Source: Mesosutterella faecium (GTDB taxonomy: Bacteria; Pseudomonadota; Gammaproteobacteria; Burkholderiales; Burkholderiaceae_F). Taken from it: a stretch of 64,000 nt of DNA. A program made the position numbers and the translations under genes. Positions 1-64,000 of the stretch are shown here, in pieces (position 1 is the stretch's first letter; every line of letters begins with the position of its first letter). The DNA lies in contig NZ_JAKZJU020000001.1 of NCBI RefSeq assembly GCF_022809315.2, forward strand, positions 2,268,979-2,332,978, read 5' to 3'. Below the pieces are notes generated by a model, which saw nothing but the letters and a program-made list of their open reading frames with translations, did not search any database and was not told the DNA's origin.

Positions 1-3
1 GGA

Positions 4-705
4 TCAGGACTGGTTCTTCGGATCCTTGATGTCGATCCTCACCACGTCGCGCTCAAACCAGAGCGGGGTGTGGTGCTGGGCGGCCTCGACCGAAATCGTG
101 CCGGAGCCGAACCTCCACAGGCCCGTCACGTGAGACCAGGACAGGAGGGCGAGCGGAATGTGCGCGCACACGACGAGCACCGTGATGATCACGCCGCCCC
201 AGACATGGAAGTAGAACATCGGCTTGAAGACGCCCTTGCCGATCAGGGGCGCGCAGACCCACAGCAGCCAGCCCGTGATGCACAGCGTGAAGATGAAGAA
301 GAAGAAAAGGAGGTAGCTCATCTTCTGACCGCCGTTGTAGCGGCCCTGCGGGGGCACTTCCACGGGCCCGAACGGGATGTGGAAGAAGCGTCGGGGATAG
401 CCGCCCAGGTTGCGGAACCAGAGAATCGAGTTCAGGTCCCACTCGAGCAGGTTCTTCATCGTAACCGCGAAGCGCTCGGGAGCCATGAGCAGGTAGCTGA
501 TAATGTTGATCGTGAAGATCAGGCCCACCACGATGTGGGCGAACATCAGGCCCGACTTGGTCTCGTCCGGGGCGTTGCTGAAGTAGACGATCGCGCCGGT
601 GATGAGCAGGATGAACCAGGTGATCGCGTTCACGCCGTGGAAGATCTTGTCGGAGGCGTGGTAGCGGAGGATCCTCTCCTCGGTGGGGCAGACGTTAAGC
701 TTCAT
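4..705 (-). CDS. Cytochrome b membrane subunit (formate dehydrogenase gamma / hydrogenase HydC-like)
   Basis: A 233-residue integral membrane protein of the FdnI/FdoI cytochrome b556 type, expected to carry electrons from a periplasmic oxidoreductase to quinone through two b haems. Four hydrophobic segments are visible (about residues 24-41, 53-74, 129-150 and 163-190). Candidate haem histidines are H16, H23, H57, H167 and H182. It is the last gene of a three-gene minus-strand operon and overlaps the preceding small-subunit gene by 11 bp. Because the genes before it encode an [FeFe] hydrogenase, it most likely anchors that hydrogenase rather than a formate dehydrogenase. The family name alone does not decide this. 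Confidence 0.85.
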   Translation of the reverse strand: MKLNVCPTEERILRYHASDKIFHGVNAITWFILLITGAIVYFSNAPDETKSGLMFAHIVVGLIFTINIISYLLMAPERFAVTMKNLLEWDLNSILWFRNLGGYPRRFFHIPFGPVEVPPQGRYNGGQKMSYLLFFFFIFTLCITGWLLWVCAPLIGKGVFKPMFYFHVWGGVIITVLVVCAHIPLALLSWSHVTGLWRFGSGTISVEAAQHHTPLWFERDVVRIDIKDPKNQS

Positions 706-1048
706 GGCTCTTCTCCTCGAGGTCCAGGTTCGCGCGGGCCGAGTAGGTCGTGTGCACGAGGTCGTACATGAGGCCCTCGCAGGGCTTGCCGTTCATGTCC
801 TCGTAGGCCTTCTTCACCGAGGGGTTCTGGTGCGAGGAGGCGAGGTTCATCTTCTGCAGCCGCAGGTCGTCCTTGTAGAGGCCGTCCTGGCGGGCGAGCA
901 GGATCTTGTTGCGCCGGGCGATGAGGTCGCTGATCGCGAAGCCGGCGAGCGCCGCGCAGGCGACCACGAGCCCCACGACCTTGAAGAAGCCGCGGCGGCC
1001 GATCAGCATCGCGGCCGGCGCTTCCATCAGTGTGTAGCGGGTTTCCAT
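695..1048 (-). CDS. [FeFe] hydrogenase small subunit with Tat-like signal
   Basis: A 117-residue protein. The N-terminus has a twin-arginine-like motif (GRRGFFK) followed by a hydrophobic stretch, and the C-terminal half resembles the iron-hydrogenase small-subunit domain (conserved HQNPSVKKAYED and LVHTTYSAR stretches). In Desulfovibrio-type periplasmic enzymes this domain wraps the catalytic subunit and brings the Tat signal for export of the folded complex. It lies 24 bp downstream of the large-subunit gene and overlaps the cytochrome b gene. The hydrophobic segment may stay as a membrane anchor. Confidence 0.85.
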   Translation of the reverse strand: METRYTLMEAPAAMLIGRRGFFKVVGLVVACAALAGFAISDLIARRNKILLARQDGLYKDDLRLQKMNLASSHQNPSVKKAYEDMNGKPCEGLMYDLVHTTYSARANLDLEEKSHEA

Positions 1049-1072
1049 TTAACTGTTGTCTCCGAAATAGGT

Positions 1073-2425
1073 TCAGGCGCGAAGCGGCAGCGGCAGCGCG
1101 GGCTTGAGCCAGGCCGTGCCCATGTTCTGCACCGGCTGGCCGCCTCCGTTCACGCAGCCGCCCGGGCAGTTCATCACCTCGATGAAGTGGAAGGCGGTGC
1201 GGTCCTGGCTCAGGCGGTGCATCAGCACCGGCAGCCCCTGCAGCGCGCCGTTCACCACGGCCACGCGCAGCTTGAAGATCTTGCCGCCCAGGGCCTTCAC
1301 GGGAATCGCGATCTCGGCGGTGACGAGCGCCTCGTTCCTGCCGCGCACGCGCAGCACGTTGGGGTCGGCCATGTCCTCGCCGGAAAGGGCGCGGTAGGCC
1401 GTGCGGATCGCGGCCTCCATCACGCCGCCCGAGGCGCCGAAAATCGTGCCCGCGCCCGTGTAGAGCTCCATCTCGGTGGGCTGGTAGTCCTTCGGCTCCT
1501 TCAGGGGGTTGATGCCCTTGCGCCGGAAGAGCTCCGCGAGGTCGCGCACGGTGAGCACCGCGTCGATGTCGGGGAACTGGGGGGTCGAAGCCGGGATCTT
1601 GCCCGCCTTCTTCAGGTAGTCGTAGGCCTGGTGGAACTCGGGGCGCGAGGCCTCGTAGATCTTCGCCGTGCAGGGGGCGACCGCCACCATGTAGATCTTC
1701 GAGGGGTCCTTGTGCCAGACGTGCTCGGCGGCCCAGGCCTTCGCCATCGTGCCGCCCATCTGGATCGGGGACTTCGTGGTGGAGATGTGCGGGATCCAGC
1801 CCGCGTAGTTGCCCTCCATGTTGCGCACCCAGGCCGGGCAGCAGCTCGTGAACTGCGGCAGCGGGTGGTGCGCCATCATGGCGACATCCGGCGACCGGTC
1901 GTTCAGAATCCAGTAGCGGATCCTCTTCACGAGCTCCATGCCCTCCTCCCAGATCGTCTGGTCGGCGCTCTGGTTCACGTCGTAGACGGTGAAGCCCACC
2001 TTGCGCAGCGCGTTCACCAGCTGCCCGGTGGAGAGGTCGCCCGGCTCGCCGCCGAACTCCTCGGCGATCGAGACGCGGTCAGCGGGCGAGGGATGCGCCA
2101 CGCAGAAGAGCTCCTTGTTGTCGAGCGCCTTCATCACCTCGTCGACGAAGCTCATCTGCTCGATCGCGCCGAAGGGACAGGCGATCAGGCACTGGCCGCA
2201 CGACAGGCAGGCGTCGTTCTTGATTTTGTGGGCGACGCCGAGGCCTCCCGAGATCGCGTCCACCGGGCACATCTTGCTGCAGGTGTCGCAGCCGACGCAC
2301 TTGTCCTTGTTGATTTTGATGATTCCGCGCAGCTCACCGCGGCGGAAGTTGCCCTGGACGGCCGGGCCGGTTTCGCCCCGGCAGCCCGCGGGGGGCGTAA
2401 AAGTCTTGATCGAAATGACGCTCAC
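1073..2425 (-). CDS. hydA: [FeFe] hydrogenase large (catalytic) subunit
   Basis: A 450-residue catalytic subunit for reversible H2 oxidation. Two [4Fe-4S] ferredoxin motifs are visible (C43/46/49/53 and C73/76/79/83), followed by the H-cluster motifs: TSCCPAW (193-199), APCTAKIYE (251-259) and NCPGGC (419-424). Cysteines 196, 252, 420 and 424 are the expected H-cluster ligands. In the second motif the residue before PC is Ala, where the prototypical motif has Met. There is no N-terminal [2Fe-2S] domain, as in short periplasmic enzymes. It is the first gene of the operon with the Tat-bearing small subunit and cytochrome b, which suggests a quinone-linked periplasmic uptake hydrogenase. The maturation genes hydEFG are not in the window. 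Confidence 0.95.
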   Translation of the reverse strand: MSVISIKTFTPPAGCRGETGPAVQGNFRRGELRGIIKINKDKCVGCDTCSKMCPVDAISGGLGVAHKIKNDACLSCGQCLIACPFGAIEQMSFVDEVMKALDNKELFCVAHPSPADRVSIAEEFGGEPGDLSTGQLVNALRKVGFTVYDVNQSADQTIWEEGMELVKRIRYWILNDRSPDVAMMAHHPLPQFTSCCPAWVRNMEGNYAGWIPHISTTKSPIQMGGTMAKAWAAEHVWHKDPSKIYMVAVAPCTAKIYEASRPEFHQAYDYLKKAGKIPASTPQFPDIDAVLTVRDLAELFRRKGINPLKEPKDYQPTEMELYTGAGTIFGASGGVMEAAIRTAYRALSGEDMADPNVLRVRGRNEALVTAEIAIPVKALGGKIFKLRVAVVNGALQGLPVLMHRLSQDRTAFHFIEVMNCPGGCVNGGGQPVQNMGTAWLKPALPLPLRA

Positions 2426-2695
2426 GATATCTCCTGCAGCCGGCTCAGGGCCGGCTTAATTATCGGTGGGATTATATATAGTTAGTTAGTATTCCCCCTA
2501 GAGGCCCCCTTTCTCCGGCCGGGTATGAAAGTGCATTGCAACCCGTTGATTAAAATTATTTTTACAGCATTTGATATCACTTAAGTCATAAGGGGATGTC
2601 TGCTCCAACCCAAGTTTTGATATACCTATTTAGGGATATTTGCGAAAAAGCCCCCGCAAAGCGGGAGATTTCTTTAATAAACAAACGTCTGTGGG
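2426..2695. promoter_or_regulatory. AT-rich region upstream of the hydrogenase operon
   Basis: This gene-free stretch is much richer in A and T than its surroundings. On the minus strand a TATAAT hexamer lies at 2470-2475, 45 bp before the hydrogenase start codon, and is a plausible -10 element. TTGAT-type half-sites occur near 2549, 2573 and 2615, which may hint at an FNR-like input, but none forms a full TTGAT-N4-ATCAA site. A GC hairpin (CCCGC-AAA-GCGGG, near 2653-2665) followed on the minus strand by GGCTTTTT resembles a terminator for minus-strand transcription arriving from the right. Confidence 0.4.
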
Positions 2696-2713
2696 ACAAA
2701 AGGGCCCAGGCGG

Positions 2714-3093
2714 GCCCTTCTCGGGCACTCGCTCGGGGGGCTTTTCATGCTTTCCTCGGTCGGCTCGGGCCCGACATTCTTCGAAGACTTCGCCGCGGCC
2801 GACGCGAGCCTGTGGTGGGACGCGGGAACGGCGCTCGGGCGGGAGACGGACAGGCTTTCGGCCCTCCCGCCCGGATCACTCGCGGGAACCCGCGTCTTCG
2901 GGGGATTTGCAACGGCCCCCGGCCCGGCAAGGAGCTTCACTTCGAGCAGGCCGGGGAGTTCGAGCGCGTCCTGGGGCCGGTCCTCCGGAGGCTGGGCGCA
3001 CGGGTCGAGGCGCGCCTCTGCCCGGAGGAAACCCACGCGACGGTGGCTCTGCCGGTGTTTGCCCTCGCGCTGAAGCGCTTCATCCTCGGCTGA
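2714..3093 (+). pseudogene. Remnant of a COG2819-type alpha/beta hydrolase (siderophore-esterase-like)
   Basis: Frame 2 from about 2714 reads a nucleophile elbow (GHSLGGLF, 2723-2746) and then FFEDFAAADASLWWDAG, the usual order in the IroE/BesA-like esterase group. The homology then moves to frame 1 near 2900-2930 and continues (GKELHFEQ, then PEETHATVALPVFALALKRF) to a stop at 3091-3093. That final stretch matches the C-terminal catalytic-His region of the same family. The N-terminal half is missing and a frameshift separates the two pieces, so this is a degraded gene. Neither reading frame by itself is a complete protein. Confidence 0.6.
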
Positions 3094-3115
3094 GGCTTCC
3101 GGCCCGGCGCTTTTT

Positions 3116-4030
3116 TCAGCCTAAGCCCGTCGCGAGCGCCACGAGCGGCATCGTGAAGACCGAAACGGCCGTGGTGAGCGCGATTCCCTGCACCGTCACC
3201 GGGTAGGCCTTTTTGTTGTAGAGCGCGGCCAGCAGCGGGATCACGTTCCCCGACGGGGTGGCGAGCGCCGCCATGCACACCGCGAGCAGGTAGGTGTTGT
3301 GCACGAAAAGGCTGAGGAGCCAGGTCCCCGCGACCGGGATCACCACCATCTTGAGGACGGTGAAGGCCGCGATGCGCCCGGAAAAGAGCTCCTTCCAGTC
3401 GGTCTCAAGGAGCATGGAGCCCAGCAGCATCATCGCAAGCGGCGCGGTCATCCCGCCCAGCATTCTGATTGCCGAGACAAGCGGCCGGGGCACCTCGATC
3501 CCTGATAAATAGACCGCAATCGAAAGATAGCAGGCGAGCATTCCCGGGCTCACGAGCCCCTTCCAGCCGAAAGTCTCGCTTCCTCCGCCCTTGATCGTGC
3601 GGATCACATAGGAGAAGAAGAGCAGGTTGAACGGGATGAGGAGCACCGTCATGTAGATGAGCGCGTCCTTGCCGTAGATGCCGTCGATCATCGGCACGCC
3701 CATGAACCCGATGTTGGTGAAGACCGTCATCACGTTCACCGCGCCGCGCTCCTCCTTCGGGAAGCGCAGCAGCCGCGGGATCGCCCAGGCGCAGGCGAGC
3801 AGCCCCGCGAGCAGCGCCGCGATCACAAGGAAGGCCTGCGCGAGCTCGGCCCCGCCGATCCTCGGGCCCCTGCCCGTGACCCCCGAGAGAATGATCGCCG
3901 GGTAGGCGATGTTGAGCACGAGATTCGTGAGCTGCGGCTGTTTTTCCGGCGTGAGGATCCCGCGGCGCCGGGCCCACGCCCCGGCCGCCATGAGAAGCAC
4001 GAAGATCAGCATCTGCTGCGCGACCGCCAT
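3116..4030 (-). CDS. AEC-family (auxin efflux carrier-like) transporter
   Basis: A 304-residue inner-membrane protein with about eight to ten hydrophobic segments and the typical AEC N-terminus (RRRGILTPEK followed by LTNLVLNIAYPAIIL). Bacterial members of the family move organic acids such as malate or malonate, and some move other solutes. The substrate here cannot be read from sequence. It is co-oriented with the upstream aldo/keto reductase gene, with a 63-bp gap, so the two may be co-transcribed. Its 3' end faces the esterase remnant. Confidence 0.85.
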   Translation of the reverse strand: MAVAQQMLIFVLLMAAGAWARRRGILTPEKQPQLTNLVLNIAYPAIILSGVTGRGPRIGGAELAQAFLVIAALLAGLLACAWAIPRLLRFPKEERGAVNVMTVFTNIGFMGVPMIDGIYGKDALIYMTVLLIPFNLLFFSYVIRTIKGGGSETFGWKGLVSPGMLACYLSIAVYLSGIEVPRPLVSAIRMLGGMTAPLAMMLLGSMLLETDWKELFSGRIAAFTVLKMVVIPVAGTWLLSLFVHNTYLLAVCMAALATPSGNVIPLLAALYNKKAYPVTVQGIALTTAVSVFTMPLVALATGLG

Positions 4031-4093
4031 GATCCTTTCCTCCTTGTCTTCGGACTGTGAACGGCGCGAGCGGGCGCCGCAAAAAGGCTTTTT

Positions 4094-5101
4094 TCAGTTC
4101 CTCGCGACGATGCGCGAGCCACCGAAGACCGCCGACATGCCGCTTGAGGCGAGCTCAGAGTCGAGCGCGGCGACCTCCCCGGGCGTGAGCTGCACCTCGG
4201 AGGCGGCCGCTTTTTCAGCAAGGCGCGCTTCCTTCGTGGTGCCCGGGATCGGCACGATCCAGGGCTTCTTGCAGATCATCCAGGCAAGCGAGAGCTGCGC
4301 CGGGGTGATGCCGTGCTCGGCCGACACCTCGTTCATGATCCCGAGCAACCGCCGGTTCTGCTCGACCGCCTCCTTCTGGAACTGCGGCATGACGCTGCGG
4401 TAGTCGTCCTTCGGATCGAACCCGGCCGTGCCGAGGTAGCGCCCGGAGAGAAACCCGTTGGCCATCGGGGAGTAGGCGACCAGCCCCACCCCCAGCTCCT
4501 CGAGCGCCGGGAAAAGGGCCTCGGCGGCCTCCCGGGCCATCATCGAGTAGCGGTTCTGGACCGCGGTGACGGGCGTGACCGCGTGGGCGCGCCGCAGCGT
4601 CGCCTCGTCGACCGCGGAAAGCCCCCAGTGCAGGATCTTGCCCTCGGCGATGAGCTCCCCCATCAGCCCCGCCACTTCTTCGACCGGGACGTTCGGGTCC
4701 TGGCGGTGCTGGTAGTAGAGGTCGATGTGGTCGGTGCGAAGCCGCTTCAGGCTCGCCTCGAGGCTGCGCCGGATGGTCTGCGGGCGCGAGTCGACGAGGA
4801 TCGGCTTGTTGGTCGAGGGCGAGCTGAAGTCAAAGCTCACGCCGAACTTCGTCGCGATCACGACCCGGCTGCGGTAGGGCTCGAGCGCCGCCCCGACGAG
4901 CTCCTCGTTGTCGTGGGGGTTCGCGGCCGTGCCGTAGACCTCGGCCGTGTCAAAGAGCGTGTAGCCCAGGTCGACGGCCTTCGCGATGAGTCCGGCCATC
5001 TCCCTGTGGTCGTGCGGGCGGCCGTAGGCGTGGCTCATGCCCATGCAGCCCAGCCCCACGGCGCTCACCTTCAGGCCTTGTCCCAGAGTGCGGTATTTCA
5101 T
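4094..5101 (-). CDS. Aldo/keto reductase
   Basis: A 335-residue NADPH-dependent oxidoreductase with a TIM-barrel fold. The catalytic tetrad is recognisable as D51 and Y56 (in FDTAEVYG), K85 (ATKFG) and H132 (YYQHR). The C-terminal NADP-binding segment IVPIPGTTKEARLAEKAAA is present. Length and motifs fit the AKR group that reduces small carbonyls; the physiological substrate is unknown. The start has only a weak purine-rich stretch upstream. It precedes the AEC transporter gene on the same strand. A second, broken aldo/keto reductase lies just upstream and points the same way. Confidence 0.92.
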   Translation of the reverse strand: MKYRTLGQGLKVSAVGLGCMGMSHAYGRPHDHREMAGLIAKAVDLGYTLFDTAEVYGTAANPHDNEELVGAALEPYRSRVVIATKFGVSFDFSSPSTNKPILVDSRPQTIRRSLEASLKRLRTDHIDLYYQHRQDPNVPVEEVAGLMGELIAEGKILHWGLSAVDEATLRRAHAVTPVTAVQNRYSMMAREAAEALFPALEELGVGLVAYSPMANGFLSGRYLGTAGFDPKDDYRSVMPQFQKEAVEQNRRLLGIMNEVSAEHGITPAQLSLAWMICKKPWIVPIPGTTKEARLAEKAAASEVQLTPGEVAALDSELASSGMSAVFGGSRIVARN

Positions 5102-5156
5102 GATGTTTTTTTCCCTTTTCCTTTTCTCAGAGGCTGTCAGACGGAGCGGGCCCGCC

Positions 5157-5177
5157 TCAGAGGGCCCGCGTTTTGAT
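5157..5177 (-). pseudogene. Detached 3' end of the disrupted aldo/keto reductase
   Basis: Read on the minus strand this short segment gives IKTRAL and a TGA stop. It joins in frame to the reading frame at 6961-7800 once the insertion sequence (5178-6960) and one copy of the 6-bp duplication TTTGAT (5172-5177 and 6961-6966) are removed. It therefore holds the last codons of the aldo/keto reductase before the element inserted. Confidence 0.7.
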
Positions 5178-6960
5178 CCGTAACGGTTTCAATTTAGGGA
5201 CGCGATAATCGCGTCCCTTATCTTTCAGAATTTTCCCTAAAGCCCGCACCACCGGGCGTTTACCTCTATTTCTCAAACCTTGAAATTCGGGCCTGTATAT
5301 GTCATAATTGGTATACCTAATAGGGTGGTTATAAAGACAGCTATGGCTACGACGGAAAAACCGGATTATGTGATTCAATTTCAGAAGTCCAAACCCAGGC
5401 AGACCGAGATCAAGAAAATCGGCGGCCGCTGGTATCTTTATGAGCGCTTCAGCAAATACGATCCGGAAATAAAGCGCAGCTGGAAAATATCCGGGAAATG
5501 CCTCGGAGCCATCACTCCCGAGGGGCTGGTGAAAACCACCCGCAGGCTCGCCGAGCCCAAGCCCGCTGTTCTGAACGATGTGGTTGCCGTGGGCAATGAA
5601 GTGTATTTCTGGGAAAACACGGCTCCCATGCGTCGGCGCCTCAGGAAATATTTTCCTGATCTTTGGCGGCAGATTTACACGGCCGTGTATGTCCGTTCGG
5701 CGCTGGATCCCCGATTCCGAAGGCTGCAGTCTCACTACGAAAACAGCCTGTTCTCCTACCTCTGCCCGGGCCTGTCCTTCCAAAGGCCGTGCATCAGGGA
5801 TCTGCTCGAGCAGCTGGGCAGGAGCCGGGAGGCCATCCGAGGCTACATGCGGGAAGACCTTGAAGATCGGGAAGCCTTCATCCTTTTTGACGGGCACAGA
5901 ATCCTGTCTGCCTCCCAGACCATGACGACGGCTGAACTGGGCTACGACTCCAAGTGCAGATTCAAGCCCCAGATCAATCTGGTGTACGTATTTTCGTTGG
6001 GCGAAGACACCGGGATGCCTTTGTATTACAAGCAGTATGCCGGGAGCACCCCCGACGTGAGCTGCTTCTCCGACCTGCTGCGCGAGACCTCGATGAACGG
6101 GAAAAACTACACCGTCATCGCCGACAAAGGCTTTGCGAGCGAGGATGGCTTCTGCCAGCTTGAGGACGATGGCCTGAAGTACCTGCTGCCCCTCAGGCGG
6201 AACTGCGCGGCAGCGGCGGATCTGATACCTGAGTCGCCCAGAGGCTACCAGAAGGGCTTCACGTATCACTCCCGCTCGATTCAGTACAGTTCCTTTGACT
6301 GCCAGGACAAAGCTTCACGGCTCCACATCTATTTCGATCCAGAGCTGTACTCCGATGAGATGGCTACGGCCACCGCCCGAATGGAAGCACAGAACCGCAC
6401 CGTCGGACAGGCTCGCCAGGCGGAAGAAAACAGAAGAAAAAAGGGCAAGGGAAGACTGACCGACGCCGAACTGGAGGCTCTCAGGCCTGTGGAGCTCTCT
6501 GACATTCATGACGCCCATCCGGCGATGGGCGTCATCATCATTAAGACCAATCGGCTGGACCTGGAAGGCGAGGCTGTTTATTACATCTACAAGCAGCGCC
6601 AGAACATCGAGCAGTTCTTCAAAACCTATTCAGAGACCCTGGACTTCGAAGCCTCGTATATGCGCGGAGCAACCCAGGAGGAAGCGTGGCTGTTCCTGAA
6701 CCATCTTGCGGCCGGCTTCTGCGTCAAAACCATCGAGGACATTTATTCCATCGGCGAAGGCAAAAACATTTCGTACAAGGACCTGACCAGCGGCCTGGAG
6801 AAAATCAGGGCGGCAAGATTGGGAAAATCGTGGCAGATGCCGCCCATTAAGAGGTCTACTGCCAGGCTGTGCGAAAAACTTGGCATTAACGTCACTGCCG
6901 AGAAAATCGAAAAATTGGTCGCCGGAACTGAGTAACGTACCTAAATTGAAACCGTTACGG
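5178..6960 (+). mobile_element. IS4-superfamily insertion sequence with TIRs and 6-bp target duplication
   Basis: Both ends carry the same 25-bp terminal inverted repeat with one mismatch. It begins CCGTAACGGTTTCAATTTAG at 5178 and its complement ends at 6960. The flanks carry TTTGAT on both sides (5172-5177 and 6961-6966), a 6-bp target-site duplication. The element is 1783 bp and holds one transposase gene. Just inside the left end is an 11-bp-arm palindrome (5196-5218, AGGGACGCGAT with its complement), probably a structure that blocks read-through transcription into the transposase. The insertion lies at the last codons of an aldo/keto reductase gene. Confidence 0.9.
5343..6935 (+). CDS. 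DDE transposase of the IS4 superfamily
   Basis: About 530 residues from the ATG at 5343; an in-frame TTG at 5280 would add 21 residues. The DDE catalytic core is suggested by ILFDGHRI, VIADKGFAS and the C-terminal YIYKQRQNIEQFFK stretch. The last fits the Y-R-E-K signature (Y, two to three residues, R, E, K) of IS4-type transposases. A Lys/Arg-rich insertion lies near the middle (ENRRKKGKGR). The frame is uninterrupted and both inverted repeats are intact, so the element looks recently mobile. I did not resolve the exact family within the superfamily (IS1634-like or another). Confidence 0.88.
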   Translation: MATTEKPDYVIQFQKSKPRQTEIKKIGGRWYLYERFSKYDPEIKRSWKISGKCLGAITPEGLVKTTRRLAEPKPAVLNDVVAVGNEVYFWENTAPMRRRLRKYFPDLWRQIYTAVYVRSALDPRFRRLQSHYENSLFSYLCPGLSFQRPCIRDLLEQLGRSREAIRGYMREDLEDREAFILFDGHRILSASQTMTTAELGYDSKCRFKPQINLVYVFSLGEDTGMPLYYKQYAGSTPDVSCFSDLLRETSMNGKNYTVIADKGFASEDGFCQLEDDGLKYLLPLRRNCAAAADLIPESPRGYQKGFTYHSRSIQYSSFDCQDKASRLHIYFDPELYSDEMATATARMEAQNRTVGQARQAEENRRKKGKGRLTDAELEALRPVELSDIHDAHPAMGVIIIKTNRLDLEGEAVYYIYKQRQNIEQFFKTYSETLDFEASYMRGATQEEAWLFLNHLAAGFCVKTIEDIYSIGEGKNISYKDLTSGLEKIRAARLGKSWQMPPIKRSTARLCEKLGINVTAEKIEKLVAGTE

Positions 6961-7800
6961 TTTGATTTCATTCACAAACCACTCGACCGTCTCCGGGTCC
7001 CGGTGGTCGAAGAAGACGCTGCGGCCGGTGTCGAGCCGCCCGATCGAGTCCATGTCGGCCTCGGTCAACTCGAAGCCGAAGACGTCGAGGTTCTCGCGCA
7101 TGCGCTCCGGACTCGAGGACTTCGGGATCGCGGCGATGCCGCGCTACAGCTGCCAGCGCAGCATCACCTGGGCCGTGCTGCGGCCGGGCCGCCCCGCGAT
7201 TGAGTGAAGAGTCTCGTTTTCAAACAGACCGCCGCGGCTCTCGCCGAACGGAGCCCAGGACTCGTGGACGACGCCGAGCCGCCGCATCAGCTCGCGGGCC
7301 CCGCGCTGCTGAAAGAGGGGATGGGTCTCCACCTGGTTCACCATGGGCGGGATCTCGGCGAACCCGCACAGGTCGGCGAGCCGGTCGGGATAGAATTTGG
7401 AGACCCCGGCCGCGCGCACGGCGCCCTCGCGGTAGAGCGCCTCAAGCGCCCGCCAGGCGCCGTAATGGTCCCCGTAGGGCTGGTGCAGGAGCACGAGGTC
7501 GAGGTAGCCCGTGCGCAGCTTATCGAGCGACCTGAGCACCGCGGCGCGGGTTTCCTGCTCGCCGTAGAAGCCGGGCCAGACCTTGGTGGTGAGAAAAAGC
7601 TCGCCGCGGGGAATGCCGGAAGCCGCGGCCGCCGCCCCCACGCCTTCCTCGTTGCGGTAGCTCTGCGCGGTGTCAAGGTGCCTGTAGCCCGCCTCGAGCG
7701 CTTCGGAGACGAGACGGGCGGTCTCGCGCGGGGGGATCTGGCAGACCCCGTAGCCGATCATCGGCATCCGGGCGCCGGTCCTGAGGGTGACATAGTCCAT
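6955..7800 (-). pseudogene. Aldo/keto reductase with in-frame amber codon, clipped by an IS
   Basis: The frame from ATG 7800 encodes an AKR (HLDTAQSYR, TTKVWPGFYG, LVLLHQPYGD, GVSKFYPD) and stops at a TAG at 7144-7146, directly after VMLRWQL. The same frame continues past the stop with RGIAAIPKS, ERMRENLDVFGFEL and the usual family C-terminus, ending in FVNEIK at the IS boundary. The residue at the TAG is usually Gln in this family, so CAG to TAG is the likely change. The IS replaces only the last four codons. The gene encodes 218 residues instead of about 280 and lacks the NADP-binding C-terminus. Confidence 0.85.
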
Positions 7801-7971
7801 TTTTGAGTTCCGTAAATTTCAATATTTTGATAGCTGTCTCCGAGCCGAAAACAGCCATTGTTTCTTTTATTCGCTTGAAATTTTATGTATTATTAATAAT
7901 TAAATACAATATTATTTTTGCAATCAGTATTCAGTTTTTGAATACTAGATGTTCACTCTTTTATAAAAGCC
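7801..7971. promoter_or_regulatory. Divergent AT-rich promoter region
   Basis: 171 bp between the aldo/keto reductase pseudogene (minus) and the LysR gene (plus). The central part (7860-7950) is strongly AT-rich compared with the surrounding GC-rich genes. LysR regulators typically bind such shared regions and control the divergent gene. No specific box was identified with confidence. Confidence 0.4.
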
Positions 7972-8793
7972 ATGCTCGACTACGAAGAAATGCGCTATCT
8001 GGTGGAGTTCTCGCGGCTGGGAACCCTCTCGGAGGTGGCGAAGCGCTGCCACATCTCCCAGCCCACGGTGACCCGGGCCATGAAGAAGGCCGAGGAGGAG
8101 ATCGGGGTGAGCCTCTTCGAGCACCGCAGGAACCGGCTTGACTTGAACGAGAACGGGCGGCTCGCGGCCTCGGAGCTGCAGCAGCTGCTGCAGCAGTGGG
8201 ACGAGGCCTACCGCAGGGTGCGCGAGTTCGACCGCTCGCACCGCGTGATTTCGATCGGCTCGTGCGCCGCGGTCCAGATCCCGGGGCTCGTCGCGCGGCT
8301 CTCCCAGGCCGCGCCCGACGCGCCGATCAGCACCGAGACCGCCGCGGTGCCCGATCTCACCGCGGGGCTCGAGGCCGGCCGCTACCGGCTCGTGGTCCTC
8401 CCCTTCCGCCCGAAGGACCCGGAGCTCTACAGCGAAAAGGTGGGCAGCGAGCAGCTCATGCTTCTCGTGCCCCCGGAGCACCGCCTCGCGGGCCGCGCTT
8501 CCGTTGCGCTCAAAGACCTCGAAGGCGAGACGATGCTGCTCTACACGCACATCGGCTTCTGGTCGGAGCTCGTGCGGAACAAAATGCCCGGAACCCGCTT
8601 CCTGCTGCAGAGCGACCGCAGGACGCTGCTCGACCTCATCGCGCGCACCGGGCTGCCCGCCTTCACCACCGACATCGCCAACCTCTCCCGCAGCCTCGAA
8701 GGCCGGGTCTGCGTCCCTTTTTCCGACCCGGAGGCCCGGGCCGACTACTACCTCGTGTGCCGCAGGGACTACTGGCGGCAGCTGCGCCTCTAA
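7972..8793 (+). CDS. LysR-family transcriptional regulator
   Basis: A 273-residue protein with an N-terminal winged helix-turn-helix (about residues 3-62, EVAKRCHISQPTVTRAMKKAEEEIG) and a periplasmic-binding-like effector domain after it. It is somewhat shorter than the usual 290-310 residues. It is divergent from the aldo/keto reductase pseudogene across a 171-bp AT-rich region, so that gene was probably its target. If so, the regulator may now have no functional local target. No good ribosome-binding site is visible before the ATG. The inducer is unknown. Confidence 0.88.
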   Translation: MLDYEEMRYLVEFSRLGTLSEVAKRCHISQPTVTRAMKKAEEEIGVSLFEHRRNRLDLNENGRLAASELQQLLQQWDEAYRRVREFDRSHRVISIGSCAAVQIPGLVARLSQAAPDAPISTETAAVPDLTAGLEAGRYRLVVLPFRPKDPELYSEKVGSEQLMLLVPPEHRLAGRASVALKDLEGETMLLYTHIGFWSELVRNKMPGTRFLLQSDRRTLLDLIARTGLPAFTTDIANLSRSLEGRVCVPFSDPEARADYYLVCRRDYWRQLRL

Positions 8794-8948
8794 GGTCCGG
8801 GACCGGCCCGGTGGCCCTAAGGGTTATCACTGATTTTCGGCCCCCGGCCCACATCTTGTTGTCCCGGCGAGGCACCCCCAAAAAGGTTTTCCTTTCTGAA
8901 CAAAGGCTTTGGCGGGGCCTGCCGAAATTCTGACCACAAGCCTTAAAA

Positions 8949-8964
8949 ACACTAGAACTAGTTT
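8949..8964. promoter_or_regulatory. NrdR box 1
   Basis: The 16-bp site ACACTAGAACTAGTTT resembles the palindromic NrdR consensus (ACACWATATATWGTGT). NrdR is the ATP/dATP-sensing repressor of ribonucleotide reductase genes. This box starts 31 bp before a second one, about three helical turns, which is the normal tandem spacing, and lies upstream of nrdD. Confidence 0.75.
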
Positions 8965-8979
8965 TATGAATGTCTCCGA

Positions 8980-8995
8980 GCACTAAACCTAGTCA
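8980..8995. promoter_or_regulatory. NrdR box 2
   Basis: The site GCACTAAACCTAGTCA is a second match to the NrdR palindrome, in phase with box 1. A TGTAAAAT sequence directly downstream (about 8999-9006) is a plausible extended -10, so repressor bound here would block RNA polymerase. Confidence 0.7.
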
Positions 8996-9031
8996 GCGTG
9001 TAAAATCCATTTCCCTGCGCGGGCGGCGGAG

Positions 9032-9073
9032 CCTGAGGAAGCGCCCTCCTCCTAAGGAGGGCGCTTCCTCAGG
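9032..9073 (+). promoter_or_regulatory. Perfect 19-bp stem-loop in the nrdD leader
   Basis: The arms CCTGAGGAAGCGCCCTCCT (9032-9050) and their exact complement (9055-9073) enclose a 4-nt loop. The hairpin lies between the presumed promoter (-10 near 9000) and the nrdD start at 9236, so it would form in the mRNA leader. No run of T follows, so it is not an ordinary intrinsic terminator. It could stabilise the message or bind a regulator; this is not established. Confidence 0.7.
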
Positions 9074-9235
9074 GCCCATCACCCCGCGTTAAAAATTTCG
9101 TCCGTGCGGAAAAATCCCCCGGAAGCATCCCCTCGCGCCTGGCAGCGGGAGCGGTCCCGGAGCCCGGAAAGAGCGGCCTCAGGCGGGCCGCCCCGAGGGG
9201 CTGCGGAAAAATCATTGTTGAGGCAGAGAGAAAAA

Positions 9236-11404
9236 ATGGTACAGGTCATCAAGAAAGACGGTTCCCTCGAGAACTTCATCCCCTCGAAAATCTCGGTCGC
9301 GGCCAACAAGGCCGCCTTCCGCTGCGACAAGAAGTTCACCGAGCAGCAGCAGGCGCAGATCGTCGAGGCGGTGCTGAAGAAGCTCGGCGGCCGGGACAAG
9401 ACCACCGTCTCCGACCTGCACGAAATCGTGATCGCGACCCTGGGGTCGCTCGGCTATGTCGACGTCGCGCAGTCCTACGCCGAATACCGCTACTACAAGA
9501 CCCAGTACGCGAAGACCTTCGAGAAGCTACGCCAGGACGCCGACGACGTGCTGCACCTGGGCGACCGCGAGAACGCGAACTTCGACTCCGCGCTCGTCTC
9601 GACGAAGGGCTCGCTCATCAAGGGCTACCTCACGAAGTCCCTCTACAAGCAGTTCTACCTCTCCAAGCAGGAGAAGGCCCTGACCGAGCGCGGCGACATC
9701 TACATCCACGACCTCCGGGACATGATCCTGGGGAGCGTGAACTGCTGCCTCTTTGACATCGGCCGCGTCCTCAAGGGGGGCTTCGAGATGTCGAACGTCG
9801 AGTACACGGAGCCGAAGTCGGTGCTCTCGGCGCTGCAGGTCGTGGGCGACCTCACGCTCGTGGCGACCGCGCAGCAGTTCGGGGGCTTTACGCTGCCCGA
9901 GCTCGACAAGGTGCTGCTGCCCTACACGCTCAAGACCTACCGGAGCGCCCTCGAACGCTACAGGGGGCTGGGGCTCTCCGAGGACAAGTGCCTCGAGCAG
10001 GCCGAGAAGGACACCCGCCGCGAGCTCGAGCAGGGCTTCCAGAGCCTCGAGCTCAAGCTGAACACCGTGCCTTCGAGCCGCGGCGACTTCGCCTTCACGA
10101 CCGTCACCTTCGGGCAGTGGTCGATCACGAAGACCACGCACGAGGAGCGCAAGTGGCTCGAGGCGATCGACGAGACGCTGCTGCGCACGCGCCGCAACGG
10201 CCACGGCAAAAACCACCAGCCGGTGGTCTTCCCGAAGCTGGTCTACCTCTACGACGAGAACCAGGTGAAGAACGACGACTCGGGCTACAGCCAGAAGCTC
10301 TACGAGGAGGGCATCCGCACCTCCGCGCAGTGCATGTACCCCGACTGGCTCTCGCTCTCCTCGAAGTACGGCACCGTCTCGCACGAGTTCCAGACCCACG
10401 GCGAGATCATCAGCCCGATGGGCTGCCGCGCCTACCTCTCGCCCTGGGCGAACGAGAAGGGCGAGTACATCTCGGTCGGCCGCTGCAACATCGGCGCGGT
10501 CTCGATCAACTTCCCGCTCATCATCAAGTACACGCAGGTGAACTACCCCGACTCCTGGCGCGAGCGCTTCTGGGTCGAGCTCGACCAGAGGCTCGAGGTG
10601 ATCCGCGCGTTCCTGAAGAAGCGCTATGACGTGATCCGCCACCAGAAGTGCTCCTCGAACCCGCTCGCCTTCACGCAGGGCGGCTTCTACGAGGGCACGA
10701 AGGACCCGGACGACGAGGTGGGAGACCTCGTGCGCTACATGACCGCCTCCTTCGGCGTGGCCGCGCTCGACGAGTCCACGTACCTGTGGACCGGCCGCCG
10801 CCTGGTCGAGGACGAGGGGCGCTTTGGCAGCGAGATCCTCAACCACTTGAAGGCCAAGATCGCGCAGTTCAAGAAGGAGGACGGCTACCTCTACGCGATC
10901 TACGGGACTCCGGCCGAGAGCTACAGCGGCACGCAGGCGCGCCAGTACGACGCCTACTGCAGGAGCGTCGGGGTCGACAATGTCTTTGCGCACACGAAGC
11001 ACTACAACAAGGACTACTTCTCGAACTCCTTCCACGCGAACGTGACCGAGGACATCACCCCCTTTGAGAAGCAGGACGCGGAGTTCCGCAACTTCCACCT
11101 CTGCGAGGGCGGGCACATCCAGTACGTGCGCCTCGACAACCCCGAGAACACCGAGGCGGTGAAGGCGGTGATCGAGCGCGGCATGGAAGACGGCTTCTAC
11201 CAGGGCGTGAACTTCGACGCGGCGTACTGCCACGACTGCGGGACGCACTCGACCAACGTGCTCAACGTCTGCCCGCACTGCGGCAGCCGCAACATCACGG
11301 TGATCTCGCGCGTGTGCGGCTACCTCGGCTACACGAACGTGAACGGGAAGTCGCGCATGAACGACTCGAAGCGGCTCGAGATCTCGCAGCGCGTCTCGAT
11401 GTGA
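9236..11404 (+). CDS. nrdD: Anaerobic ribonucleoside-triphosphate reductase
   Basis: A 722-residue class III ribonucleotide reductase that makes dNTPs without oxygen using a glycyl radical. It has an N-terminal ATP-cone (about residues 1-90, starting VQVIKKDGSLENF), the catalytic barrel, a C-terminal zinc site (C665, C668, C679, C682) and the radical site RVCGYLGY, with Gly695 as the radical residue. I chose the ATG at 9236 because the ATP-cone begins there. The in-frame 44 codons upstream look like leader, and a purine-rich GAGGCAGAGAG precedes the ATG. It is followed 31 bp later by nrdG and preceded by tandem NrdR boxes. Confidence 0.97.
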   Translation: MVQVIKKDGSLENFIPSKISVAANKAAFRCDKKFTEQQQAQIVEAVLKKLGGRDKTTVSDLHEIVIATLGSLGYVDVAQSYAEYRYYKTQYAKTFEKLRQDADDVLHLGDRENANFDSALVSTKGSLIKGYLTKSLYKQFYLSKQEKALTERGDIYIHDLRDMILGSVNCCLFDIGRVLKGGFEMSNVEYTEPKSVLSALQVVGDLTLVATAQQFGGFTLPELDKVLLPYTLKTYRSALERYRGLGLSEDKCLEQAEKDTRRELEQGFQSLELKLNTVPSSRGDFAFTTVTFGQWSITKTTHEERKWLEAIDETLLRTRRNGHGKNHQPVVFPKLVYLYDENQVKNDDSGYSQKLYEEGIRTSAQCMYPDWLSLSSKYGTVSHEFQTHGEIISPMGCRAYLSPWANEKGEYISVGRCNIGAVSINFPLIIKYTQVNYPDSWRERFWVELDQRLEVIRAFLKKRYDVIRHQKCSSNPLAFTQGGFYEGTKDPDDEVGDLVRYMTASFGVAALDESTYLWTGRRLVEDEGRFGSEILNHLKAKIAQFKKEDGYLYAIYGTPAESYSGTQARQYDAYCRSVGVDNVFAHTKHYNKDYFSNSFHANVTEDITPFEKQDAEFRNFHLCEGGHIQYVRLDNPENTEAVKAVIERGMEDGFYQGVNFDAAYCHDCGTHSTNVLNVCPHCGSRNITVISRVCGYLGYTNVNGKSRMNDSKRLEISQRVSM

Positions 11405-11435
11405 GGCGGGCGGGCAGCGCGGGGAGCGGCTTCAA

Positions 11436-11918
11436 ATGAACTACGTGGGCTTCAGCAAATTCGACACCGCCAACGGCCCGGGCGTGCGCGTCTCGCTTTT
11501 CGTGGCGGGCTGCACCGTCCGCTGCAAGGGGTGCTTCAATCCCGAGTCCTGGGACTTCCGGGCCGGAAAGCCCTTTACCGGGGAGACGCTCGAAGAGCTG
11601 CTCACAGGCCTTCGCAGCCCCTACGTGCGGGGGCTGTCGATCCTGGGCGGCGACCCCTTTGAGAAAGAGAACATGCCGCAGGTCCTCGCGATCGCGCAGG
11701 CCGTGCGCCGCGAGTTCGGCACGACTAAGGACATCTGGATCTGGAGCGGGCGCACGCGCGAGGTGCTCGAGCGCGATCCCTCCGCCCGCGCGATCCTGTC
11801 CGTGGCCGACGTGCTGGTGGACGGCCCCTTCGTGGAAAAGCTCAAAGTCACCGAAAAGGGGCACTGGTTCGGAAGCACCAACCAGCGGGTGATCAGGTTG
11901 CGGCCGGAGGCGGACTGA
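11436..11918 (+). CDS. nrdG: Anaerobic RNR activating protein (radical SAM)
   Basis: A 160-residue radical-SAM activase that uses a [4Fe-4S] cluster and S-adenosylmethionine to put the glycyl radical on NrdD. The cluster motif CTVRCKGC gives C26, C30 and C33, and the SAM-binding LSILGGDPFEKEN follows. Length fits NrdG. It is the second gene of the nrdDG operon and is followed by a terminator. Confidence 0.96.
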   Translation: MNYVGFSKFDTANGPGVRVSLFVAGCTVRCKGCFNPESWDFRAGKPFTGETLEELLTGLRSPYVRGLSILGGDPFEKENMPQVLAIAQAVRREFGTTKDIWIWSGRTREVLERDPSARAILSVADVLVDGPFVEKLKVTEKGHWFGSTNQRVIRLRPEAD

Positions 11919-11937
11919 CCGCCCCGCAGCCGAAAGA

Positions 11938-11969
11938 AGGGCGGCCTTACCTAGCCGCCCTTTCCTTTT
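11938..11969 (+). terminator. Intrinsic terminator after nrdG
   Basis: Stem AGGGCGGC (11938-11945) pairs with GCCGCCCT (11954-11961) and is followed by a T-rich tract. It lies between two convergent genes and could serve both. Confidence 0.8.
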
Positions 11970-12045
11970 CCTTCTTTTCCTCAAAAGCCCCGAAAGCCCG
12001 GGGCGCCCGGCCAAAAAAGGCGCCTTCCGCCCCGCCGCCCCCTTC

Positions 12046-13020
12046 TCAGGCCTTTTTCCGAAACTCGAGCGGAGTCCAGGTCATCGGGTTCACCCACGGG
12101 TCCTTGCCGCACACGCTCTTGATCGAGTTGGCGAGCACCCCGCGGAACCACTGCTGGGCCGGGTCCCGGCTGAAGCGGCTGTGCCAGACGATCTTGATGC
12201 TGGGCGGGGCCGCGAAAGGCTTGAAGTCCTCGGGAAAGGGGATCGTCTCCAGGTGGAAGAACGCCTTGAACATCTGCTCGGAGGTGAGCGTGCAGGCCAC
12301 CATCCAGGCGTCGGTCTTCAGAAGGAACACCGGAGCGGCCAGGGCGTCGGGCACCACCACGAAGTTGTCGGGGCTCGTGCTGTCCCTCATGAACTGCCGG
12401 CCGCGCAGCCTCGAGGCCATCACGATGCACTCGGGATACTGCTCGAGGTCGGCTGCCCGCACCCGCTTGAGCGAGAGCAGCGGGTGCCCGGGGCGCAGCG
12501 TGATCGAATAGCTGCAGTGCGATGCGACGAGCTGCTCGAAGCCGCTGCGGATGTTGCCCGAGGGCGAGATCGCCACGTCGGCGCGCCCGTCGGAGAGCAT
12601 CTCCTGCCAGTCGCTGCCCGGGGCGAGGAAGACGACCCGGCAGCCCGGAGCCGTGACCGAAAGCTCGTCGACCAGCACCGGCCCGAAGCGCGACAGCGGC
12701 TGGTCGAACACGATCACGGCGAAGGTTTTCTTCAGCTGCCGCGGGTCGAAGACCTGGGGCTTGAGCAGCCGCTCGAGCGCGGCGAGGCTGTCCTGGACGT
12801 AGGGCCAGAGCTCCTCGGCCGCCTTCGTGGGCGCCATCACGCTGCCCACGCGCACGAAAAGCTCGTCGCCCAGGGTCTCCCGCAGCGACTTGAGGATGCG
12901 CGAGGCCTTGGGCACGTGCACTCCAAGGAGCGCCGCGGCCTCGGTAAGCGACCGCTTCACCCAGAGCGCCCGGAAAAGCTCGAGCTGCTGCCTTGAAATG
13001 TCTTTTTCCGCCTGCTGCAT
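12046..13020 (-). CDS. LysR-family transcriptional regulator
   Basis: A 324-residue LysR regulator with an N-terminal winged HTH (about residues 10-68, LTEAAALLGVHVPKASRILK) and an effector-binding domain. It is divergent from the MmgE/PrpD gene across 277 bp that contain a perfect TGGTATACCA palindrome (13202-13211), a possible operator. The most likely target is that neighbour. The ligand is not evident. Confidence 0.88.
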   Translation of the reverse strand: MQQAEKDISRQQLELFRALWVKRSLTEAAALLGVHVPKASRILKSLRETLGDELFVRVGSVMAPTKAAEELWPYVQDSLAALERLLKPQVFDPRQLKKTFAVIVFDQPLSRFGPVLVDELSVTAPGCRVVFLAPGSDWQEMLSDGRADVAISPSGNIRSGFEQLVASHCSYSITLRPGHPLLSLKRVRAADLEQYPECIVMASRLRGRQFMRDSTSPDNFVVVPDALAAPVFLLKTDAWMVACTLTSEQMFKAFFHLETIPFPEDFKPFAAPPSIKIVWHSRFSRDPAQQWFRGVLANSIKSVCGKDPWVNPMTWTPLEFRKKA

Positions 13021-13201
13021 GCCGATCCCCTCCCGCTTCTCCCTTTTTAAGCCCTTCCTCCGCGGGGCCCCTCAGCGCCAGGCCCCGGTCCCTGGCTGAG
13101 GGAAGGGTTCTCCGGCCCATCTTAAATCAGGGCGCGGCGCTGCGTTTAAAAACCGAAAACAGCCGTTTCATTTTGAGGAGGCGGCAGGGGGTTACTCTGA
13201 C

Positions 13202-13211
13202 TGGTATACCA
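13202..13211. promoter_or_regulatory. Palindrome in the LysR / mmgE-like divergent region
   Basis: The perfect 10-bp palindrome TGGTATACCA lies 87 bp before the MmgE/PrpD start and 182 bp from the LysR start. The position fits a regulator site, but a palindrome of this size can occur by chance. Confidence 0.3.
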
Positions 13212-13297
13212 CCAGGGCCTCCCTAAAATGGGCTACATCGAAGGGCTGGGCCGGCGCAGGCGCCGCCCTCCCCTTTTTTTCTGCTGGAGCGAAGACC

Positions 13298-14671
13298 ATG
13301 GAAGAAAAATTCAGCCCGTCCCAGGCCTGCGCCGCCTTTGCGGCGGGCCTGCGCTATGAAGACATTCCCGAAAAAGTGCTCGACCTCATCAAGCGCGACC
13401 TGCTCGACTGGGCGGGCTGCGCGATCAAGGGCTCGCGCGACCGCTCCTCCCAGCCGATCAGAACCGTGAAGGCCCTTTTGGGCGGCGCCCCCCAGGCGGG
13501 CGTCTTCGGCGACCCGGCGCTCACCGACATGAGGACCGCGGCAACCGAAAACGGCTACTTCGGCCACATCTTCGAGATGGACGACGTGGACCGCGAGTCC
13601 ATCTCGCACCCGGCCACCGTCGTGATGCCGCCGGCCCTTGCGGCCGCCCAGTACTACGGGCGCAGCGGGCGCGAGATCCTCACCGCCATCGTGGCCGGGT
13701 TCGAGGTGATGCTGCGCATCGGCGCCGCGATCACCCCGGCGCACTACAAGATCTTCCACACCACCTCCACCACTGGCGTCTTCGGCGCCGCGGCCTCCGC
13801 GGGCCGGATCCTCAGGCTCGCGCCCGAGCGCATGCTCTGGGCGCTCGGCAACGCGGGTACGCTCGCCTGCGGGCTGTGGCAGTTCAACCCCGATGGCGCG
13901 ATGAGCAAGTTCATCCACGCGGGCGGGGCCGCCGGCAACGGCCTGTGGGTCGCCCTTCTCGCGCAAAACGGTTTTTCCGGCGCCTCGCACATCCTCGAGG
14001 GCCCCCAGGGGTTCTTCGCGGGCTTCGCCCGCCAGGAGGTGAACATGGAGCTCTTCCGCGACTTCGGGCAGCGCTGGAGGGCGGGCACCGTCTCCTTCAA
14101 GCCCTACCCCTGCTGCCGCCACACGCACTCGGCGATCGACGCCGCGCTTGAAATCAGAAGGCAGCTGCTCCAGCAGCCCGGCGACCGCATCGCAAAGCTC
14201 ACGGCTCACACTTACGGCACGGCCCTTTCCATTGCCGGCAAGACCCGCCCGAAGACGGGCCGGGACGCGAAGTTCTCGCTCTCCTACTGCATCGCGAGCG
14301 CGATCCTGCGGGGCACCCCTGCCGAGGCCTCCTTCAGCCAGCAGGCGACCGAGGACCCGGAGCTGCGCGCGCTGCTCGAGCGCATCACCGTGATCGACGA
14401 CCCGAAGCTCGACGCCTGCGTGCCGCACAACTGGCCCTCCAGGATCGAAGCGGTCACCGAAAGCGGCCGCGAGCTCACGGCCCAGGTCCAGGCCCCGAAG
14501 GGCGACCCCGAAAACGAAATCAGCTGGGCGGAGTGCGAGACGAAGTTCCGCACGATGACGCTCGACATCCTCACGGAGAAGCAGCAGGACGCCGTGATCG
14601 GCTACGCGAAGGGGTTCGACTCTGTCGCGGACTTCTCGCGCGAGAACCTCTTCCGGCTCGCAAACGGCTGA
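13298..14671 (+). CDS. MmgE/PrpD family protein
   Basis: A 457-residue protein of the MmgE/PrpD fold, which includes 2-methylcitrate dehydratase, cis-aconitate decarboxylase and iminodisuccinate epimerase. Family features are the early DLLDWAGCAIKGS stretch, the all-helical N-terminal domain and the KPYPCCRHTHSAIDAALE stretch at about residue 270. SD-like GGAGCGAAG precedes the ATG. A convergent lyase of the fumarase/aspartase superfamily ends 180 bp away, with a terminator between. The pairing recalls iminodisuccinate/EDDS catabolism (epimerase plus C-N lyase giving fumarate), but the substrate cannot be assigned from sequence. Confidence 0.88.
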   Translation: MEEKFSPSQACAAFAAGLRYEDIPEKVLDLIKRDLLDWAGCAIKGSRDRSSQPIRTVKALLGGAPQAGVFGDPALTDMRTAATENGYFGHIFEMDDVDRESISHPATVVMPPALAAAQYYGRSGREILTAIVAGFEVMLRIGAAITPAHYKIFHTTSTTGVFGAAASAGRILRLAPERMLWALGNAGTLACGLWQFNPDGAMSKFIHAGGAAGNGLWVALLAQNGFSGASHILEGPQGFFAGFARQEVNMELFRDFGQRWRAGTVSFKPYPCCRHTHSAIDAALEIRRQLLQQPGDRIAKLTAHTYGTALSIAGKTRPKTGRDAKFSLSYCIASAILRGTPAEASFSQQATEDPELRALLERITVIDDPKLDACVPHNWPSRIEAVTESGRELTAQVQAPKGDPENEISWAECETKFRTMTLDILTEKQQDAVIGYAKGFDSVADFSRENLFRLANG

Positions 14672-14755
14672 ACGCCTGCCTGCGGGGCTCGCTTAAAGGG
14701 GGCGCCTGCTGCCGCCCCCGGATCCTCTTCAGCTCTTTCAGCCGTCCAAGGCTCA

Positions 14756-14796
14756 GGCGCCGGCGTCAGGTCTGACGGCGGCGCCTTTTCTTTCTT
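14756..14796. terminator. Terminator between convergent genes
   Basis: A 14-bp stem with one mismatch (AGGCGCCGGCGTCA with TGACGGCGGCGCCT, loop GGTC) is followed on the plus strand by a T-rich tract. It terminates the MmgE/PrpD transcript. Confidence 0.8.
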
Positions 14797-14851
14797 TTTC
14801 CTTCCTGCCCGCGGCCCGCTCCGGGCCGCAGGCCGGTTTCCTTCTGATCGG

Positions 14852-16228
14852 TCAGAAGGCAGGCTCTTCGGCCTCAGAGGCCTTCGCGCTCCACTTCTCG
14901 ACCACGCGGTCGGCGAACTGCGGGGCGAGCCCGAGGTAGCTGTGCGGGTTGAGCATCGCGTCGACCTCCTCCTCGGTGAAGGCCGCCTCCACCTCCGGGG
15001 TCCTCATCAGCACGTCCTTGAGCGGGATCTCCTTCTCGTAGGCCTCCATGCAGGCCTTGTAGACGATGCCGTGGGCGGTCATGCGGCCGAGCCTGCGCGC
15101 GAGGTGCATCATCACGCACTCGCTCATCATGAGGCTCTTCTGGGCGAAGAGGTTGCGCTCCATGTGCTTCGGGTAGACGATGAGGTTCTTCAGGATGTTC
15201 TTCGACTTCGCGAGGGCCGCCCCCATGAGGTGGCAGGCGCGGGGGATGGCCTCCCACTCGGTGAGGAAGCACCCCCAGTCGCGCTCGTTCTCGCTCACCA
15301 TCGACTCGGTGACGGCCGGGGCGATGCTGCGGACGCTGCGCAGCAGCGCGAGCACGTTCTCGAGCACCGCGGGGTTGCGCTTGTGGGGCATCGTGGACGA
15401 CCCGATCTTGCCCATGAAGAAGGGCTCCTCGAGCTCGAGGATCTCGGTGCGCTGCAGCGACAGGATCTCGTGGCAGATGCGCCCGAGCGTGCCCGCGCAA
15501 AGCGCGAGGTTCGAGGTGAACTCGGCCTGCGAGTCGCGCGCCACGTGCCAGGCGATCGTGGGGACGCCCAGGCCCAGGATCCTGAACATGCGCTTCTGGG
15601 TCTCCAGTCCGTGCTCGGGCTGGGAGGCGAGGGTGCCCACGGCGCCCGCCATCTCGCCCACGAAGACGCGGCCGGCCATCTCCTCGAGCCGCTCGATGTC
15701 GCGCCCGAGCTCGTCGGCCCAGACCGCGGCCTTGTAGCCGAAGGTGATCGGAATGGCGTGCACGACGTGCGTGCGGCCGGCCATCGGGGTCGACCGGTAT
15801 TTGCGGGCGAGATCGAGGCAGTAGCGCAGGCAGAGCTTCATGTCGCGCAGGATCACCCGGTATGCGTCGCGTTCGAGCAGCACCAGGCCGGTGTCGACGA
15901 TGTCCTGGCTCGTCGCCCCCCAGTGCACGAACTCTCCGGCGCGCTCCGGCAGCACCGCCTTGAAGGCCTTGAGCAGCGGCACGATCGTGATCGAGCTCTT
16001 GTAGAACTCGCCGATCGAGGGGATGTCGAGGAGCTCGGCCCTCGCGTACTTCCTGATGATGTCGGCCTTCTCGCGCGGGATCACCCCGAGCTCGGCCTGC
16101 GCCTCGGCAAGCGCCGCCTCCGTGTCGAGCCACTTCTGGGCCCAGGACTTGTCGGAGAAAATCTCGCGCATCTCATCGGTGCTGAACATGCAGCCGTGGA
16201 TCTGGCTGTCGATAACGGTTGACGGCAT
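14852..16228 (-). CDS. Fumarase/aspartase-superfamily lyase (PurB/PcaB-like)
   Basis: A 458-residue lyase. It shows HWGATSQD (102-109), GRTHVVHA (151-158, with a likely catalytic His) and the superfamily signature GSSTMPHKRNP (276-286). The family eliminates fumarate or a related acid from argininosuccinate, adenylosuccinate or similar substrates, or opens carboxymuconate lactones. The signature and the DIVDT segment place it with the PurB/PcaB branch. A housekeeping purB role is possible but the neighbourhood is not purine synthesis. With the convergent MmgE/PrpD gene, a catabolic C-N or C-C lyase is equally likely. Confidence 0.82.
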   Translation of the reverse strand: MPSTVIDSQIHGCMFSTDEMREIFSDKSWAQKWLDTEAALAEAQAELGVIPREKADIIRKYARAELLDIPSIGEFYKSSITIVPLLKAFKAVLPERAGEFVHWGATSQDIVDTGLVLLERDAYRVILRDMKLCLRYCLDLARKYRSTPMAGRTHVVHAIPITFGYKAAVWADELGRDIERLEEMAGRVFVGEMAGAVGTLASQPEHGLETQKRMFRILGLGVPTIAWHVARDSQAEFTSNLALCAGTLGRICHEILSLQRTEILELEEPFFMGKIGSSTMPHKRNPAVLENVLALLRSVRSIAPAVTESMVSENERDWGCFLTEWEAIPRACHLMGAALAKSKNILKNLIVYPKHMERNLFAQKSLMMSECVMMHLARRLGRMTAHGIVYKACMEAYEKEIPLKDVLMRTPEVEAAFTEEEVDAMLNPHSYLGLAPQFADRVVEKWSAKASEAEEPAF

Positions 16229-16437
16229 CTCTTGGTTCCTCGTAAAGGGGGGAGGGCGGCGGTCGGTGCGCGCCCTGACTGTGATCCGGTTGTTGTTTCC
16301 TCCCGGGGCGGCCTTTCGTCCCGGGGGACGATCCTATTTTCCCGATCTGGGCTCCCCGCTTCCCCTTTTGGCCAATATGTCCTGATTTAATGAGCGGGGC
16401 CGCAGAAAGTTCTCATTTAGGGCGTGGAATTTAAATG
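16229..16437. other. Gene-free region upstream of the lyase
   Basis: About 210 bp of promoter-side sequence for the minus-strand lyase. A CCCGGGG repeat forms an inverted pair (near 16290 and 16318). On the plus strand, TTTAAAT at 16430-16436 could be a -10 for the element at 16438. No coding sequence is supported here. Confidence 0.35.
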
Positions 16438-16532
16438 AATTACCGGCGGGGGCGGAAAGTCCCCGAAGCGAATAGATTCGGACATAAGGCCGGGCGGCTC
16501 CCCGCGGCTGCGGGAATCCCCGCGCTTTTTTT
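16438..16532 (+). repeat. Left copy of the 95-bp direct repeat flanking the IS1634-like element
   Basis: 95 bp identical, as read, to 20786-20880. The copies directly abut the ends of the composite element, so they are its target duplication; IS1634-family elements are known for long, variable duplications. The unit itself looks structured: CCGAA/TTCGG and GCGGG/CCCGC stems, ending in seven T residues. It may be a small RNA or terminator that the element duplicated. Confidence 0.85.
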
Positions 16533-16632
16533 CCTGACTTTTTCCGTGATTTCTTTATCAAACCTTGTGCGGAAGCCTGGTACTCAAGGCTTTCGGCTCT
16601 TTTTAAATCTATCCAGCGATGTAGGTAAATTT

Positions 16633-16881
16633 TTAAGCCATAGGCAGGCGAGAATGGAATTTCCTGCGGATGCTTTCAGCCGTCTCAAGGTCTTTCAGAG
16701 GCTCGATCCCGCAGGCGTTAAGGATCTTGTCGCAAACTTCCTGTAAAGAGAGAAGATCTCCTTTTTCATTCCTGACGCTGAGCGACTCCGCATTCTCATT
16801 GCTGCAGCAGTAGAGGAAAGACTGAGCCTTCTTCAGCCCCTTCAGCCTGCTGATCTTCATAGATTCCAGCGCCCGAATGAG
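16633..16881 (-). pseudogene. 3' fragment of the IS1634-family transposase
   Basis: Read on the minus strand from 16881 this gives ELIRALESMKISRL and so on to a stop at 16633. It is in frame with the 5' fragment when the IS21-like element and one copy of GTTCCGCG are removed: the joined reading is VSGAE-LIRALESM. It supplies about the last 82 residues of an original protein of roughly 600. The apparent 75-residue gene starting at 16860 is this fragment, not an independent gene. Confidence 0.8.
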
Positions 16882-16953
16882 TTCCGCGTGTCAAGCGTAT
16901 GTCGATTTGCCCCCCAAAACGACAAAAAAGTGACCCCCCTTTAATTTGTTAGA

Positions 16954-17727
16954 TTAAGCGTTGTGATCACCCAGAAGCTTTAACTTCTGAGCCTCTCGTA
17001 TCCGATAACTATCTCCGACAATGGTGACAGGCGTGCAATGATGAAGCAGCCTGTCCAAAATGGCGGCAGCTACAGTTGGATCCCCAAAGATCATTCCCCA
17101 GTCATTCAGCGACCTGTTGCAGGTGATCAGGATGCTTTTATGCTCGTAACGCCTGCTGACGAGTTGGAAGAACAGGTTCGAGGTTTGGGCAGAGAATGGC
17201 AGATAGCCGACTTCATCAATGATCAGTAGCTTCGGCTTATAAAGCGAGGACAGCTTTTCGTTAAGCGTGCCTTCTTTATTAGCCTTCTGCAGTCCGGCCA
17301 TCAGGTGGGATGCGCTGATGAACAACACATTCTGGCCCTTTTGGACTGCACGACGCCCAAGAGCGATGGCCAAATGGGTCTTCCCTACGCCCGGAGGCCC
17401 AAGAAACAGGACATTTTCACCAGAATCGACCCATTCCATTTTCGCAAGCTCTCGGATAACACCTGGATCCAGCGAAGGCTGGGCACTGAAGTCAAAGCTC
17501 TCCAGAGTGCATGCCCTGGGAAAATGTGCGGCCATGGTTGAAAGCTTGATTCGGTTGGATTCTCTTTGGTCCACTTCTTTGGACAAAACATACTCAAGCG
17601 TTTCCCGAGGTGTCATTTTTGCGCCGGAGGCAGCTTCCAGCATTTCGGTAAGGTGATCGCGCATATAAACCAGGCGCAGACGAGCTGCCATCTGGCTCAG
17701 CCGCTCATCCGTGGCACGTGTCCTCAT
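16954..17727 (-). CDS. istB: IS21 helper ATPase IstB
   Basis: A 257-residue AAA+ ATPase that assists the IS21 transposase with target choice and strand transfer. Walker A is LGPPGVGKTHLA and Walker B is LLIIDEVGYLPF. The N-terminal helical region begins MRTRATDERLSQMAARL. Its ATG overlaps the istA stop (ATGA), the usual translational coupling in this family. Confidence 0.95.
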   Translation of the reverse strand: MRTRATDERLSQMAARLRLVYMRDHLTEMLEAASGAKMTPRETLEYVLSKEVDQRESNRIKLSTMAAHFPRACTLESFDFSAQPSLDPGVIRELAKMEWVDSGENVLFLGPPGVGKTHLAIALGRRAVQKGQNVLFISASHLMAGLQKANKEGTLNEKLSSLYKPKLLIIDEVGYLPFSAQTSNLFFQLVSRRYEHKSILITCNRSLNDWGMIFGDPTVAAAILDRLLHHCTPVTIVGDSYRIREAQKLKLLGDHNA

Positions 17728-19013
17728 GACCAGGTTCCTCCGGCTACATTGGAGTAGGTTATTAATGCGCGGGATAAACGGTTTTGTTTGAACTCCGGCT
17801 TAACTTCCGGAAGAGGCTGGAGTTTTTTTCCTAAGGGCGTTTCACGTTGCTGCTCAGGCTTGTATACTGACTTCGCCTTATCCAACTCGATGACAAACTG
17901 TCCTTTTCTGGAAACGGAGATTGAGCTTTCATCTATCAGGAGTTGGACCTCTTTGTGAGCTAGCCCTTTCGCCAGCTGGTAGGCGTTGCCATCGACGCGG
18001 ATAAGGCCCGCAGCGTCGACCTTTCTGGTCTCTTCCCTGACATTGGCCACTTTCGGATGGCCATCGATGGGACGCAGTGTTTTCTTCTCAATGGCAAACC
18101 GTTCTTTGGGTGTCCTGATGTCTTTGAGGAAGTCATTTAGGTGCCGTTGGTCTGCGTACGTCAGAGACCAGGTTTCCAGCCATTGGTTCAGCTCCTGCAG
18201 AGATTTGAATTTTTTCCCAGCCAAAGCATTTTCTTTGACATATCGGACGCAGCGCTCGACCTTGCCTTTGCTCTGGGGGTGGTATGGAGTACTGACAATG
18301 GGCTTGACAGCCCACTGGCGGCAGAAATAGAGGTAGCCTTCCGTGAGCTCAACCCGTCCCTTCCGGCGGTGCTCCGTCACCAGGCTCCTGCAGTTGTCGC
18401 TGAGCAGACTGACAGGAACGCCGCCAAAAAAGGAAAATGCAGACTCAATGCCGTCAAACCAGGCCGCTTGGTTTTCATGGCTGTAAGCCTTAGTGAAGAT
18501 CCTTCTGGAAAAGCCAAGCACAGCTACGAAGAAATGGATATGGACAGGCTGTGATGCAATCATCACGTCCTGTTCCCCAAAATCAATCTGCATTTGCTGC
18601 CCGGGTGCTGTTTCATAGCGGCAGAAAGCCTGTACCTCTTTAATCTGACGCCTGAAAGGCCGGCAAAAGCGCTGGATCTGGCGCAGATTGATCTTTTGGG
18701 TGCTGGAGGATTCAAGATCCCGCTGGACAACAGCACAGTTGCCTTCATCTGTGAAAAACAGCTCTCGAACCCTGGAACGGTTGTCGTTTAGCCATTTCAT
18801 GGCTTCTGACCGGCCTTGGCCGGTCGGAGCCCGGCCCCTCAAATACCGGCGCACTGTGTTTCTTGAAATGTGGAGCTGGCGGGCAATCGCTTTAATTGAG
18901 CGGTGCGCTTTGGCCAAATCCGTGATTAATTTAACCTCTATCTCTGTGAGCATCTTTTCAGGGCAAGTTAGTTGGACTGTCCCAATGATGCTCTGATGCT
19001 TTCTATGCTTCAT
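17724..19013 (-). CDS. istA: IS21 transposase IstA
   Basis: A 429-residue transposase with an N-terminal HTH (KAIARQLHISRNTVRRYLRG) and an RNase-H-like DDE integrase core: first Asp in MQIDFGEQD, second in VSLLSDNCRS, Glu in SKGKVERCVRYVKE. I chose ATG 19013 because AAGGGGGCTT precedes it. An internal ATG at 18953 (MLTEIEVKLI) is closer to the usual family start. The frame is intact. Confidence 0.94.
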   Translation of the reverse strand: MKHRKHQSIIGTVQLTCPEKMLTEIEVKLITDLAKAHRSIKAIARQLHISRNTVRRYLRGRAPTGQGRSEAMKWLNDNRSRVRELFFTDEGNCAVVQRDLESSSTQKINLRQIQRFCRPFRRQIKEVQAFCRYETAPGQQMQIDFGEQDVMIASQPVHIHFFVAVLGFSRRIFTKAYSHENQAAWFDGIESAFSFFGGVPVSLLSDNCRSLVTEHRRKGRVELTEGYLYFCRQWAVKPIVSTPYHPQSKGKVERCVRYVKENALAGKKFKSLQELNQWLETWSLTYADQRHLNDFLKDIRTPKERFAIEKKTLRPIDGHPKVANVREETRKVDAAGLIRVDGNAYQLAKGLAHKEVQLLIDESSISVSRKGQFVIELDKAKSVYKPEQQRETPLGKKLQPLPEVKPEFKQNRLSRALITYSNVAGGTWS

Positions 19014-19037
19014 AAGCCCCCTTTCGGGGGGTCAAAA

Positions 19038-20630
19038 TTATGTCGTTTTGGGGGATATTAATCTGTCGCTCAACAGTTCCGCGCCTGAAACATCAAGGCC
19101 GGACTCGCGCAGCTTCTTCATTAAAAGCCGTTGGAGAACCAGGCCGATGTAGTTGAGGACGAAATGCCCGCGGATATGCTGGTCTGTCCAAACGAATACC
19201 GGTCTGGCCCTAAGATCGGTCTTGAGCATCCGAAAGTTGTTCTCAATGCGCCAGAGCTGCCGCAGAAGGCCGTAGATTTCGGCGGGCTTGTGCTTCTGCA
19301 AATCAAGATTGGTCAGCAGCGCCATGTATCCACACCACTTGCGGCGTTTGTCATAAAGGGCTGAGTTCAGCTCAACTTTAGTGGTTCCCGGCTTGATAAA
19401 AGCTTTGTAGCCGCTTCGCCCCGCCGCTTTCACAGCGGCGGGGCCTCTTGCCACAAGGTCGGAAGCACGCTGCCACTTGAGTTCAAGCTCCTGGCTGTCG
19501 TGTTCAAAGCGTTTGGCGGAATAGGTGGCTATGCAGGTGGCCTTGAGGCTGACCGGCCTTCGCTGGCCGGTGCTTTGGTCCACGACCGTGCGCTCAATGG
19601 ACAAAGGCATTTCCTTGATTCCCCACCGAGGGTCATCAGGACTGGAGCTCCAGTGCCAGCCGTCGCTGTCCAGTAATTTCTGCTGGTCCGGCACAGACAG
19701 CTTGATGTAGGGAGGGAAGCCCACGATGAAGTTGAAATTGGATTCCTGCAGCGCCTCGAGATTGATGTACTGGTTCAGCCCGCTGTCTGCAACCACCGTG
19801 ACATTCTGGACTCCGTAATCCCGGCTGAATTTCTTCACGACCTCCATCAGGGTGTGCACTTCGGCTGTGTTTCCGGGGAAGATTTCGTAATTGAACGGAA
19901 TGCCTTCTGCATCCACCAGAAGCCCCAGCACCACCTGGGTCTCCTGGGTCCGATGCTCCTTGCTCATCCCCCGGCGGCGCAGGCCGTCTTCAATAAAACT
20001 CTCGAAATACAGTGTGGTCACGTCATAAAGCGCAATTGTCAGGTCGCGCTTGTAGAGCCGGCCAATGCCGTCATTGAGCTTTTTGACGATGGCCTCCTTG
20101 CGGTCGGCCAGAATGTCCAGGCTGTCGTAAATCCGATCGAGGCGCAGGTCACTGAAGTCAAAGACGAATCTTTCCTTGTTGAGCCAGGAGGAGCGCTTCG
20201 AGGAAGGGGCGATCAGCCGTGAAACGACGGAAAAGAAAATCGTCTTGTCCACGTCCCAGCCGATCCGGTAGTTGTGACGATAGTTCTGAAAATAATTTGA
20301 AATTCCCAGCTGCTCCCACAGAAGCCTGTAGGGTGCCGGCGTACAGGTCCTGCAGTCGGGCCGCCGGTTTGCCGCGCTTGGCGCGGCGACCCGCGACAAG
20401 ACGGTTTCCTGGATCGTCTGGCTGTACAGCGAAGAATCCGCCCTGAGCTGCTCGGCGTGTTTCTGGATCTTCTCCATGGCGTCCGGGTCTTTTTCAAGAA
20501 GCTTCTTTTTGCTTCCGTAGCTGGTCAGCACACGGCTGGTGGGTTTGCGGGTAAGCGGGTCTCGGAAGCTTTCGCAAATGTAAACGTATTCCACACCCTT
20601 GAACTTCTTGATTGAAACGGAAATGGCCAT
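19038..20630 (-). pseudogene. 5' part of the IS1634-family transposase, truncated by IS21
   Basis: Start ATG 20630 is preceded by CAGGAG with good spacing. Family features are the opening AISVSIKKFKGVEYVYICE, the DDE stretches ALYDVTTLYFES and VVADSGLNQYIN, and the C-terminal RIENNFRMLKTDL. The last residues before the stop at 19038 (after SGAEL) are read from the IS21 end. The genuine C-terminus lies at 16633-16881. The catalytic Glu region is still present, but about 80 residues are lost. Confidence 0.87.
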
Positions 20631-20785
20631 GGGAAAGCTCCTGTCAGACATTTAAATCATATCATGATTAACACTAATCTAACTACGCAATTACGACAAA
20701 GCTTGATAAGCATCAACGTATCACATGTTTGTGTTTGTATTGATATTTATCCTTGTTAAGGACGGCTTTTTACGTAAAAGTCAGG

Positions 20786-20880
20786 AATTACCGGCGGGGG
20801 CGGAAAGTCCCCGAAGCGAATAGATTCGGACATAAGGCCGGGCGGCTCCCCGCGGCTGCGGGAATCCCCGCGCTTTTTTT
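20786..20880 (+). repeat. Right copy of the 95-bp direct repeat
   Basis: Identical, as read, to 16438-16532. It directly follows the right inverted repeat of the IS1634-like element. Before insertion a single copy lay here next to the tRNA-Val terminator. Confidence 0.85.
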
Positions 20881-20895
20881 TGCGCCGGGGCAAAG

Positions 20896-20934
20896 AAAAA
20901 ACCGGATCCCGCCGCAGCGGAAACCCGGTTTTTT
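20896..20934 (-). terminator. Terminator after tRNA-Val
   Basis: AAACCGG and CCGGTTT arms form a stem near both ends, with T runs on both strands, so it can act in either direction. It directly follows the 3' end of tRNA-Val on the minus strand. Confidence 0.75.
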
Positions 20935-20941
20935 GAAAATC

Positions 20942-21017
20942 TGGTGGGCACTAAGAGGTTCGAACTCCTGACCTACGCCGTGTAAAGGCGCCGCTCTGCC
21001 AGCTGAGCTAAGTGCCC
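20942..21017 (-). tRNA. tRNA-Val (anticodon UAC)
   Basis: On the minus strand a 76-nt cloverleaf with encoded CCA reads GGGCACTTAGCTCAGCTGGC at its 5' end. It has anticodon TAC, the T-loop GTTCGAACC, acceptor GTGCCC and CCA at 20942-20944. It sits after the HU gene, the normal betaproteobacterial location. Confidence 0.96.
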
Positions 21018-21075
21018 GGAAAAGGAGCTGTGAATGATAGCACAGCCGCCGCTCCTTCCCTGAAAGCGCCCGAGG

Positions 21076-21348
21076 TTACTTGACGGCGTCCTTCAGGGCC
21101 TTGCCCGGACGGAACTTCGGCAGGGTCGTCGCCTTGATCGTGATTTCCTTGCCGGTGGCGGGGTTGCGGCCCTTGCGGGCGGCGCGCTTGGAAACCGTGA
21201 AGGTGCCGAAGCCGACGATGGTGACGTCTTCCTTCTTCTTAAGGGAGCCGGTAACGCCGTCAACGAGAGCATCAAGAGCAAGGCCGGCCTTGGCCTTGGA
21301 GATGTCGGCCTTTTCGGCGATGAGTTCGATGAGTTCAGACTTGTTCAT
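21076..21348 (-). CDS. hupB: DNA-binding protein HU-beta
   Basis: A 90-residue histone-like nucleoid protein. It starts [20 protein letters not shown] and carries the IHF/HU signature region ([21 protein letters not shown]) with the DNA-contacting beta arm. I chose ATG 21348 because AGGAAATACAGC precedes it and the protein length matches the family; in-frame codons upstream are not part of HU. It follows lon, as in many proteobacteria. Confidence 0.96.
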
Positions 21349-21485
21349 GCTGTATTTCCTTTGAGAAAGCGCCTGTTCCAGCGCGGACTCGACTGCTCCC
21401 CGTCGCATCGGGGATGACAGCTGAATTTTATTCACCGCGGCAGAAAAATCCAATGAGCCGGGGCGCCAAAGGCCGCGGAGACAGG

Positions 21486-21519
21486 GAAAAAACGGAAGCC
21501 TGACTCCTGCGGCCTCCGC
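21486..21519 (-). terminator. Terminator between lon and hupB
   Basis: On the minus strand CGGAGGCC pairs with GGCTTCCG (one G-T pair), followed by six T residues. Confidence 0.7.
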
Positions 21520-21575
21520 CTTTCTTCAAAGGAGCGCGGTCCCGCGCCCCTTTTTCCCTCTTTTTTCAGGCCCTT

Positions 21576-24026
<2,451 letters not shown>

Positions 24027-24177
24027 TCAAAAATTCTTTCCAAAACAATGGCCTTAGCCGGATTCCGGGCAGAATCCCGCCTTTTTCCGGCAGCAGGCCC
24101 GATACAGCCCATATGGGGGCGGAGGGCTCGTTTTTCAAGGCCCCCGGGCCTCCTTTTTTCCCATTCTAGCGGCGAAG

Positions 24178-24237
24178 GGAAAAGGGCCCGAGGCCTTCCC
24201 GGAAAAGGGAAGGCGCGGGGCAGCCGCCCCGCGGCCC
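24178..24237 (-). terminator. Terminator-like double hairpin after clpX
   Basis: Directly after the clpX stop, the minus strand carries GCGGGGC/GCCCCGC and GCCTTCCC/GGGAAGGC stems inside an outer GGGCC/GGGCCC pairing, then TTTTCCC. It separates clpX from lon. Confidence 0.7.
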
Positions 24238-25515
24238 TTATTTCTTCAGGACGAGCTGCGGGCCGGCGCTTTTTCCTTCGACCGCGTCCTCGTCCACGAT
24301 GACGCGCTCGACGTCGGTGCGCGACGGGATCTCGAACATCGTGTCAAGCAGCAGCCCCTCGACGATCGAGCGCAGCCCGCGCGCGCCGGTCCTGCGCTTG
24401 ATCGCCCGCTGCGCGATCGCGCGCAGGGCCCCGGGGGTGAACTCGAGCTTCACCCCCTCGTTCGCAAAGAGCGCCTGGTACTGCTTCACGAGCGCGTTCC
24501 GGGGCTCGGTGAGGATCGCAACCAGCGCCTTCTCGTCGAGCTCCGAGAGCACCGCGATCACGGGCAGACGCCCCACGAGCTCGGGGATGAGCCCGTAGCG
24601 CACGAGGTCCTGCGCCTCGAGCCGCCCGAGCAGGTCGTTCAGGGGCTCGTCGCGGCGGCTCTTCACCTCCGCTCCGAAGCCGATCCCGCTTTTTTCCGTG
24701 CGGCCGCGCACGATCTTCTCCAGCCCGTCGAAGGCGCCCCCGCAGATGAAGAGGATGTTGGTCGTGTCGACCGGGATCATCTGCTTGCCGGGATTCTTGC
24801 GCCCGCCCTGCGCGGGCACGTTCGCCACCGTGCCCTCGATCAGCTTGAGAAGGGCCTGCTGGACGCCCTCGCCCGAGACGTCGCGGGTGATCGAGGGGTT
24901 CTCGCTCTTGCGGGCGATCTTGTCGATTTCGTCGAGGTAGACGATGCCGCGCTGGGCGCGCTCGACGTCGCCGTCGGCCGCCTGCAGCAGCTTCGAGATG
25001 ATGTTCTCGACGTCCTCGCCCACGTAGCCCGCCTCGGTGAGCGTCGTGGCGTCGGCGATCGCAAACGGCACGTCAAGCCGCCGGGCAAGCGTCTGGGCGA
25101 GCAGCGTCTTGCCCGAGCCCGTGGGCCCCACGAGCAGGATGTTGCTCTTTTGCAGCTCCACGTCCCGTTTTTCGTCCTTAAGGCTCCTCAGGCGCTGGTA
25201 GTGGTTGCGCACCGCGACGGCAAGCGTCTTCTTCGCCCGCTCCTGCCCGATCACGTACGCGTTGAGATGCTCGTAGATCTCCTTCGGGGTCGGGATCGGC
25301 TTTTCGGCGGGCTCGGCCGCGGCCGGCTCCTGAGGCTTTTCCTGCCCGCCCGCGGCGGAGCCCTTCTCCTCGGACTCGAGCAGCGAGGCGAGCTCGCGCG
25401 TGCAGTCGTCGCAGATGAAGACCCCGTTCGCGCCGAACAGGTGCTTCACCTCTTTTTCCCCGCGCCCGCAGAACACGCACCTGCGTTCGCCGCTGTTGTT
25501 CTCATTGCCGCTCAT
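24238..25515 (-). CDS. clpX: ClpX ATPase subunit of the Clp protease
   Basis: A 425-residue AAA+ unfoldase that feeds substrates to ClpP. It has an N-terminal zinc-binding domain (C13, C16, C35, C38), Walker A GPTGSGKT, Walker [10 protein letters not shown] and the pore loop GYVGED. A Gly/Ala/Pro-rich linker lies between the zinc domain and the AAA+ core. The order clpP-clpX is conserved; a terminator separates them here. Confidence 0.97.
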
Positions 25516-25587
25516 CGCGTTTTACTCCCGGAGCCTGCCGCTCCGAATGTCTGAAATGCCGCCCCAGAGGCGCCGGCCCGGGGCGTG

Positions 25588-25620
25588 AAAAGCCCGGGGG
25601 CTGCGCGCCTCCCGGGCTTT
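25588..25620 (-). terminator. Terminator after clpP
   Basis: AAAGCCCGGG pairs with CCCGGGCTTT around a 10-13 nt loop, with T residues following on the minus strand. Confidence 0.75.
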
Positions 25621-25668
25621 CTGGGAATGCTTTCCCCGCCGGAAAAAAGGCAGGGAGGGAAGGCCGCT

Positions 25669-26286
25669 TCAGCGGACTTCGCCGCGCCGCACGAAGATGT
25701 GGTCGATCAGGCCGTAGGCCTTCGCCTCTTCGGGGTTCATGAAGTTGTCCCGGTCGGTGTCCCTCTGGATCGCCTCGAGGGGCTGCCCGGTGCGCTCCGC
25801 GAGGATCTGGTTGAGCTCGCGCTTGAGGTACAGGATTTCGTTCGCCTGGATCTCAATGTCGCTTGCCATGCCCTGGGAGCCGCCCGAAGGCTGGTGGATC
25901 ATGATCCGCGAGTGCGGCAGCGCGTAGCGCTTGCCCTTCGCGCCGGCCGCGAGCAGGAAGGCTCCCATGCTCGCCGCCATGCCGAAGCAGATCGTGTTCA
26001 CGTCGGGCTTGATGAACTGCATGGTGTCGTAGATCCCGAGGCCGGCGTAGACGCTGCCCCCGGGGCTGTCGATGTACAGCGAGATGTCCTTGTCGGGATT
26101 CTCGCTTTCCAGAAAGAGCAGCTGCGCCACCACCAGGTTCGCCGATTCCTCGGTCACGGGACCGTTGAGGAACACCACGCGGTCACGCAGCAGCCTGGAG
26201 TAGATGTCAAACGAGCGTTCGCCCCGGCCGCTCTGCTCAATGACCATCGGGACGAGGTTCATGCCCATCGGATTGCTTCTCTTCAT
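25669..26286 (-). CDS. clpP: ATP-dependent Clp protease proteolytic subunit
   Basis: A 205-residue serine peptidase that forms the tetradecameric chamber of ClpXP. The catalytic triad is S106 (AASMGA), H131 (MIHQPSGG) and D180 (DTDRDNFM). A short N-terminal stretch is probably removed by self-cleavage. It is downstream of tig and upstream of clpX on the same strand. Confidence 0.97.
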
Positions 26287-26339
26287 GCTGCCGCCTTTTC
26301 CTTTGTGCCTTCCTGATTTTTCCGGCCTTGCGCCCGCCC

Positions 26340-27797
26340 TCAGGCGGCGCGGCCCATCAGGGTGTTGAAGTCGATCGCCTCGTCGGCGGTCTTCGACTTG
26401 CCGAGGACGAAATCGACCAGGTTGTTCTCGATCACCGCGGCGGAGAGCTCCGCGTAGCGGTTCTCGTCCTTCAGGTACCAGTCCGTCACCTCCTCGGGCT
26501 TCTCATAGGCGGAAGCCATCTCGGCGGCGAAAGCCTTCACCTGCTCGGGCGTGCTCTGGATCTTGTTGTCGGCGATCAGCTTGGAGACGATCAGTCCGAG
26601 GCGCACGCGGCGCTGGGCCTGGGAGGTGAAGTTCTTCGGGTCGAACGGGATCTTCGAGACGTCGAGTCCGCGGGAGGCGAGGTTCTGGCGGTACTCGCTG
26701 GTGATGCGCTTCGCCTCGTCCTCGACCATCACCTGAGGGAGGTCAAACTTCGCGAGGTCCAGCAGCGCGGAGAAGACGCCTTCCTTGGTGCGGGCGTTGA
26801 GGCGGCTCTTCACCTCGCGCTTCAGGTTCTCCTCGACTTCCTTCTTGAGCTTGTCGACGCCTTCCTTGATGCCGAACTCGCTGGCGAACTTGTCATCGAG
26901 CGCGGGCAGCACGGGCTCGGAGACCTTCTTCACCGTCACGGTGAACTCGGCTTCCTTGCCGGAAAGCTCCTTCGCATAGCCCTCGGGGAAGGTGAGCTTG
27001 AAGGTCTTCGTCTCGCCCTTGGACATGCCGGTGACGGCCTGGTCGAACTCAGGCAGCATCTGGCCGGAGCCGAGCAGGAAGGAGAAGTCCTTGGCGGAGC
27101 CGCCCTCGAAGACCTTGCCGTCGATCTTGCCCTCGAAGTCGACCGTGACCTCGTCGTCCTTCTGGGAGGCGCGGTCCACTTCCTTGTAGGTGGCGCGCTG
27201 CTTGCGCATCACGTCGAGCGTGCTCGTCACTTCCTTGTCGGTCACTTCGCAGGTGTAGCGCTTGAGGGAGACCGCGGAGAAGTCCGGGGCCTCGATTTCA
27301 GGCAGCACTTCGAAGCGGGCGGTGAACTTGAGGTCGCTCTTGCCGTCGGTGGGCATGTCCTTGGAAGGCTCGACCACGGGGGCGCCGGCCAGCCTGTAGG
27401 AGCCGTCGGCGACCGCCTTGTCGACCGCCTGGCCCACGAGCTGGTTGAGCGCGTCGCCGTAGGCTTCCTGGCCGTACATGCCGCGCACGATGTTCATCGG
27501 GACGTGGCCGCGGCGGAAGCCGTCGATGCGGGCGCGCTTCGCGTAGTCCTTCAGGCGCTTTTCGGTCTCGGCGCTGAGGGCCTGCTGCGAGACGGTGACC
27601 TCGACGGTGCGCTCGAGCGGGTTCACCGGGGCGGTGACCGAGCTCTGCTCGGCCTTCGGGGCCTCGGCCGCTTCGGTCTTCTCAGCCGGCGCGGCCGCAG
27701 CGGGCTCCTCGGCCTTCGGGGCGGCCTTTTCAGCCTTTTCCGCCTTCTTGGCGGCCTTCTTCTCTTCGTCCTTGACTTTTTCAGCCTTCTTAGCCAT
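26340..27797 (-). CDS. tig: Trigger factor chaperone with long Lys/Ala/Glu-rich N-terminal extension
   Basis: A ribosome-bound chaperone and peptidyl-prolyl isomerase. I start at ATG 27797, preceded by AAGGAAAG, giving 485 residues. The ribosome-binding signature GFRRGHVP is at residues 93-100, where the E. coli protein has it near 43-50. The first 60 residues are a low-complexity run of Lys, Ala, Glu and Pro ([19 protein letters not shown]) not found in the E. coli protein. The PPIase domain and the helical C-terminal arms follow. Position upstream of clpP supports the call. Confidence 0.95.
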
Positions 27798-28160
27798 GTT
27801 GCACTTTCCTTCCAGTGGGTTCAAAGAGGTGACCCCGGTGAACCCTGATTTAATGTGACCTTCGTCCATTCGGGCGCGGAGAGCGCGGCCCCGGAGGCGG
27901 AGGGATGGTCCTGCCCGGTTTTAGGGGGGCTTTCCTGGAAAGCCGCTCCCGGCCGGACGGAAACGATGAATTATATTTCAAAAGAAGAAGATCCGCCCGG
28001 GCTCAGCGTTTCGCGCGAAAGCCCCGCCCGCCCGGGGCCGCGGGCCCTTCTGAAACATGCGTCGGAGCGCCCTCCTTCGACTAAACTTGACCGCGGTGTT
28101 TACCTTCCTCGCAACTGGCCGGCGCGGCCCCCTTGAGGCGCGCCGGAAAGGGTCTTTGTC
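27798..28160. other. Gene-free divergent region
   Basis: 363 bp between tig (minus) and the SAF-domain gene (plus). It must hold promoters for both. A TTTCGCGCGAAA palindrome (28008-28019) is visible. I see no convincing coding sequence or RNA gene. Confidence 0.3.
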
Positions 28161-28460
28161 ATGCTTGCATTGAAACTCACCGCCAAGGACACCGTGGCCA
28201 CCGCGCTCGACGACGCGAAGCCCGGCGACCGCATCGAGCTCCTGCTCCACGGGGAGGACCGCCGCGAGGCGGTGACCGCCCAGGAGCCGATTCCCTTTGG
28301 ATTCAAGGTCTGCGCCGCGCCCATGAAGAAGGGCGACCCGGTGATCAAGTACGGGCTGCCCATCGGGCGCGCGACGCGCGACATCCGGGCGGGCGAGCTC
28401 GTCCACGTGCACAACATCGAAGGCTGCCGCGGCCGCGGGGACCTGGAGGAAAAGAAATGA
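28161..28460 (+). CDS. SAF-domain small subunit of a UxaA/SuyA-family lyase
   Basis: A 99-residue SAF-domain protein, equivalent to the N-terminal part of altronate dehydratase or to sulfolactate sulfo-lyase subunit SuyA. Conserved stretches are PIPFGFKVCAAPMKKGDPVIKYGLPIGRAT and, at the end, HVHNIEGCRGRG. Its stop overlaps the start of the large-subunit gene (ATGA), so the two are translated together. In SuyAB the pair splits (2R)-sulfolactate to pyruvate and sulfite; in UxaA-type enzymes it dehydrates sugar acids. Confidence 0.85.
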   Translation: MLALKLTAKDTVATALDDAKPGDRIELLLHGEDRREAVTAQEPIPFGFKVCAAPMKKGDPVIKYGLPIGRATRDIRAGELVHVHNIEGCRGRGDLEEKK

Positions 28461-29671
28461 GCGAAAAGACTTTTCTCGGCTACATGAGGCCCGACGGCCA
28501 CGCGGGCGCCCGCAACTGCGTGCTCATCATGCCCGTCGTGCGCTCGCTCAACTTCATCGCCTCCAACGTCGCGCGGATGACGCGCATGACGCGCCACTTC
28601 GAGATCCCGGCCGAGACCGGGCGCCCGGAGAAGGACCGCGAGACGATCGCCCGCACGATGATCGGCCTCATGCACAACCCGAACGTGGGCGGCGTGCTGC
28701 TGCTCGCGATCAAGCCGGCCGCCTCCTCGGCCTACAAGAACATGGGCATCGAGCGCTTCATCGCCGAGGCGGAGAAGACCGGCCGCCCCTGGCGCGTCGT
28801 CTACCTCACCGAAAGCGGCGGCAGCTACGGGCTGCTGGGCGAGGCGCTGCGCGCCGCCCGCGAGCTCATCGTCACCGTTTCGGGCGCGCGCCGCACGCCC
28901 TGCCCGCTCTCCTCGCTCACCCTCGCAGTGAAGTGCGGCACCTCGGACGCCACCTCGGGGATCGCCGGCAACCCCTGCGTCGGCGCGGCCTTCGACCGCG
29001 TGGTGAACGCGGGCGGCACGGCCTTCTTCTCCGAGACCACCGAGATCATCGGCGCCGAGAACCTCGTGGCCGCGCGCGCCGCGACCCCGGAGGTGGGACA
29101 GAAGATCCTCGCCGCCGCGAAGCGCTGGGAGGACAAGGCGCTCTCGACCGGCGAGGACATCCGCGAGATCAACCCGATTCCGGCCAACATCGCGGCCGGC
29201 ATCTCGACCCTTGAGGAAAAGTCGCTCGGGGCGATCGCAAAGAGCGGCCACGCCCGGATCGAGGACGTGCTGCAGTACGCGCAGCGCCCCGCGGGCCACG
29301 GCCTGTACTTCATCGACGCGTGGATGTCGTCGCTGTCGCTGCCGCTTTGCTTCGCGGCAAGCGGCGCCGCGATCGTGCTCTACCAGATGGGAGGCGGCGC
29401 GATGCCCAACCACCCGATGATGCCCGCCATCAACCCGACGGTGGTCTCGCCCTTCCTCTACGTGACCGGGAACAAGAACGCCTACGCCCGCTCGCCGGAC
29501 AACTTCGACTTCAACTCCTCGCCGATCATGGCGGGCGAGATCTCGATCGCCGACGAGGGCGAGAAGCTCCTCGACCACCTGCTCGAGATCGGCTCCGGAA
29601 CGCTCACGCGCATGGAGACGCTCAACTACGCCGAGCAGCTCGAGGTCTTCATGGAGGGGCCCGTGCTCTAG
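28457..29671 (+). CDS. Large subunit of a UxaA/SuyB-family lyase
   Basis: A 404-residue partner of the preceding SAF protein. Recognisable family segments are GYMRPDGHAGARN, LMHNPNVGGVLLL, VKCGTSDATSGIAGNP, ISTLEEKSLG and PAINPTVVSPFLYVTGN. Most cysteines that are conserved in E. coli UxaA are absent: the positions read RSLN, ETGRPE, AIKP and SLGAIAK. The Cys of the KCGTSD segment is kept. From recollection of family members, the sequence is closer to the sulfo-lyase (SuyB) branch. Substrate remains open; a sugar acid or sulfolactate-like compound is possible. Confidence 0.8.
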   Translation: MSEKTFLGYMRPDGHAGARNCVLIMPVVRSLNFIASNVARMTRMTRHFEIPAETGRPEKDRETIARTMIGLMHNPNVGGVLLLAIKPAASSAYKNMGIERFIAEAEKTGRPWRVVYLTESGGSYGLLGEALRAARELIVTVSGARRTPCPLSSLTLAVKCGTSDATSGIAGNPCVGAAFDRVVNAGGTAFFSETTEIIGAENLVAARAATPEVGQKILAAAKRWEDKALSTGEDIREINPIPANIAAGISTLEEKSLGAIAKSGHARIEDVLQYAQRPAGHGLYFIDAWMSSLSLPLCFAASGAAIVLYQMGGGAMPNHPMMPAINPTVVSPFLYVTGNKNAYARSPDNFDFNSSPIMAGEISIADEGEKLLDHLLEIGSGTLTRMETLNYAEQLEVFMEGPVL

Positions 29672-29746
29672 CAGGGCCCCTGTGGGCGGGAGCCCCGCCC
29701 GCGGGGAGTAAAGAAACGCAACTTTCCCGCGCAGGCGGGGGCTTTC

Positions 29747-29780
29747 CGCGGCGCCGCGGCATAAAATAAGCGGCGCCGCG
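29747..29780. promoter_or_regulatory. Perfect 11-bp-arm inverted repeat
   Basis: CGCGGCGCCGC (29747-29757) and its complement (29770-29780) flank a 12-nt AT-rich loop. It lies between the lyase pair and the exported-protein gene. No T tract follows, so its function (terminator, operator) is undecided. Confidence 0.4.
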
Positions 29781-29831
29781 ATTTCTCACCCCACCCGGTA
29801 CGGGCGGCCCGGGTCTTGACGCTTTCAGCCT

Positions 29832-30452
29832 ATGGATCATCTGAAAAAAATCTGGCTTACGGCGGCGGGAGCCTGCGCAGCGCTTTTTGCCACGATAGCG
29901 CTCGCCCAGGATCCCATCACGGAGTTCCTGCTGCATTCCAACACGGCCACGGCCCGGGTGCCGCCCGCGCCGCGCGCCTCAAGCGCCGCGCAGGCCGCCT
30001 CGGCCCCCGCCGCCTCGGGCGACGACAGCCTGGTGCTCGAGCCCGAGTTCGACGGCAGGAAAAAAACCTCGGAGGACGTCGCCCGGCGCTTCCAGGAGGT
30101 GAAGGGCCTCATGGAGCGGGTCTGCAGCCAGCCCTCCAACCAGCCCTATTTCGCGAAGACCCCGTGCATCGCCACCTCGCTCACCGACAGCCAGGCCTCC
30201 GACGCATCCAAGGCGACCGCGCAGGAGGTTCAGGCCGCCCGGCGCGTGTTCCAGCAGATTGACGCGATCAATGAGAAAACGAGGAAAATCATGATCGCAA
30301 GCGGCCAGGACGCGCACGAGAACGCGGTCCGCAGCTCCCAGACCCGGCTCGACCCCAAGGTGAAGGAAAACCAGGACGCGCTGCTCACGGGGCGGCGCAG
30401 CTGGGGGGAATACAACCGGGCGCGGCTCGAGCTCACGCGCAGAGTTCGCTGA
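29832..30452 (+). CDS. Exported protein of unknown function
   Basis: A 206-residue protein with a clear signal peptide (about residues 1-25, ending ATIALAQ). A Ser/Ala/Pro-rich linker follows (about 40-65), then a largely helical, charged C-terminal half with two cysteines (in RVCSQ and TPCIA), possibly a disulphide. I do not recognise the family. It ends 72 bp before the purine permease gene on the same strand. Confidence 0.6.
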   Translation: MDHLKKIWLTAAGACAALFATIALAQDPITEFLLHSNTATARVPPAPRASSAAQAASAPAASGDDSLVLEPEFDGRKKTSEDVARRFQEVKGLMERVCSQPSNQPYFAKTPCIATSLTDSQASDASKATAQEVQAARRVFQQIDAINEKTRKIMIASGQDAHENAVRSSQTRLDPKVKENQDALLTGRRSWGEYNRARLELTRRVR

Positions 30453-30524
30453 AAAAAGCTCCGGGGGCGGACCCCGCCCGCGGCGCGCAGCCTCTTTTTT
30501 GATTTTTGGACAAAGGCGTTTTTT

Positions 30525-31835
30525 ATGGACACCCTCAACCGTTTCTTCGGCATCAGCGCGGCCGGCTCTACCGTGAAGCGCGAGATTCTCGCAGGCCTCA
30601 CGACCTTCATCACGATGTGCTACCTGCTCGCGGTGGTGCCGGGCATGCTTACGCACACGGGCCTTTCCTTCGGCGACGCCTTCGTCTCGACGGTCTGGAT
30701 CACCGTGATCGCAACGCTCGTCATGGGGCTGTGGGCCAACTTCCCTGTCGCCGTCGCCCCGGGGCTCGGCATCAGCGCCTTCTTCTCCTTCATGGTCTGC
30801 GGGCCGATGGGCTACAGCTGGCAGACGGGCTTCGCCGCGGTCCTCGTCTCGGGCGTCATTTTCGCGATCCTCACCTTCACCAAGATCCGCCAGCTCATCA
30901 TCAACTCGGTGCCCGCCGCCATGAAGGCGGCCATTCCGGCCGGCATCGGGCTTTTCATCGCCTTCATCGGGATGAAGAACTGCGGCCTCATCGTCTCCGA
31001 CCCCTCGACCTTCGTCGCGCTGGGCAAAATGACCAGCCCGCCGGTGTACCTCACGCTGCTGTGCGTGATCCTGATCGGGGTGCTGATCGCAAAGAACGTC
31101 ACCGGGGCGATGATTCTCGGCATGGCCGCCGTCACCGCGCTGGGCTTTCTCACCGGGGCCTCGCCCGCCCCCGACCTCGCGAAGGGCTTTTCCGAGCCCC
31201 TGCACTTCTTCCCCTCGGCCACCTTCCTGAAGCTCGACTTCAACGGGCTGATGCAGCACAGCATGATCACGGTGCTCTTCACGCTGTGCTTCGTGGACCT
31301 CTTTGACAACCTGGGCACGCTGATCGGCGTGTGCTCCAAGGCGGGCTACATCCAGAAAGACGGCACCATCCGCGGCATCGACCGCGCCCTGATGGCCGAC
31401 TCCGTCGGGACGATCTGCTCGGGGCTGCTCGGCTGCACCACCGCGACGACCTACCTCGAGAGCGTCTCGGGCGTGTCGGCGGGCGGCCGCACGGGGCTCA
31501 CGGCGCTCACGGTCGCAGTGCTTTTCGCGCTGTCGCTGTTTCTCGCCCCGGTGCTCGCCCTCGTGCCCGTCTACGCCACCTCGGCCGCCCTCATCATCGT
31601 GGGGGCCATGATGCTGGGGACGCTGAAGAGCGTGCGCTGGGACGACTTCACCGACGCGCTTCCCGCCTTCCTCACCGTGATCACCATGCCGCTCACCTTC
31701 AACATCGCAACCGGCCTGGGCATCGGGTTCATCTCGTTTTTCCTGCTCAAGCTGCTGAGCGGCCGCAGGGCCGAGGTGAACGTGACGCTGGGCGTGCTCG
31801 CGGCGCTGTTCGTGGTGAGCTTCGCGCTGCGCTGA
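30525..31835 (+). CDS. NCS2-family purine/xanthine permease (AzgA-like)
   Basis: A 436-residue inner-membrane transporter with 12-14 hydrophobic segments. The N-terminal REILAGLTTFITMCYLLAV and the FVDLFDNLGTLIGV stretch are typical of the AzgA-like (AdeP/GhxP) branch, which takes up adenine, guanine or hypoxanthine with protons. The exact base is not predictable. A strong terminator follows. Confidence 0.9.
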   Translation: MDTLNRFFGISAAGSTVKREILAGLTTFITMCYLLAVVPGMLTHTGLSFGDAFVSTVWITVIATLVMGLWANFPVAVAPGLGISAFFSFMVCGPMGYSWQTGFAAVLVSGVIFAILTFTKIRQLIINSVPAAMKAAIPAGIGLFIAFIGMKNCGLIVSDPSTFVALGKMTSPPVYLTLLCVILIGVLIAKNVTGAMILGMAAVTALGFLTGASPAPDLAKGFSEPLHFFPSATFLKLDFNGLMQHSMITVLFTLCFVDLFDNLGTLIGVCSKAGYIQKDGTIRGIDRALMADSVGTICSGLLGCTTATTYLESVSGVSAGGRTGLTALTVAVLFALSLFLAPVLALVPVYATSAALIIVGAMMLGTLKSVRWDDFTDALPAFLTVITMPLTFNIATGLGIGFISFFLLKLLSGRRAEVNVTLGVLAALFVVSFALR

Positions 31836-31857
31836 AGAAAAAGCGCCCGACCGCCGC

Positions 31858-31897
31858 AGGGAGAGCCTTTTCCCTTTTCAAAGGCTCTCCCTTCTTT
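31858..31897 (+). terminator. Intrinsic terminator after the permease
   Basis: A perfect 13-bp stem (AGGGAGAGCCTTT and its complement) is followed by TCTTTT. Confidence 0.9.
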
Positions 31898-31969
31898 TGT
31901 CTCCCGAGCCCGCCCGGGCGACCTTAAAATACCTGCTTTCCCCTTCCTTTTCCTTCACTGCGCAGCCTC

Positions 31970-33160
31970 ATGATTTCACGCCGGAAACTGCTTCAGATCG
32001 CGCTGGCCTCGCCGCTGGCCGCGGGCGGCGCCCCGGCCCTCGCGCAGCAGCGGGCCTTCACGCTCGCCTTCTGCGGCGACATCATGATGGGCTCCACGTT
32101 CCCGGGCGAGGCCCTGCCCGAGCACGACGGGCAGAAGCTCTTTGCCGACGCCGCGCCGGTCTTGCGCTCGGCCGACCTCGCCTTCGGGAATCTCGAGGGG
32201 ACGCTGCTCGAGGGCGGGGAAACGCAGAAGGTCCCCTCGCCCACGACCTACGCCTTCCGCACGCCCGTGCGCTACGCGCGGTATCTGAAGGAAGCCGGGT
32301 TCGACTTTCTGTCGCTCGCGAACAACCACGCGGGCGACTTCGGCGAGGAAGGCATGGACTCGACGCAGCGGTGCCTGCGCGAGCAGGGGATCGCCTTCGC
32401 GGGCATCCGGGGCCGCTGCGAATACGCCCTGATCGAAAGGGGCGGAGTGCGCTTCGGCGTGGCGGCCTTCGGGCACAACTCCTATACGCTCAGGCACGGC
32501 GACGAGGCCGAGGTCCGCCGGATTCTGGCCGCGCTGCGGCGCCGCGCCGACCTCATCGTCGTCTCCTTCCACGGGGGAGCCGAAGGCCGCGACCGGGCCC
32601 GGCTGCCCTACGGTGAAGAGATCTTTCTCAACGAGAAGCGCGGCAGCCTCAGGCAGTTCGCCCATCTGTGCGTCGACCTCGGGGCCGACGCCGTCTTCGG
32701 CCACGGCCCCCACGTTCCGAGGGCGGTCGAAGTCTACAAGGGGCGCTTCATCGCCTACAGCCTCGGCAACTTCTGCACCCCTTACATGGTGAGCCTCAAG
32801 GGCATCAGCGGGCTCGCCCCCGTGATCGAAATCCGGATGAGCGCCAGCGGCCGCTTCCTTTCAGGGCAGATTTACTCGTTCCGCCAGATCCGCGGCGTGG
32901 GCCCGAGGCTGGATCCCGGGCTCGGGGCCGCAAAGCTCATCAAAACCCTCTCCGAGGAGGACATCAGCCCGCGCTTTTTCACGATCGACGACTCGGGCAG
33001 GATCCTGCCCGCCGCAGCGGCGGCGCCTGCCCCGGCGCCCGTGCAGGCGCCCGCGGCCGAGCCCGCCGGAGGGCCCTCCGGAGAGAGCGCGGAGCCCGAG
33101 GATCCGAGGATCGGCGAGGACATCCTGATCGAAGAGCCGGCGCCCGAAGCCGCCCCCTGA
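31970..33160 (+). CDS. CapA-family (PGA_cap) exported metallophosphatase-like protein
   Basis: A 396-residue protein. It begins with a Tat-like signal (SRRKLLQIAL, cleavage near ALAQQ). The CapA metallophosphatase-like fold follows: FCGDIMMGS, FGNLEGTL, LANNHAGDFG, VVSFHGGAEG and FGHGPHVPRAVEVY, then YSLGNF. CapA was named for poly-gamma-glutamate capsule synthesis, but most relatives are of unknown role and no capsule genes are nearby. A long Ala/Pro-rich, acidic tail (about residues 345-396) is probably disordered. Confidence 0.83.
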   Translation: MISRRKLLQIALASPLAAGGAPALAQQRAFTLAFCGDIMMGSTFPGEALPEHDGQKLFADAAPVLRSADLAFGNLEGTLLEGGETQKVPSPTTYAFRTPVRYARYLKEAGFDFLSLANNHAGDFGEEGMDSTQRCLREQGIAFAGIRGRCEYALIERGGVRFGVAAFGHNSYTLRHGDEAEVRRILAALRRRADLIVVSFHGGAEGRDRARLPYGEEIFLNEKRGSLRQFAHLCVDLGADAVFGHGPHVPRAVEVYKGRFIAYSLGNFCTPYMVSLKGISGLAPVIEIRMSASGRFLSGQIYSFRQIRGVGPRLDPGLGAAKLIKTLSEEDISPRFFTIDDSGRILPAAAAAPAPAPVQAPAAEPAGGPSGESAEPEDPRIGEDILIEEPAPEAAP

Positions 33161-33203
33161 GGCGAGGGCTTCCCGCGCGGTGAGATCCCTCCCCGGCCTC
33201 TTT

Positions 33204-33223
33204 CGGCTAAAGCAGTTTAGCCG
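33204..33223. promoter_or_regulatory. Palindromic operator 1, upstream of the CRP/FNR-like regulator
   Basis: CGGCTAAA-GCAG-TTTAGCCG is a perfect 8-bp-arm inverted repeat. Its centre is 29.5 bp before a TTAATT hexamer (33243-33248) that can serve as -10. This puts the centre near -41.5, the class II activator position for CRP/FNR proteins. The regulator gene starts downstream, so autoregulation is likely. Confidence 0.7.
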
Positions 33224-33397
33224 CTTGCATCGGTGTTACCACTTAATTTCAAAGAACTAGGAGCCGGCGTCCGTAGACTCTTCTTTATAGGTTCATAAAC
33301 GACAGCGGCCTTCAGCCTGAGCCGAAGAGCCGCTTTGGGGAGTTGTTTTTTCCGGCCGGGGACGGTGTGAGAACGCCCGGGCCGAAGGAGGAACGCC

Positions 33398-34267
33398 GTG
33401 AGCAACAGAACGCTCGGCTGGTACGCCGCCATTGAGCGTCCGTTCGACCAGCCCTGGGATCTGGAGCACCCGGTGCCTGATCCCATCGTCCCCTGGATCA
33501 CCCACAGCCTGCACCCGAAGCTCTACAGCCTCATTGAAAAAATCGGGACGCCCAGAGCCCTGAAGGCCGAAGAGCCCCTGATCCAGCCCGGCGAACCCGT
33601 GAATCAGGTGATCGTCGTCGCTAAAGGAGTGACCGGCCGCGAAGTGGGGCAGATTTCAGGCGCCATCGCGATCTCGCCGCCGCGCCACATCGCCTGCGGC
33701 AACCTCAATTTCCTCACGTCCCTGCCCTGCATCGGCCGCTATTTCGCTCTTGTGGACTCGACGGTGATCCAGGTGCCGCAGAAGCTGCTCCGGGGCATCC
33801 TGCAAAATGACCGGGAGACCGCCTGGCTCTTCTCGGTCCAGGCCGAGCTGTGCACGCTCTCGGACCGGATGGGCTTTGCCATCTACACGATCCCGGTGGA
33901 AGACCGGCTGAAGGCGTTTTTCATCGCCTGGGCGCGCAACTACGGCCGCTTCGCGCAGGACGCCTCCGGCGCCGGATGGTGCGTCATGCCCTCCACCGTG
34001 CAGAGGAAGTACATCGCCTCGGTCGCCAACACCTCCCGCGTCTCGCTCGACAAAACGATGAGGGCCTGGAGGGAATCCGGGGCCTATGTCTCCCAGGGCT
34101 CCTCGATCTGCATGAAGACCTCGCTCCTCGAGCCGGTCTACCGCTGGATGTCCGACATGGAGGACAACGCCGAAATCCGGCGTCCGCCCACCTTCCTCGA
34201 GTTCATCAGGGACATTGAAGCCCGGCGGCAGGCCGCGGGCTTCAAGCCCGTTTCGCTCGGCTGGTAG
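33398..34267 (+). CDS. CRP/FNR-family transcriptional regulator
   Basis: A 289-residue regulator. A cyclic-nucleotide-binding-like beta-roll occupies about residues 50-135, followed by a dimerisation helix and a C-terminal HTH (about 205-235, VQRKYIASVANTSRVSLDKTMRAW). It lacks the N-terminal cysteine cluster of FNR, so the signal is unlikely to be oxygen through an Fe-S cluster. Start is a GTG at 33398 with AAGGAGG at good spacing. Matching palindromes lie upstream of this gene, the porin and the flavoprotein genes, suggesting it controls all three. The ligand is unknown. Confidence 0.8.
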   Translation: MSNRTLGWYAAIERPFDQPWDLEHPVPDPIVPWITHSLHPKLYSLIEKIGTPRALKAEEPLIQPGEPVNQVIVVAKGVTGREVGQISGAIAISPPRHIACGNLNFLTSLPCIGRYFALVDSTVIQVPQKLLRGILQNDRETAWLFSVQAELCTLSDRMGFAIYTIPVEDRLKAFFIAWARNYGRFAQDASGAGWCVMPSTVQRKYIASVANTSRVSLDKTMRAWRESGAYVSQGSSICMKTSLLEPVYRWMSDMEDNAEIRRPPTFLEFIRDIEARRQAAGFKPVSLGW

Positions 34268-34450
34268 GAGCCTGGACCCCCTTCTCCCCGGAAAGGCTGA
34301 AGGGGCCGCTGCCGCGGCCCGCGGGCAAAGTCTGCCCGTCCGAGAGGATGGAAAAGATGTTGCGTAATAACAACGCCAGCGGGGGCCATGAAATACGCCG
34401 CATTTTCAGCAATTTACAAAAATTTTCAGGGCGCGGCGGCTGATTCTGGC

Positions 34451-34470
34451 CGGCTAAACCGGTTTAGCTA
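34451..34470. promoter_or_regulatory. Palindromic operator 2, upstream of the porin
   Basis: GCTAAACCGGTTTAGC (34453-34468) is a perfect palindrome with the same half-site as operator 1. Its centre is again 29.5 bp before TTAATT (34490-34495). Confidence 0.7.
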
Positions 34471-34622
34471 CTCACTACAGGGTTATTGCTTAATTCTGAA
34501 GAATAATCATTCCCCCGCCCATACACTCGGACGTGAGGGGCGGAAAAACCTCCGCCCCTGCGAGTTTCAGAGGCTGGCGCGGTAACCGGCCGACTCGAAA
34601 ACACCTCAAGAGAGAGAAAAAC

Positions 34623-35762
34623 ATGAAAAGAAACCTGATCGCGGCCGCCCTGCTCAGCGGCTTTGCCGGCGCTGCCCTCGCGGCTCCTTCCGTGACCCTC
34701 TACGGGCTCATCGACACGAGTCTGAGCTACGTGCACACCCACTCCGACGTGAAGGGCGTGGACTCCACCGACACCTTCTCCATGGAAAACGGCCAGGAGT
34801 TCGGCTCCCGCTGGGGCCTGCGCGGCACGGAGCGCTTTGACAGCGGCGTGACCGTGGGCTTCACGCTCGAGTCCGGGTTCGAGTCCGACACCGGTCTGTC
34901 CGACACGAAGCAGAACGACCGCCTCTTCGGGCGCGAGGCCTCGCTGAGCGTTTCCGGCCGGTACGGCACGCTGTGGGCCGGGCGCCTGCCGATCTTCGGC
35001 AGCGTGCTGGGCGCGAACGGCCTGTTCCGCGCGATCGACCCGATCTTCGCGAACTACACCTCGGGGCTCGGCTCCGGATTTGCCACGGCTTCGAGCTGGA
35101 CGCGCGTCGACAACGCCCTGTCCTACCGCTCCCCGACCTTCGCGGGCTTCACGGGCTACGCGATGTACTCCTTCAAGAACGACGCCAAGGTGAACACCGC
35201 CTACGCCGAGAACAAGGCGGCCGTCGACCGCTACGGCTCTCTCGCCGTCCGCTACAAGGGCGACAACCTTGAGGCCGTGCTGGTTGCCGACACCACGCTC
35301 TGGGGCAATGCGACCTACGGCCACGCCGACGACGGCTGGACGGTCACCCTCGGCGGCAACTACAAGTTCAGCAACGGCCTCAAGCTGATCGCCTTCGGCC
35401 AGTACTTCGACAAGATGTTCCACAACGCCAACGCGCGCGCCGGCGTCGTGAGGAGCGGCCTCATGGCCTTCACCAACAACGCGGGCTACGGCCAGGTCGA
35501 CGGCTGGGGCGCGAGCCTCGGCGTGAACTATCCGCTCTTTGGCGGCACGGTCAAATTCGCGGTGAACTACCGCGACATGGACAACCAGACGGGCTACGAC
35601 TTCAACCGCTGGACGGTGGCCGGCGCCTATGACTACGAGCTCTCCAAGCGCACGAGCCTTTACGCCCTCGCCGGCTTCAGCCAGGAGAAGATCAAGAAGA
35701 ACGGCGAGAGCGTCAAGCCGAACGGCTGCCAGGCCACCGTCGGCCTGCTCCACCGCTTTTGA
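34623..35762 (+). CDS. Outer-membrane porin (Burkholderiales type)
   Basis: A 379-residue trimeric-porin-family protein with a signal peptide cleaved after ALA (about residue 20). The mature start is APSVTLYGLIDTSLSY, typical of beta- and gammaproteobacterial general porins, and the C-terminal residue is Phe, as needed for BAM recognition. Alternating beta-strand patterns run throughout. It probably gives passage to small anions such as carboxylates. I chose the ATG at 34623 because the signal peptide begins there. Confidence 0.93.
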   Translation: MKRNLIAAALLSGFAGAALAAPSVTLYGLIDTSLSYVHTHSDVKGVDSTDTFSMENGQEFGSRWGLRGTERFDSGVTVGFTLESGFESDTGLSDTKQNDRLFGREASLSVSGRYGTLWAGRLPIFGSVLGANGLFRAIDPIFANYTSGLGSGFATASSWTRVDNALSYRSPTFAGFTGYAMYSFKNDAKVNTAYAENKAAVDRYGSLAVRYKGDNLEAVLVADTTLWGNATYGHADDGWTVTLGGNYKFSNGLKLIAFGQYFDKMFHNANARAGVVRSGLMAFTNNAGYGQVDGWGASLGVNYPLFGGTVKFAVNYRDMDNQTGYDFNRWTVAGAYDYELSKRTSLYALAGFSQEKIKKNGESVKPNGCQATVGLLHRF

Positions 35763-35803
35763 GCGCCGGGGGCTCCTGCCTTCAGCGTTAACCCGCATTT
35801 AAT

Positions 35804-35823
35804 CGGCCTAAATGCTTAGCCGG
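35804..35823. promoter_or_regulatory. Palindromic operator 3, upstream of the flavoprotein reductase
   Basis: CTAA-ATGC-TTAG (35808-35819) extended by CGG/CCG is a weaker version of operators 1 and 2, with a half-site spacing 2 bp shorter. Its centre lies 29.5 bp before TAGAAT (35843-35848), a good -10. Confidence 0.5.
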
Positions 35824-35912
35824 ATAAACCGAAAGCACTAGATAGAATTTTCAATGAGTCAGGAGAAATTCTTCTTTTTCGGTATATCCGGCTATTTTTA
35901 AAGGACAAAAAA

Positions 35913-37448
35913 ATGGCTTCTCTTTCCCGTCGTCATTTCCTGGGCGGCGCCGCTGCGGGCGCCGTGACCGCCGGCCTCGCTGCCGTCTCGACCAGCGCTG
36001 CCGCGCTTTCCCCCAAGATGCCCCAGAAATGGGACGAAACCGTTGACTTCCTCGTGATCGGCACGGGCTTCGCCGGGCTGGGCGGCGCGCTCGAAGCGCA
36101 CCAGCAGGGCATCAAAAACGTGCTCGTCGTCGACAAGATGCCCACCGCCGGCGGCAACTCCATCATCAACGGCGGCGCTGTGGCCGCGGCCGGCACCGAC
36201 ATGCAGAAGGCGGCCGGCATCAAGGACAGCCCCGACCTCCTCTACAAGGACATCATGAAGGCGGGCGGCGGACTCTGCCACCCGGAGCTCGCCCGCCACA
36301 TCGCCGACAGCTCGGTTGAGAACTTCTACTGGCTGCGCGACAAGATCGGCGTCAAGTTCCAGGCCGTCACCTATCACGGCGGCCACTCCGTGAAGCGCTC
36401 CCACGCTGTGACGAGCCACCGCGGCGACGGCTTCATCCTGCCGATGCTCGCCAAGTGCAAGGAATACGGCATCCCGGTGCGGCTGCGCACCTTTGTCGAG
36501 GAAATCATCGAGGACGACCAGGGCCGCGTGGTCGGCGTCAAGGTCCGCGAGAAGTACCGCTTCCCCCGCGCGAACTCCGGCACCGTGAAGTACATCCGCT
36601 CCAACAAGGGGGTGCTGCTCGCCTCGGGCGGCTTCGCGCAGAACGTCACGATGCGCATGAGCCACGACCCGCGCCTCACCGCCGCCTTCACTTCCACGAA
36701 CCAGCCCGGCGCCACGGGCGAGGTAATTCAGGAGGCCCAGTTCCTCGGGGCGAACACCGTCCAGATGGACTGGATCCAGCTCGGGCCCTGGACCAGCCCG
36801 GACGAAAGCGGCTTCGGACTGTGCCCGCTCGTCACCGAGGCCACCGTGGGCTACGGCCCGATGATCGACCCCGCCACGGCCCGCCGCTTCGTGATGGAGA
36901 CCGGCAACCGCAAGGTGCGCGCCGACGCAATCGTCGCGATCGGGCACCCGGTCATCATGTACACCAATGAAAAGAACATCATGAATCAGGTGGTGAACCA
37001 CAACATGACCCCGGCCATGTTCGAGAAGGTCCAGGCCTCCGGCGTGGTGCACAAGTTCAACACCCTCAAGGAACTCGCGGCCTTCTACAAGGTCGACTAC
37101 AACGCCCTTATGAAGGAGAACGACAAGTTCAACTCCTACATGAAGGCGATGAAGGACCCGGAATTCAACTGCAAGTTCTTCAAGGACGGCGTCCCCAACG
37201 AGGAAGGCAAGGGCCCGTTCTACGGCTGGAGGCTCTGGCCGCGCGTCCACCACTGCATGGGCGGTCTCGAGATCAATAACAAGGCGCAGGTGCTCGACGC
37301 CCGCCACAACGTGATCCCCGGCCTCTATGCGGCAGGCGAGGCGACCGGCGGCGTGCACGGCATGGTGCGCCTCGGCACGGTCGCGGTGGCCGACTGCATC
37401 ATCTTCGGCCGCACCGCTGCCCGCACGGCTAAAGGCTACCAGGCCTGA
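35913..37448 (+). CDS. Tat-exported FAD-dependent fumarate reductase-like flavoprotein
   Basis: A 511-residue periplasmic flavoprotein. The Tat signal SRRHFLGG (residues 5-12) is followed by FAD-binding GTGFAG (50-55). The FAD/substrate segments are TARRFVMET, HHCMGGLEI and, near the C-terminus, GEATGGVHGMVRLG. These resemble soluble flavocytochrome-c fumarate and urocanate reductases, but the haem domain is absent. The tetrahaem cytochrome gene 255 bp downstream could be the electron donor. The usual GGxHGxNRLG is GGVHGMVRLG, so the substrate may differ from fumarate. Confidence 0.87.
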   Translation: MASLSRRHFLGGAAAGAVTAGLAAVSTSAAALSPKMPQKWDETVDFLVIGTGFAGLGGALEAHQQGIKNVLVVDKMPTAGGNSIINGGAVAAAGTDMQKAAGIKDSPDLLYKDIMKAGGGLCHPELARHIADSSVENFYWLRDKIGVKFQAVTYHGGHSVKRSHAVTSHRGDGFILPMLAKCKEYGIPVRLRTFVEEIIEDDQGRVVGVKVREKYRFPRANSGTVKYIRSNKGVLLASGGFAQNVTMRMSHDPRLTAAFTSTNQPGATGEVIQEAQFLGANTVQMDWIQLGPWTSPDESGFGLCPLVTEATVGYGPMIDPATARRFVMETGNRKVRADAIVAIGHPVIMYTNEKNIMNQVVNHNMTPAMFEKVQASGVVHKFNTLKELAAFYKVDYNALMKENDKFNSYMKAMKDPEFNCKFFKDGVPNEEGKGPFYGWRLWPRVHHCMGGLEINNKAQVLDARHNVIPGLYAAGEATGGVHGMVRLGTVAVADCIIFGRTAARTAKGYQA

Positions 37449-37503
37449 TCCCCTGGCGGGCTCCCAGTGAAGGATCGGCTCCCTCTCCGGCCTTTCCTTC
37501 ACG

Positions 37504-37526
37504 GCCCGGCCCTGCGCCGGGCTTTT
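37504..37526 (+). terminator. Terminator after the flavoprotein gene
   Basis: GCCCGGC pairs with GCCGGGC across 5 nt and is followed by TTTTCTTT. It implies that the cytochrome gene has its own promoter in the AT-rich stretch 37550-37690. Confidence 0.75.
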
Positions 37527-37703
37527 CTTTCAATGGAGACTCTTCTTTCAGATTGCAGGTCAGACCACACAAGGGACTTTAGTTCTAAGTATTAACGCTA
37601 ATAATCGAGTTCAGCCCAGTTCGAATGCTGTAATCTGATAAAAGTAGAAAAAAGAAGCCCTAAGCTTCAAAAAAAATAAGCTTCCCATCAAGGAGATGGA
37701 CCC

Positions 37704-38054
37704 ATGAAGTTCTCAGCAAAACTCGCTATAGCCTCCATGCTCTTAGCCTTCGCCGCTTCCAGCGCCTTTGCCGCAGGCGGCAATTTCGGCGCCGACAAGC
37801 ACATCAAGGCCGGGCTGAAGTGCGAATCCTGCCACGGACCGGACAAAAAGATTGAAACTCCCGAAAAGGAGCAGTGCATCAAGTGCCACGATCCGAAGAA
37901 ACTCGCGGAAAAGACCAAGAACGTCAAGCCCACCAATCCGCATGACTCTCCGCACTACCATCAGGACCTCGAGTGCACGCTGTGCCATCTGCAGCATGAA
38001 AAGCCCGAGATCTACTGCAATCAGTGCCATAAGTTCGATTTCAAGATGCCCTGA
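37704..38054 (+). CDS. Small periplasmic tetrahaem cytochrome c
   Basis: A 116-residue protein with a signal peptide (about residues 1-23, ending AFAAGG) and exactly four CxxCH haem-attachment motifs: CESCH, CIKCH, CTLCH and CNQCH. Several extra His residues can give bis-His ligation. It resembles Shewanella small tetrahaem cytochromes and the haem domain of flavocytochrome c. It likely passes electrons from a quinol oxidase to the Tat flavoprotein. AAGGAGATGG precedes the ATG. Confidence 0.92.
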   Translation: MKFSAKLAIASMLLAFAASSAFAAGGNFGADKHIKAGLKCESCHGPDKKIETPEKEQCIKCHDPKKLAEKTKNVKPTNPHDSPHYHQDLECTLCHLQHEKPEIYCNQCHKFDFKMP

Positions 38055-38080
38055 AATCCGGCGATAAAGCCCTGAACCAG

Positions 38081-38117
38081 GCCCCGCCTCAGATCCTTGA
38101 GCGCGGGGCATTTCTTT
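38081..38117 (+). terminator. Terminator after the cytochrome gene
   Basis: GCCCCGC (38081-38087) pairs with GCGGGGC (38103-38109), followed by a T-rich tract. Confidence 0.75.
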
Positions 38118-38301
38118 CCGCAGGCCAGCCGGAGGCGGCGGCCCCTTTCCCCCTGCGGCGGGATTCCGCATGGCGTTTTGTCGCAGTCTGACAAGGATTT
38201 ATTCAGACAGCGGTGGGAAAATGGCCTTAGAACGGAAAACCCGTTCAAGGGAGCCGGGAAATGACGCGGCGAAGCTTAAACGGGGCAAACGGGAGGTCCT
38301 C

Positions 38302-38868
38302 ATGATGAGAACGGCGGCATGCGCCTTGCTGCTAGCGGCATCGGTCTTTTTATCCTCTGCCCAGGCGGTCTGCTTCGACCCGCAGCCGATCGGGTGGGAC
38401 ACCGTCGATGGGGATTACAGGAAATTCGGCGAACTGCGCTTTCCCTGCGGCGACTTGTCCGAGTCCATCGTCAAGGGCTCGAAGCTGACGACCACGAAAC
38501 TCGACAACGCCGTATCGATAGAAATTACAAGTCTGGAATTCACCTGGAGCCAGGGCGTGAAGGCGGGGGTCATCATCCCGGCGAAAAAGAACCTGAAGTT
38601 CTCGAAGCAGTGCGAGCCGAAAATCTCGGTGGACATATCAAGAGGAGGCGGCAGGACAGACCCAGGCTTCGGAGAAGAGTATCCCTGCGGAGCCTACACG
38701 ACGATGGCGGCCTACAGGAAGGCCCTGAGGAACGCACCCCCGAAGGCGGATCCGGTGCCCGGCTCCGAGGGCTTCGAATACAGCACGGACAGCTACGGGC
38801 AGATGACGCTCCGAGACCGCGCGACAGGCGTCGAATACACCTGTCGGGACGGCTACTGCAGCCGGTAG
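38302..38868 (+). CDS. Small exported protein of unknown function
   Basis: About 188 residues from ATG 38302, with GGGAGG at good spacing (ATG 38305 is the alternative). The signal peptide is MMRTAACALLLAASVFLSSAQA. The mature protein has several cysteines (VCFDP, FPCGD, QCEP, YPCG, TCRDGYC), suggesting disulphide bonds in the periplasm. I do not recognise the family. A strong terminator follows. Confidence 0.6.
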   Translation: MMRTAACALLLAASVFLSSAQAVCFDPQPIGWDTVDGDYRKFGELRFPCGDLSESIVKGSKLTTTKLDNAVSIEITSLEFTWSQGVKAGVIIPAKKNLKFSKQCEPKISVDISRGGGRTDPGFGEEYPCGAYTTMAAYRKALRNAPPKADPVPGSEGFEYSTDSYGQMTLRDRATGVEYTCRDGYCSR

Positions 38869-38919
38869 CCTCCGGCGGCGGCCTCACCGCCCTCTCCTGA
38901 AGCCGCACGCTTAAAAGCA

Positions 38920-38944
38920 GGGCCCCGCCGCAGCGGGGCCCTTT
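38920..38944 (+). terminator. Terminator after the exported protein
   Basis: GGGCCCCGC and GCGGGGCCC form a perfect 9-bp stem with a 4-nt loop, followed by TTT. It lies between convergent genes. Confidence 0.75.
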
Positions 38945-38979
38945 GGTCGATACCGTCCCCGGAAGAAAGTCTGAGGAGG

Positions 38980-41900
38980 TCAGGATCCCTTGAAGCTGAA
39001 GACCCGCACAGGCTGCTCCTCAGGGTCCGGCTCCGGCAGAGGCTGGACGGGGCGCCCCGCCATCTGCTCGCGGGCCACCGACATGAAAAGCTTCACGCGG
39101 TTGCTCACGTTCGCCTCCGAGTTTCCCGCCTCGAAGTCGATCGCCATCAGGTTGGACTCCGGGTGCTTCTCGCGGATCGCCTTGATCACGCCCTTGCCGG
39201 TGACGTGGTTGGGCAGGCAGCCGAACGGCTGCAGGCACAGCACGTTGGTGACGCCGTTCGTGATGAACTCCAGCATCTCGGCGGTGAGCAGCCAGCCCTC
39301 GCCCGCCTGCTCGCCGAGCGACACGAGCCCGTGCACCGACTGCTGCAGGCGCTGGAAATCCGAAACGGGGAAATAAGGCGTGCCCCTGAGGGCCTCGCGC
39401 ATGGCGTTTCTCGCGGAGTCGAGCCGGTTGAGGAAGAAGCGGCTCGTGATCGCCTTGATGAAGGGGCCGTTTAAGAACCGGTGCTGCAGCACGTTGTCCG
39501 ACAGGCAGTAGAGGAAGAAGTCGGCCATATCGGTGAGCACCGGCTCGCCCCCCTCCTTCATGATGGTGTCGGTCAGGTGCCGGTTCGCGTCCGGGTGGTA
39601 CTTGAGCAGGATCTCGCCCACGATGCCGACGCGCGGCTTCACGATGTCGTCGGTCGGGACGCTCGCGAACTCGCGCACCATGTTGATCATGGCGGGCCTG
39701 AAATCCGTGAAGTTGTTGTGGAAGGCGATCTCGCGCGCCCGCCGGGTCCACTTCGCGAGCATCTCGTCGGCGTCTCCCGGGCAGAGCTCGTGCGAGCGGG
39801 TCGCGAAATACAGCCTCTGGAGCATGTCGCCCAGCAACAGCCCCAGCACCATCCGCCGCATGGCGAGCGGCGAGAGCGAAAAGCCCGGCTGCTCGTTGAA
39901 GTTTCCGCCCGAAAGGGACACGATCGGGGTGTTTTTGAAGCCCTCTTCGGCCAGGGCCTTCTGCAGCAGCGCGATGTAGTTGGTCGCGCGGCAGGGGCCG
40001 CAGGTTTGCGCAAGCATCAGCGCGGTGTTGTCCGGATCGTATTTCCCGCTCTTGATGGCGTGCACAAGCTGCCCGATCGAGACGATCGCCGGATAGCAGG
40101 CGTCGTTGTTGACGAGCGTGAGGCCCGTCTCGATCGCCGACATCGACACCGTGGGGAGAAGCTTCACGCGGTAGCCGCTGCCCAGCAGCGCGGCCTCGAT
40201 GATCGGAAAGTGAATCGGCGACATCTGGGGCGCGAGAATCGTGCGCGTCTTCCTCATGGAGCGCAGGAACACGGGCGGCGTCCAGTCGGGGGCGCTCTTT
40301 TCTTCAGGCGCGGACTCAATGCCCTTGTCCTCGGCCTCCTTCTTCTCGGCGACGGCGGCCAGCAGCGAGGCGATTCGGATCTTGGCCGGCCCGAGCGAGT
40401 CGCCCTCGTCGATCTTGAGCAGCGTGTGCAGCTTCCCCGCCTTGGCGAGGATCTGCGCGATTTGGTCGGAGGTGATGGCGTCGATCCCGCAGCCGAAGTT
40501 GGTGAGCTGCACGAGCTCCACCCCCGGCTCCTGCGCGGCGAGCGTCGCAACGCGGTACATGCGGGCGTGGAAGGCCCACTGGTTCACCACGCGGAGCTTT
40601 CCGGGGTCGGGGGCGAGGTGCGCGATCGAGTCCTCGGAGAGGACCGTGACGCCGAGCGACGCGATGTAATCCGGCAGCCCGTGGTTGATGTACGGATCGG
40701 CGTGATAGGGACGCCCGGCAATGAGAATCACGATGCGGCCCTTCGCCTGGGCCTCGGAGAGCATGTGCTCGCCTTCGCACTGCAGCTGGTGCTGCCAGCT
40801 CTCCATCGCCTTTTCAGCCGCCTTGACCGCGGGGGCGATTTCCCGCTCCGGGACGTCGGGGAAATTCTCGTGGATCACGCGCGCGACCACCTTCCCGTCG
40901 GAGAGCAGCACGAAGGGCGTCAGGATGACGGGCTTCCTGCCCTCGGGAAAGTCGGCATTGAGGCGCGCGACCTCAGGGTAGCCCGCCACCACTGGGCAGG
41001 CGAAGGTGTTGTCCGACTCTTTGAATTCCTTTCTCTCGCGGGGAACGCACGGGAACCAGATGCGTCCGACGCCGTGGGCTGCGAGCCAGTTGATGTGCCC
41101 GTGGGCGAGCTTGGCCGGGAAACACACGGACTGCGAAGGCATCGAGGTGAGCCCCGAGTCAAAGATGGACTTGCTCGACTCCGGCGAGAGCACCACCCGG
41201 AAGCCCAGCTTCGTAAAAAGCGTGAACCAGTACGGATAGTGCTCGTAGATGTTCAGCGCCCGGGGAATGCCGATCACGCCGCGCGGGGCCTTCTCTTCGG
41301 GCAGCGGCTCGCCCTGGAAGAGGTGCGCGAGCTTCCAGGCGTAGATGTTGTTGCCCACGTCGCGCTTTTTCCCCGCTCCGCCCTTCGCTCCGAAGTCGCA
41401 GCGGTTGCCGGAAATGAACTTGCGCCCGTTGGAGAACCTGTTCATCGTAAGCAGGCAGCGGTTGTTGCAGCCCTTGCAGTGGAAGGAGCGCGTGATGACG
41501 TCGAGCGTCTCCAGAGCCTCGGCCGAAAGCGTGGGCGCGGGCAGCGCGTCGCGTTCGGTCTTTTCCCGGGCGATCAGGGCGCAGCCGAAGGCTCCCATGA
41601 GCCCCGCGATGTCGGGCCTGAGCACCGTGCGGCCGAGCAGCAGCTCGAGCACCCGCAGCAGCGCGTCATTGATGAAGCTGCCGCCCTGGACCACCACGTG
41701 GTCGCCCAGCTCTTCGACCGAGCGCAGCCTCAGCACTTTATAGAGGGCGTTGCGGATCACGGAGTAGCACAGCCCGGCCGCGATGTCGCCGATGTCCGCG
41801 CCTTCCTTCTGGGCCTGCTTCACCCGGGAGTTCATGAACACCGTGCAGCGGGTCCCCAGGTCGGCGGGGTGGCGCGCGAAAAGCGCCTTCTTCACAAACT

Positions 41901-43314
41901 GGTCGAGCGTGAGCCCGAGGCTGCGGGCAAACGTCTGTATGAACGCGCCGCAGCCCGAGGAGCAGGCCTCGTTCAGCTTGACCTGCTCGATGATCCCGTG
42001 GTGCGTCTTCAGGCACTTCATGTCCTGGCCGCCGATGTCGATCACGTAGGTCGCTTCGGGGTCAAGGAACGAAGCCGCCTTCAGGTGCGCGATCGTCTCC
42101 ACTTCGAAAAGCGGGGTTCCCAGCACGGCGGCCGCGAGCTCCGCTCCGTATCCGGTCGTGCAGATCCCGCGGATCCGCGCGCCCTCTGGAATGCCGTGCA
42201 GGAGCTCCACAACCTTCGGAACCAGCGTCTTCAGGACATCGCCCGAGTTCGTGCCGTACCAGGACGCGGCGATGCGGTTGTCGGAATCGAGCACTACGGC
42301 CTTCACCGTGGTCGAGCCGAGGTCCACGCCCATCCAGAGGTCGCCCTTTGCGGAGGCGAGCTCCGAGGTCGGCGTCTTCCGGCTGTTGTGCGCGGCCTTG
42401 AAGGCCTCGTACTCCGCCTCGTCCCTGAAAAGCGGCGCGAGCATGGTCGAGCCGCGGGCCGTCGGACGGTAGGCGCGCAGGCGGCGCAGCCACTCGGCAA
42501 GCGGCAGCTCCTCCGAGCTCTGCTCCTTCGTGCGGTTCGGGTCAAGGGCGGTGAGGGCAGCGCCCTGTGCCACCACAAACTGTCCCTGCTCGCAGTCGAC
42601 GACGAATTCGGGGGTGAGTTTCAGCGTCTTGATGAAGCACTTCTTCAGCTCCGTGAGGAAGTGCAGCGGCCCTCCAAGGAAAGCGACGTGCCCGCGGATC
42701 GGCCGCCCGCAGGCGAGCCCTCCGATGGTCTGGTCGACGACGGCCTGGAGAATGGAAATGGCGATGTCCTCGCGCTTCGCGCCCGCATTGAGGAGCGGCA
42801 CCACGTCGGTTTTGGCGAAAACGCCGCAGCGCGAGGCAATCGGGTAGGTGATGGTCGCGCCGGCCGCGAGGCTGTTCAGGCCGGAGGCGTCGGTGTTGAG
42901 CAGCGCCGCCATCTGGTCGATGAACGCGCCGGTGCCGCCGGCGCACACCTCGTTCATGCGCAGCTCCATGCCGTCGGTGAGATAGAGGATCTTGGCGTCC
43001 TCGCCCCCCAGCTCGATCGCCACGTCGGTCTCCGGCGCGAACCGGCGCAGGGCCGTGCTGGTGGAAATCACCTCCTGCACGAAGCCCGCCCCGATGCCCT
43101 GGGAAACATCCAGGGCGGCCGATCCGGTCATGGTGAGCCGGAAAACATCCGTGGGGTGCGATTCAAGGATCTTCTCGAGCAGTGCCGCCGCGGTTTCGCG
43201 CACAGCGGCTCCGTGGCGCCGGTATTCGCTCCCCACCATCCTGCCCTCGGCGTCAAGGAGCGCGTATTTCGCAGTTGTGGACCCAAGATCGAGGCCCAGG
43301 CTATACATCGTCAC
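38980..43314 (-). CDS. Giant double-ASKHA acyl-CoA dehydratase activase-like protein
   Basis: A 1444-residue fusion. Two ASKHA ATPase domains of the BcrAD/BadFG (HgdC) type are visible: phosphate loops GLDLGSTT (7-14) and GVDLGSTT (329-336), with cluster cysteines C124/C163 and C451/C455/C490. A DUF2229-like middle and a C-terminal region resembling the HgdB-type dehydratase component follow, with further cysteines (KGCNNRC, CFPAK, CGPC). Such activases use ATP to inject a low-potential electron into a partner. Whether this one has a separate partner or is self-contained is unknown. The start is GTG 43314 with GGAG upstream, or ATG 43308. Confidence 0.85.
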   Translation of the reverse strand: MTMYSLGLDLGSTTAKYALLDAEGRMVGSEYRRHGAAVRETAAALLEKILESHPTDVFRLTMTGSAALDVSQGIGAGFVQEVISTSTALRRFAPETDVAIELGGEDAKILYLTDGMELRMNEVCAGGTGAFIDQMAALLNTDASGLNSLAAGATITYPIASRCGVFAKTDVVPLLNAGAKREDIAISILQAVVDQTIGGLACGRPIRGHVAFLGGPLHFLTELKKCFIKTLKLTPEFVVDCEQGQFVVAQGAALTALDPNRTKEQSSEELPLAEWLRRLRAYRPTARGSTMLAPLFRDEAEYEAFKAAHNSRKTPTSELASAKGDLWMGVDLGSTTVKAVVLDSDNRIAASWYGTNSGDVLKTLVPKVVELLHGIPEGARIRGICTTGYGAELAAAVLGTPLFEVETIAHLKAASFLDPEATYVIDIGGQDMKCLKTHHGIIEQVKLNEACSSGCGAFIQTFARSLGLTLDQFVKKALFARHPADLGTRCTVFMNSRVKQAQKEGADIGDIAAGLCYSVIRNALYKVLRLRSVEELGDHVVVQGGSFINDALLRVLELLLGRTVLRPDIAGLMGAFGCALIAREKTERDALPAPTLSAEALETLDVITRSFHCKGCNNRCLLTMNRFSNGRKFISGNRCDFGAKGGAGKKRDVGNNIYAWKLAHLFQGEPLPEEKAPRGVIGIPRALNIYEHYPYWFTLFTKLGFRVVLSPESSKSIFDSGLTSMPSQSVCFPAKLAHGHINWLAAHGVGRIWFPCVPRERKEFKESDNTFACPVVAGYPEVARLNADFPEGRKPVILTPFVLLSDGKVVARVIHENFPDVPEREIAPAVKAAEKAMESWQHQLQCEGEHMLSEAQAKGRIVILIAGRPYHADPYINHGLPDYIASLGVTVLSEDSIAHLAPDPGKLRVVNQWAFHARMYRVATLAAQEPGVELVQLTNFGCGIDAITSDQIAQILAKAGKLHTLLKIDEGDSLGPAKIRIASLLAAVAEKKEAEDKGIESAPEEKSAPDWTPPVFLRSMRKTRTILAPQMSPIHFPIIEAALLGSGYRVKLLPTVSMSAIETGLTLVNNDACYPAIVSIGQLVHAIKSGKYDPDNTALMLAQTCGPCRATNYIALLQKALAEEGFKNTPIVSLSGGNFNEQPGFSLSPLAMRRMVLGLLLGDMLQRLYFATRSHELCPGDADEMLAKWTRRAREIAFHNNFTDFRPAMINMVREFASVPTDDIVKPRVGIVGEILLKYHPDANRHLTDTIMKEGGEPVLTDMADFFLYCLSDNVLQHRFLNGPFIKAITSRFFLNRLDSARNAMREALRGTPYFPVSDFQRLQQSVHGLVSLGEQAGEGWLLTAEMLEFITNGVTNVLCLQPFGCLPNHVTGKGVIKAIREKHPESNLMAIDFEAGNSEANVSNRVKLFMSVAREQMAGRPVQPLPEPDPEEQPVRVFSFKGS

Positions 43315-43480
43315 AACATCGTCTCCGGAAGCTGTTCGGGAAACTCCCCCGAAGTAAGCGGCCTGGATGGCGCACCAGCATCTAAAAGTTCAATTCGTTC
43401 ATTCTGCTCAAAATGAAGAGCCGTTGGCAGATCCAAAGGATCCTAACTAACCCTTAGACATTTTTTAACGGGCAGAAAAC

Positions 43481-43520
43481 GCAAGGCGGCCTCCAGCCGG
43501 AGCCTCGCCTTGCTAATTTT
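43481..43520. terminator. Terminator-like hairpin upstream of tRNA-Leu
   Basis: GCAAGGCG and CGCCTTGC arms flank an inner stem, followed on the plus strand by TAATTTTT. No gene on the plus strand precedes it directly. Confidence 0.5.
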
Positions 43521-43530
43521 TGCAACATGG

Positions 43531-43536
43531 TATAAA
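43531..43536 (+). promoter_or_regulatory. Extended -10 for tRNA-Leu
   Basis: TGGTATAAA fits an extended -10 (TGnTATAAT-like) and lies about 70 bp before the mature tRNA. Confidence 0.5.
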
Positions 43537-43603
43537 AATGTACTCTTGATTGAAGGAAAGCGGGAGGGTCAGAGCTCCCTCCTTTTCGTCTTTGTCTCGA
43601 CCT

Positions 43604-43688
43604 GTCCGAGTGGTGAAATCGGTAGACACTGGGGATTTAAAATCCCCTGCCGCAAGGCGTGAGGGTTCGAGCCCCTCCTCGGATACCA
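43604..43688 (+). tRNA. tRNA-Leu (anticodon UAA)
   Basis: An 85-nt class II tRNA with encoded CCA. Acceptor GTCCGAG pairs with CTCGGAT, the anticodon arm is GGGATTTAAAATCCC with anticodon TAA, there is a long variable arm, and the T-loop is GTTCGAG. The prophage integrase begins 135 bp downstream, so its 3' end is the likely attachment site. Confidence 0.95.
43661..43688 (+). other. Putative left attachment region (attL) at the tRNA-Leu 3' end
   Basis: The tRNA 3' end abuts a tyrosine integrase and a long run of phage genes. Integrases of this type usually recombine within the T-arm/CCA end and restore the tRNA. The matching attR would lie beyond the window, so the core repeat could not be checked. 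Confidence 0.5.
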
Positions 43689-43823
43689 CCTTGGTTCTTC
43701 TACACTCCTACCCGTTCATCTAAACCCCCGAAAATTAAGGCTTCTTGCCAAACGCACATCATCTGCGTTACTCTCGTTTCATCACGTTTCGTTTATCGTC
43801 ATGGTGGCAGGGAGGGTGGCACG

Positions 43824-45014
43824 GTGGCAGGAAAAAGGGTGGCACAGAAATTAAAACTCTCGGATCCCGCGCAGCTTGCGGACGGGCTTTACAGCGTGGG
43901 GAATGGACTCTATTTACGGAAGCGCGGGGTGGCAGCGTCCTGGTATTTCAGATATACAGAGAACGCCCGGCGCCGGGAAATTGGCCTGGGCTCCGCATCC
44001 AGGCTCACGCCAACGGCAGCGAAGCGCTTGGCCGTGAAGCTGCGCGCGGACATAGCCGAGGGGAAGTTTCCTGGGCACGAGCAGCAGAAGAAGATCGTGC
44101 CAACATTCGGGCAGATATGGGAGCGTGCCGTCGACCACTTCGCCACGCTCAAGGCCTGGCGCTCTAGCTACACGGATGAGAAGTGGAGATCGTCGATCCG
44201 GCTTTACATGCTGCCGACGCTCGCAGCCAAGCGCGTGGACGAGATCACCAGGGACGACGTGATCAGTATCCTCGGGCCGGTGTGGCAGCACCACGCTGAG
44301 ACCGGCCGCAAGATCCGCATGCGGCTCGAGGCAATACTGGACTACTGCGAGTTCAACGGCTGGAGGACGGGCGACAATCCGGCGCGCTGGCGCGGGAACC
44401 TGGACCAGGTCTTCCCGCCGCGCGTGCACCCTACCACGCACCTGATGGCCTACCCGTGGCGTGAGCTTCCGGCGCTCTGCCAGGCGCTCTCGGAGAGCAA
44501 CTCGATCGGATTTAAAGCGATACTGTTCGGGACATTGACGGCGTCCAGGGCGAACGAATTCGTGCCTGCACGCTGGGAGGAGTTTGATTTCGACAGGAAG
44601 GTGTGGCTGATGCCGCGGAGGAAAGACGGTAAAGATTACCCGCACCGCGTGCCGCTTTCGGCCCAGGCTCTATCTATATTAGAGAGCCTGCCGCGCGAGG
44701 GGGAGTTCGTCTTCTCGCGCCTGGGGCGGGGGCACATATCAAAAGAGACGCCGCGGGTTCTGCTGCAGCGTCTCACTGGAAAGGGCTACACAATGCACGG
44801 CATGCGCAGCGCTTTCCGGGACTGGGGAGCTGAGAACGGAGAGGACTTCGTTCTCTGCGAGCTCGCGCTCTCGCACGCGGTCGGCAACGCAGTGACGTCA
44901 GCATACCTGCGCACCGACCAGCTCGATCAGCGTCGCCCTCTCATGCAGCGCTGGGCCGACTTTCTTTTGCCCGACGGATATAGTCCAGCACGTCTTTCTT
45001 CTGCCAGCGCATAA
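43824..45014 (+). CDS. int: Tyrosine-family prophage integrase
   Basis: A 396-residue site-specific recombinase of the P4-like group. It has an N-terminal DUF4102-like domain (begins KLSDPAQLADGLYSV), a core-binding domain and a catalytic domain with Arg in TASRANEFVPARW, HGMR, then LSHAVGNAVTSAYLR with the nucleophilic Tyr. I chose the GTG at 43824 because GGAGGG precedes it; earlier in-frame codons overlap the tRNA. Its 3' end overlaps the AlpA-like gene (convergent). Confidence 0.92.
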   Translation: MAGKRVAQKLKLSDPAQLADGLYSVGNGLYLRKRGVAASWYFRYTENARRREIGLGSASRLTPTAAKRLAVKLRADIAEGKFPGHEQQKKIVPTFGQIWERAVDHFATLKAWRSSYTDEKWRSSIRLYMLPTLAAKRVDEITRDDVISILGPVWQHHAETGRKIRMRLEAILDYCEFNGWRTGDNPARWRGNLDQVFPPRVHPTTHLMAYPWRELPALCQALSESNSIGFKAILFGTLTASRANEFVPARWEEFDFDRKVWLMPRRKDGKDYPHRVPLSAQALSILESLPREGEFVFSRLGRGHISKETPRVLLQRLTGKGYTMHGMRSAFRDWGAENGEDFVLCELALSHAVGNAVTSAYLRTDQLDQRRPLMQRWADFLLPDGYSPARLSSASA

Positions 45015-45168
45015 TGCCGTCGAAGCGCACGGGCTGAGCGATACTTCCGGAAGCGCGCAGCCTGTCGAGCGTCGAGCGGCTGATGTCCAAGAAGTCCATG
45101 ATGTCCGCCGCTTTGACCCAAACCTCGCCCGAGGCAGATGGATCAGCGAGTTTATTCTTGCCCGTCAT
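44941..45168 (-). CDS. AlpA/excisionase-like HTH protein
   Basis: A 75-residue MerR/AlpA-like DNA-binding protein with VWVKAADIMDFLDISRSTLDRL, as in phage excisionases. It lies next to int and converges on it with a 74-bp overlap. It probably controls integrase direction or expression. Confidence 0.75.
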   Translation of the reverse strand: MTGKNKLADPSASGEVWVKAADIMDFLDISRSTLDRLRASGSIAQPVRFDGIMRWQKKDVLDYIRRAKESRPSAA

Positions 45169-45541
45169 TTTCTTTCTCCTTCTCCCGAAGTTTTATCGCG
45201 GCGTCCAGGCTGTTGCGCGCCAGGTGCCAGAAGTCAAGCGCAATTAAATGCAGCGGGTACGTGAGCTCGGTGCGGTCGCCAAGGGCTTTAATGTTGTCCT
45301 CTATCATCTGCTGCCGCTGAGGATCTATCGGCTCGTAGCCCGCATAGTGCTCGTCGATCCAATGCAAATACCACTGCGCTTTCCGCAAGTCCTCGTCGTA
45401 CGCACCCTTGAAGGGCGCGCGCATGAGATACTTAACCGCGTTGCCCTTGGCGAAAGACATGTAGCCGACGATAGATATAACTTCATGGGGCAGCGAGTTA
45501 TAGTGCGCCGGGTGGTCGATTTTCTCAGTATTCTCGGGCAT
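45152..45541 (-). CDS. DUF3310 phage protein
   Basis: A 129-residue protein with the DUF3310 pattern: HPAHYN, EVISIVGYMSF, KGNAVKYLMRA and a later EDLRKAQWYLHW. The family is common in phages and of unknown function; some members were called nucleotide kinases without proof. It overlaps the following and preceding minus-strand genes, as in a phage operon. Confidence 0.85.
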   Translation of the reverse strand: MPENTEKIDHPAHYNSLPHEVISIVGYMSFAKGNAVKYLMRAPFKGAYDEDLRKAQWYLHWIDEHYAGYEPIDPQRQQMIEDNIKALGDRTELTYPLHLIALDFWHLARNSLDAAIKLREKEKENDGQE

Positions 45542-45764
45542 GTCTGTTGCTCCTTTCCTGCTTGAAAACCTTGCGGTGAACCTGGGTTATGCGGTTGCGC
45601 TGCGTGCCGATCTCCCAGGACTGCCTATTGATGTCCAAGCGCATATCCTCGAGCGTTCGCTCCATGGCTTTCTTGTCGCGCTCGAGCGCCTCGATCCGAT
45701 CACGCAGCCTGGCGAGCTCCTCGTGCAGCCCGTCGATCCGCGCTTTAGTCCTCCCGAATATCAT
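45525..45764 (-). CDS. Small coiled-coil phage protein
   Basis: A 79-residue highly charged protein predicted to be one long coiled coil (ARIDGLHEELARLRDRIEAL and on). I do not recognise the family. Overlapping stop/start with neighbours supports a real gene in the leftward operon. Confidence 0.6.
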   Translation of the reverse strand: MIFGRTKARIDGLHEELARLRDRIEALERDKKAMERTLEDMRLDINRQSWEIGTQRNRITQVHRKVFKQERSNRHAREY

Positions 45765-46035
45765 CTTCTTCCTCCTCGTCCGACCGCTTGCCGAGAATTG
45801 CGCGCTCGAACCCAGGCGTTTTTGTAAGCTCGTATAGTCGGCGGGTCGACGCCCTGGCGCGGTTCACAAGCTTGTAGTAGTCGCGGGGCACGACGTTACC
45901 CATGCGGGCGTCGTAGTAAAGCGCGTTGCCTAGCGCTACCTCCAGTGCCTGATTAGCTGACATGATCTGCCAGCGCAGGGCCGCTAGAACCCGGGCCGGG
46001 GAAGTGCTTGGGTTCAAGATTGTCATGTCATTCAT
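45745..46035 (-). CDS. Hypothetical phage protein
   Basis: About 96 residues from ATG 46035. I chose this start because upstream in-frame codons overlap the previous gene and lack a ribosome site. Helical, with an acidic C-terminus (SDEEEEDDIRED). No family recognised. Confidence 0.55.
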   Translation of the reverse strand: MNDMTILNPSTSPARVLAALRWQIMSANQALEVALGNALYYDARMGNVVPRDYYKLVNRARASTRRLYELTKTPGFERAILGKRSDEEEEDDIRED

Positions 46036-46333
46036 GATCCTCTCTCCTTGATTCAGTCCAGTAATCGTGCTGCCACAACGTGACGTCCGGGTCGGTCCTC
46101 GTCGGCGCTGCAATGGCCGGCGGCACGGGCTTGTCGAACATGTCGATAGTCTTCGTGTCCTTCTTCGCGACATCGTCGAAGTGACGCAGCAGAAGGCCGA
46201 TCTGCGAAACGATCCGGGCGGCGTCCGCCCTCTTCTCCATGTCGTAAGCAAACATCAGGCTGCGCGTCTGGCTGTTGCGGAACAGCAGTCTGCCGCCGTC
46301 TTCCGTGAGCTCAATCGATACTGCTATCTGCAT
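46028..46333 (-). CDS. Hypothetical phage protein
   Basis: A 101-residue protein of mixed alpha/beta pattern (MQIAVSIELTEDGGRLLF). Unrecognised. It overlaps the next gene by 8 bp in the leftward operon. Confidence 0.55.
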   Translation of the reverse strand: MQIAVSIELTEDGGRLLFRNSQTRSLMFAYDMEKRADAARIVSQIGLLLRHFDDVAKKDTKTIDMFDKPVPPAIAAPTRTDPDVTLWQHDYWTESRREDHE

Positions 46334-46891
46334 TCAATCCTCCACTTTGTCAAGATCCACGACGCGGCGCCTTAAGCCAGGCGTCTTCTTTATCTTTACG
46401 TCAACTGACGGCACAACTCTTACCGGCGCAGATGATGGGGCTACAGAATCTTCGACCAAGTGCACCGTCGTCCTCGCCTTCGCCTTCCGCGCGAGTTCGC
46501 GGATGCGCTTGATCTCGTCGTACTCGTAGGCCGTCGTGATCGCGCGATCGACCTCCTCTTCCGAGTAGCCCGTCTGTAGCGAGATGTCCCAGTTCGACAG
46601 TCCACTCAGCATCATCCCGACCATCAAGCCCTTCTCTGCGCGAGTGATCGTCTTCTGAACCAACTTTCTGCGCGCCGGATCTTCGTAGACCCCAAGCCGC
46701 TTCAGATGATTTGAGATAGTCGTTTGCGTGACTCCGAAGTGGTCGGCGAGCGCGCCGCACGAGGCGCCAGCTAGATAGCGGCGGCACATTTCTTTCAGCG
46801 CCTCTTTTGTTTCCAGCATTCCGGCGCCGCGGTGGGAATATGTTTGTATGCGCTTCGCGAGCGCTTCCAGCACAACAGGATCTGGGTTCAT
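46334..46891 (-). CDS. HTH phage protein
   Basis: A 185-residue protein with an HTH near residues 40-65 (LADHFGVTQTTISNHLKRLG) and a second HTH-like segment (LSNWDISLQTGYSEEEVDRA). It may regulate the operon or act in replication. The C-terminal 50 residues are basic and probably disordered. Confidence 0.65.
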   Translation of the reverse strand: MNPDPVVLEALAKRIQTYSHRGAGMLETKEALKEMCRRYLAGASCGALADHFGVTQTTISNHLKRLGVYEDPARRKLVQKTITRAEKGLMVGMMLSGLSNWDISLQTGYSEEEVDRAITTAYEYDEIKRIRELARKAKARTTVHLVEDSVAPSSAPVRVVPSVDVKIKKTPGLRRRVVDLDKVED

Positions 46892-47241
46892 ACATCCCCC
46901 TGCGCACGGTGCCGGCTGCGCTCCGGATCAAACCCCTGCGGATAGCGGGCACGCAGCTTGCTGATGTTCAGACGCATGACATCGCTCAGTTTCCAGCCTT
47001 GCGCGGTGCAGTACTCGGCCACGAACCACAGCAAATCCCCCAGTTCACGCTTCGCATGCTCAGGATCTGGCTCGTGCCCTTGGAATGTCTTTTGATAGAT
47101 TCCGCAGATCTCTCCGATTTCAGAGACCATGCCCAGAGTTGCGTGCTGCGCCATCTCGTCGCGGGTTAGTTCCGGGTTTATCGTCCGGGCTGCGTCACTC
47201 TGATAGACGTTCGCGTCATATTTGTCGTACGTTATTTCCAT
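46888..47241 (-). CDS. MazG-like nucleotide pyrophosphohydrolase
   Basis: A 117-residue all-alpha NTP pyrophosphohydrolase. The metal-binding pattern is visible as EIGEIC and KRELGDLLWF. Phage MazG-type enzymes are thought to alter nucleotide pools or ppGpp. The gene overlaps the next by 4 bp. Confidence 0.85.
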   Translation of the reverse strand: MEITYDKYDANVYQSDAARTINPELTRDEMAQHATLGMVSEIGEICGIYQKTFQGHEPDPEHAKRELGDLLWFVAEYCTAQGWKLSDVMRLNISKLRARYPQGFDPERSRHRAQGDV

Positions 47242-47525
47242 AACCTGCCTCCTTCATTCATCTCTACCCGCCATGTCGTCGTCCCGCTTCGGCTTTCCCA
47301 CACGCTGAAGCGAACGATCTGCGTACGCTTATCGGGGCTGAAAGCCACATCGACAGGCTCCGGCTGGGTGTACAGCCCACCGCCAAGCGACTGCCAGAGG
47401 TACTTGCGAGCTGTGGATATCTGCCATTCCGTGATCCAGCCTTCGGGCTTCTCGTCGTACAGCACGCGGGGGGTGTTCTCGGCATCCTCGCCCTCGCGCT
47501 GCACGGTGACCTTCAGATGGCACAT
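47232..47525 (-). CDS. Hypothetical phage protein
   Basis: A 97-residue protein from ATG 47525, two bases after the SSB stop. It starts MCHLKVTVQREGEDAENTP. An in-frame ATG at 47540 would overlap SSB. Unrecognised. Confidence 0.55.
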   Translation of the reverse strand: MCHLKVTVQREGEDAENTPRVLYDEKPEGWITEWQISTARKYLWQSLGGGLYTQPEPVDVAFSPDKRTQIVRFSVWESRSGTTTWRVEMNEGGRLWK

Positions 47526-47526
47526 G

Positions 47527-47931
47527 TCAGAACGGGACATCTTCGTCGTCTCCGAATGCCTGCTGCTGGGCCGGGGTCTGCTTGGGCGCGGGCGGGTTGC
47601 CGTGCGCCTTGGCACCGAGCTGCATCTGCTCGGCAATGATCTCGGTCGAGTAGCGCTTGACGCCGTCCTTTTCATAGCTGCGGGTGCGCAGACGACCCTC
47701 GATGTAGACCTCGCTGCCCTTCGTAAGGTACTGCTTCGCGGTCTCTGCCTGCCGCCCGAACAGCACGACGTTGTGCCACTCCGTCTCCTCGGTGCGATTC
47801 CCAGACTGGTCTTTTCGTGTCCGAGACGTCGCGACGGCGAGCCGGGCGACAGACGTTGCAGACGTCGTCTGTCCCATCTCGGGATCGCGCCCAAGGCGGC
47901 CAAGAAGAATGACTTTGTTCACTGATGCCAT
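47527..47931 (-). CDS. ssb: Phage single-stranded DNA-binding protein
   Basis: A 134-residue SSB with an OB fold (VNKVILLGRLGRDPE, EWHNVVLFGRQAE, then GSEVYIEGRLRTRSY). It has a short Gln/Pro-rich linker and the acidic tip DDEDVPF that docks repair partners. It is shorter than the chromosomal SSB. It sits with Gp157 and Sak4-like genes in a recombination module. Confidence 0.95.
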   Translation of the reverse strand: MASVNKVILLGRLGRDPEMGQTTSATSVARLAVATSRTRKDQSGNRTEETEWHNVVLFGRQAETAKQYLTKGSEVYIEGRLRTRSYEKDGVKRYSTEIIAEQMQLGAKAHGNPPAPKQTPAQQQAFGDDEDVPF

Positions 47932-47953
47932 TTGTTTCTCCTATGCGAGTTGG

Positions 47954-48301
47954 TTAGTTGATCGGTGTTTCGATCTTTTCTATCTGCAAGTCTTTGAAGG
48001 CGTCCGGGTGCATCAGCGCGATCAGCGCGATCAGTCGGTAGAAGTCCTGCAAGAGTCCGGGTTGCCCGTCCTTCTGCATGCCAGCCAGCCGACCGTAGAT
48101 GTATGCGCGCTCATCAGGCTCCAGCCAGCCCTCAGTCTTCTTCGATACTCTGACAAGCAACCGCTCGCGCTCTTTGTCTGTCAGCAGACCGAGCACTTTC
48201 CATGCGACGGAGAAATCCATCAGGCACCGGTAGAGCGTCGCCACTAGCTCATCCCCGTTGACTTCTGTTTCGTCGATAATGATGTCCATGCCGTGCGCCA
48301 T
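47954..48301 (-). CDS. Hypothetical phage protein
   Basis: A 115-residue helical protein (MDIIIDETEVNGDELVATLY). Unrecognised. Its ATG region overlaps the previous stop by one base. Confidence 0.55.
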   Translation of the reverse strand: MAHGMDIIIDETEVNGDELVATLYRCLMDFSVAWKVLGLLTDKERERLLVRVSKKTEGWLEPDERAYIYGRLAGMQKDGQPGLLQDFYRLIALIALMHPDAFKDLQIEKIETPIN

Positions 48302-48828
48302 TACTTGATCCTCAGAGAAGTTCCTGCGGCGCCCAGCTTCGCGCCGGGGATGGTGGCGCCCTCTTTCAGTGCGGCCCGCAGGCCCGCTTTGTCCAGCCGC
48401 GGAGCCGGGTGCACCCAGTACTTATCCGGGATCTGAGCCTCGTCGAAAATCTCAACGCTGGGGGCCGTTTTGGCCACGCTGATCCGGAAGTCCGGAGATT
48501 CAACCTTCTTAATCCCCTGAGCAGTCATTGCGTCGAGAAGGTACTGCTTGAGGTGCTTGTTGCGATTCTCCAGAGCCTTTCTGCGTTTGTAGATAGCCTC
48601 TTCTCGATCCTTCATTTGCTCGATCAACGCCTGGCTGTCGTCCATAAATGCGGCGACAGCGCAAGCTTTGGCGTTGAATGTGACCTGGAGCGAGGAGAGT
48701 TCCAATTCAGCGGCGGCGAGAGCTTTTTCGTCATCCACCTCTCCTGTTTCTGCGTCAAAGCAGAGCTGGAGGCGATTGATGGCAGCAGAAAGCTGATCGT
48801 TAATTTCGTACAGAGAACTCATGGCCAT
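48301..48828 (-). CDS. Siphovirus Gp157-family protein
   Basis: A 175-residue protein with an N-terminal coiled coil (about residues 1-95) and the family C-terminus (SPDFRISVAKTAPSVEI, then IPDKYW). Gp157 proteins are common in siphovirus recombination modules; the first was linked to phage resistance in Streptococcus thermophilus. Confidence 0.88.
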   Translation of the reverse strand: MAMSSLYEINDQLSAAINRLQLCFDAETGEVDDEKALAAAELELSSLQVTFNAKACAVAAFMDDSQALIEQMKDREEAIYKRRKALENRNKHLKQYLLDAMTAQGIKKVESPDFRISVAKTAPSVEIFDEAQIPDKYWVHPAPRLDKAGLRAALKEGATIPGAKLGAAGTSLRIK

Positions 48829-48831
48829 TCC

Positions 48832-49419
48832 TTAAAACGGGATGTTTTCGTCAGGTTCGCTAGACGAGGCTTCCTGGATGGGCTCGGAAGTACGAACGCG
48901 GAGCGTACGGTCTTTCAGCGTCGCGAGCCTCTTTTCCATCGCCTTTGCCTCGGTGGCTCGGTCGAGGATCTCGGCCGCGGTCATCTTCGTCGTCTTGTCG
49001 AACGGCGTGATGATGTTCATGCTGTACGGGTAGCGCTCGTTGCTGGGATCGTTAATCCTCTGGAGGAGCAGGCCAATCGGCTTGTCGATGAGTTCAGGAA
49101 AGCGATCAACAGGCGTCACCGTTCCGTTGCGATTCACATCTCCGCTTACAGATACAACCTCCTTCAGGCGAAGAACTGTCATGATGGCGTCCACAATGGC
49201 GCGGTTGAATGTCGCTTCGCCATTGATCTTCTGAACGCACATCGAAATGTTGCACCGCTGTCCCTCAACAGACAGGAAGTCAAAATGCATGAACCCAGCG
49301 CCGCTGCGTGTTCTGATGAAATAAGCGTCCTTAAAAACGCCCTCATAGGCGCCGCTGATATCAATCATTTGTGCTTTTCCGACAGAGCGAGCGCCCTTAG
49401 GATCGAGAGAAAATTTCAT
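48832..49419 (-). CDS. Phage protein with SSB-like acidic tip
   Basis: About 195 residues from ATG 49419, with AAAGGAG upstream. It ends EPDENIPF, like the acidic tip of SSB proteins. Located between Gp157 and the Sak4-like ATPase it is probably a single-strand-binding or annealing helper. No fold is certain. Confidence 0.6.
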   Translation of the reverse strand: MKFSLDPKGARSVGKAQMIDISGAYEGVFKDAYFIRTRSGAGFMHFDFLSVEGQRCNISMCVQKINGEATFNRAIVDAIMTVLRLKEVVSVSGDVNRNGTVTPVDRFPELIDKPIGLLLQRINDPSNERYPYSMNIITPFDKTTKMTAAEILDRATEAKAMEKRLATLKDRTLRVRTSEPIQEASSSEPDENIPF

Positions 49420-49420
49420 T

Positions 49421-50080
49421 TCATGCTCCTTTAACGTTTGAAGTGATTCCGTAGTAGCTGCATATAGCCGCATCGACTGCAGCAAGGTCGTTGTCGATTT
49501 CTGGATCATTGAAGAGTCCCATGGGAGACTTGACGGTGTCTGACCCCGAGTTCTGCGTTGAGAAGAAATAGCGGCCATTGACGACGTGTGTTCTAAGAAC
49601 TGTGGTGAACAAGCCCTCTACAACAATCTTGTCGTCCAGAAGCTTTCCGAGCGTCTTGATGCGCGTGTTTCCGAACTCGTCCGTTGCTGTGTGAGCAAGG
49701 ACGTAAACCCGCTTGTCGTGATCGAGATCTGAAGCGGCTTTTGCGATATCGAATCCGGCGCCCCCGATGTCGTTGAACTTGTCGAACGATTTCTCGTTTC
49801 TCCGGTTCATGTACATATTCGCTAGGATGTACTGCCAGTCATCGATGACGATGATTTCATCCTTGGCTCTGGACATGACGGCAAGAATCGTTTTAGGGTT
49901 GTCGGCGACATAGATATTCCCGCCGTCATCCTTCACCTTAACTTCTCGCCACCCTTTCGGAGGGAAGGGGAGAGGCTTTCTCTCGGGCTGGATGAGTAGC
50001 GTTTTGCTCGGATCCAGGTTCCTGAGAGAGCAGGTTTTGCCAGTTCCAGACTCTCCCAAGATCAATGTGGCATAACTCAT
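49421..50080 (-). CDS. Sak4-like AAA/RecA-type ATPase
   Basis: A 219-residue P-loop ATPase: Walker A GESGTGKT (9-16) and Walker B EIIVIDDWQ. Its length and location beside SSB and Gp157 fit the phage Sak4 single-strand annealing/recombination ATPases. I chose ATG 50080 (GGAGCAAAC upstream). Its stop overlaps the ribosome-binding region of the next gene. Confidence 0.75.
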   Translation of the reverse strand: MSYATLILGESGTGKTCSLRNLDPSKTLLIQPERKPLPFPPKGWREVKVKDDGGNIYVADNPKTILAVMSRAKDEIIVIDDWQYILANMYMNRRNEKSFDKFNDIGGAGFDIAKAASDLDHDKRVYVLAHTATDEFGNTRIKTLGKLLDDKIVVEGLFTTVLRTHVVNGRYFFSTQNSGSDTVKSPMGLFNDPEIDNDLAAVDAAICSYYGITSNVKGA

Positions 50081-50179
50081 GTTTGCTCCATAAAAAAATC
50101 CGCCTGACTTGCGCCTGGCGGATCTGATGTAAAACTCTAAAATTTTCAACCTACTACAATTTGTAGTAAATTGCTTTGC

Positions 50180-51262
50180 TTAATTTGTCAGCATCTCAAT
50201 TATTTTTGCTAGCCTATTAAACTGTTCTCGGAACGAATCCCTGCTGCGCTTCATCGTATCTAGTGCGTAGCCGAATTGTTTTTGCCCAATAATATCTTCG
50301 TCAGTAAGTGCAAAAACAGGTTTAGAAAGGCTCTGGCTCATTGCTATAAGTGAATTAAAGTCAGAGATGTGAGCAAGATCATAGGCATTAAGTCCCCCTC
50401 CATTTTTAGAGCGGTTGGCATTTAAAACATCCTGAACTGTTCCCCGATCAACTATGCAATCAATTTCTTTTAATGAGGGGATTAAAACGGTATCTATAGC
50501 CTTTCTTATCTCATTAATCCATCTGTCAAAGGATTTAGCCGGTTCTTGATTCCTAATGCGGTAGCGCTGTTGAATTGTCCCAAGAAATTGAGGATGATTG
50601 GTAAGAGAGGAGCTTGTCCGCCCTGGTACCGATAATTTAAAGCTGTCGATTTCCTGGTGCCATGATTTAATATGTTTTGATAGTGATGAAATTGCTTGCC
50701 AGCAGAAGAAATCCGGTGTCGTTGGCACAATGAAATAGTCGCTTGACATCAGCATTACTTCGTTAATTCCGCCAACATTGGGGCTCATATCGTAAATAAT
50801 GAAATCAAACCCGTCTCTTTCAGCAAGCGATCTGATTAAACGAGGTAATGCCCCAGGAAGGTTTCGTGTGGCGGGGATGCCAACAGCAATTTTCAAAGCA
50901 ATACTTACCTGAGAGTCCATATCTGAAATATTCAGGCTCCCAGGCAAAAGATATAAATTCTCATTTTGAGTGGGGAAAAGGTTACCTTTTTCATTCCCTA
51001 AAATGTTATCTGGAGTATCCCCGTCGATTAATTGCTCAACAATAGTCTTAAGAGTAAGGTTTGCCCGGCTTCCATAAAAATTGTCAAGTCCATCGCTCAT
51101 TTTCCCGTAACCCAGAACAATCCCCGTCAGGTTACATTGAGAATCCAAATCAACGAGAAGTACCTTATAACCGGCGTCCGCCAGAGCCCACCCTAGATTA
51201 AATGCGGTCGTCGTTTTGCTGACTCCGCCTTTGTGATTAAATAAAGAAATTGATTTAAGCAT
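50180..51262 (-). CDS. ParA-like ATPase, AT-rich
   Basis: A 360-residue ParA/MinD-family ATPase. It has the deviant Walker A KGGVSKTTTAFN, then VLLVDLDSQCNLT and FIIYDMSPNVGGI. The C-terminal 150 residues are unusual. No ParB gene or parS-like repeats are seen. Base composition is clearly lower in GC than in its neighbours, a sign of separate acquisition. It lies beside the structured non-coding stretch 51290-51660. ATG 51262 has AGAGG upstream. Confidence 0.8.
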   Translation of the reverse strand: MLKSISLFNHKGGVSKTTTAFNLGWALADAGYKVLLVDLDSQCNLTGIVLGYGKMSDGLDNFYGSRANLTLKTIVEQLIDGDTPDNILGNEKGNLFPTQNENLYLLPGSLNISDMDSQVSIALKIAVGIPATRNLPGALPRLIRSLAERDGFDFIIYDMSPNVGGINEVMLMSSDYFIVPTTPDFFCWQAISSLSKHIKSWHQEIDSFKLSVPGRTSSSLTNHPQFLGTIQQRYRIRNQEPAKSFDRWINEIRKAIDTVLIPSLKEIDCIVDRGTVQDVLNANRSKNGGGLNAYDLAHISDFNSLIAMSQSLSKPVFALTDEDIIGQKQFGYALDTMKRSRDSFREQFNRLAKIIEMLTN

Positions 51263-51289
51263 TGCCCGGCCTCTTTGTAGGAAATACAT

Positions 51290-51660
51290 TCTGTGTTCGG
51301 CTTATCGCCATTAAAACGTGCCACTAATTTTAACGGCTACTAAAGCGCCCACAGATGCCCTCTGTTAAAAGAGCATGTGTTGGCGTTTTGTCCTTCCTGC
51401 ACCGGTGGAGACTGCCCCGGGCCTGTGGCTCAGAAGAGCTTCAGGAAGTGAGCCGCGTCAGGTCGTGCAGCTTGTCACTCGGGCTCCCCGGTATGCCGCT
51501 GCCGGATCAGAGCCGTCCGGGGAATTTCACCCCTTGAACTTGCCTTTATCGCAAGCCCTTGTGTCTGGATGTGGTCCAGAGATAAGGGTTCGCTTTTCTC
51601 CCTGTGGGATGATTGAGTTTGTAGAGGACCTAGCAAGCTCTCTTAGCTCAACCATCCCTT
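51290..51660. ncRNA. Candidate structured RNA in the prophage
   Basis: No coding sequence is convincing here. Within 230 bp there are five hairpins with perfect arms: GGCTCA/TGAGCC (51427-51454), CCCCGG/CCGGGG (51486-51522), CTTGC/GCAAG (51539-51555), CCCTT-TCTGGA/TCCAGA-AAGGG (51556-51588) and GGGATG-TTGAG/CTCAA-CATCCC (51606-51658). The last ends 3 nt before the AGGAG of the next gene. The strand is undecided because the stems are symmetrical. It may be a phage non-coding RNA or a long regulatory leader. Confidence 0.5.
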
Positions 51661-51672
51661 AGGAGAAATCAC

Positions 51673-52014
51673 ATGACAGAAAAAGATTCAAACGCCTTTA
51701 CTTCCGAAGAGGCTGCCCAGATCATCATTGCTGGTATTGAAAAAGGAGCTATCCATTTCCCGTTCCTCCAGGCGTTCGATCATGAGAAGCTTCAGAGCCT
51801 TGTTAAGCAGGACATCGAAATGCGAACTTCCAGTAGAGTTCCGTTCGAGAAGGCAATAAACGAGGCAATAAGCAATCGTTTCGCGTCTCAACTTGGCTTT
51901 TTGGCTCGAATGGATGCCCTCTACCTTCTCTGTCTCAGGCAGATGCTTGTCACCGGACTTAAGGATGAAGAAGCCAAGAGGATCGTCGATATGGCCGCCA
52001 GTCAGTTCATGTAA
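51673..52014 (+). CDS. Small helical phage protein
   Basis: A 113-residue helical protein (NAFTSEEAAQIIIAGIEKGA) with AGGAG at ideal spacing. Unrecognised. A good reading frame also exists on the opposite strand (51688-52141) with its own strong ribosome site; at most one is likely to be the main product. Confidence 0.55.
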   Translation: MTEKDSNAFTSEEAAQIIIAGIEKGAIHFPFLQAFDHEKLQSLVKQDIEMRTSSRVPFEKAINEAISNRFASQLGFLARMDALYLLCLRQMLVTGLKDEEAKRIVDMAASQFM

Positions 52015-52141
52015 GTCCTTGAGAACGTCAATCAGGTGGTTTGTTGTCGATCCCCACCTGTGAAAAGACTCAGTGCCGTTCTTGAGCTCGGCCGCCCAGA
52101 TGTCGCGGGCGGCCTCAGCGGTGATCTTTTTGCCTTCCATC
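51688..52141 (-). CDS. Alternative antiparallel phage protein
   Basis: 150 residues from ATG 52141 with AAGGAG at good spacing (KKITAEAARDIWAAELKNG and on). It fits the leftward operon direction. It overlaps almost completely with the plus-strand gene at 51673-52014. I list it as the less likely of the two. Confidence 0.35.
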
Positions 52142-52171
52142 TCACCACTCCTTCCTGTTTCCATTGGTGAG

Positions 52172-52226
52172 CCCCTCTGTGAGGTAAAGTTCTTGGAGAC
52201 CAATCCTTATTTCCCTCACAGAGGGG
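52172..52226 (+). promoter_or_regulatory. Hairpin that covers the ribosome-binding site of the next gene
   Basis: CCCCTCTGTGAGG (52172-52184) is the exact complement of CCTCACAGAGGGG (52214-52226). The right arm contains GAGGGGG, the Shine-Dalgarno sequence of the ATG at 52235. In the mRNA this would hide the ribosome site, suggesting translational control. Confidence 0.55.
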
Positions 52227-52234
52227 GTGCAGCA

Positions 52235-52708
52235 ATGCTCAATTTCATCAAAGCCATTGAGCCGTTTTTCACTATCATTTCCGCCATAGGAGCCATAGCT
52301 ACGGCCTATTTCGTCTTCACGGGGCTGGGTTTGAACAGGCCAGATATTTGGATTCACAGCACCGGAATGGTTTCCTCCGATGTTGGGAAAAGGAATCGCC
52401 TTTTCTTTGTTGTTCTTTCTGTAAACCGCGTGCCGCCAAACTTTGTGATCAAGAAAATCACAATCAAATGGTGCAAAGTGTTCCCCGAGATCGATCCAGG
52501 CAGGCTCTCCGAGAAAGACATTGAACGAATGCAAACGAGCTCCACGGGAAGCCTGACGATTCATAACCTCGACAGAGTTCAGAACCTGCAGGTGTTTTTT
52601 ATCCCGCCAGAAAACTGGAATGGCATTATTCATTTGGTTCTCCTAGGCTCTTATCTGACGCGCATGAGCTTTGACGTAAGGTTCCGTGACTTTTTTTCAG
52701 AGTTCTAG
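52235..52708 (+). CDS. Single-span membrane protein
   Basis: 157 residues from ATG 52235. One N-terminal transmembrane segment (about 10-32) is followed by a beta-rich cytoplasmic or periplasmic domain. It opposes the leftward operon on both sides, so it is a candidate moron expressed in the lysogen. Its 3' end overlaps the minus-strand gene 52626-52823. Confidence 0.55.
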   Translation: MLNFIKAIEPFFTIISAIGAIATAYFVFTGLGLNRPDIWIHSTGMVSSDVGKRNRLFFVVLSVNRVPPNFVIKKITIKWCKVFPEIDPGRLSEKDIERMQTSSTGSLTIHNLDRVQNLQVFFIPPENWNGIIHLVLLGSYLTRMSFDVRFRDFFSEF

Positions 52709-52823
52709 AAAGCTCATCAATTGAAGCGCTTAGCGTGAGAAGGCCGGACCCGATTTGCACTGATAGAAACACAATGGCCACGCAAATCGCAATGCCAGTC
52801 AACGAAAGAAAAAATGCCGTCAT
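52626..52823 (-). CDS. Small membrane protein
   Basis: 65 residues from ATG 52823 with GGGGGT upstream. One transmembrane segment (TAFFLSLTGIAICVAIVFLS). Directly follows the 36-residue membrane peptide gene. Confidence 0.5.
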   Translation of the reverse strand: MTAFFLSLTGIAICVAIVFLSVQIGSGLLTLSASIDELSRTLKKSHGTLRQSSCASDKSLGEPNE

Positions 52824-52824
52824 C

Positions 52825-52935
52825 TCAGACCCCCGCGATCGCTCGCAGCGCCCAGAGCACCCAGCTGCCGACGGTGCATGCGCCGATGAAGACGAGACCC
52901 ACAACAGCCGTTACGATCCAGTCTGCTTTGCTCAT
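52825..52935 (-). CDS. 36-residue membrane peptide
   Basis: MSKADWIVTAVVGLVFIGAC and a further hydrophobic stretch, ending RAIAGV. One transmembrane helix. AAGGAG lies 9 nt before the ATG, and it is packed tightly between two minus-strand genes, so it is probably real despite its size. Confidence 0.5.
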   Translation of the reverse strand: MSKADWIVTAVVGLVFIGACTVGSWVLWALRAIAGV

Positions 52936-52949
52936 GTATGGCTCCTTTC

Positions 52950-53207
52950 TCAGATGCACCGGGCCGTTTTTGCAAGCGCCCTGTCGAAGCCGAAAAGCTC
53001 CAAAAGATCGGCTCTTGTGCTGCTGTCCGGGGCGATCCTCTGCCCCTTGTAGACGGCTGACATGTCCCCGTGGTCGTCAGTGAAGACCACTTGGGCTTCC
53101 CACGTGTGGCACGGGAAGTTCTTGTCACCAAAGGTGGCGGCCTCGGGCCGGCGGATGAAGACCAGTTTGGTGCCCTTGCTGGGGAAAACCGCGAAACAGA
53201 GTTCCAT
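52950..53207 (-). CDS. Hypothetical first gene of the leftward (PL-like) operon
   Basis: An 85-residue protein (MELCFAVFPSKGTKLVFIR). Unrecognised. GAGGAAAAG precedes the ATG. The upstream 140 bp carries four AWARCTAC half-sites, shared with the repressor/Cro region, so it is probably repressed in lysogeny. Confidence 0.6.
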   Translation of the reverse strand: MELCFAVFPSKGTKLVFIRRPEAATFGDKNFPCHTWEAQVVFTDDHGDMSAVYKGQRIAPDSSTRADLLELFGFDRALAKTARCI

Positions 53208-53249
53208 TTTCTTTTCCTCTTCGCCGAATTTGAAAACCGGCTCGCGTAT

Positions 53250-53329
53250 GTAGTTTTAACTTCGTTATGAGGAACTATAGCTACAAATTTAAGAAAAGTA
53301 AAGCTACGCAGTTCCGAAGATAAAACTAC
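53250..53329. promoter_or_regulatory. Left operator cluster (oL-like)
   Basis: Four copies of the half-site AWARCTAC, on either strand: 53250-53257, 53277-53284, 53300-53307 and 53322-53329. The same half-site recurs in the repressor-cro intergenic region. Confidence 0.55.
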
Positions 53330-53361
53330 GTAGCACAAGTTTGTCCCACATCAAGAGGAAC

Positions 53362-53385
53362 AAAAAAACCGCCCTGCTAGGGCGG
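53362..53385 (-). terminator. Terminator after the repressor gene
   Basis: CCGCCCT/AGGGCGG stem (53369-53385), followed on the minus strand by seven T residues. Confidence 0.85.
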
Positions 53386-53406
53386 CGCATTTAAAGATTT
53401 GGCCTT

Positions 53407-54087
53407 TTAAAAGGGGCCGCTACCAGACCTGTCAACGACCCTCCCAATCAAGTAAAACTTCGACATTTCGTTTGGCAATATTTCTTCATCTTCCATGTTG
53501 GGGTTTTCGGAATGAACAATTACGCCGCCGTTCAGCTTTTTGTATAACCGTTTGACTCGCACTTCGTCGGCAAAGCAAAACGCATACACCTTACCGGAAA
53601 CTATTGGGAATTTTCGGCAATCACAGAGGATCGTGTCCCCGTCGAACAGTATTGGCATCATGCTGTCACCGTGTACCTTTAAGCGGCGGCACTGAGCCGG
53701 ATTTAGCCCGCGTTCCGTGAACCATTCTCTGCGATAGTATGCAGGCTTAGACTCTGTTGCCTCTTCAAAAGATGGGGAATCCTCAGATCCGGCTCCGCAG
53801 CGTACGCGATATTCGGGAATGATAATGTAGTCGTCGGAGCTTTTTGATTCATCTGAAGGCAACACCATCGAGTCGCCGGGATTTCCGACCCCTTCTGTGA
53901 GCCATTTCAGGCTAACGCCTAAAAACTCAGAAGCCTTAATTGCGTTGATGGCGGTCAATTGCTTTGTTTTTCCGTTGAACCAATTACTGACCGACGGATG
54001 AGACAGCCCGCAATATCTGGCCAATTCAATCTTTGTCTTGCCAGACTTTGTAAGCGCAATTTCCAATCTATCTTTAAGTTCTGACAT
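53407..54087 (-). CDS. S24-family phage repressor (CI-like)
   Basis: 226 residues from ATG 54087 (GGGAGG upstream). It has an N-terminal XRE HTH (about 18-40, IELARYCGLSHPSVSNWF) and a C-terminal S24 peptidase with Ser142 (VHGDSMMP) and Lys179 (VRVKRLY). A likely self-cleavage site is Ala99-Gly100 (RCGAGSE). RecA-stimulated self-cleavage would induce the prophage. It is divergent from a Cro-like gene. Confidence 0.93.
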   Translation of the reverse strand: MSELKDRLEIALTKSGKTKIELARYCGLSHPSVSNWFNGKTKQLTAINAIKASEFLGVSLKWLTEGVGNPGDSMVLPSDESKSSDDYIIIPEYRVRCGAGSEDSPSFEEATESKPAYYRREWFTERGLNPAQCRRLKVHGDSMMPILFDGDTILCDCRKFPIVSGKVYAFCFADEVRVKRLYKKLNGGVIVHSENPNMEDEEILPNEMSKFYLIGRVVDRSGSGPF

Positions 54088-54140
54088 AGAGCCTCCCGTA
54101 GGAAATACTACCGAACAAAAGAAAACCAAAGGACGGGGTT

Positions 54141-54210
54141 GTAGTTTCTTTTTATGTAGCTATAATTACTTAAAAGTAAATTACCACTACGTAAGCGAAA
54201 TTATGACTAC
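54141..54210. promoter_or_regulatory. Right operator cluster (oR-like) between repressor and cro
   Basis: Half-sites of the form AWARCTAC or close variants at 54141-54148, 54156-54163, 54183-54190 and 54203-54210, in the 115-bp gap and running into the Cro-like start. Confidence 0.55.
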
Positions 54211-54439
54211 GTGTAGACGAAACAGAAGGCTCGACCCTGAAAGGTCAGAAAAGGTAATCGATGCCTTGGGAGGTGTTGTTTCTGTTGCCAAGACGTTCGG
54301 CATTCGACATCCGTCAGTTTCAGCATGGAAGAAGGTCGGCATACCAGAAGACAGACTCCAGTTTCTTCAGGTGAGATACAGAAAAGTGCCGGCTGTAGCC
54401 GAGACTCTCGATTTTCACCCGTGGCGCGACCGCGAATAA
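54203..54439 (+). CDS. Cro-like protein
   Basis: A 78-residue HTH protein (EKVIDALGGVVSVAKTFGIR, then HPSVSAWKKVGIPEDR) of the YdaS/Cro type. Its start codon lies in the operator cluster and no clear ribosome site precedes it. It begins the rightward operon. Confidence 0.8.
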   Translation: MTTCRRNRRLDPERSEKVIDALGGVVSVAKTFGIRHPSVSAWKKVGIPEDRLQFLQVRYRKVPAVAETLDFHPWRDRE

Positions 54440-54448
54440 GAGAGTGCC

Positions 54449-55315
54449 ATGTCGTACAGGGCGATGGACTGGGCCGCATCAGTTGATGTTGAAACTTCGC
54501 AACAGAGGCTTTGCCTCATGCTGTTGGCTTGGCACATGAGTGAAAGAACGGGGGAGTGCTTCCCGAGTCAAGCATTGCTTGCGAAAGAGGCACACATCAG
54601 TCTTCGCGCCGTGCAGTACGCCTTGTCTCAACTGGAACAAAAGAACCTCATCACCAGACGAGCAGAGAAGGATGATCGAGGCGTGATAGTCCGCACTCTC
54701 TATGCGATGTCTATATCGAATAGGGTGTCGCAAGGCGTGCAGGACGTGTCGCATACCGTGCATGAGGGTGTCGCACAGGGTGCGGGAGGGTGTCGCACGG
54801 ATTGCACCGGGGTGTCGCATACCGTGCATGAGGGTGTCGCACAGGGTGCATGTAAACAAGGAATAGAACAAGGAATTAAACAAGGAACTGAACAGGGGAT
54901 AGAAGCTCTTCCTCCCTCCCCGCCTCCGGCGAGGAGGAAGACCGCGTTCCCCTGCCCACCAGAAATCAACCCTGAGGCATGGGACGCGTGGATGCAGGTT
55001 AGGAAAGCAAAGAGGACGGGCGGAATCACGGAGTATGGGTGGAAGCTCTTCTGCAATCAAGCGGCTAAGGCTGGACTAACACCAGCGCAGGCGATAGATC
55101 TCTGCATAGAGCGGGGATGGCAAGGATTTAAAGCCGAGTGGCTGAAGAGAGAGCAGGAACCGGAGGACGACTTCAAACGCATGGGTAGGCAGGAACGAGA
55201 AAGGCAGAGGCTTGCGAAGCAGCAGGGTCAGGCGCCGGCGCCTTCTTCGAAGCCCGCTTCTGAACCACAGAACCACGACGACGAAATCTACGAGGAACTC
55301 AATGGACTCTTTTGA
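54449..55315 (+). CDS. Phage replication initiator (O-like) with embedded origin
   Basis: A 288-residue protein with an N-terminal winged HTH (about 15-75, FPSQALLAKEAHISLRAVQY) of the replication-protein O type and a C-terminal helical domain. Its middle is low-complexity because the DNA there carries six regularly spaced iterons. It precedes a DnaB-like helicase gene, the lambda O-P-like arrangement. Confidence 0.8.
   Translation: MSYRAMDWAASVDVETSQQRLCLMLLAWHMSERTGECFPSQALLAKEAHISLRAVQYALSQLEQKNLITRRAEKDDRGVIVRTLYAMSISNRVSQGVQDVSHTVHEGVAQGAGGCRTDCTGVSHTVHEGVAQGACKQGIEQGIKQGTEQGIEALPPSPPPARRKTAFPCPPEINPEAWDAWMQVRKAKRTGGITEYGWKLFCNQAAKAGLTPAQAIDLCIERGWQGFKAEWLKREQEPEDDFKRMGRQERERQRLAKQQGQAPAPSSKPASEPQNHDDEIYEELNGLF
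54725..54841 (+). repeat. Six iterons of GTGTCGCA
   Basis: GTGTCGCA starts at 54725, 54746, 54768, 54790, 54812 and 54834: spacings of 21, 22, 22, 22 and 22 bp, two helical turns. This period is not a multiple of three, so the protein does not explain it. Initiator genes of lambdoid phages carry such iterons. Confidence 0.85.
54855..54900 (+). repeat. A-rich 12-bp repeats beside the iterons (possible unwinding element)
   Basis: AACAAGGAA occurs at 54855, 54867 and 54879, spaced 12 bp, with a degenerate fourth copy. It directly follows the iterons, where lambda has its AT-rich unwinding region. Confidence 0.6.
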
Positions 55316-55685
55316 AGCCGCACGGATCGACCGTCATGCTCCATTCGGACCGGTGATCTACATCACCTTCCGATCAAAGGTTTTTCCGGATCACGCAACA
55401 CCAAGGCTCAAGGTCAACTGGGGCTTCGGTGACGGCGAGGAAGATCTCGTTCCATACGTTGACGACGAGGTTTTTATCGATCCATTGGACAGGTTCCAGG
55501 ACGTGGACTGGCGATTCTGCCGGGGGCATTCCGTTTCCGTGAAGTCTGAGGAGGGTATGGATCCGGTGATGTGGGCCTGCAGAGACAACATATTGAACGC
55601 TGATCCGTGCTTCGCTTCTTTCCTGGACTCAACCGACAGAATGGAGGTTTACAGAGATGGCAGATGTCTTTGCAGGGACCGTTGA
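55302..55685 (+). CDS. Hypothetical phage protein
   Basis: 127 residues from ATG 55302 (GAGGAACTC upstream), overlapping the end of the initiator gene. Mixed alpha/beta (FGPVIYITFRSKVFPDHA). Unrecognised. Confidence 0.55.
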   Translation: MDSFEAARIDRHAPFGPVIYITFRSKVFPDHATPRLKVNWGFGDGEEDLVPYVDDEVFIDPLDRFQDVDWRFCRGHSVSVKSEEGMDPVMWACRDNILNADPCFASFLDSTDRMEVYRDGRCLCRDR

Positions 55686-56685
55686 ACCGGCAAAAACCCG
55701 CGGCGCCTGGAGCGACTACAACGCCCGGATTGCCGAGGACATCGTCAAGTGCGGACAGCTGCAGGGCGATATCGCTTCGGAGTTGATGTACCCGGCCAGT
55801 CGGCTTGCAGGAAAGAATCCGCTCGTGAAGTCCTTTGACTTCCGTCCTTCGGAACTCACTATCTGGGGCGGCGAAAACGGAGCGGGAAAGTCAGCCCTTA
55901 TGAATCAGCTTGCTCTTTCCATGATGTCTCAGAGCCAGAAAGTTTGTTTGTTCTCGTTCGAAATGGATCCGAAGCGGACGCTGATCAGCTGCATGCGCTG
56001 CGCTTTTGGCCGTTCGCCCACGACTCAGGATCTTTTCCCTTTCTTCGACTGGGCGAACGATTTGCTCTACATCTACAGGAACCAGGGCGCTATCAGCGCG
56101 GAGTACTGCGCAGACGGTGTCTTCTACGCCGCGAAAATGCTCGGGTGCCGGCACATCGTTGTGGATAACCTCATGATGCTCACGACTGGAAACAGCTCGG
56201 ACTCGGTTATGCAGTCTCAGAAGCGCGTGGTCCAGACCATGAAAGAAATCGCTATCGCAACCGGCGCCCATATCCATCTTGTCGCGCATCTTCGCAAGCC
56301 GGCGAATGGTCAGGGGCAGAACGCGAAGCCGTCCCGTTTTGACATCTCCGGATCGTCAGACATCAGCAACCTGGCCGATAACGTGGCCTTGCTCAGGCGC
56401 AATCGAGAGAAGGAGCAGCAGATTATCGACGGCGGATTTCGTAATGACCAGTGGGACTCTGAACCGGATGTCCTTCTGACAGTAGATAAGCAGCGAGCAA
56501 CCGGAGACTCAAGCATGACGCCGCTCTGGTACGACAAGCCTAGCGGCCAGTTCTGCATAAGCTCAGCTCGGTATCTGCAGGACTACATGCCGTCCGGGAT
56601 GTCCGGAATCGACACGACAAAACCGCATCAGCTCGATGCCATTCAGGGACTTAAGGAAAGGAGCAAGCCATGGGAACCGATATGA
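55657..56685 (+). CDS. DnaB/Twinkle-like replicative helicase
   Basis: A 342-residue RecA-fold helicase without an N-terminal primase. Walker A is GENGAGKSA, followed by LFSFEMDPK, Walker B HIVVDNLMML and the HLVAHLRKP / ISGSSDISNLADN motifs. It is the likely phage replicative helicase loaded at the adjacent origin. GGAGG precedes the ATG. Confidence 0.88.
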   Translation: MADVFAGTVEPAKTRGAWSDYNARIAEDIVKCGQLQGDIASELMYPASRLAGKNPLVKSFDFRPSELTIWGGENGAGKSALMNQLALSMMSQSQKVCLFSFEMDPKRTLISCMRCAFGRSPTTQDLFPFFDWANDLLYIYRNQGAISAEYCADGVFYAAKMLGCRHIVVDNLMMLTTGNSSDSVMQSQKRVVQTMKEIAIATGAHIHLVAHLRKPANGQGQNAKPSRFDISGSSDISNLADNVALLRRNREKEQQIIDGGFRNDQWDSEPDVLLTVDKQRATGDSSMTPLWYDKPSGQFCISSARYLQDYMPSGMSGIDTTKPHQLDAIQGLKERSKPWEPI

Positions 56686-57011
56686 GCTACTGGAGCAACC
56701 AGCTCGCAGCTATAGACGCAGAAGAACTCAAGAAACAAAAACGACGAGAAAGAGCTGTTAAAGAAAGAATGCGAGCGATTGGAAGACAAAAAAAGCCTCG
56801 AAAACCCCGAAAGCCCCGCACGAAACTCATCGCTTCCCAGGGAGAAATCGAAATTATTTCGAGAGCCTGGGCGTGCATGAATCATTCAGATTTCTGCGCG
56901 GGTTCAAAAGTAAGCAGGAAAACCGTGTGGGCAATTTTGAAAATGTATCCGGTGTCAAACTGGTCTATCGACAAAGCTTTGTCATTCGCGAAAACGGTGG
57001 AGATTAAATGA
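56670..57011 (+). CDS. Basic phage protein
   Basis: A 113-residue strongly basic protein (a central RQKKPRKPRKPR run) with a possible C-terminal HTH. AAAGGAGC precedes the ATG. Unrecognised. Confidence 0.55.
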   Translation: MGTDMSYWSNQLAAIDAEELKKQKRRERAVKERMRAIGRQKKPRKPRKPRTKLIASQGEIEIISRAWACMNHSDFCAGSKVSRKTVWAILKMYPVSNWSIDKALSFAKTVEIK

Positions 57012-57406
57012 TTTTTAAGACTCGGCATAAAAACTACGCCCTGGAGGGGCTCAGGGCCAGAGGTCGTCTCAAAACAGGCGAGCTGAACAAGACCGAGCAG
57101 TCGTACTCCGATTACTTGGAGGGAGAAAAGCGCTCAGGACGCATCTTAGATTTTTGGTTCGAGAGCATGAAGCTCAAAGTGGCTGATGGCTCATGCTGGT
57201 ACACGCCGGATTTCGTCGTTCTTCGCCCAGATGGCAGGATCGAGCTGCACGAAGTGAAAGGCGCTCCAGCGGTGTTCATGGACGACGCGAAGATCAAGTG
57301 CAAAGTCATTGCCGACAAATACCCGTTCGATTTTTTTGTTATCTATCCCCGACGCAAAAAAGACGGCGGCGGGTTCGATGTTCTTCCTTACCCTGGCAGG
57401 AGATAG
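57008..57406 (+). CDS. DUF1064 nuclease-like phage protein
   Basis: A 132-residue protein with YTPDFVVLRPDGRIELHEVKG, the PD-(D/E)xK-like core of DUF1064. It is usually placed among phage resolvase-like nucleases. ATGA overlap with the gene before. Confidence 0.85.
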   Translation: MIFKTRHKNYALEGLRARGRLKTGELNKTEQSYSDYLEGEKRSGRILDFWFESMKLKVADGSCWYTPDFVVLRPDGRIELHEVKGAPAVFMDDAKIKCKVIADKYPFDFFVIYPRRKKDGGGFDVLPYPGRR

Positions 57407-57410
57407 TCCG

Positions 57411-57668
57411 ATGCATAGCTACACATGGCACGTCGTTGCGCAAATGCGGGATATGCCCAAAAACGGCAAGAGGGTTCTCTTCGAGGCCCGCTCCGGGTTT
57501 CGCTTCTATGGCAAGCGAACGGGCAGGGAAACAGTCGAGATGCTCTTAACTGGCAGAGAAATCTCATGGGTTCTTATCAAAATGTGGGCGGAGGAAGAAA
57601 CGCCGGAGAACGAAGGAGCGATCGAGCGAGGACGGCGGTTTAATAGGAGTGGCTTCGATGGACGTTGA
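57411..57668 (+). CDS. Hypothetical phage protein
   Basis: 85 residues from ATG 57411 (AGGAGATAG upstream). Starts MHSYTWHVVAQMRDMPKNGK. Unrecognised. Confidence 0.5.
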   Translation: MHSYTWHVVAQMRDMPKNGKRVLFEARSGFRFYGKRTGRETVEMLLTGREISWVLIKMWAEEETPENEGAIERGRRFNRSGFDGR

Positions 57669-58008
57669 GCAAAGATTGCGCAACTGGGGGAGGTGGAGCA
57701 GGACTGGAAGCGGTTCGCACGCACAGGCTTCGCCTATCTACCGCATGATGAGGGAGAACAATCCGGACTACGAAGTGGAGCCTTCGGCGCGGCTGTTCTA
57801 TGACGAGCAGGACGCAATGCGCGTGGACAAGGCGATCACAAACGCCAGGCTCTACCCGTATGAGAAGGAAATGCTGAAGATGCGCTACATCCAGCTCTGC
57901 AATCGGACTTTCATCTGCCGGTACGAGAGGATCCTTTACCGAGAATTCGACACTCTCATGGCGATAGCCGTAGCGAAAGTGAAGCACGAGCTTGAATTCG
58001 ATGTATAA
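57658..58008 (+). CDS. Q-like late antiterminator
   Basis: 116 residues from ATG 57658 (AGGAG at 8 nt; GTG 57649 is the alternative). The N-terminal RLRNWGRWSR and the C-terminal EKEMLKMRYIQL, with a Tyr-rich tail, resemble the phage 82-type Q family. A terminator follows at 58088-58121, as downstream of lambda Q. Confidence 0.7.
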   Translation: MDVEQRLRNWGRWSRTGSGSHAQASPIYRMMRENNPDYEVEPSARLFYDEQDAMRVDKAITNARLYPYEKEMLKMRYIQLCNRTFICRYERILYREFDTLMAIAVAKVKHELEFDV

Positions 58009-58087
58009 TTTCCATTACAACTTGAACGGTGACCCTGTGTCTTTAAACCTGCCTTTTGGCGGGTTAGGCGCACCAAAAAGAAACGTG

Positions 58088-58121
58088 AACCCCGGTCAGA
58101 GATGATGCGGGGTTTGTTTTT
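58088..58121 (+). terminator. Terminator downstream of the Q-like gene
   Basis: AACCCCG (58088-58094) pairs with CGGGGTT (58108-58114), followed by TGTTTT. It may be the tR'-like target of Q antitermination. Confidence 0.7.
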
Positions 58122-58123
58122 GG

Positions 58124-58142
58124 GGTACGATTGTTTCGTACC
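58124..58142. promoter_or_regulatory. Perfect inverted repeat before the moron gene
   Basis: GGTACGA (58124-58130) and TCGTACC (58136-58142) around 5 nt lie 20 bp before the next ATG. A regulator site is likely, but an mRNA hairpin is also possible. Confidence 0.45.
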
Positions 58143-58161
58143 ATTTGCTCGACTTGTCGAC

Positions 58162-59046
58162 ATGGAAAAAAACAGTCGCAGTTTCGCCATTAGATTTGAA
58201 GGCCCGGCCCTGGACGACCATACAATGGATGTTGCCCAGCTGGCTCCGGCGCTTTTGGCTGTAAATGACGCACTAGTCGAGTTGAATTCTGCTGTCAATA
58301 AAGACGACGCCAAGGTTCGTCTTAAGGTTTCGGCCGACTTTAAGCCTGGCAGTTTTATCATCAACCTGACTTTAGACGTTGGCTTACTTACCCAGATTCA
58401 GGATTTTTTGCTCAGCCCGGCAACAACAGCAACATGCAACGCCTTCACCCTAATCGAAGCGTTTATTGAGATCTTGGGGCTTAAGAAGTTTTTGGAAGGA
58501 TATAAGCCAGACGCCGTTAACTGGAACGAAGATAAATCAAAAGCAACCATTGTGTTCAATAACAACACGATGATTGTGAATAACTATACCTATTATGGGT
58601 ATAAAAACATTAAGTGCCGCGAAGCTTGTTCTAGGATTGCCGATCCTCTTTGCCAAGAGGGAATAGACGCCATTTCTGTTGCGACAGAACAGCGAGAATT
58701 TAGGCTTGAAAAAGCTGATCTTGATTCCTTTCAGAGGCCGGAAGAAAGCCTGGAAATTAACTCTCATGTAAATGAAGCGGCTCTGCTTATTGAGACGGCG
58801 TCATTCAAAGATGGCGGAAAATGGAAAGTATCTTTAGGAGAAAAAAACTCGATTTTTGCTTCTATCGAAGATACGGAATTTCTAGCTCGCATCGATGAAG
58901 GAAAAGAAAGATTCGGCAAGGGCGATGTTCTCATTGTCGATCTTGAAACAAAGCAAATGGTGGAAGGTGGAAAGCTTGTTATTCGCTACTCCATCCTTAA
59001 GGTGAAGCAGCATAAACCAGGGGTGGAACAGCTAGAGCTTTTGTAA
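58162..59046 (+). CDS. Moron-like hypothetical protein
   Basis: 294 residues from ATG 58162. AT-rich compared with the phage around it and bracketed by terminators on both sides with its own palindrome upstream, the classic moron layout. The N-terminus (RSFAIRFEGPALDDHTMDV) resembles a family scattered in mobile elements with no known function. Confidence 0.65.
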   Translation: MEKNSRSFAIRFEGPALDDHTMDVAQLAPALLAVNDALVELNSAVNKDDAKVRLKVSADFKPGSFIINLTLDVGLLTQIQDFLLSPATTATCNAFTLIEAFIEILGLKKFLEGYKPDAVNWNEDKSKATIVFNNNTMIVNNYTYYGYKNIKCREACSRIADPLCQEGIDAISVATEQREFRLEKADLDSFQRPEESLEINSHVNEAALLIETASFKDGGKWKVSLGEKNSIFASIEDTEFLARIDEGKERFGKGDVLIVDLETKQMVEGGKLVIRYSILKVKQHKPGVEQLELL

Positions 59047-59067
59047 CCTTCTATAGGAAACGAATTC

Positions 59068-59104
59068 AAGCCCGAAGGTCGGAAGATCTCCGGGCTTAAT
59101 TTTT
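59068..59104 (+). terminator. Terminator after the moron gene
   Basis: AAGCCCG (59068-59074) pairs with CGGGCTT (59091-59097), followed by AATTTTT. Confidence 0.8.
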
Positions 59105-59318
59105 ATGCCGGTGGAGTGTGGAAACGAGTTCTCGAAAGAGGCCGTCTTGCCAAGCGCATTCCATCGGCACCAGTTACGCCGGGGCTTCGCCCTCCTTTTA
59201 ACGTACGCGATGCTGTTACCTGCAGCGAAGCTCCGGCACCCCTATTGCAGCCGACTCTCCTAAGTGCGGTGCTTTCGCCGGGGTCGAAAGGCTCCGGCTC
59301 TTTCTATTTGGAATCGCC
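59105..59318. other. Gene-free stretch before the lysis-like gene
   Basis: About 214 bp. An apparent short reading frame here has no ribosome site. It likely contains leader or promoter sequence. Nothing firm. Confidence 0.3.
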
Positions 59319-59549
59319 ATGTCCTTTATGAACACCGATGTTGAAAAAGCTATTGGTGATTTGGACCAGCGCCTGATGATGGTTGAGGCAAAGGTCCGGC
59401 TCGGCGAGCAGAAAGAGCAGAAGCAATGGGCAGAAAGTGCGGCTAGATCTGAGGCTCGCTTTAATCGTTTCATTGGCGGCCTGTGGGGCGCGATTATTGC
59501 GCTTTCGATTGTTCTTATCGTTCTCTGGGCTAAGAAAACAGGAATTTAA
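59319..59549 (+). CDS. XhlA-like coiled-coil membrane protein
   Basis: A 76-residue protein with an N-terminal coiled coil and one C-terminal transmembrane segment (LWGAIIALSIVLIVLWA). This is the layout of XhlA-type haemolysin/holin-associated proteins of phage lysis modules. The upstream ribosome site is weak. Confidence 0.55.
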   Translation: MSFMNTDVEKAIGDLDQRLMMVEAKVRLGEQKEQKQWAESAARSEARFNRFIGGLWGAIIALSIVLIVLWAKKTGI

Positions 59550-59877
59550 TTGCCTCGCTTATCAAGACCACAACAAGGGCTACAGGCCCAGCAACGATGA
59601 GACTCATTCTCCTTGTTTGCTGTGCTCTTCTTTCAGCTTCGGCTTTGGACTCCAATGCGATTTGCCTTTGCAGTGTTTCGTTTTGCGCGTTGATTCTTTC
59701 AAGTGTTTGTACAAGGACACGGGCAAACGAGCAGGCGCTGTTATCAACGCTTGCAGCCATTTGGTGCGCGGCGTCACTAACAAATCCATTTGGAAATGGA
59801 TTGGCTCTGATTAAGGTTTGAAATAAGCATGAGGATGCATAGTCAATTAGTTCTTTCTCGTGCTCTGTGATTGCCAT
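59530..59877 (-). CDS. Coiled-coil membrane protein (antisense to the late operon)
   Basis: 115 residues from ATG 59877 with AAGGAG 8 nt upstream. Helical body and one C-terminal transmembrane segment (VAGPVALVVVLISEAI). Its orientation is opposite to the late genes, so it probably has its own promoter, consistent with a moron or exclusion protein. Overlaps the previous gene's tail by 20 bp. Confidence 0.6.
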   Translation of the reverse strand: MAITEHEKELIDYASSCLFQTLIRANPFPNGFVSDAAHQMAASVDNSACSFARVLVQTLERINAQNETLQRQIALESKAEAERRAQQTRRMSLIVAGPVALVVVLISEAIKFLFS

Positions 59878-59904
59878 TCTTGAACTCCTTTGTTTCGTGA
59901 CGGT

Positions 59905-60294
59905 ATGCCTCTGCTCCACATCTGCGCCTATCCGGGATGCCAGGCGGCCATACCTTTGACTGATAAGTATTGCTCAAGGCACAAAGAGAAAGGCAAAGAG
60001 CTAGCCGCCGAGCGCGAAGCGAGAAGAAAGAGATTCAAGGGAACGGCTTCGCAGCGTGGCTACGGTTCAAAGTGGCAGCGCCTGCGGGCCCAATTCCTTA
60101 AATCTCATCCTCTTTGTGAGGAGTGCAAGCGGCAAGGCCGGCTGACTAAAGCCACGGATGTTGATCACATCATCCCGCATCATGGCGACCCAAAGCTAAT
60201 GTGGGATCAGAGCAACTGGCAGGCTCTGTGCCACGAATGTCACAGCCGCAAGACCGCTAAAGAAAACGGTGGGTTCGGTAACTCAGTGCTTTGA
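59905..60294 (+). CDS. HNH endonuclease
   Basis: About 129 residues. Zinc-finger-like CAYPGC and YCSRH at the N-terminus, then the HNH core DVDHIIPHHGDPKLMWDQSN with CHECH. HNH nucleases next to terminase genes help DNA packaging in HK97-like phages. An in-frame TTG at 59890 is the other start. Confidence 0.9.
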   Translation: MPLLHICAYPGCQAAIPLTDKYCSRHKEKGKELAAEREARRKRFKGTASQRGYGSKWQRLRAQFLKSHPLCEECKRQGRLTKATDVDHIIPHHGDPKLMWDQSNWQALCHECHSRKTAKENGGFGNSVL

Positions 60295-60873
60295 GAAGCG
60301 GTTGTTAAGGTCCGCAATGATTTTGGGTTGAGTAATAAGTATCTCGACGGCTGAATTGATCAGAGTGGATAAGCTTTCTGCGGTTCCTTTGGGGTCGAGC
60401 CCAGACTTGTCCAAGCTGTCTAATGTTCCCGCGTGAACAAATTCATTACCGGCAAATCGGCAGACATTTAGAAGGCTTTCGATCTGAGTGTTTCTCTTCG
60501 AAACTTCACTAATTTTAGAGGCTAAAGTTTTCTGGTCGTAGCCCAGCCAAGTTAAAAGTTGTTCGAGGCAAAGTCTTAACAGCATGCATGATCCTCTTGG
60601 CGATCTAGTGAGGATGCTCTGAGCTTCTCGAAATGTTTTCGCAGCTGGCTCCGGCATGTCTTTATGCGGTGCAACGTCTTTGTAATCCGGATAGACAAGC
60701 TCTTTATTCACCCAGAGAGCGGGCTTGTTGCAATTGAAGCAAACAGAGATGGCTGCTTCTTCGCTCTTAAAGTCTTCTGAGAAGTCCTTTTTTATAGAAA
60801 CCCAGTGCATTGTGGCCAAAACACCACAGTGCGGACAGGTGAACGCGTGAGCCTTAAATTTAGGTTCGTTCAT
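60283..60873 (-). CDS. DUF4145-domain protein with zinc ribbon
   Basis: 196 residues from ATG 60873. A zinc ribbon (CPHCG, CFNCN) is followed by the DUF4145 helical region (GSCMLLRLCLEQLLTWLGY). The gene is inserted antisense between HNH and terminase genes. DUF4145 proteins occur in defence contexts, but no function is established. Confidence 0.8.
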   Translation of the reverse strand: MNEPKFKAHAFTCPHCGVLATMHWVSIKKDFSEDFKSEEAAISVCFNCNKPALWVNKELVYPDYKDVAPHKDMPEPAAKTFREAQSILTRSPRGSCMLLRLCLEQLLTWLGYDQKTLASKISEVSKRNTQIESLLNVCRFAGNEFVHAGTLDSLDKSGLDPKGTAESLSTLINSAVEILITQPKIIADLNNRFSKH

Positions 60874-60883
60874 AGAGGTGCTT

Positions 60884-61105
60884 ATGTCGGTTGAGAATAA
60901 AGTGTCCTGCCTTTCCTCTGTATATAAGGGCATTGGCGAGGCTAGAAAGATTTTAGATCGACTGGCCGAGATCACGGACAAAAGATTCAGCGGAGAAGTG
61001 CTGCCGCTTGAAGAGATCGTTTCTCTGTCGTCGCAGCTTGACGAATGCAAGACCGATATTGAAATCAAGCTCATTGAGTCCGAGCAGGTCGACAGCAGGG
61101 GGTAG
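60884..61105 (+). CDS. Small helical phage protein
   Basis: 73 residues from ATG 60884 (AGAGG upstream). Helical and acidic (EARKILDRLAEITDKRFSGE). Starts 10 bp from the divergent DUF4145 gene. Unrecognised. Confidence 0.5.
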   Translation: MSVENKVSCLSSVYKGIGEARKILDRLAEITDKRFSGEVLPLEEIVSLSSQLDECKTDIEIKLIESEQVDSRG

Positions 61106-61185
61106 GGGGATCAGATTTTGAAATCGAAAAACCTCAAGACCGCGCCCTTAGTCAATTTTTTGCGTACGAACATCGATTTTTGAAA

Positions 61186-61644
61186 ATGCCGGCCAGACGA
61201 GTTTCAGACGAGGACAAGCGGGCGAGCGGGGTTCATTTGAGCGCGAGGAGCGTCACGGTGCGTCATGACGGCCGCCCCTGGCTGTCTTCTGATCCCCCGA
61301 AGGGGCTGACAGGAGACGCTCGCGACGCCTGGACGAATGTGCTCGCCAATGTCCCGGCGGGAACGCTTAAAGCCACGGATGTCGCGGTTTTCGAGCGCTG
61401 GTGCCGCAACTACGCCCTGTATCGGAAGCTGGCGAAGATGGTTGAAAGGTCCGACGGGTCGTGCCTGATCACCGTGGACGACAAAGGAAATAGGCGAGCG
61501 GCCCCGGAGTTTCTGATGATGCAGCAGGTCGATTCAACCCTGCTGAAGCTTGAGAAAGAGCTTGGTTTCACCCCCGTTTCGCGCACGCGCGCGCCCGTAG
61601 CGGAAAGCGAAGAAAAGGATTCAAGCAACCCGTTTGAGAACTGA
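61186..61644 (+). CDS. P27-family terminase small subunit
   Basis: 152 residues from ATG 61186 (a TTG two codons earlier is possible). The P27 pattern is visible: GDARDAWTNVLANVPAGTL, then VFERWCRNYALYRKL. It recognises phage DNA for packaging. One-base overlap with the large subunit gene. Confidence 0.88.
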   Translation: MPARRVSDEDKRASGVHLSARSVTVRHDGRPWLSSDPPKGLTGDARDAWTNVLANVPAGTLKATDVAVFERWCRNYALYRKLAKMVERSDGSCLITVDDKGNRRAAPEFLMMQQVDSTLLKLEKELGFTPVSRTRAPVAESEEKDSSNPFEN

Positions 61645-63326
61645 TGAAAAAGCCTGACTACGTTGCCATAGCAAAGAAGTATATGAGCGACGTGCAGGAC
61701 GGGACTGTGCCTGCGTGCCGCTATGTGAAAGAGGCGGTAGAGAGGCAGAAGGAAGACCTGAAGCGGTGGCGGGGCAATGACGGCGACTTCTACTTTGATG
61801 AGAAAGAGGCCGGCCGCCCATGCTGGTTCATTGAGAACCTGACTCACACCAAAGGCGAGCTGGCAGGCCGGCAGATTCATCTCGAGCCGTGGCAGGTCTT
61901 CGTCCTCACGACGCTTTTCGGGTGGAGGTCGAAGGCTGGCAACAGGCGCTTCAGGTCGGCGTATGTCGAAGTGCCCAGAGGAAACGGAAAGTCGACCCTG
62001 CTCTCCGGCATCGGCCTCTTCTGTTTGTGCGCAGATCACGAGCCCGGCGCCGAGGTCTACAGCTTTGCAACGACCCGCGAGCAGGCGAAGATCGTCTTTG
62101 GCGACGCCCAGACGATGGCTGAAGGCAACAAAGCCCTTCAGGACGCTTACGGCCTTAAGGTCACAGCGCACGCCATTGTCGTCCCGGGCACGCACAGCAT
62201 GTTCCAGGCGAAGAGCTCCGAGGGCTCCACGCTGGACGGCTTGAACACGCACCTCGCGATCATCGACGAGTTGCACGCGCATAAAAAACGCGATGTTTTC
62301 GATGTGGTTGAGACCAGCCTGGGTAAAAGACGCAATTCGCTGATGGTCTCGATTACGACCGCAGGCGTGGACCGTACGGGGATCTGCTATGAGCAGCGCA
62401 ATGTCGTGACCAAGGTCCTTTCGAAGTCGATTCAGGACGAGTCCTACTTTGGAATCATCTACACGCTGGACCCTGAGGACGACTGGAAGACGGACGAGGC
62501 TCTGGCGAAAGCGAATCCGAACTGGGGCGTTTCCGTCCGACCGGAGGTCATCCGGGCGCTGCAAGCTAAGGCGATAGCGACGCCGGCGGCGGAAAACAAC
62601 TTCAAAACCAAACACCTCGACATCTGGTGCAACGCTGATGTCGGATGGATGGACATGAAGGCGTGGGACGCCTGCGCTGACGAAAGTCTTGATGAGACGG
62701 ATTTCGACGGCCAGCCCTGCTGGCTGGGTCTCGACCTTGCCTCCACTAACGACATGACGGCGAAGGTGAAGCTTTTCCATCGGACCATCGGTGGAGAAAA
62801 CCACTACTACCTGTTCGGAGACTATTGGCTTCCGAGGACGGCCGTTGAGCGGGCAAAGAACAGCCAGTACCAGGGCTGGGAGTATCTGGGATGCCTGCAT
62901 GTGAACGAGGGTCCGGTAACGGACTACGGGCTCATTAAGGATTCGATCCTTGAGGACTGCGGGCGCTACGAAGTTCAGTCCGTGGCCTACGACCCGTTTC
63001 AGGCCGTGCAGCTCTCCAAGGAGCTCTCGGACGACGGCGTCCCGATGGTGCTCTGCAAGCAGACGGTGGCGAACCTCTCGGATCCCATGAAGCAGTTTCA
63101 GGCGTTGGTGCTTGATCACCGCCTGCATTTCAACGGCGACCCTGTCCTCACATGGATGGTGAGCAATGTGGTCTGCCACGTGGACGCCAAAGAGAACATC
63201 TACCCAAGAAAGGAAGTCTCGGAGAACAAGATCGACGGAGTGGTGGCGGCCATCATGGCGCTCTCCCGCGCCCTGCTGAATGAAGACCACCAGGCAATGG
63301 ATTTGAATGAGTTTCTTGAACTATGA
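61644..63326 (+). CDS. Terminase large subunit
   Basis: A 560-residue packaging motor. Walker A-like VPRGNGKSTLLSG, Walker B AIIDELHAH, and a C-terminal RNase-H-like nuclease with LGLDLASTNDMT. It belongs to the HK97-like (P27-associated) terminases. ATGA overlap with the portal gene. Confidence 0.95.
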   Translation: MKKPDYVAIAKKYMSDVQDGTVPACRYVKEAVERQKEDLKRWRGNDGDFYFDEKEAGRPCWFIENLTHTKGELAGRQIHLEPWQVFVLTTLFGWRSKAGNRRFRSAYVEVPRGNGKSTLLSGIGLFCLCADHEPGAEVYSFATTREQAKIVFGDAQTMAEGNKALQDAYGLKVTAHAIVVPGTHSMFQAKSSEGSTLDGLNTHLAIIDELHAHKKRDVFDVVETSLGKRRNSLMVSITTAGVDRTGICYEQRNVVTKVLSKSIQDESYFGIIYTLDPEDDWKTDEALAKANPNWGVSVRPEVIRALQAKAIATPAAENNFKTKHLDIWCNADVGWMDMKAWDACADESLDETDFDGQPCWLGLDLASTNDMTAKVKLFHRTIGGENHYYLFGDYWLPRTAVERAKNSQYQGWEYLGCLHVNEGPVTDYGLIKDSILEDCGRYEVQSVAYDPFQAVQLSKELSDDGVPMVLCKQTVANLSDPMKQFQALVLDHRLHFNGDPVLTWMVSNVVCHVDAKENIYPRKEVSENKIDGVVAAIMALSRALLNEDHQAMDLNEFLEL

Positions 63327-64000
63327 AGATAGCTTCTATTTTTGGGTCCATCGCCCACTGGGCCGGATGGGGCTCGCCGATTGGCGATGTCTCAGGCCTT
63401 CAGCGAAGGGAGCCCACGGGGCCGGCGATAAGCGGCGTTCAGCCTATCCCTCCGGACCACGGGCTCCAGATGTCGGCGGTCTGGTCCTGCGTCACGCTGC
63501 TTGCTGAGACCATAGCGTCTTTGCCTGTCGTTGTTTATCGCAGGGATAGAGACGGAAATCGCACCGAGGCTCGCGATTCGCGGGTATGGCAGGTGCTGCG
63601 CAGCCCGAATGCGGCCATGACGGCGCACGATTTTTGGGTTGCGATGGGGCTGAATCGCTTCCTTCGCGGCAACGGCTACGCCCTGATCGCTAGAGACGGA
63701 GCGGGGCAGCTGGTGAGCCTCACGCCGCTCGCGGCCGATCAGATGGAAGTGGGCGTTGTCGACGGCGAAGTTGTTTACCAGTACTACAAGGACGGCAGCA
63801 TCTATTACTTCAAGGCAGACAAGATCCTGCACTGGAAGGGTCTTGGAAACGGCATTGTCGGGCTTTCAACGCTTGAGTACATGCAGGCCACCACGACAGA
63901 ACTCGTGAACGCCCAGAAGAACGCCACGACCATGTACGGCAACGGCAACCAGCTCACAGGCCTTCTCATGATTGATCAGGACCTGAACAAGGATCAGATC
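63323..64000 (+). CDS. HK97-family portal protein (partial, runs off the window)
   Basis: The first 226 codons are present. Typical portal segments are QMSAVWSCVTLLAETIASLP, LRSPNAAMTAHDFW and GNGYALIARD. The ATG at 63323 overlaps the terminase stop. It forms the DNA entry ring of the capsid. The end lies outside the window. Confidence 0.93.
   Translation, partial: MKIASIFGSIAHWAGWGSPIGDVSGLQRREPTGPAISGVQPIPPDHGLQMSAVWSCVTLLAETIASLPVVVYRRDRDGNRTEARDSRVWQVLRSPNAAMTAHDFWVAMGLNRFLRGNGYALIARDGAGQLVSLTPLAADQMEVGVVDGEVVYQYYKDGSIYYFKADKILHWKGLGNGIVGLSTLEYMQATTTELVNAQKNATTMYGNGNQLTGLLMIDQDLNKDQI

Follow-up and report, generated by a model that had tools for sequence, protein, structure and literature searches.

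The FNR box reads TTGAT-N4-ATCAA, and class II FNR promoters of the nirB/nrfA type carry an extra NarL/NarP site upstream. NtcA recognizes TGTA-N8-TACA. CprK/RdhK of Desulfitobacterium, a CRP/FNR-superfamily protein of halorespiration, is a local one-component regulator beside the respiratory reductase under its control, and the terminal electron acceptor is its activating ligand. Its dehalobox consists of two 5-bp half-sites with a 4-bp spacer, and the sequence TTAATacacATTAA is centred 41.5 bp upstream of the start (PMC7062800, PMC2610375).

The locus described here lies in a window of 64 kb of Mesosutterella faecium DNA, by which the whole stretch analysed is meant. A local one-component regulator beside a respiratory reductase, as already known from CprK/RdhK, is found here as well, and so is the 5-4-5 geometry of the palindromes. 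What differs from CprK is the half-site (CCYAA or CTAAA here and TTAAT there, the boxes of the locus not reading TTAAT-N4-ATTAA), the fixed-distance partner X at 24 bp, and the type of reductase, a flavoprotein reductase with cytochrome and porin taking the place of a reductive dehalogenase. With class II FNR promoters of the nirB/nrfA type the locus shares the N4 spacer, the probable class II position and a second site upstream of the activator site, but it has another half-site, its boxes do not read TTGAT-N4-ATCAA, the regulator has no N-terminal cysteine cluster for a 4Fe-4S centre, and X fails to match the consensus of paired NarL heptamers. The boxes here are CTAAA-N4-TTTAG or CCTAA-N4-TTAGC; the first-pass annotation was right that the half-site differs in its bases from those of FNR and CRP, and a reading as FNR or CRP boxes was rejected for these differing bases. 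Among solved structures, the profile of the regulator family matches NtcA best, although weakly (profile positions 55-245, E 2e-5), and the GCTA-N8-TAGC of sites 1 and 2 stands in the same register as its site, whereas bases and role are different. A search of the open-access literature found no paper on the regulator, on such operators in Sutterellaceae or on X.

Three palindromes and a second element

The features of the locus are the following.
33204..33223, no strand: palindrome P of site 1, CGGCTAAA-GCAG-TTTAGCCG, upstream of the regulator gene
33232..33243, no strand: X of site 1, GGTGTTACCACT, centre +24 from P; Mesosutterella porci version AGGGTTACTACC
33274..33279, + strand: TAGACT, also present in M. 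porci, putative alternative -10 of the regulator promoter, +60.5 from P
33398..34267, + strand: CRP/FNR-superfamily regulator, 289 aa, GTG start, proposed activator
34453..34468, no strand: palindrome P of site 2, GCTAAACCGGTTTAGC (GCTAAA-CCGG-TTTAGC), upstream of the porin gene
34479..34490, no strand: X of site 2, AGGGTTATTGCT, centre +24 from P
34522..34527, + strand: TACACT, putative alternative -10 of the porin promoter, +61.5 from P
34623..35762, + strand: porin (PF13609)
35784..35795, no strand: X of site 3, AGCGTTAACCCG, centre -24 from P
35806..35821, no strand: palindrome P of site 3, GCCTAA-ATGC-TTAGCC, upstream of the flavoprotein gene, matching the family consensus
35843..35848, + strand: TAGAAT at +29.5 from P, candidate -10 of the flavoprotein promoter (in relatives mostly at +30.5)
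35913..37448, + strand: flavocytochrome-c-type reductase (TIGR01813) with the twin-arginine leader SRRHFLG (from the translation)
37704..38054, + strand: small multihaem cytochrome c3 (PF14537), which belongs to the conserved module

The three palindromes and the distance of 29.5 bp from each centre to a -10-like hexamer, as claimed in the first-pass annotation, were all recovered on reading the sequence. Site 1 is centred at 33213.5 with TTAATT beginning at 33243, site 2 at 34460.5 with TTAATT beginning at 34490, and site 3, the inner part of which is CTAA-ATGC-TTAG (35808-35819), at 35813.5 with TAGAAT beginning at 35843. The CTAA of site 3 is placed one base per half-site further in than that of sites 1 and 2; the three sites align by register (C7, A4 and A3 from the centre) and not by the letters CTAA. 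The 40 bases 3' of sites 1 and 2 are alike (23/40, composition-shuffle P 5e-5), while those of site 3 are identical to them at only 8/40 and 11/40 positions. As the flanks of sites 1 and 2 agree mutually and not with site 3, the three sites represent non-equivalent promoters. Terminators were considered for the sites and rejected, none of the three palindromes being among the four terminator-like hits.

The second element X (AGGGTTAACCCT), overlooked in the first-pass annotation, is centred 24 bp from the palindrome, upstream of P at site 3 and downstream of it at sites 1 and 2. With a matrix trained on seven sites of one other genus only (majority sequence AGGGTTAACCCT), +24 or -24 ranked first of 116 distances for sites 1, 2, 3 and site 1 of M. 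porci. The distance of 24 bp also ranked first in 5/10 further sites from outside the training genus, a count without L055, which had been picked because an earlier P-X pair search had shown it. Locus L063 is an empty row of zeros in the X-reading table. When X was represented by a simple majority 12-mer built on 11 reductase sites (AGGGTAAACCCT), 24 bp was not the best distance for site 1. In 666 kb, 26 P-X pairs were counted at 24 bp, compared with 0-12 (mean 2.6) at each of 34 control distances. For this count the P rule and the 8/12 threshold for X were chosen with knowledge of the window, and X had been read from roughly a dozen of the 26 sites; training X on one genus removed the circularity of the pair search. 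Within the window, sites 1-3 are the only P-X pairs at 24 bp. At L055 a P-X unit also precedes a molybdopterin reductase gene, which adjoins a regulator of the same family. Taken alone, X shows no enrichment in this genome (3 and 2 versus 4 and 6), and it is also found before genes without obvious link to respiration (L135, L143).

The exact sequence GCTAAA-N4-TTTAGC occurs in two places in the genome of 2,606,253 bases, both at this locus, and in one place among 66 other genomes of the family (G007), and its backwards control is absent from this genome but has 27 places in the 66 others. A frequency of about one copy in every few genomes is thus nothing unusual, in contrast to two copies 1.25 kb apart at one gene set. 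When up to two mismatches are allowed, this genome has 32 places versus 62 for the backwards control, and a search of the window with three mismatches was unremarkable (four matches, shuffle mean 1.69). CCYAA-N4-TTRGG is not enriched genome-wide here (4 places versus 4 for the backwards control), and the four perfect places elsewhere in the genome have no X alongside (at most 4/12). Over 67 genomes ACCYAA-N4-TTRGGT has 16 places versus 10 for its backwards control, P alone not being enriched, and six of the 16 are located about 90-170 bp before the flavoprotein orthologue (G037, G043, G051, G058, G061 and G063).

Conservation at the reductase promoters of Sutterellaceae

A scan of relatives for the GGCTAAA-N4-TTTAGCC proposed in the first-pass annotation showed no conservation of that motif as such: the other four genomes of the genus lack the exact 16-bp core, M. 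porci retaining site 1 with one change. Conserved in the same register, at the same place and with the same module in Sutterellaceae is a related operator, CCYAA-N4-TTRGG. In this family the regulator, the Tat flavoprotein, the cytochrome c3 and the porin recur together. For quantification, 18 promoters of flavoprotein orthologues (63-77% identity) in regulator-bearing loci of up to 16 kb were used, including the window and three close pairs and leaving out L063 and L080 as truncated. CCNAA-N4-TTNGG was present with at most one mismatch in 15/18 (1.8 expected) and perfect in 9/18 (0.12 expected). The match of L060, which lies 15 bp before the start codon, is counted among these hits and is probably due to chance; L053 and L064 have no P at the reductase. 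With regard to a CprK-like placement at -41.5, the distance to the predicted -10 is 29.5 at site 3, and TANNNT starts at +30.5 bp in 8/14 and at +31.5 in 2/14 of the relatives' sites.

In a P profile built without the window, site 3 ranks fourth in 64 kb, and the scores are poor for site 1 (rank 367) and site 2 (rank 185) among about 64,000 positions. An 82-column profile of 14 sites was run over 127,836 positions, the close pairs L052 and L090 being left out of the anchored profiles. Site 3 came fifth; site 1 came second when read on the minus strand but 436th on the plus strand, where site 2 was 20,420th. By the palindrome columns alone site 3 was first on the minus strand and 89th on the plus strand, and by the flank columns alone only 622nd. 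Site 3, described as the weaker one, is the one that fits the family consensus CCNAA-N4-TTNGG, sites 1 and 2 being a same-register variant. The idea that site 3 is a degraded copy of the other two was rejected, the flanks being unrelated and the consensus matched.

Nine reductase orthologues outside regulator loci were covered by a scripted scan. Two had a one-mismatch P, with TANNNT absent 20-45 bp from both, and seven had no P. The reductase of L117, likewise outside regulator loci and absent from the scripted nine (its alignment starts at residue 29), has a perfect P, found by genome search, with no good X (6/12). At L118 a one-mismatch P with X (8/12 on both sides) is located before a cytochrome gene. 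P with at most one mismatch occurs at the reductase in 14/17 regulator loci versus 3/10 others (Fisher P 0.013; P 0.0008 with a stricter table), a contrast which is only supportive because some of the others are internal to operons.

A proposed two-part operator and its alternatives

The reading preferred here, to which a probability of roughly 0.6 is given, takes the sites as two-part P-X operators of the adjacent CRP/FNR-superfamily regulator, with X read by a second factor. It starts from the observed sites and spacings, their recurrence in relatives and the gene linkage; a CRP/FNR-type regulator gene does adjoin the probable operators, as the first-pass annotation had it. P would read C-Y-N-A-A-N4-T-T-N-R-G and, together with an X near AGGGTTAACCCT centred 24 bp away, would form one operator. 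A CprK-like dimer of the local regulator, probably loaded with an electron acceptor or a related small molecule, would bind P. At the reductase promoter this dimer would sit beside RNA polymerase in class II position, centred at about -41.5 to -42.5 from the predicted start, with X upstream at about -66 as the probable site of another respiratory regulator of wider distribution. The unit is reversed in front of the regulator and porin genes, P being upstream and X downstream, which would yield autoregulation and co-control of the outer-membrane pore. The output, for which we infer activation rather than repression, would be a periplasmic module for respiration that consists of the Tat flavoprotein reductase, the cytochrome c3 and the porin.

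A position near -41.5 had been claimed for all three promoters. For the reductase promoter, the spacing of which is conserved, the class II position is well supported by the sequences compared, and for the regulator and porin promoters it is doubtful. The hexamer TTAATT matches TATAAT at 3/6 positions and overlaps X at sites 1 and 2, and TAGACT at 60.5 and TACACT at 61.5, each matching at 4/6, are better -10 candidates. With these two as -10 hexamers sites 1 and 2 may act as class I sites, P lying near -72 and X near -48, a possibility put at somewhat less than an even chance. TAGACT is retained in M. porci and is a -10 candidate in several promoters of the family, but finding TANNNT within a base of a chosen offset is no rare event, and CTTAATT is common to sites 1 and 2 at the same offset, as expected of a class II -10. 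With TTAATT as the -10, the X elements of sites 1 and 2 would span about -23 to -12. Such an X over the core promoter, in a unit reversed relative to site 3, could repress regulator and porin by negative autoregulatory operators while site 3 activates the reductase; this is rather improbable, a porin that serves this pathway being expected to increase in step with the reductase.

P and X could also both be sites of the local regulator, two dimers binding cooperatively side by side 24 bp apart and X being degenerate or differently oriented. A distance of 24 bp corresponds to about one CRP-type footprint, lattice-like steps of 24 bp occur (X-P-X at L055, P-X-P at L066), and some loci have tandem pairs of regulator genes (L053, L059, L081, L086 and L090). 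The half-site of X (AGGG-N4-CCCT) is unlike that of P, however, and an X-like pair stands before the gene of a membrane fumarate-reductase-type subunit (this protein was checked for L137 only) in G025, G011 and G054, none of which belongs to the genomes in which the regulator was found; two dimers of one regulator appear unlikely. Chance or structural palindromes (terminators, repeats) without regulatory meaning would agree with the chance-level result of the loose pattern search within the window, with the lack of enrichment of P alone and X alone in the genome, and with a search for standard sigma-70 promoters on the + strand which found none. Given that both exact genome copies of the core of sites 1 and 2 are at this locus, that the sites recur at the reductases of relatives and that the distance to X is fixed, this explanation is very improbable.

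The two-part operator might be part of a two-input code throughout Sutterellaceae, a tentative extension held to be a little less probable than an even bet. Local sensors of the CRP/FNR type that have diverged from one another, each adjoining a flavoprotein or molybdopterin reductase of its own, would all read CYNAA-N4-TTNRG locked 24 bp from a common X. X would be the site of a second, global regulator, which would also serve the membrane fumarate reductase, and the unit would be bidirectional and drive divergent or tandem promoters. The P-X unit would be a CRP/FNR-type operator with a fixed-distance partner able to face either way. For most such flavoprotein reductases of Sutterellaceae we know of no substrate or control. 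A readable operator would let regulators be paired with reductases from sequence, would allow reporter screens for the acceptor sensed by each regulator, and would open the way to the second regulator reading X.

The regulator and reductase proteins

The window regulator matches the cNMP-binding domain model PF00027 with E 0.0014 and 19 bits, under the gathering score of 27.5, and 10/20 of its relatives give E values of 1 or lower (lowest 4.8e-8). Together with the NtcA match these lines, weak alone, are consistent with a sensor domain of the cNMP-binding type. HTH_Crp_2 is matched below its cut-off at residues 196-234 (E 0.0094), and by 4/20 relatives at E up to 1. The translation has no cysteine in its first 99 residues and thus no FNR-type N-terminal ligand set for an iron-sulphur centre. 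In an alignment of 44 recognition helices an arginine is found in the window and its closest relatives L051/L052 (SRVSLDK, SRLSIDR), the remaining rows having other residues, often serine. Half-site position 8 is G in the window and mostly A in relatives; as L060 has G8 without the arginine, no base-residue code is claimed.

The reductase scores 446.4 bits against TIGR01813 (cut-off 285.45) and 225.2 bits against PF00890 (FAD_binding_2, cut-off 20.4), and with both domain models above cut-off it is assigned by sequence to the flavocytochrome c reductases, the family of urocanate reductase UrdA and fumarate reductase FccA. In an alignment with FccA the positions of its catalytic residues Arg402, His504, Arg544, Thr377 and Glu378 are retained. 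The position of His365 of FccA is glycine here and tyrosine in UrdA, and, in difference to UrdA and FccA, the haem protein is separate and small. For these two reasons the substrate is probably neither fumarate nor urocanate. Among solved relatives the nearest is urocanate reductase (6t85, E 2e-72), and 1qjd matches with E 6e-65. Sutterellaceae genomes with the module carry several flavoprotein reductases of the same kind.

Genes of the module and their occurrence in relatives

The features of the window are:
33204-33223: site 1, palindrome upstream of the regulator gene
33398-34267: regulator, probably of the CRP/FNR superfamily
34453-34468: site 2, palindrome upstream of the porin gene
35808-35819: site 3, palindrome upstream of the Tat flavoprotein reductase gene
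35913-37448: flavoprotein reductase

From sequence, the assignments of porin, flavoprotein (TIGR01813) and cytochrome c3 are firm. No Pfam model matches the regulator at E 0.001. At a looser threshold it gives weak matches to the models for a cNMP-binding domain and a Crp-type HTH, and when 20 of its relatives were made into a profile and compared with solved structures, NtcA (E 2e-5) and CRP (E 0.002) were matched, so that it is probably a divergent member of the CRP/FNR superfamily. The nearest solved relatives of the flavoprotein are urocanate reductase and fumarate reductase. Upon alignment to FccA the catalytic positions were found to be kept except for His365, which is replaced by glycine (FccA residue numbering), and the substrate is likely to be neither fumarate nor urocanate. 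The same genome holds four more relatives of the reductase at E below 1e-100. Just upstream of the module, at 31970-33160, lies a PGA_cap protein (PF09587), whose only NCBIfam match, to the lasso-peptide tryptophan epimerase MslH, is far under the cut-off (94.5 of 700 bits).

A regulator match at E 0.001 was obtained in 30 of 120 genomes, the window's own counted, the weakest of these matches resembling other Crp-type proteins. In 40 loci around the better matches, reductase orthologues (63-77% identity), cytochrome and porin are found near the regulator in many cases, not in all, and the genes are arranged divergently or in tandem. A genome-contig scan with the regulator, which may omit the genome of the window and others very close to it, yielded a locus of Mesosutterella porci as its sole match. 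DNA identity to the window is 94 and 95% over two of the three aligned flanking blocks and 87% over the third, which places the window in Mesosutterella or very close to it. The equivalent of window positions ~33694-36290 is gone in M. porci (locus L050, about 6000-7445), a deletion running between two copies of CGCCACATCGCC which takes away the regulator's end, the porin and residues 1-127 of the reductase; the regulator remnant is additionally frameshifted. The cytochrome c3 gene is retained with a full-length alignment at 98% identity, and site 1 is still there, differing at one of its 20 positions.

A palindrome with a second element at 24 bp

By sequence comparison the sites of the window belong to a putative two-part operator which recurs in the family, and we regard this finding as real. 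The known kind here would be a local CRP/FNR-type activator beside a respiratory reductase, of which the two-part operator would be a new variant. The first-pass annotation had described the three palindromes (P) as a like-spaced set, each centred 29.5 bp before a -10-like hexamer (TTAATT at sites 1 and 2, TAGAAT at site 3). Palindromes and distances are all present on reading of the sequence and the set is real, but the class II activator position near -41.5 which had been deduced from it is well supported by the sequence for one of the three sites, the reductase's.

GCTAAA-N4-TTTAGC occurs at two places in the 2,606,253-base genome, both at this locus, and at one place across 66 other genomes of the family; its backwards control (the pattern reversed) gave 0 and 27 places, respectively. 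This rarity is not visible in a window-only search allowing three mismatches (four matches versus a shuffle mean of 1.69), and a looser genome search with up to two mismatches gave 32 places versus 62 for the control. The expected conservation upstream of orthologues was found in altered form: the exact palindrome is confined to that one place in the 66 genomes, but a related sequence, CC-N-AA-N4-TT-N-GG, stands at reductase promoters. Among 18 of these at regulator loci, which take in the window and three close pairs, 15 carry it within one mismatch (1.8 expected from dinucleotide shuffles) and nine perfectly (0.12 expected). The hexamer TANNNT starts at +30.5 from the P centre in 8 of 14 sites of the relatives and at +31.5 in two. 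In 67 whole genomes ACCYAA-N4-TTRGGT was found at 16 places versus 10 for the backwards control, six of the 16 lying ~90-170 bp before a reductase orthologue (G037, G043, G051, G058, G061 and G063). The place in G058, found by the genome search, is locus L117, with TAGAGT at +30.5 from P by hand count.

Counted outward from the centre, the relatives read A3 A4 Y5 C6 C7, sites 1 and 2 read A3 A4 A5 T6 C7 on both sides, and site 3 reads A3 A4 T5 C6 C7 on one side with G7 on the other. Judged by this register, sites 1 and 2 are a variant of the relatives' P, and their core is found as ACTAAA-ACAG-TTTAGT at the reductase promoter of locus L066. A common description would be CYNAA-N4-TTNRG, from which site 3 departs at one position. 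Site 3 had been considered the weaker copy, a view which is contradicted by a profile of 11 relatives built without the window, ranking it fourth in 64 kb; site 1 is 367th and site 2 185th in the same ranking. In an AT-rich, intergenic-looking stretch at 2605-2638 of the window, the family P profile gives two strong single half-sites, centred at 2615.5 and 2627.5.

When the relatives were anchored on P, a further conserved block emerged, resembling the palindromic 12-mer AGGGTTAACCCT and named X. The centres of X and P are 24 bp apart, with a mean of 8.0 of 12 matches at -24 versus 2.8 over all distances (18 rows, one empty); among the 17 filled rows, -24 is the best distance in 13 (two tied). 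In the window X is found at +24 for site 1 (8/12), +24 for site 2 (9/12) and -24 for site 3 (10/12), scores reached by shuffled surroundings in 0.5%, 0.1% and 0 of 5,000 cases. Pairs of P within one mismatch and X with at least 8/12 were counted in 665,834 bases (the window, L051-L090 and L117-L126), giving 26 at 24 bp and 0 to 12, on average 2.6, at 34 other distances (14-23 and 26-49 bp), with the maximum of 12 at 23 bp. By our placement, 22 of these 26 pairs fall in promoter regions of the modules and four elsewhere; the 64-kb window contributes exactly three pairs, namely sites 1, 2 and 3. L117 has no good X beside P. Neither the four perfect CCYAA-N4-TTRGG places elsewhere in this genome (maximum 4/12) nor the ten near matches of GCTAAA-N4-TTTAGC passing the P test (13 loci examined, of 30 others; maximum 6/12) have an X. 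Single AGGGTTA matches at 43448 and 8820 of the window have no palindrome pair at 24 bp; one of them lies ~130 bp before the start of a minus-strand 1444-aa ORF.

X was first read with the window in view, and a check was trained on seven sites of one other genus (g10; majority AGGGTTAACCCT). Among 116 distances this matrix ranked +24 highest at sites 1 and 2 and at site 1 of M. porci, and -24 highest at site 3. At ten further sites outside the training genus -24 came first in five, second in three, and third and fourth in one each; locus L055 was excluded from this tally because it had been chosen for its X. A counter-result came from AGGGTAAACCCT, the plain majority 12-mer of 11 reductase promoters, for which 24 bp was the best distance at sites 2 and 3 but not at site 1 (7/12, another place having 8). 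The motif-pattern controls and the genus-trained check pull confidence in opposite directions.

Promoter geometry and the proposed reader of X

Reductase promoters have the order X, P, -10. In the window the promoters of regulator and porin read P, X, gene, as does the regulator side of the divergent locus L072. P and X are each near-symmetric, so that one P-X unit could serve either direction. At site 3 the distance from P to the -10 hexamer fits class II activation, but at sites 1 and 2 TTAATT at +29.5 is a poor -10 which overlaps X; better hexamers are TAGACT at +60.5 (site 1) and TACACT at +61.5 (site 2). The reductase promoter distance resembles that of the CprK dehalobox, centred 41.5 bp before the start according to PMC7062800; dehalobox geometry is also treated in PMC2610375. 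At L055 a regulator of the same family is located beside a molybdopterin oxidoreductase, with X-P-X (8113-8172) ~120 bp before its gene (8262-10466), which by its layout is the same operator with another reductase type.

P and X may be occupied by two adjacent dimers of the local regulator. Against this stand G025, G011 and G054, three genomes outside the set in which the regulator search matched; in them two X-like sites 53 bp apart precede an apparent fumarate reductase membrane-subunit gene. Such pairs, near-perfect AGGGTTAACCC(T/C), are at 1501/1554 of L137 and at 1448/1501 of both L138 and L139, and the protein following the L137 pair, the one checked, is fumarate reductase/succinate dehydrogenase membrane-subunit-like (PF01127). 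Because these pairs occur outside the regulator matches, a second, more widespread regulator is favoured as the reader of X. As a counterweight to this second regulator, X-like sites are also found at L143, before a sodium:alanine symporter, and at L135, before a haemolysin-III-type gene, and taken by itself X shows no enrichment in this genome (3 and 2 places versus 4 and 6 for the control).

Further arrangements of these elements were seen. L066 contains a P-X-P array in 24-bp steps (6789.5, 6813.5, 6837.5) upstream of the reductase, between reductase and regulator. In the window's own genome AGGGTTTTCCCT (L133, 1501) lies ~360 bp upstream of a gene for a flavoprotein of the fumarate reductase type (PF00890). 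L134 (G000:C1:1031707) carries TAGCGTTTACCCTA, an X pattern which within one mismatch is also present in G001, G003 and G004 of the same genus.
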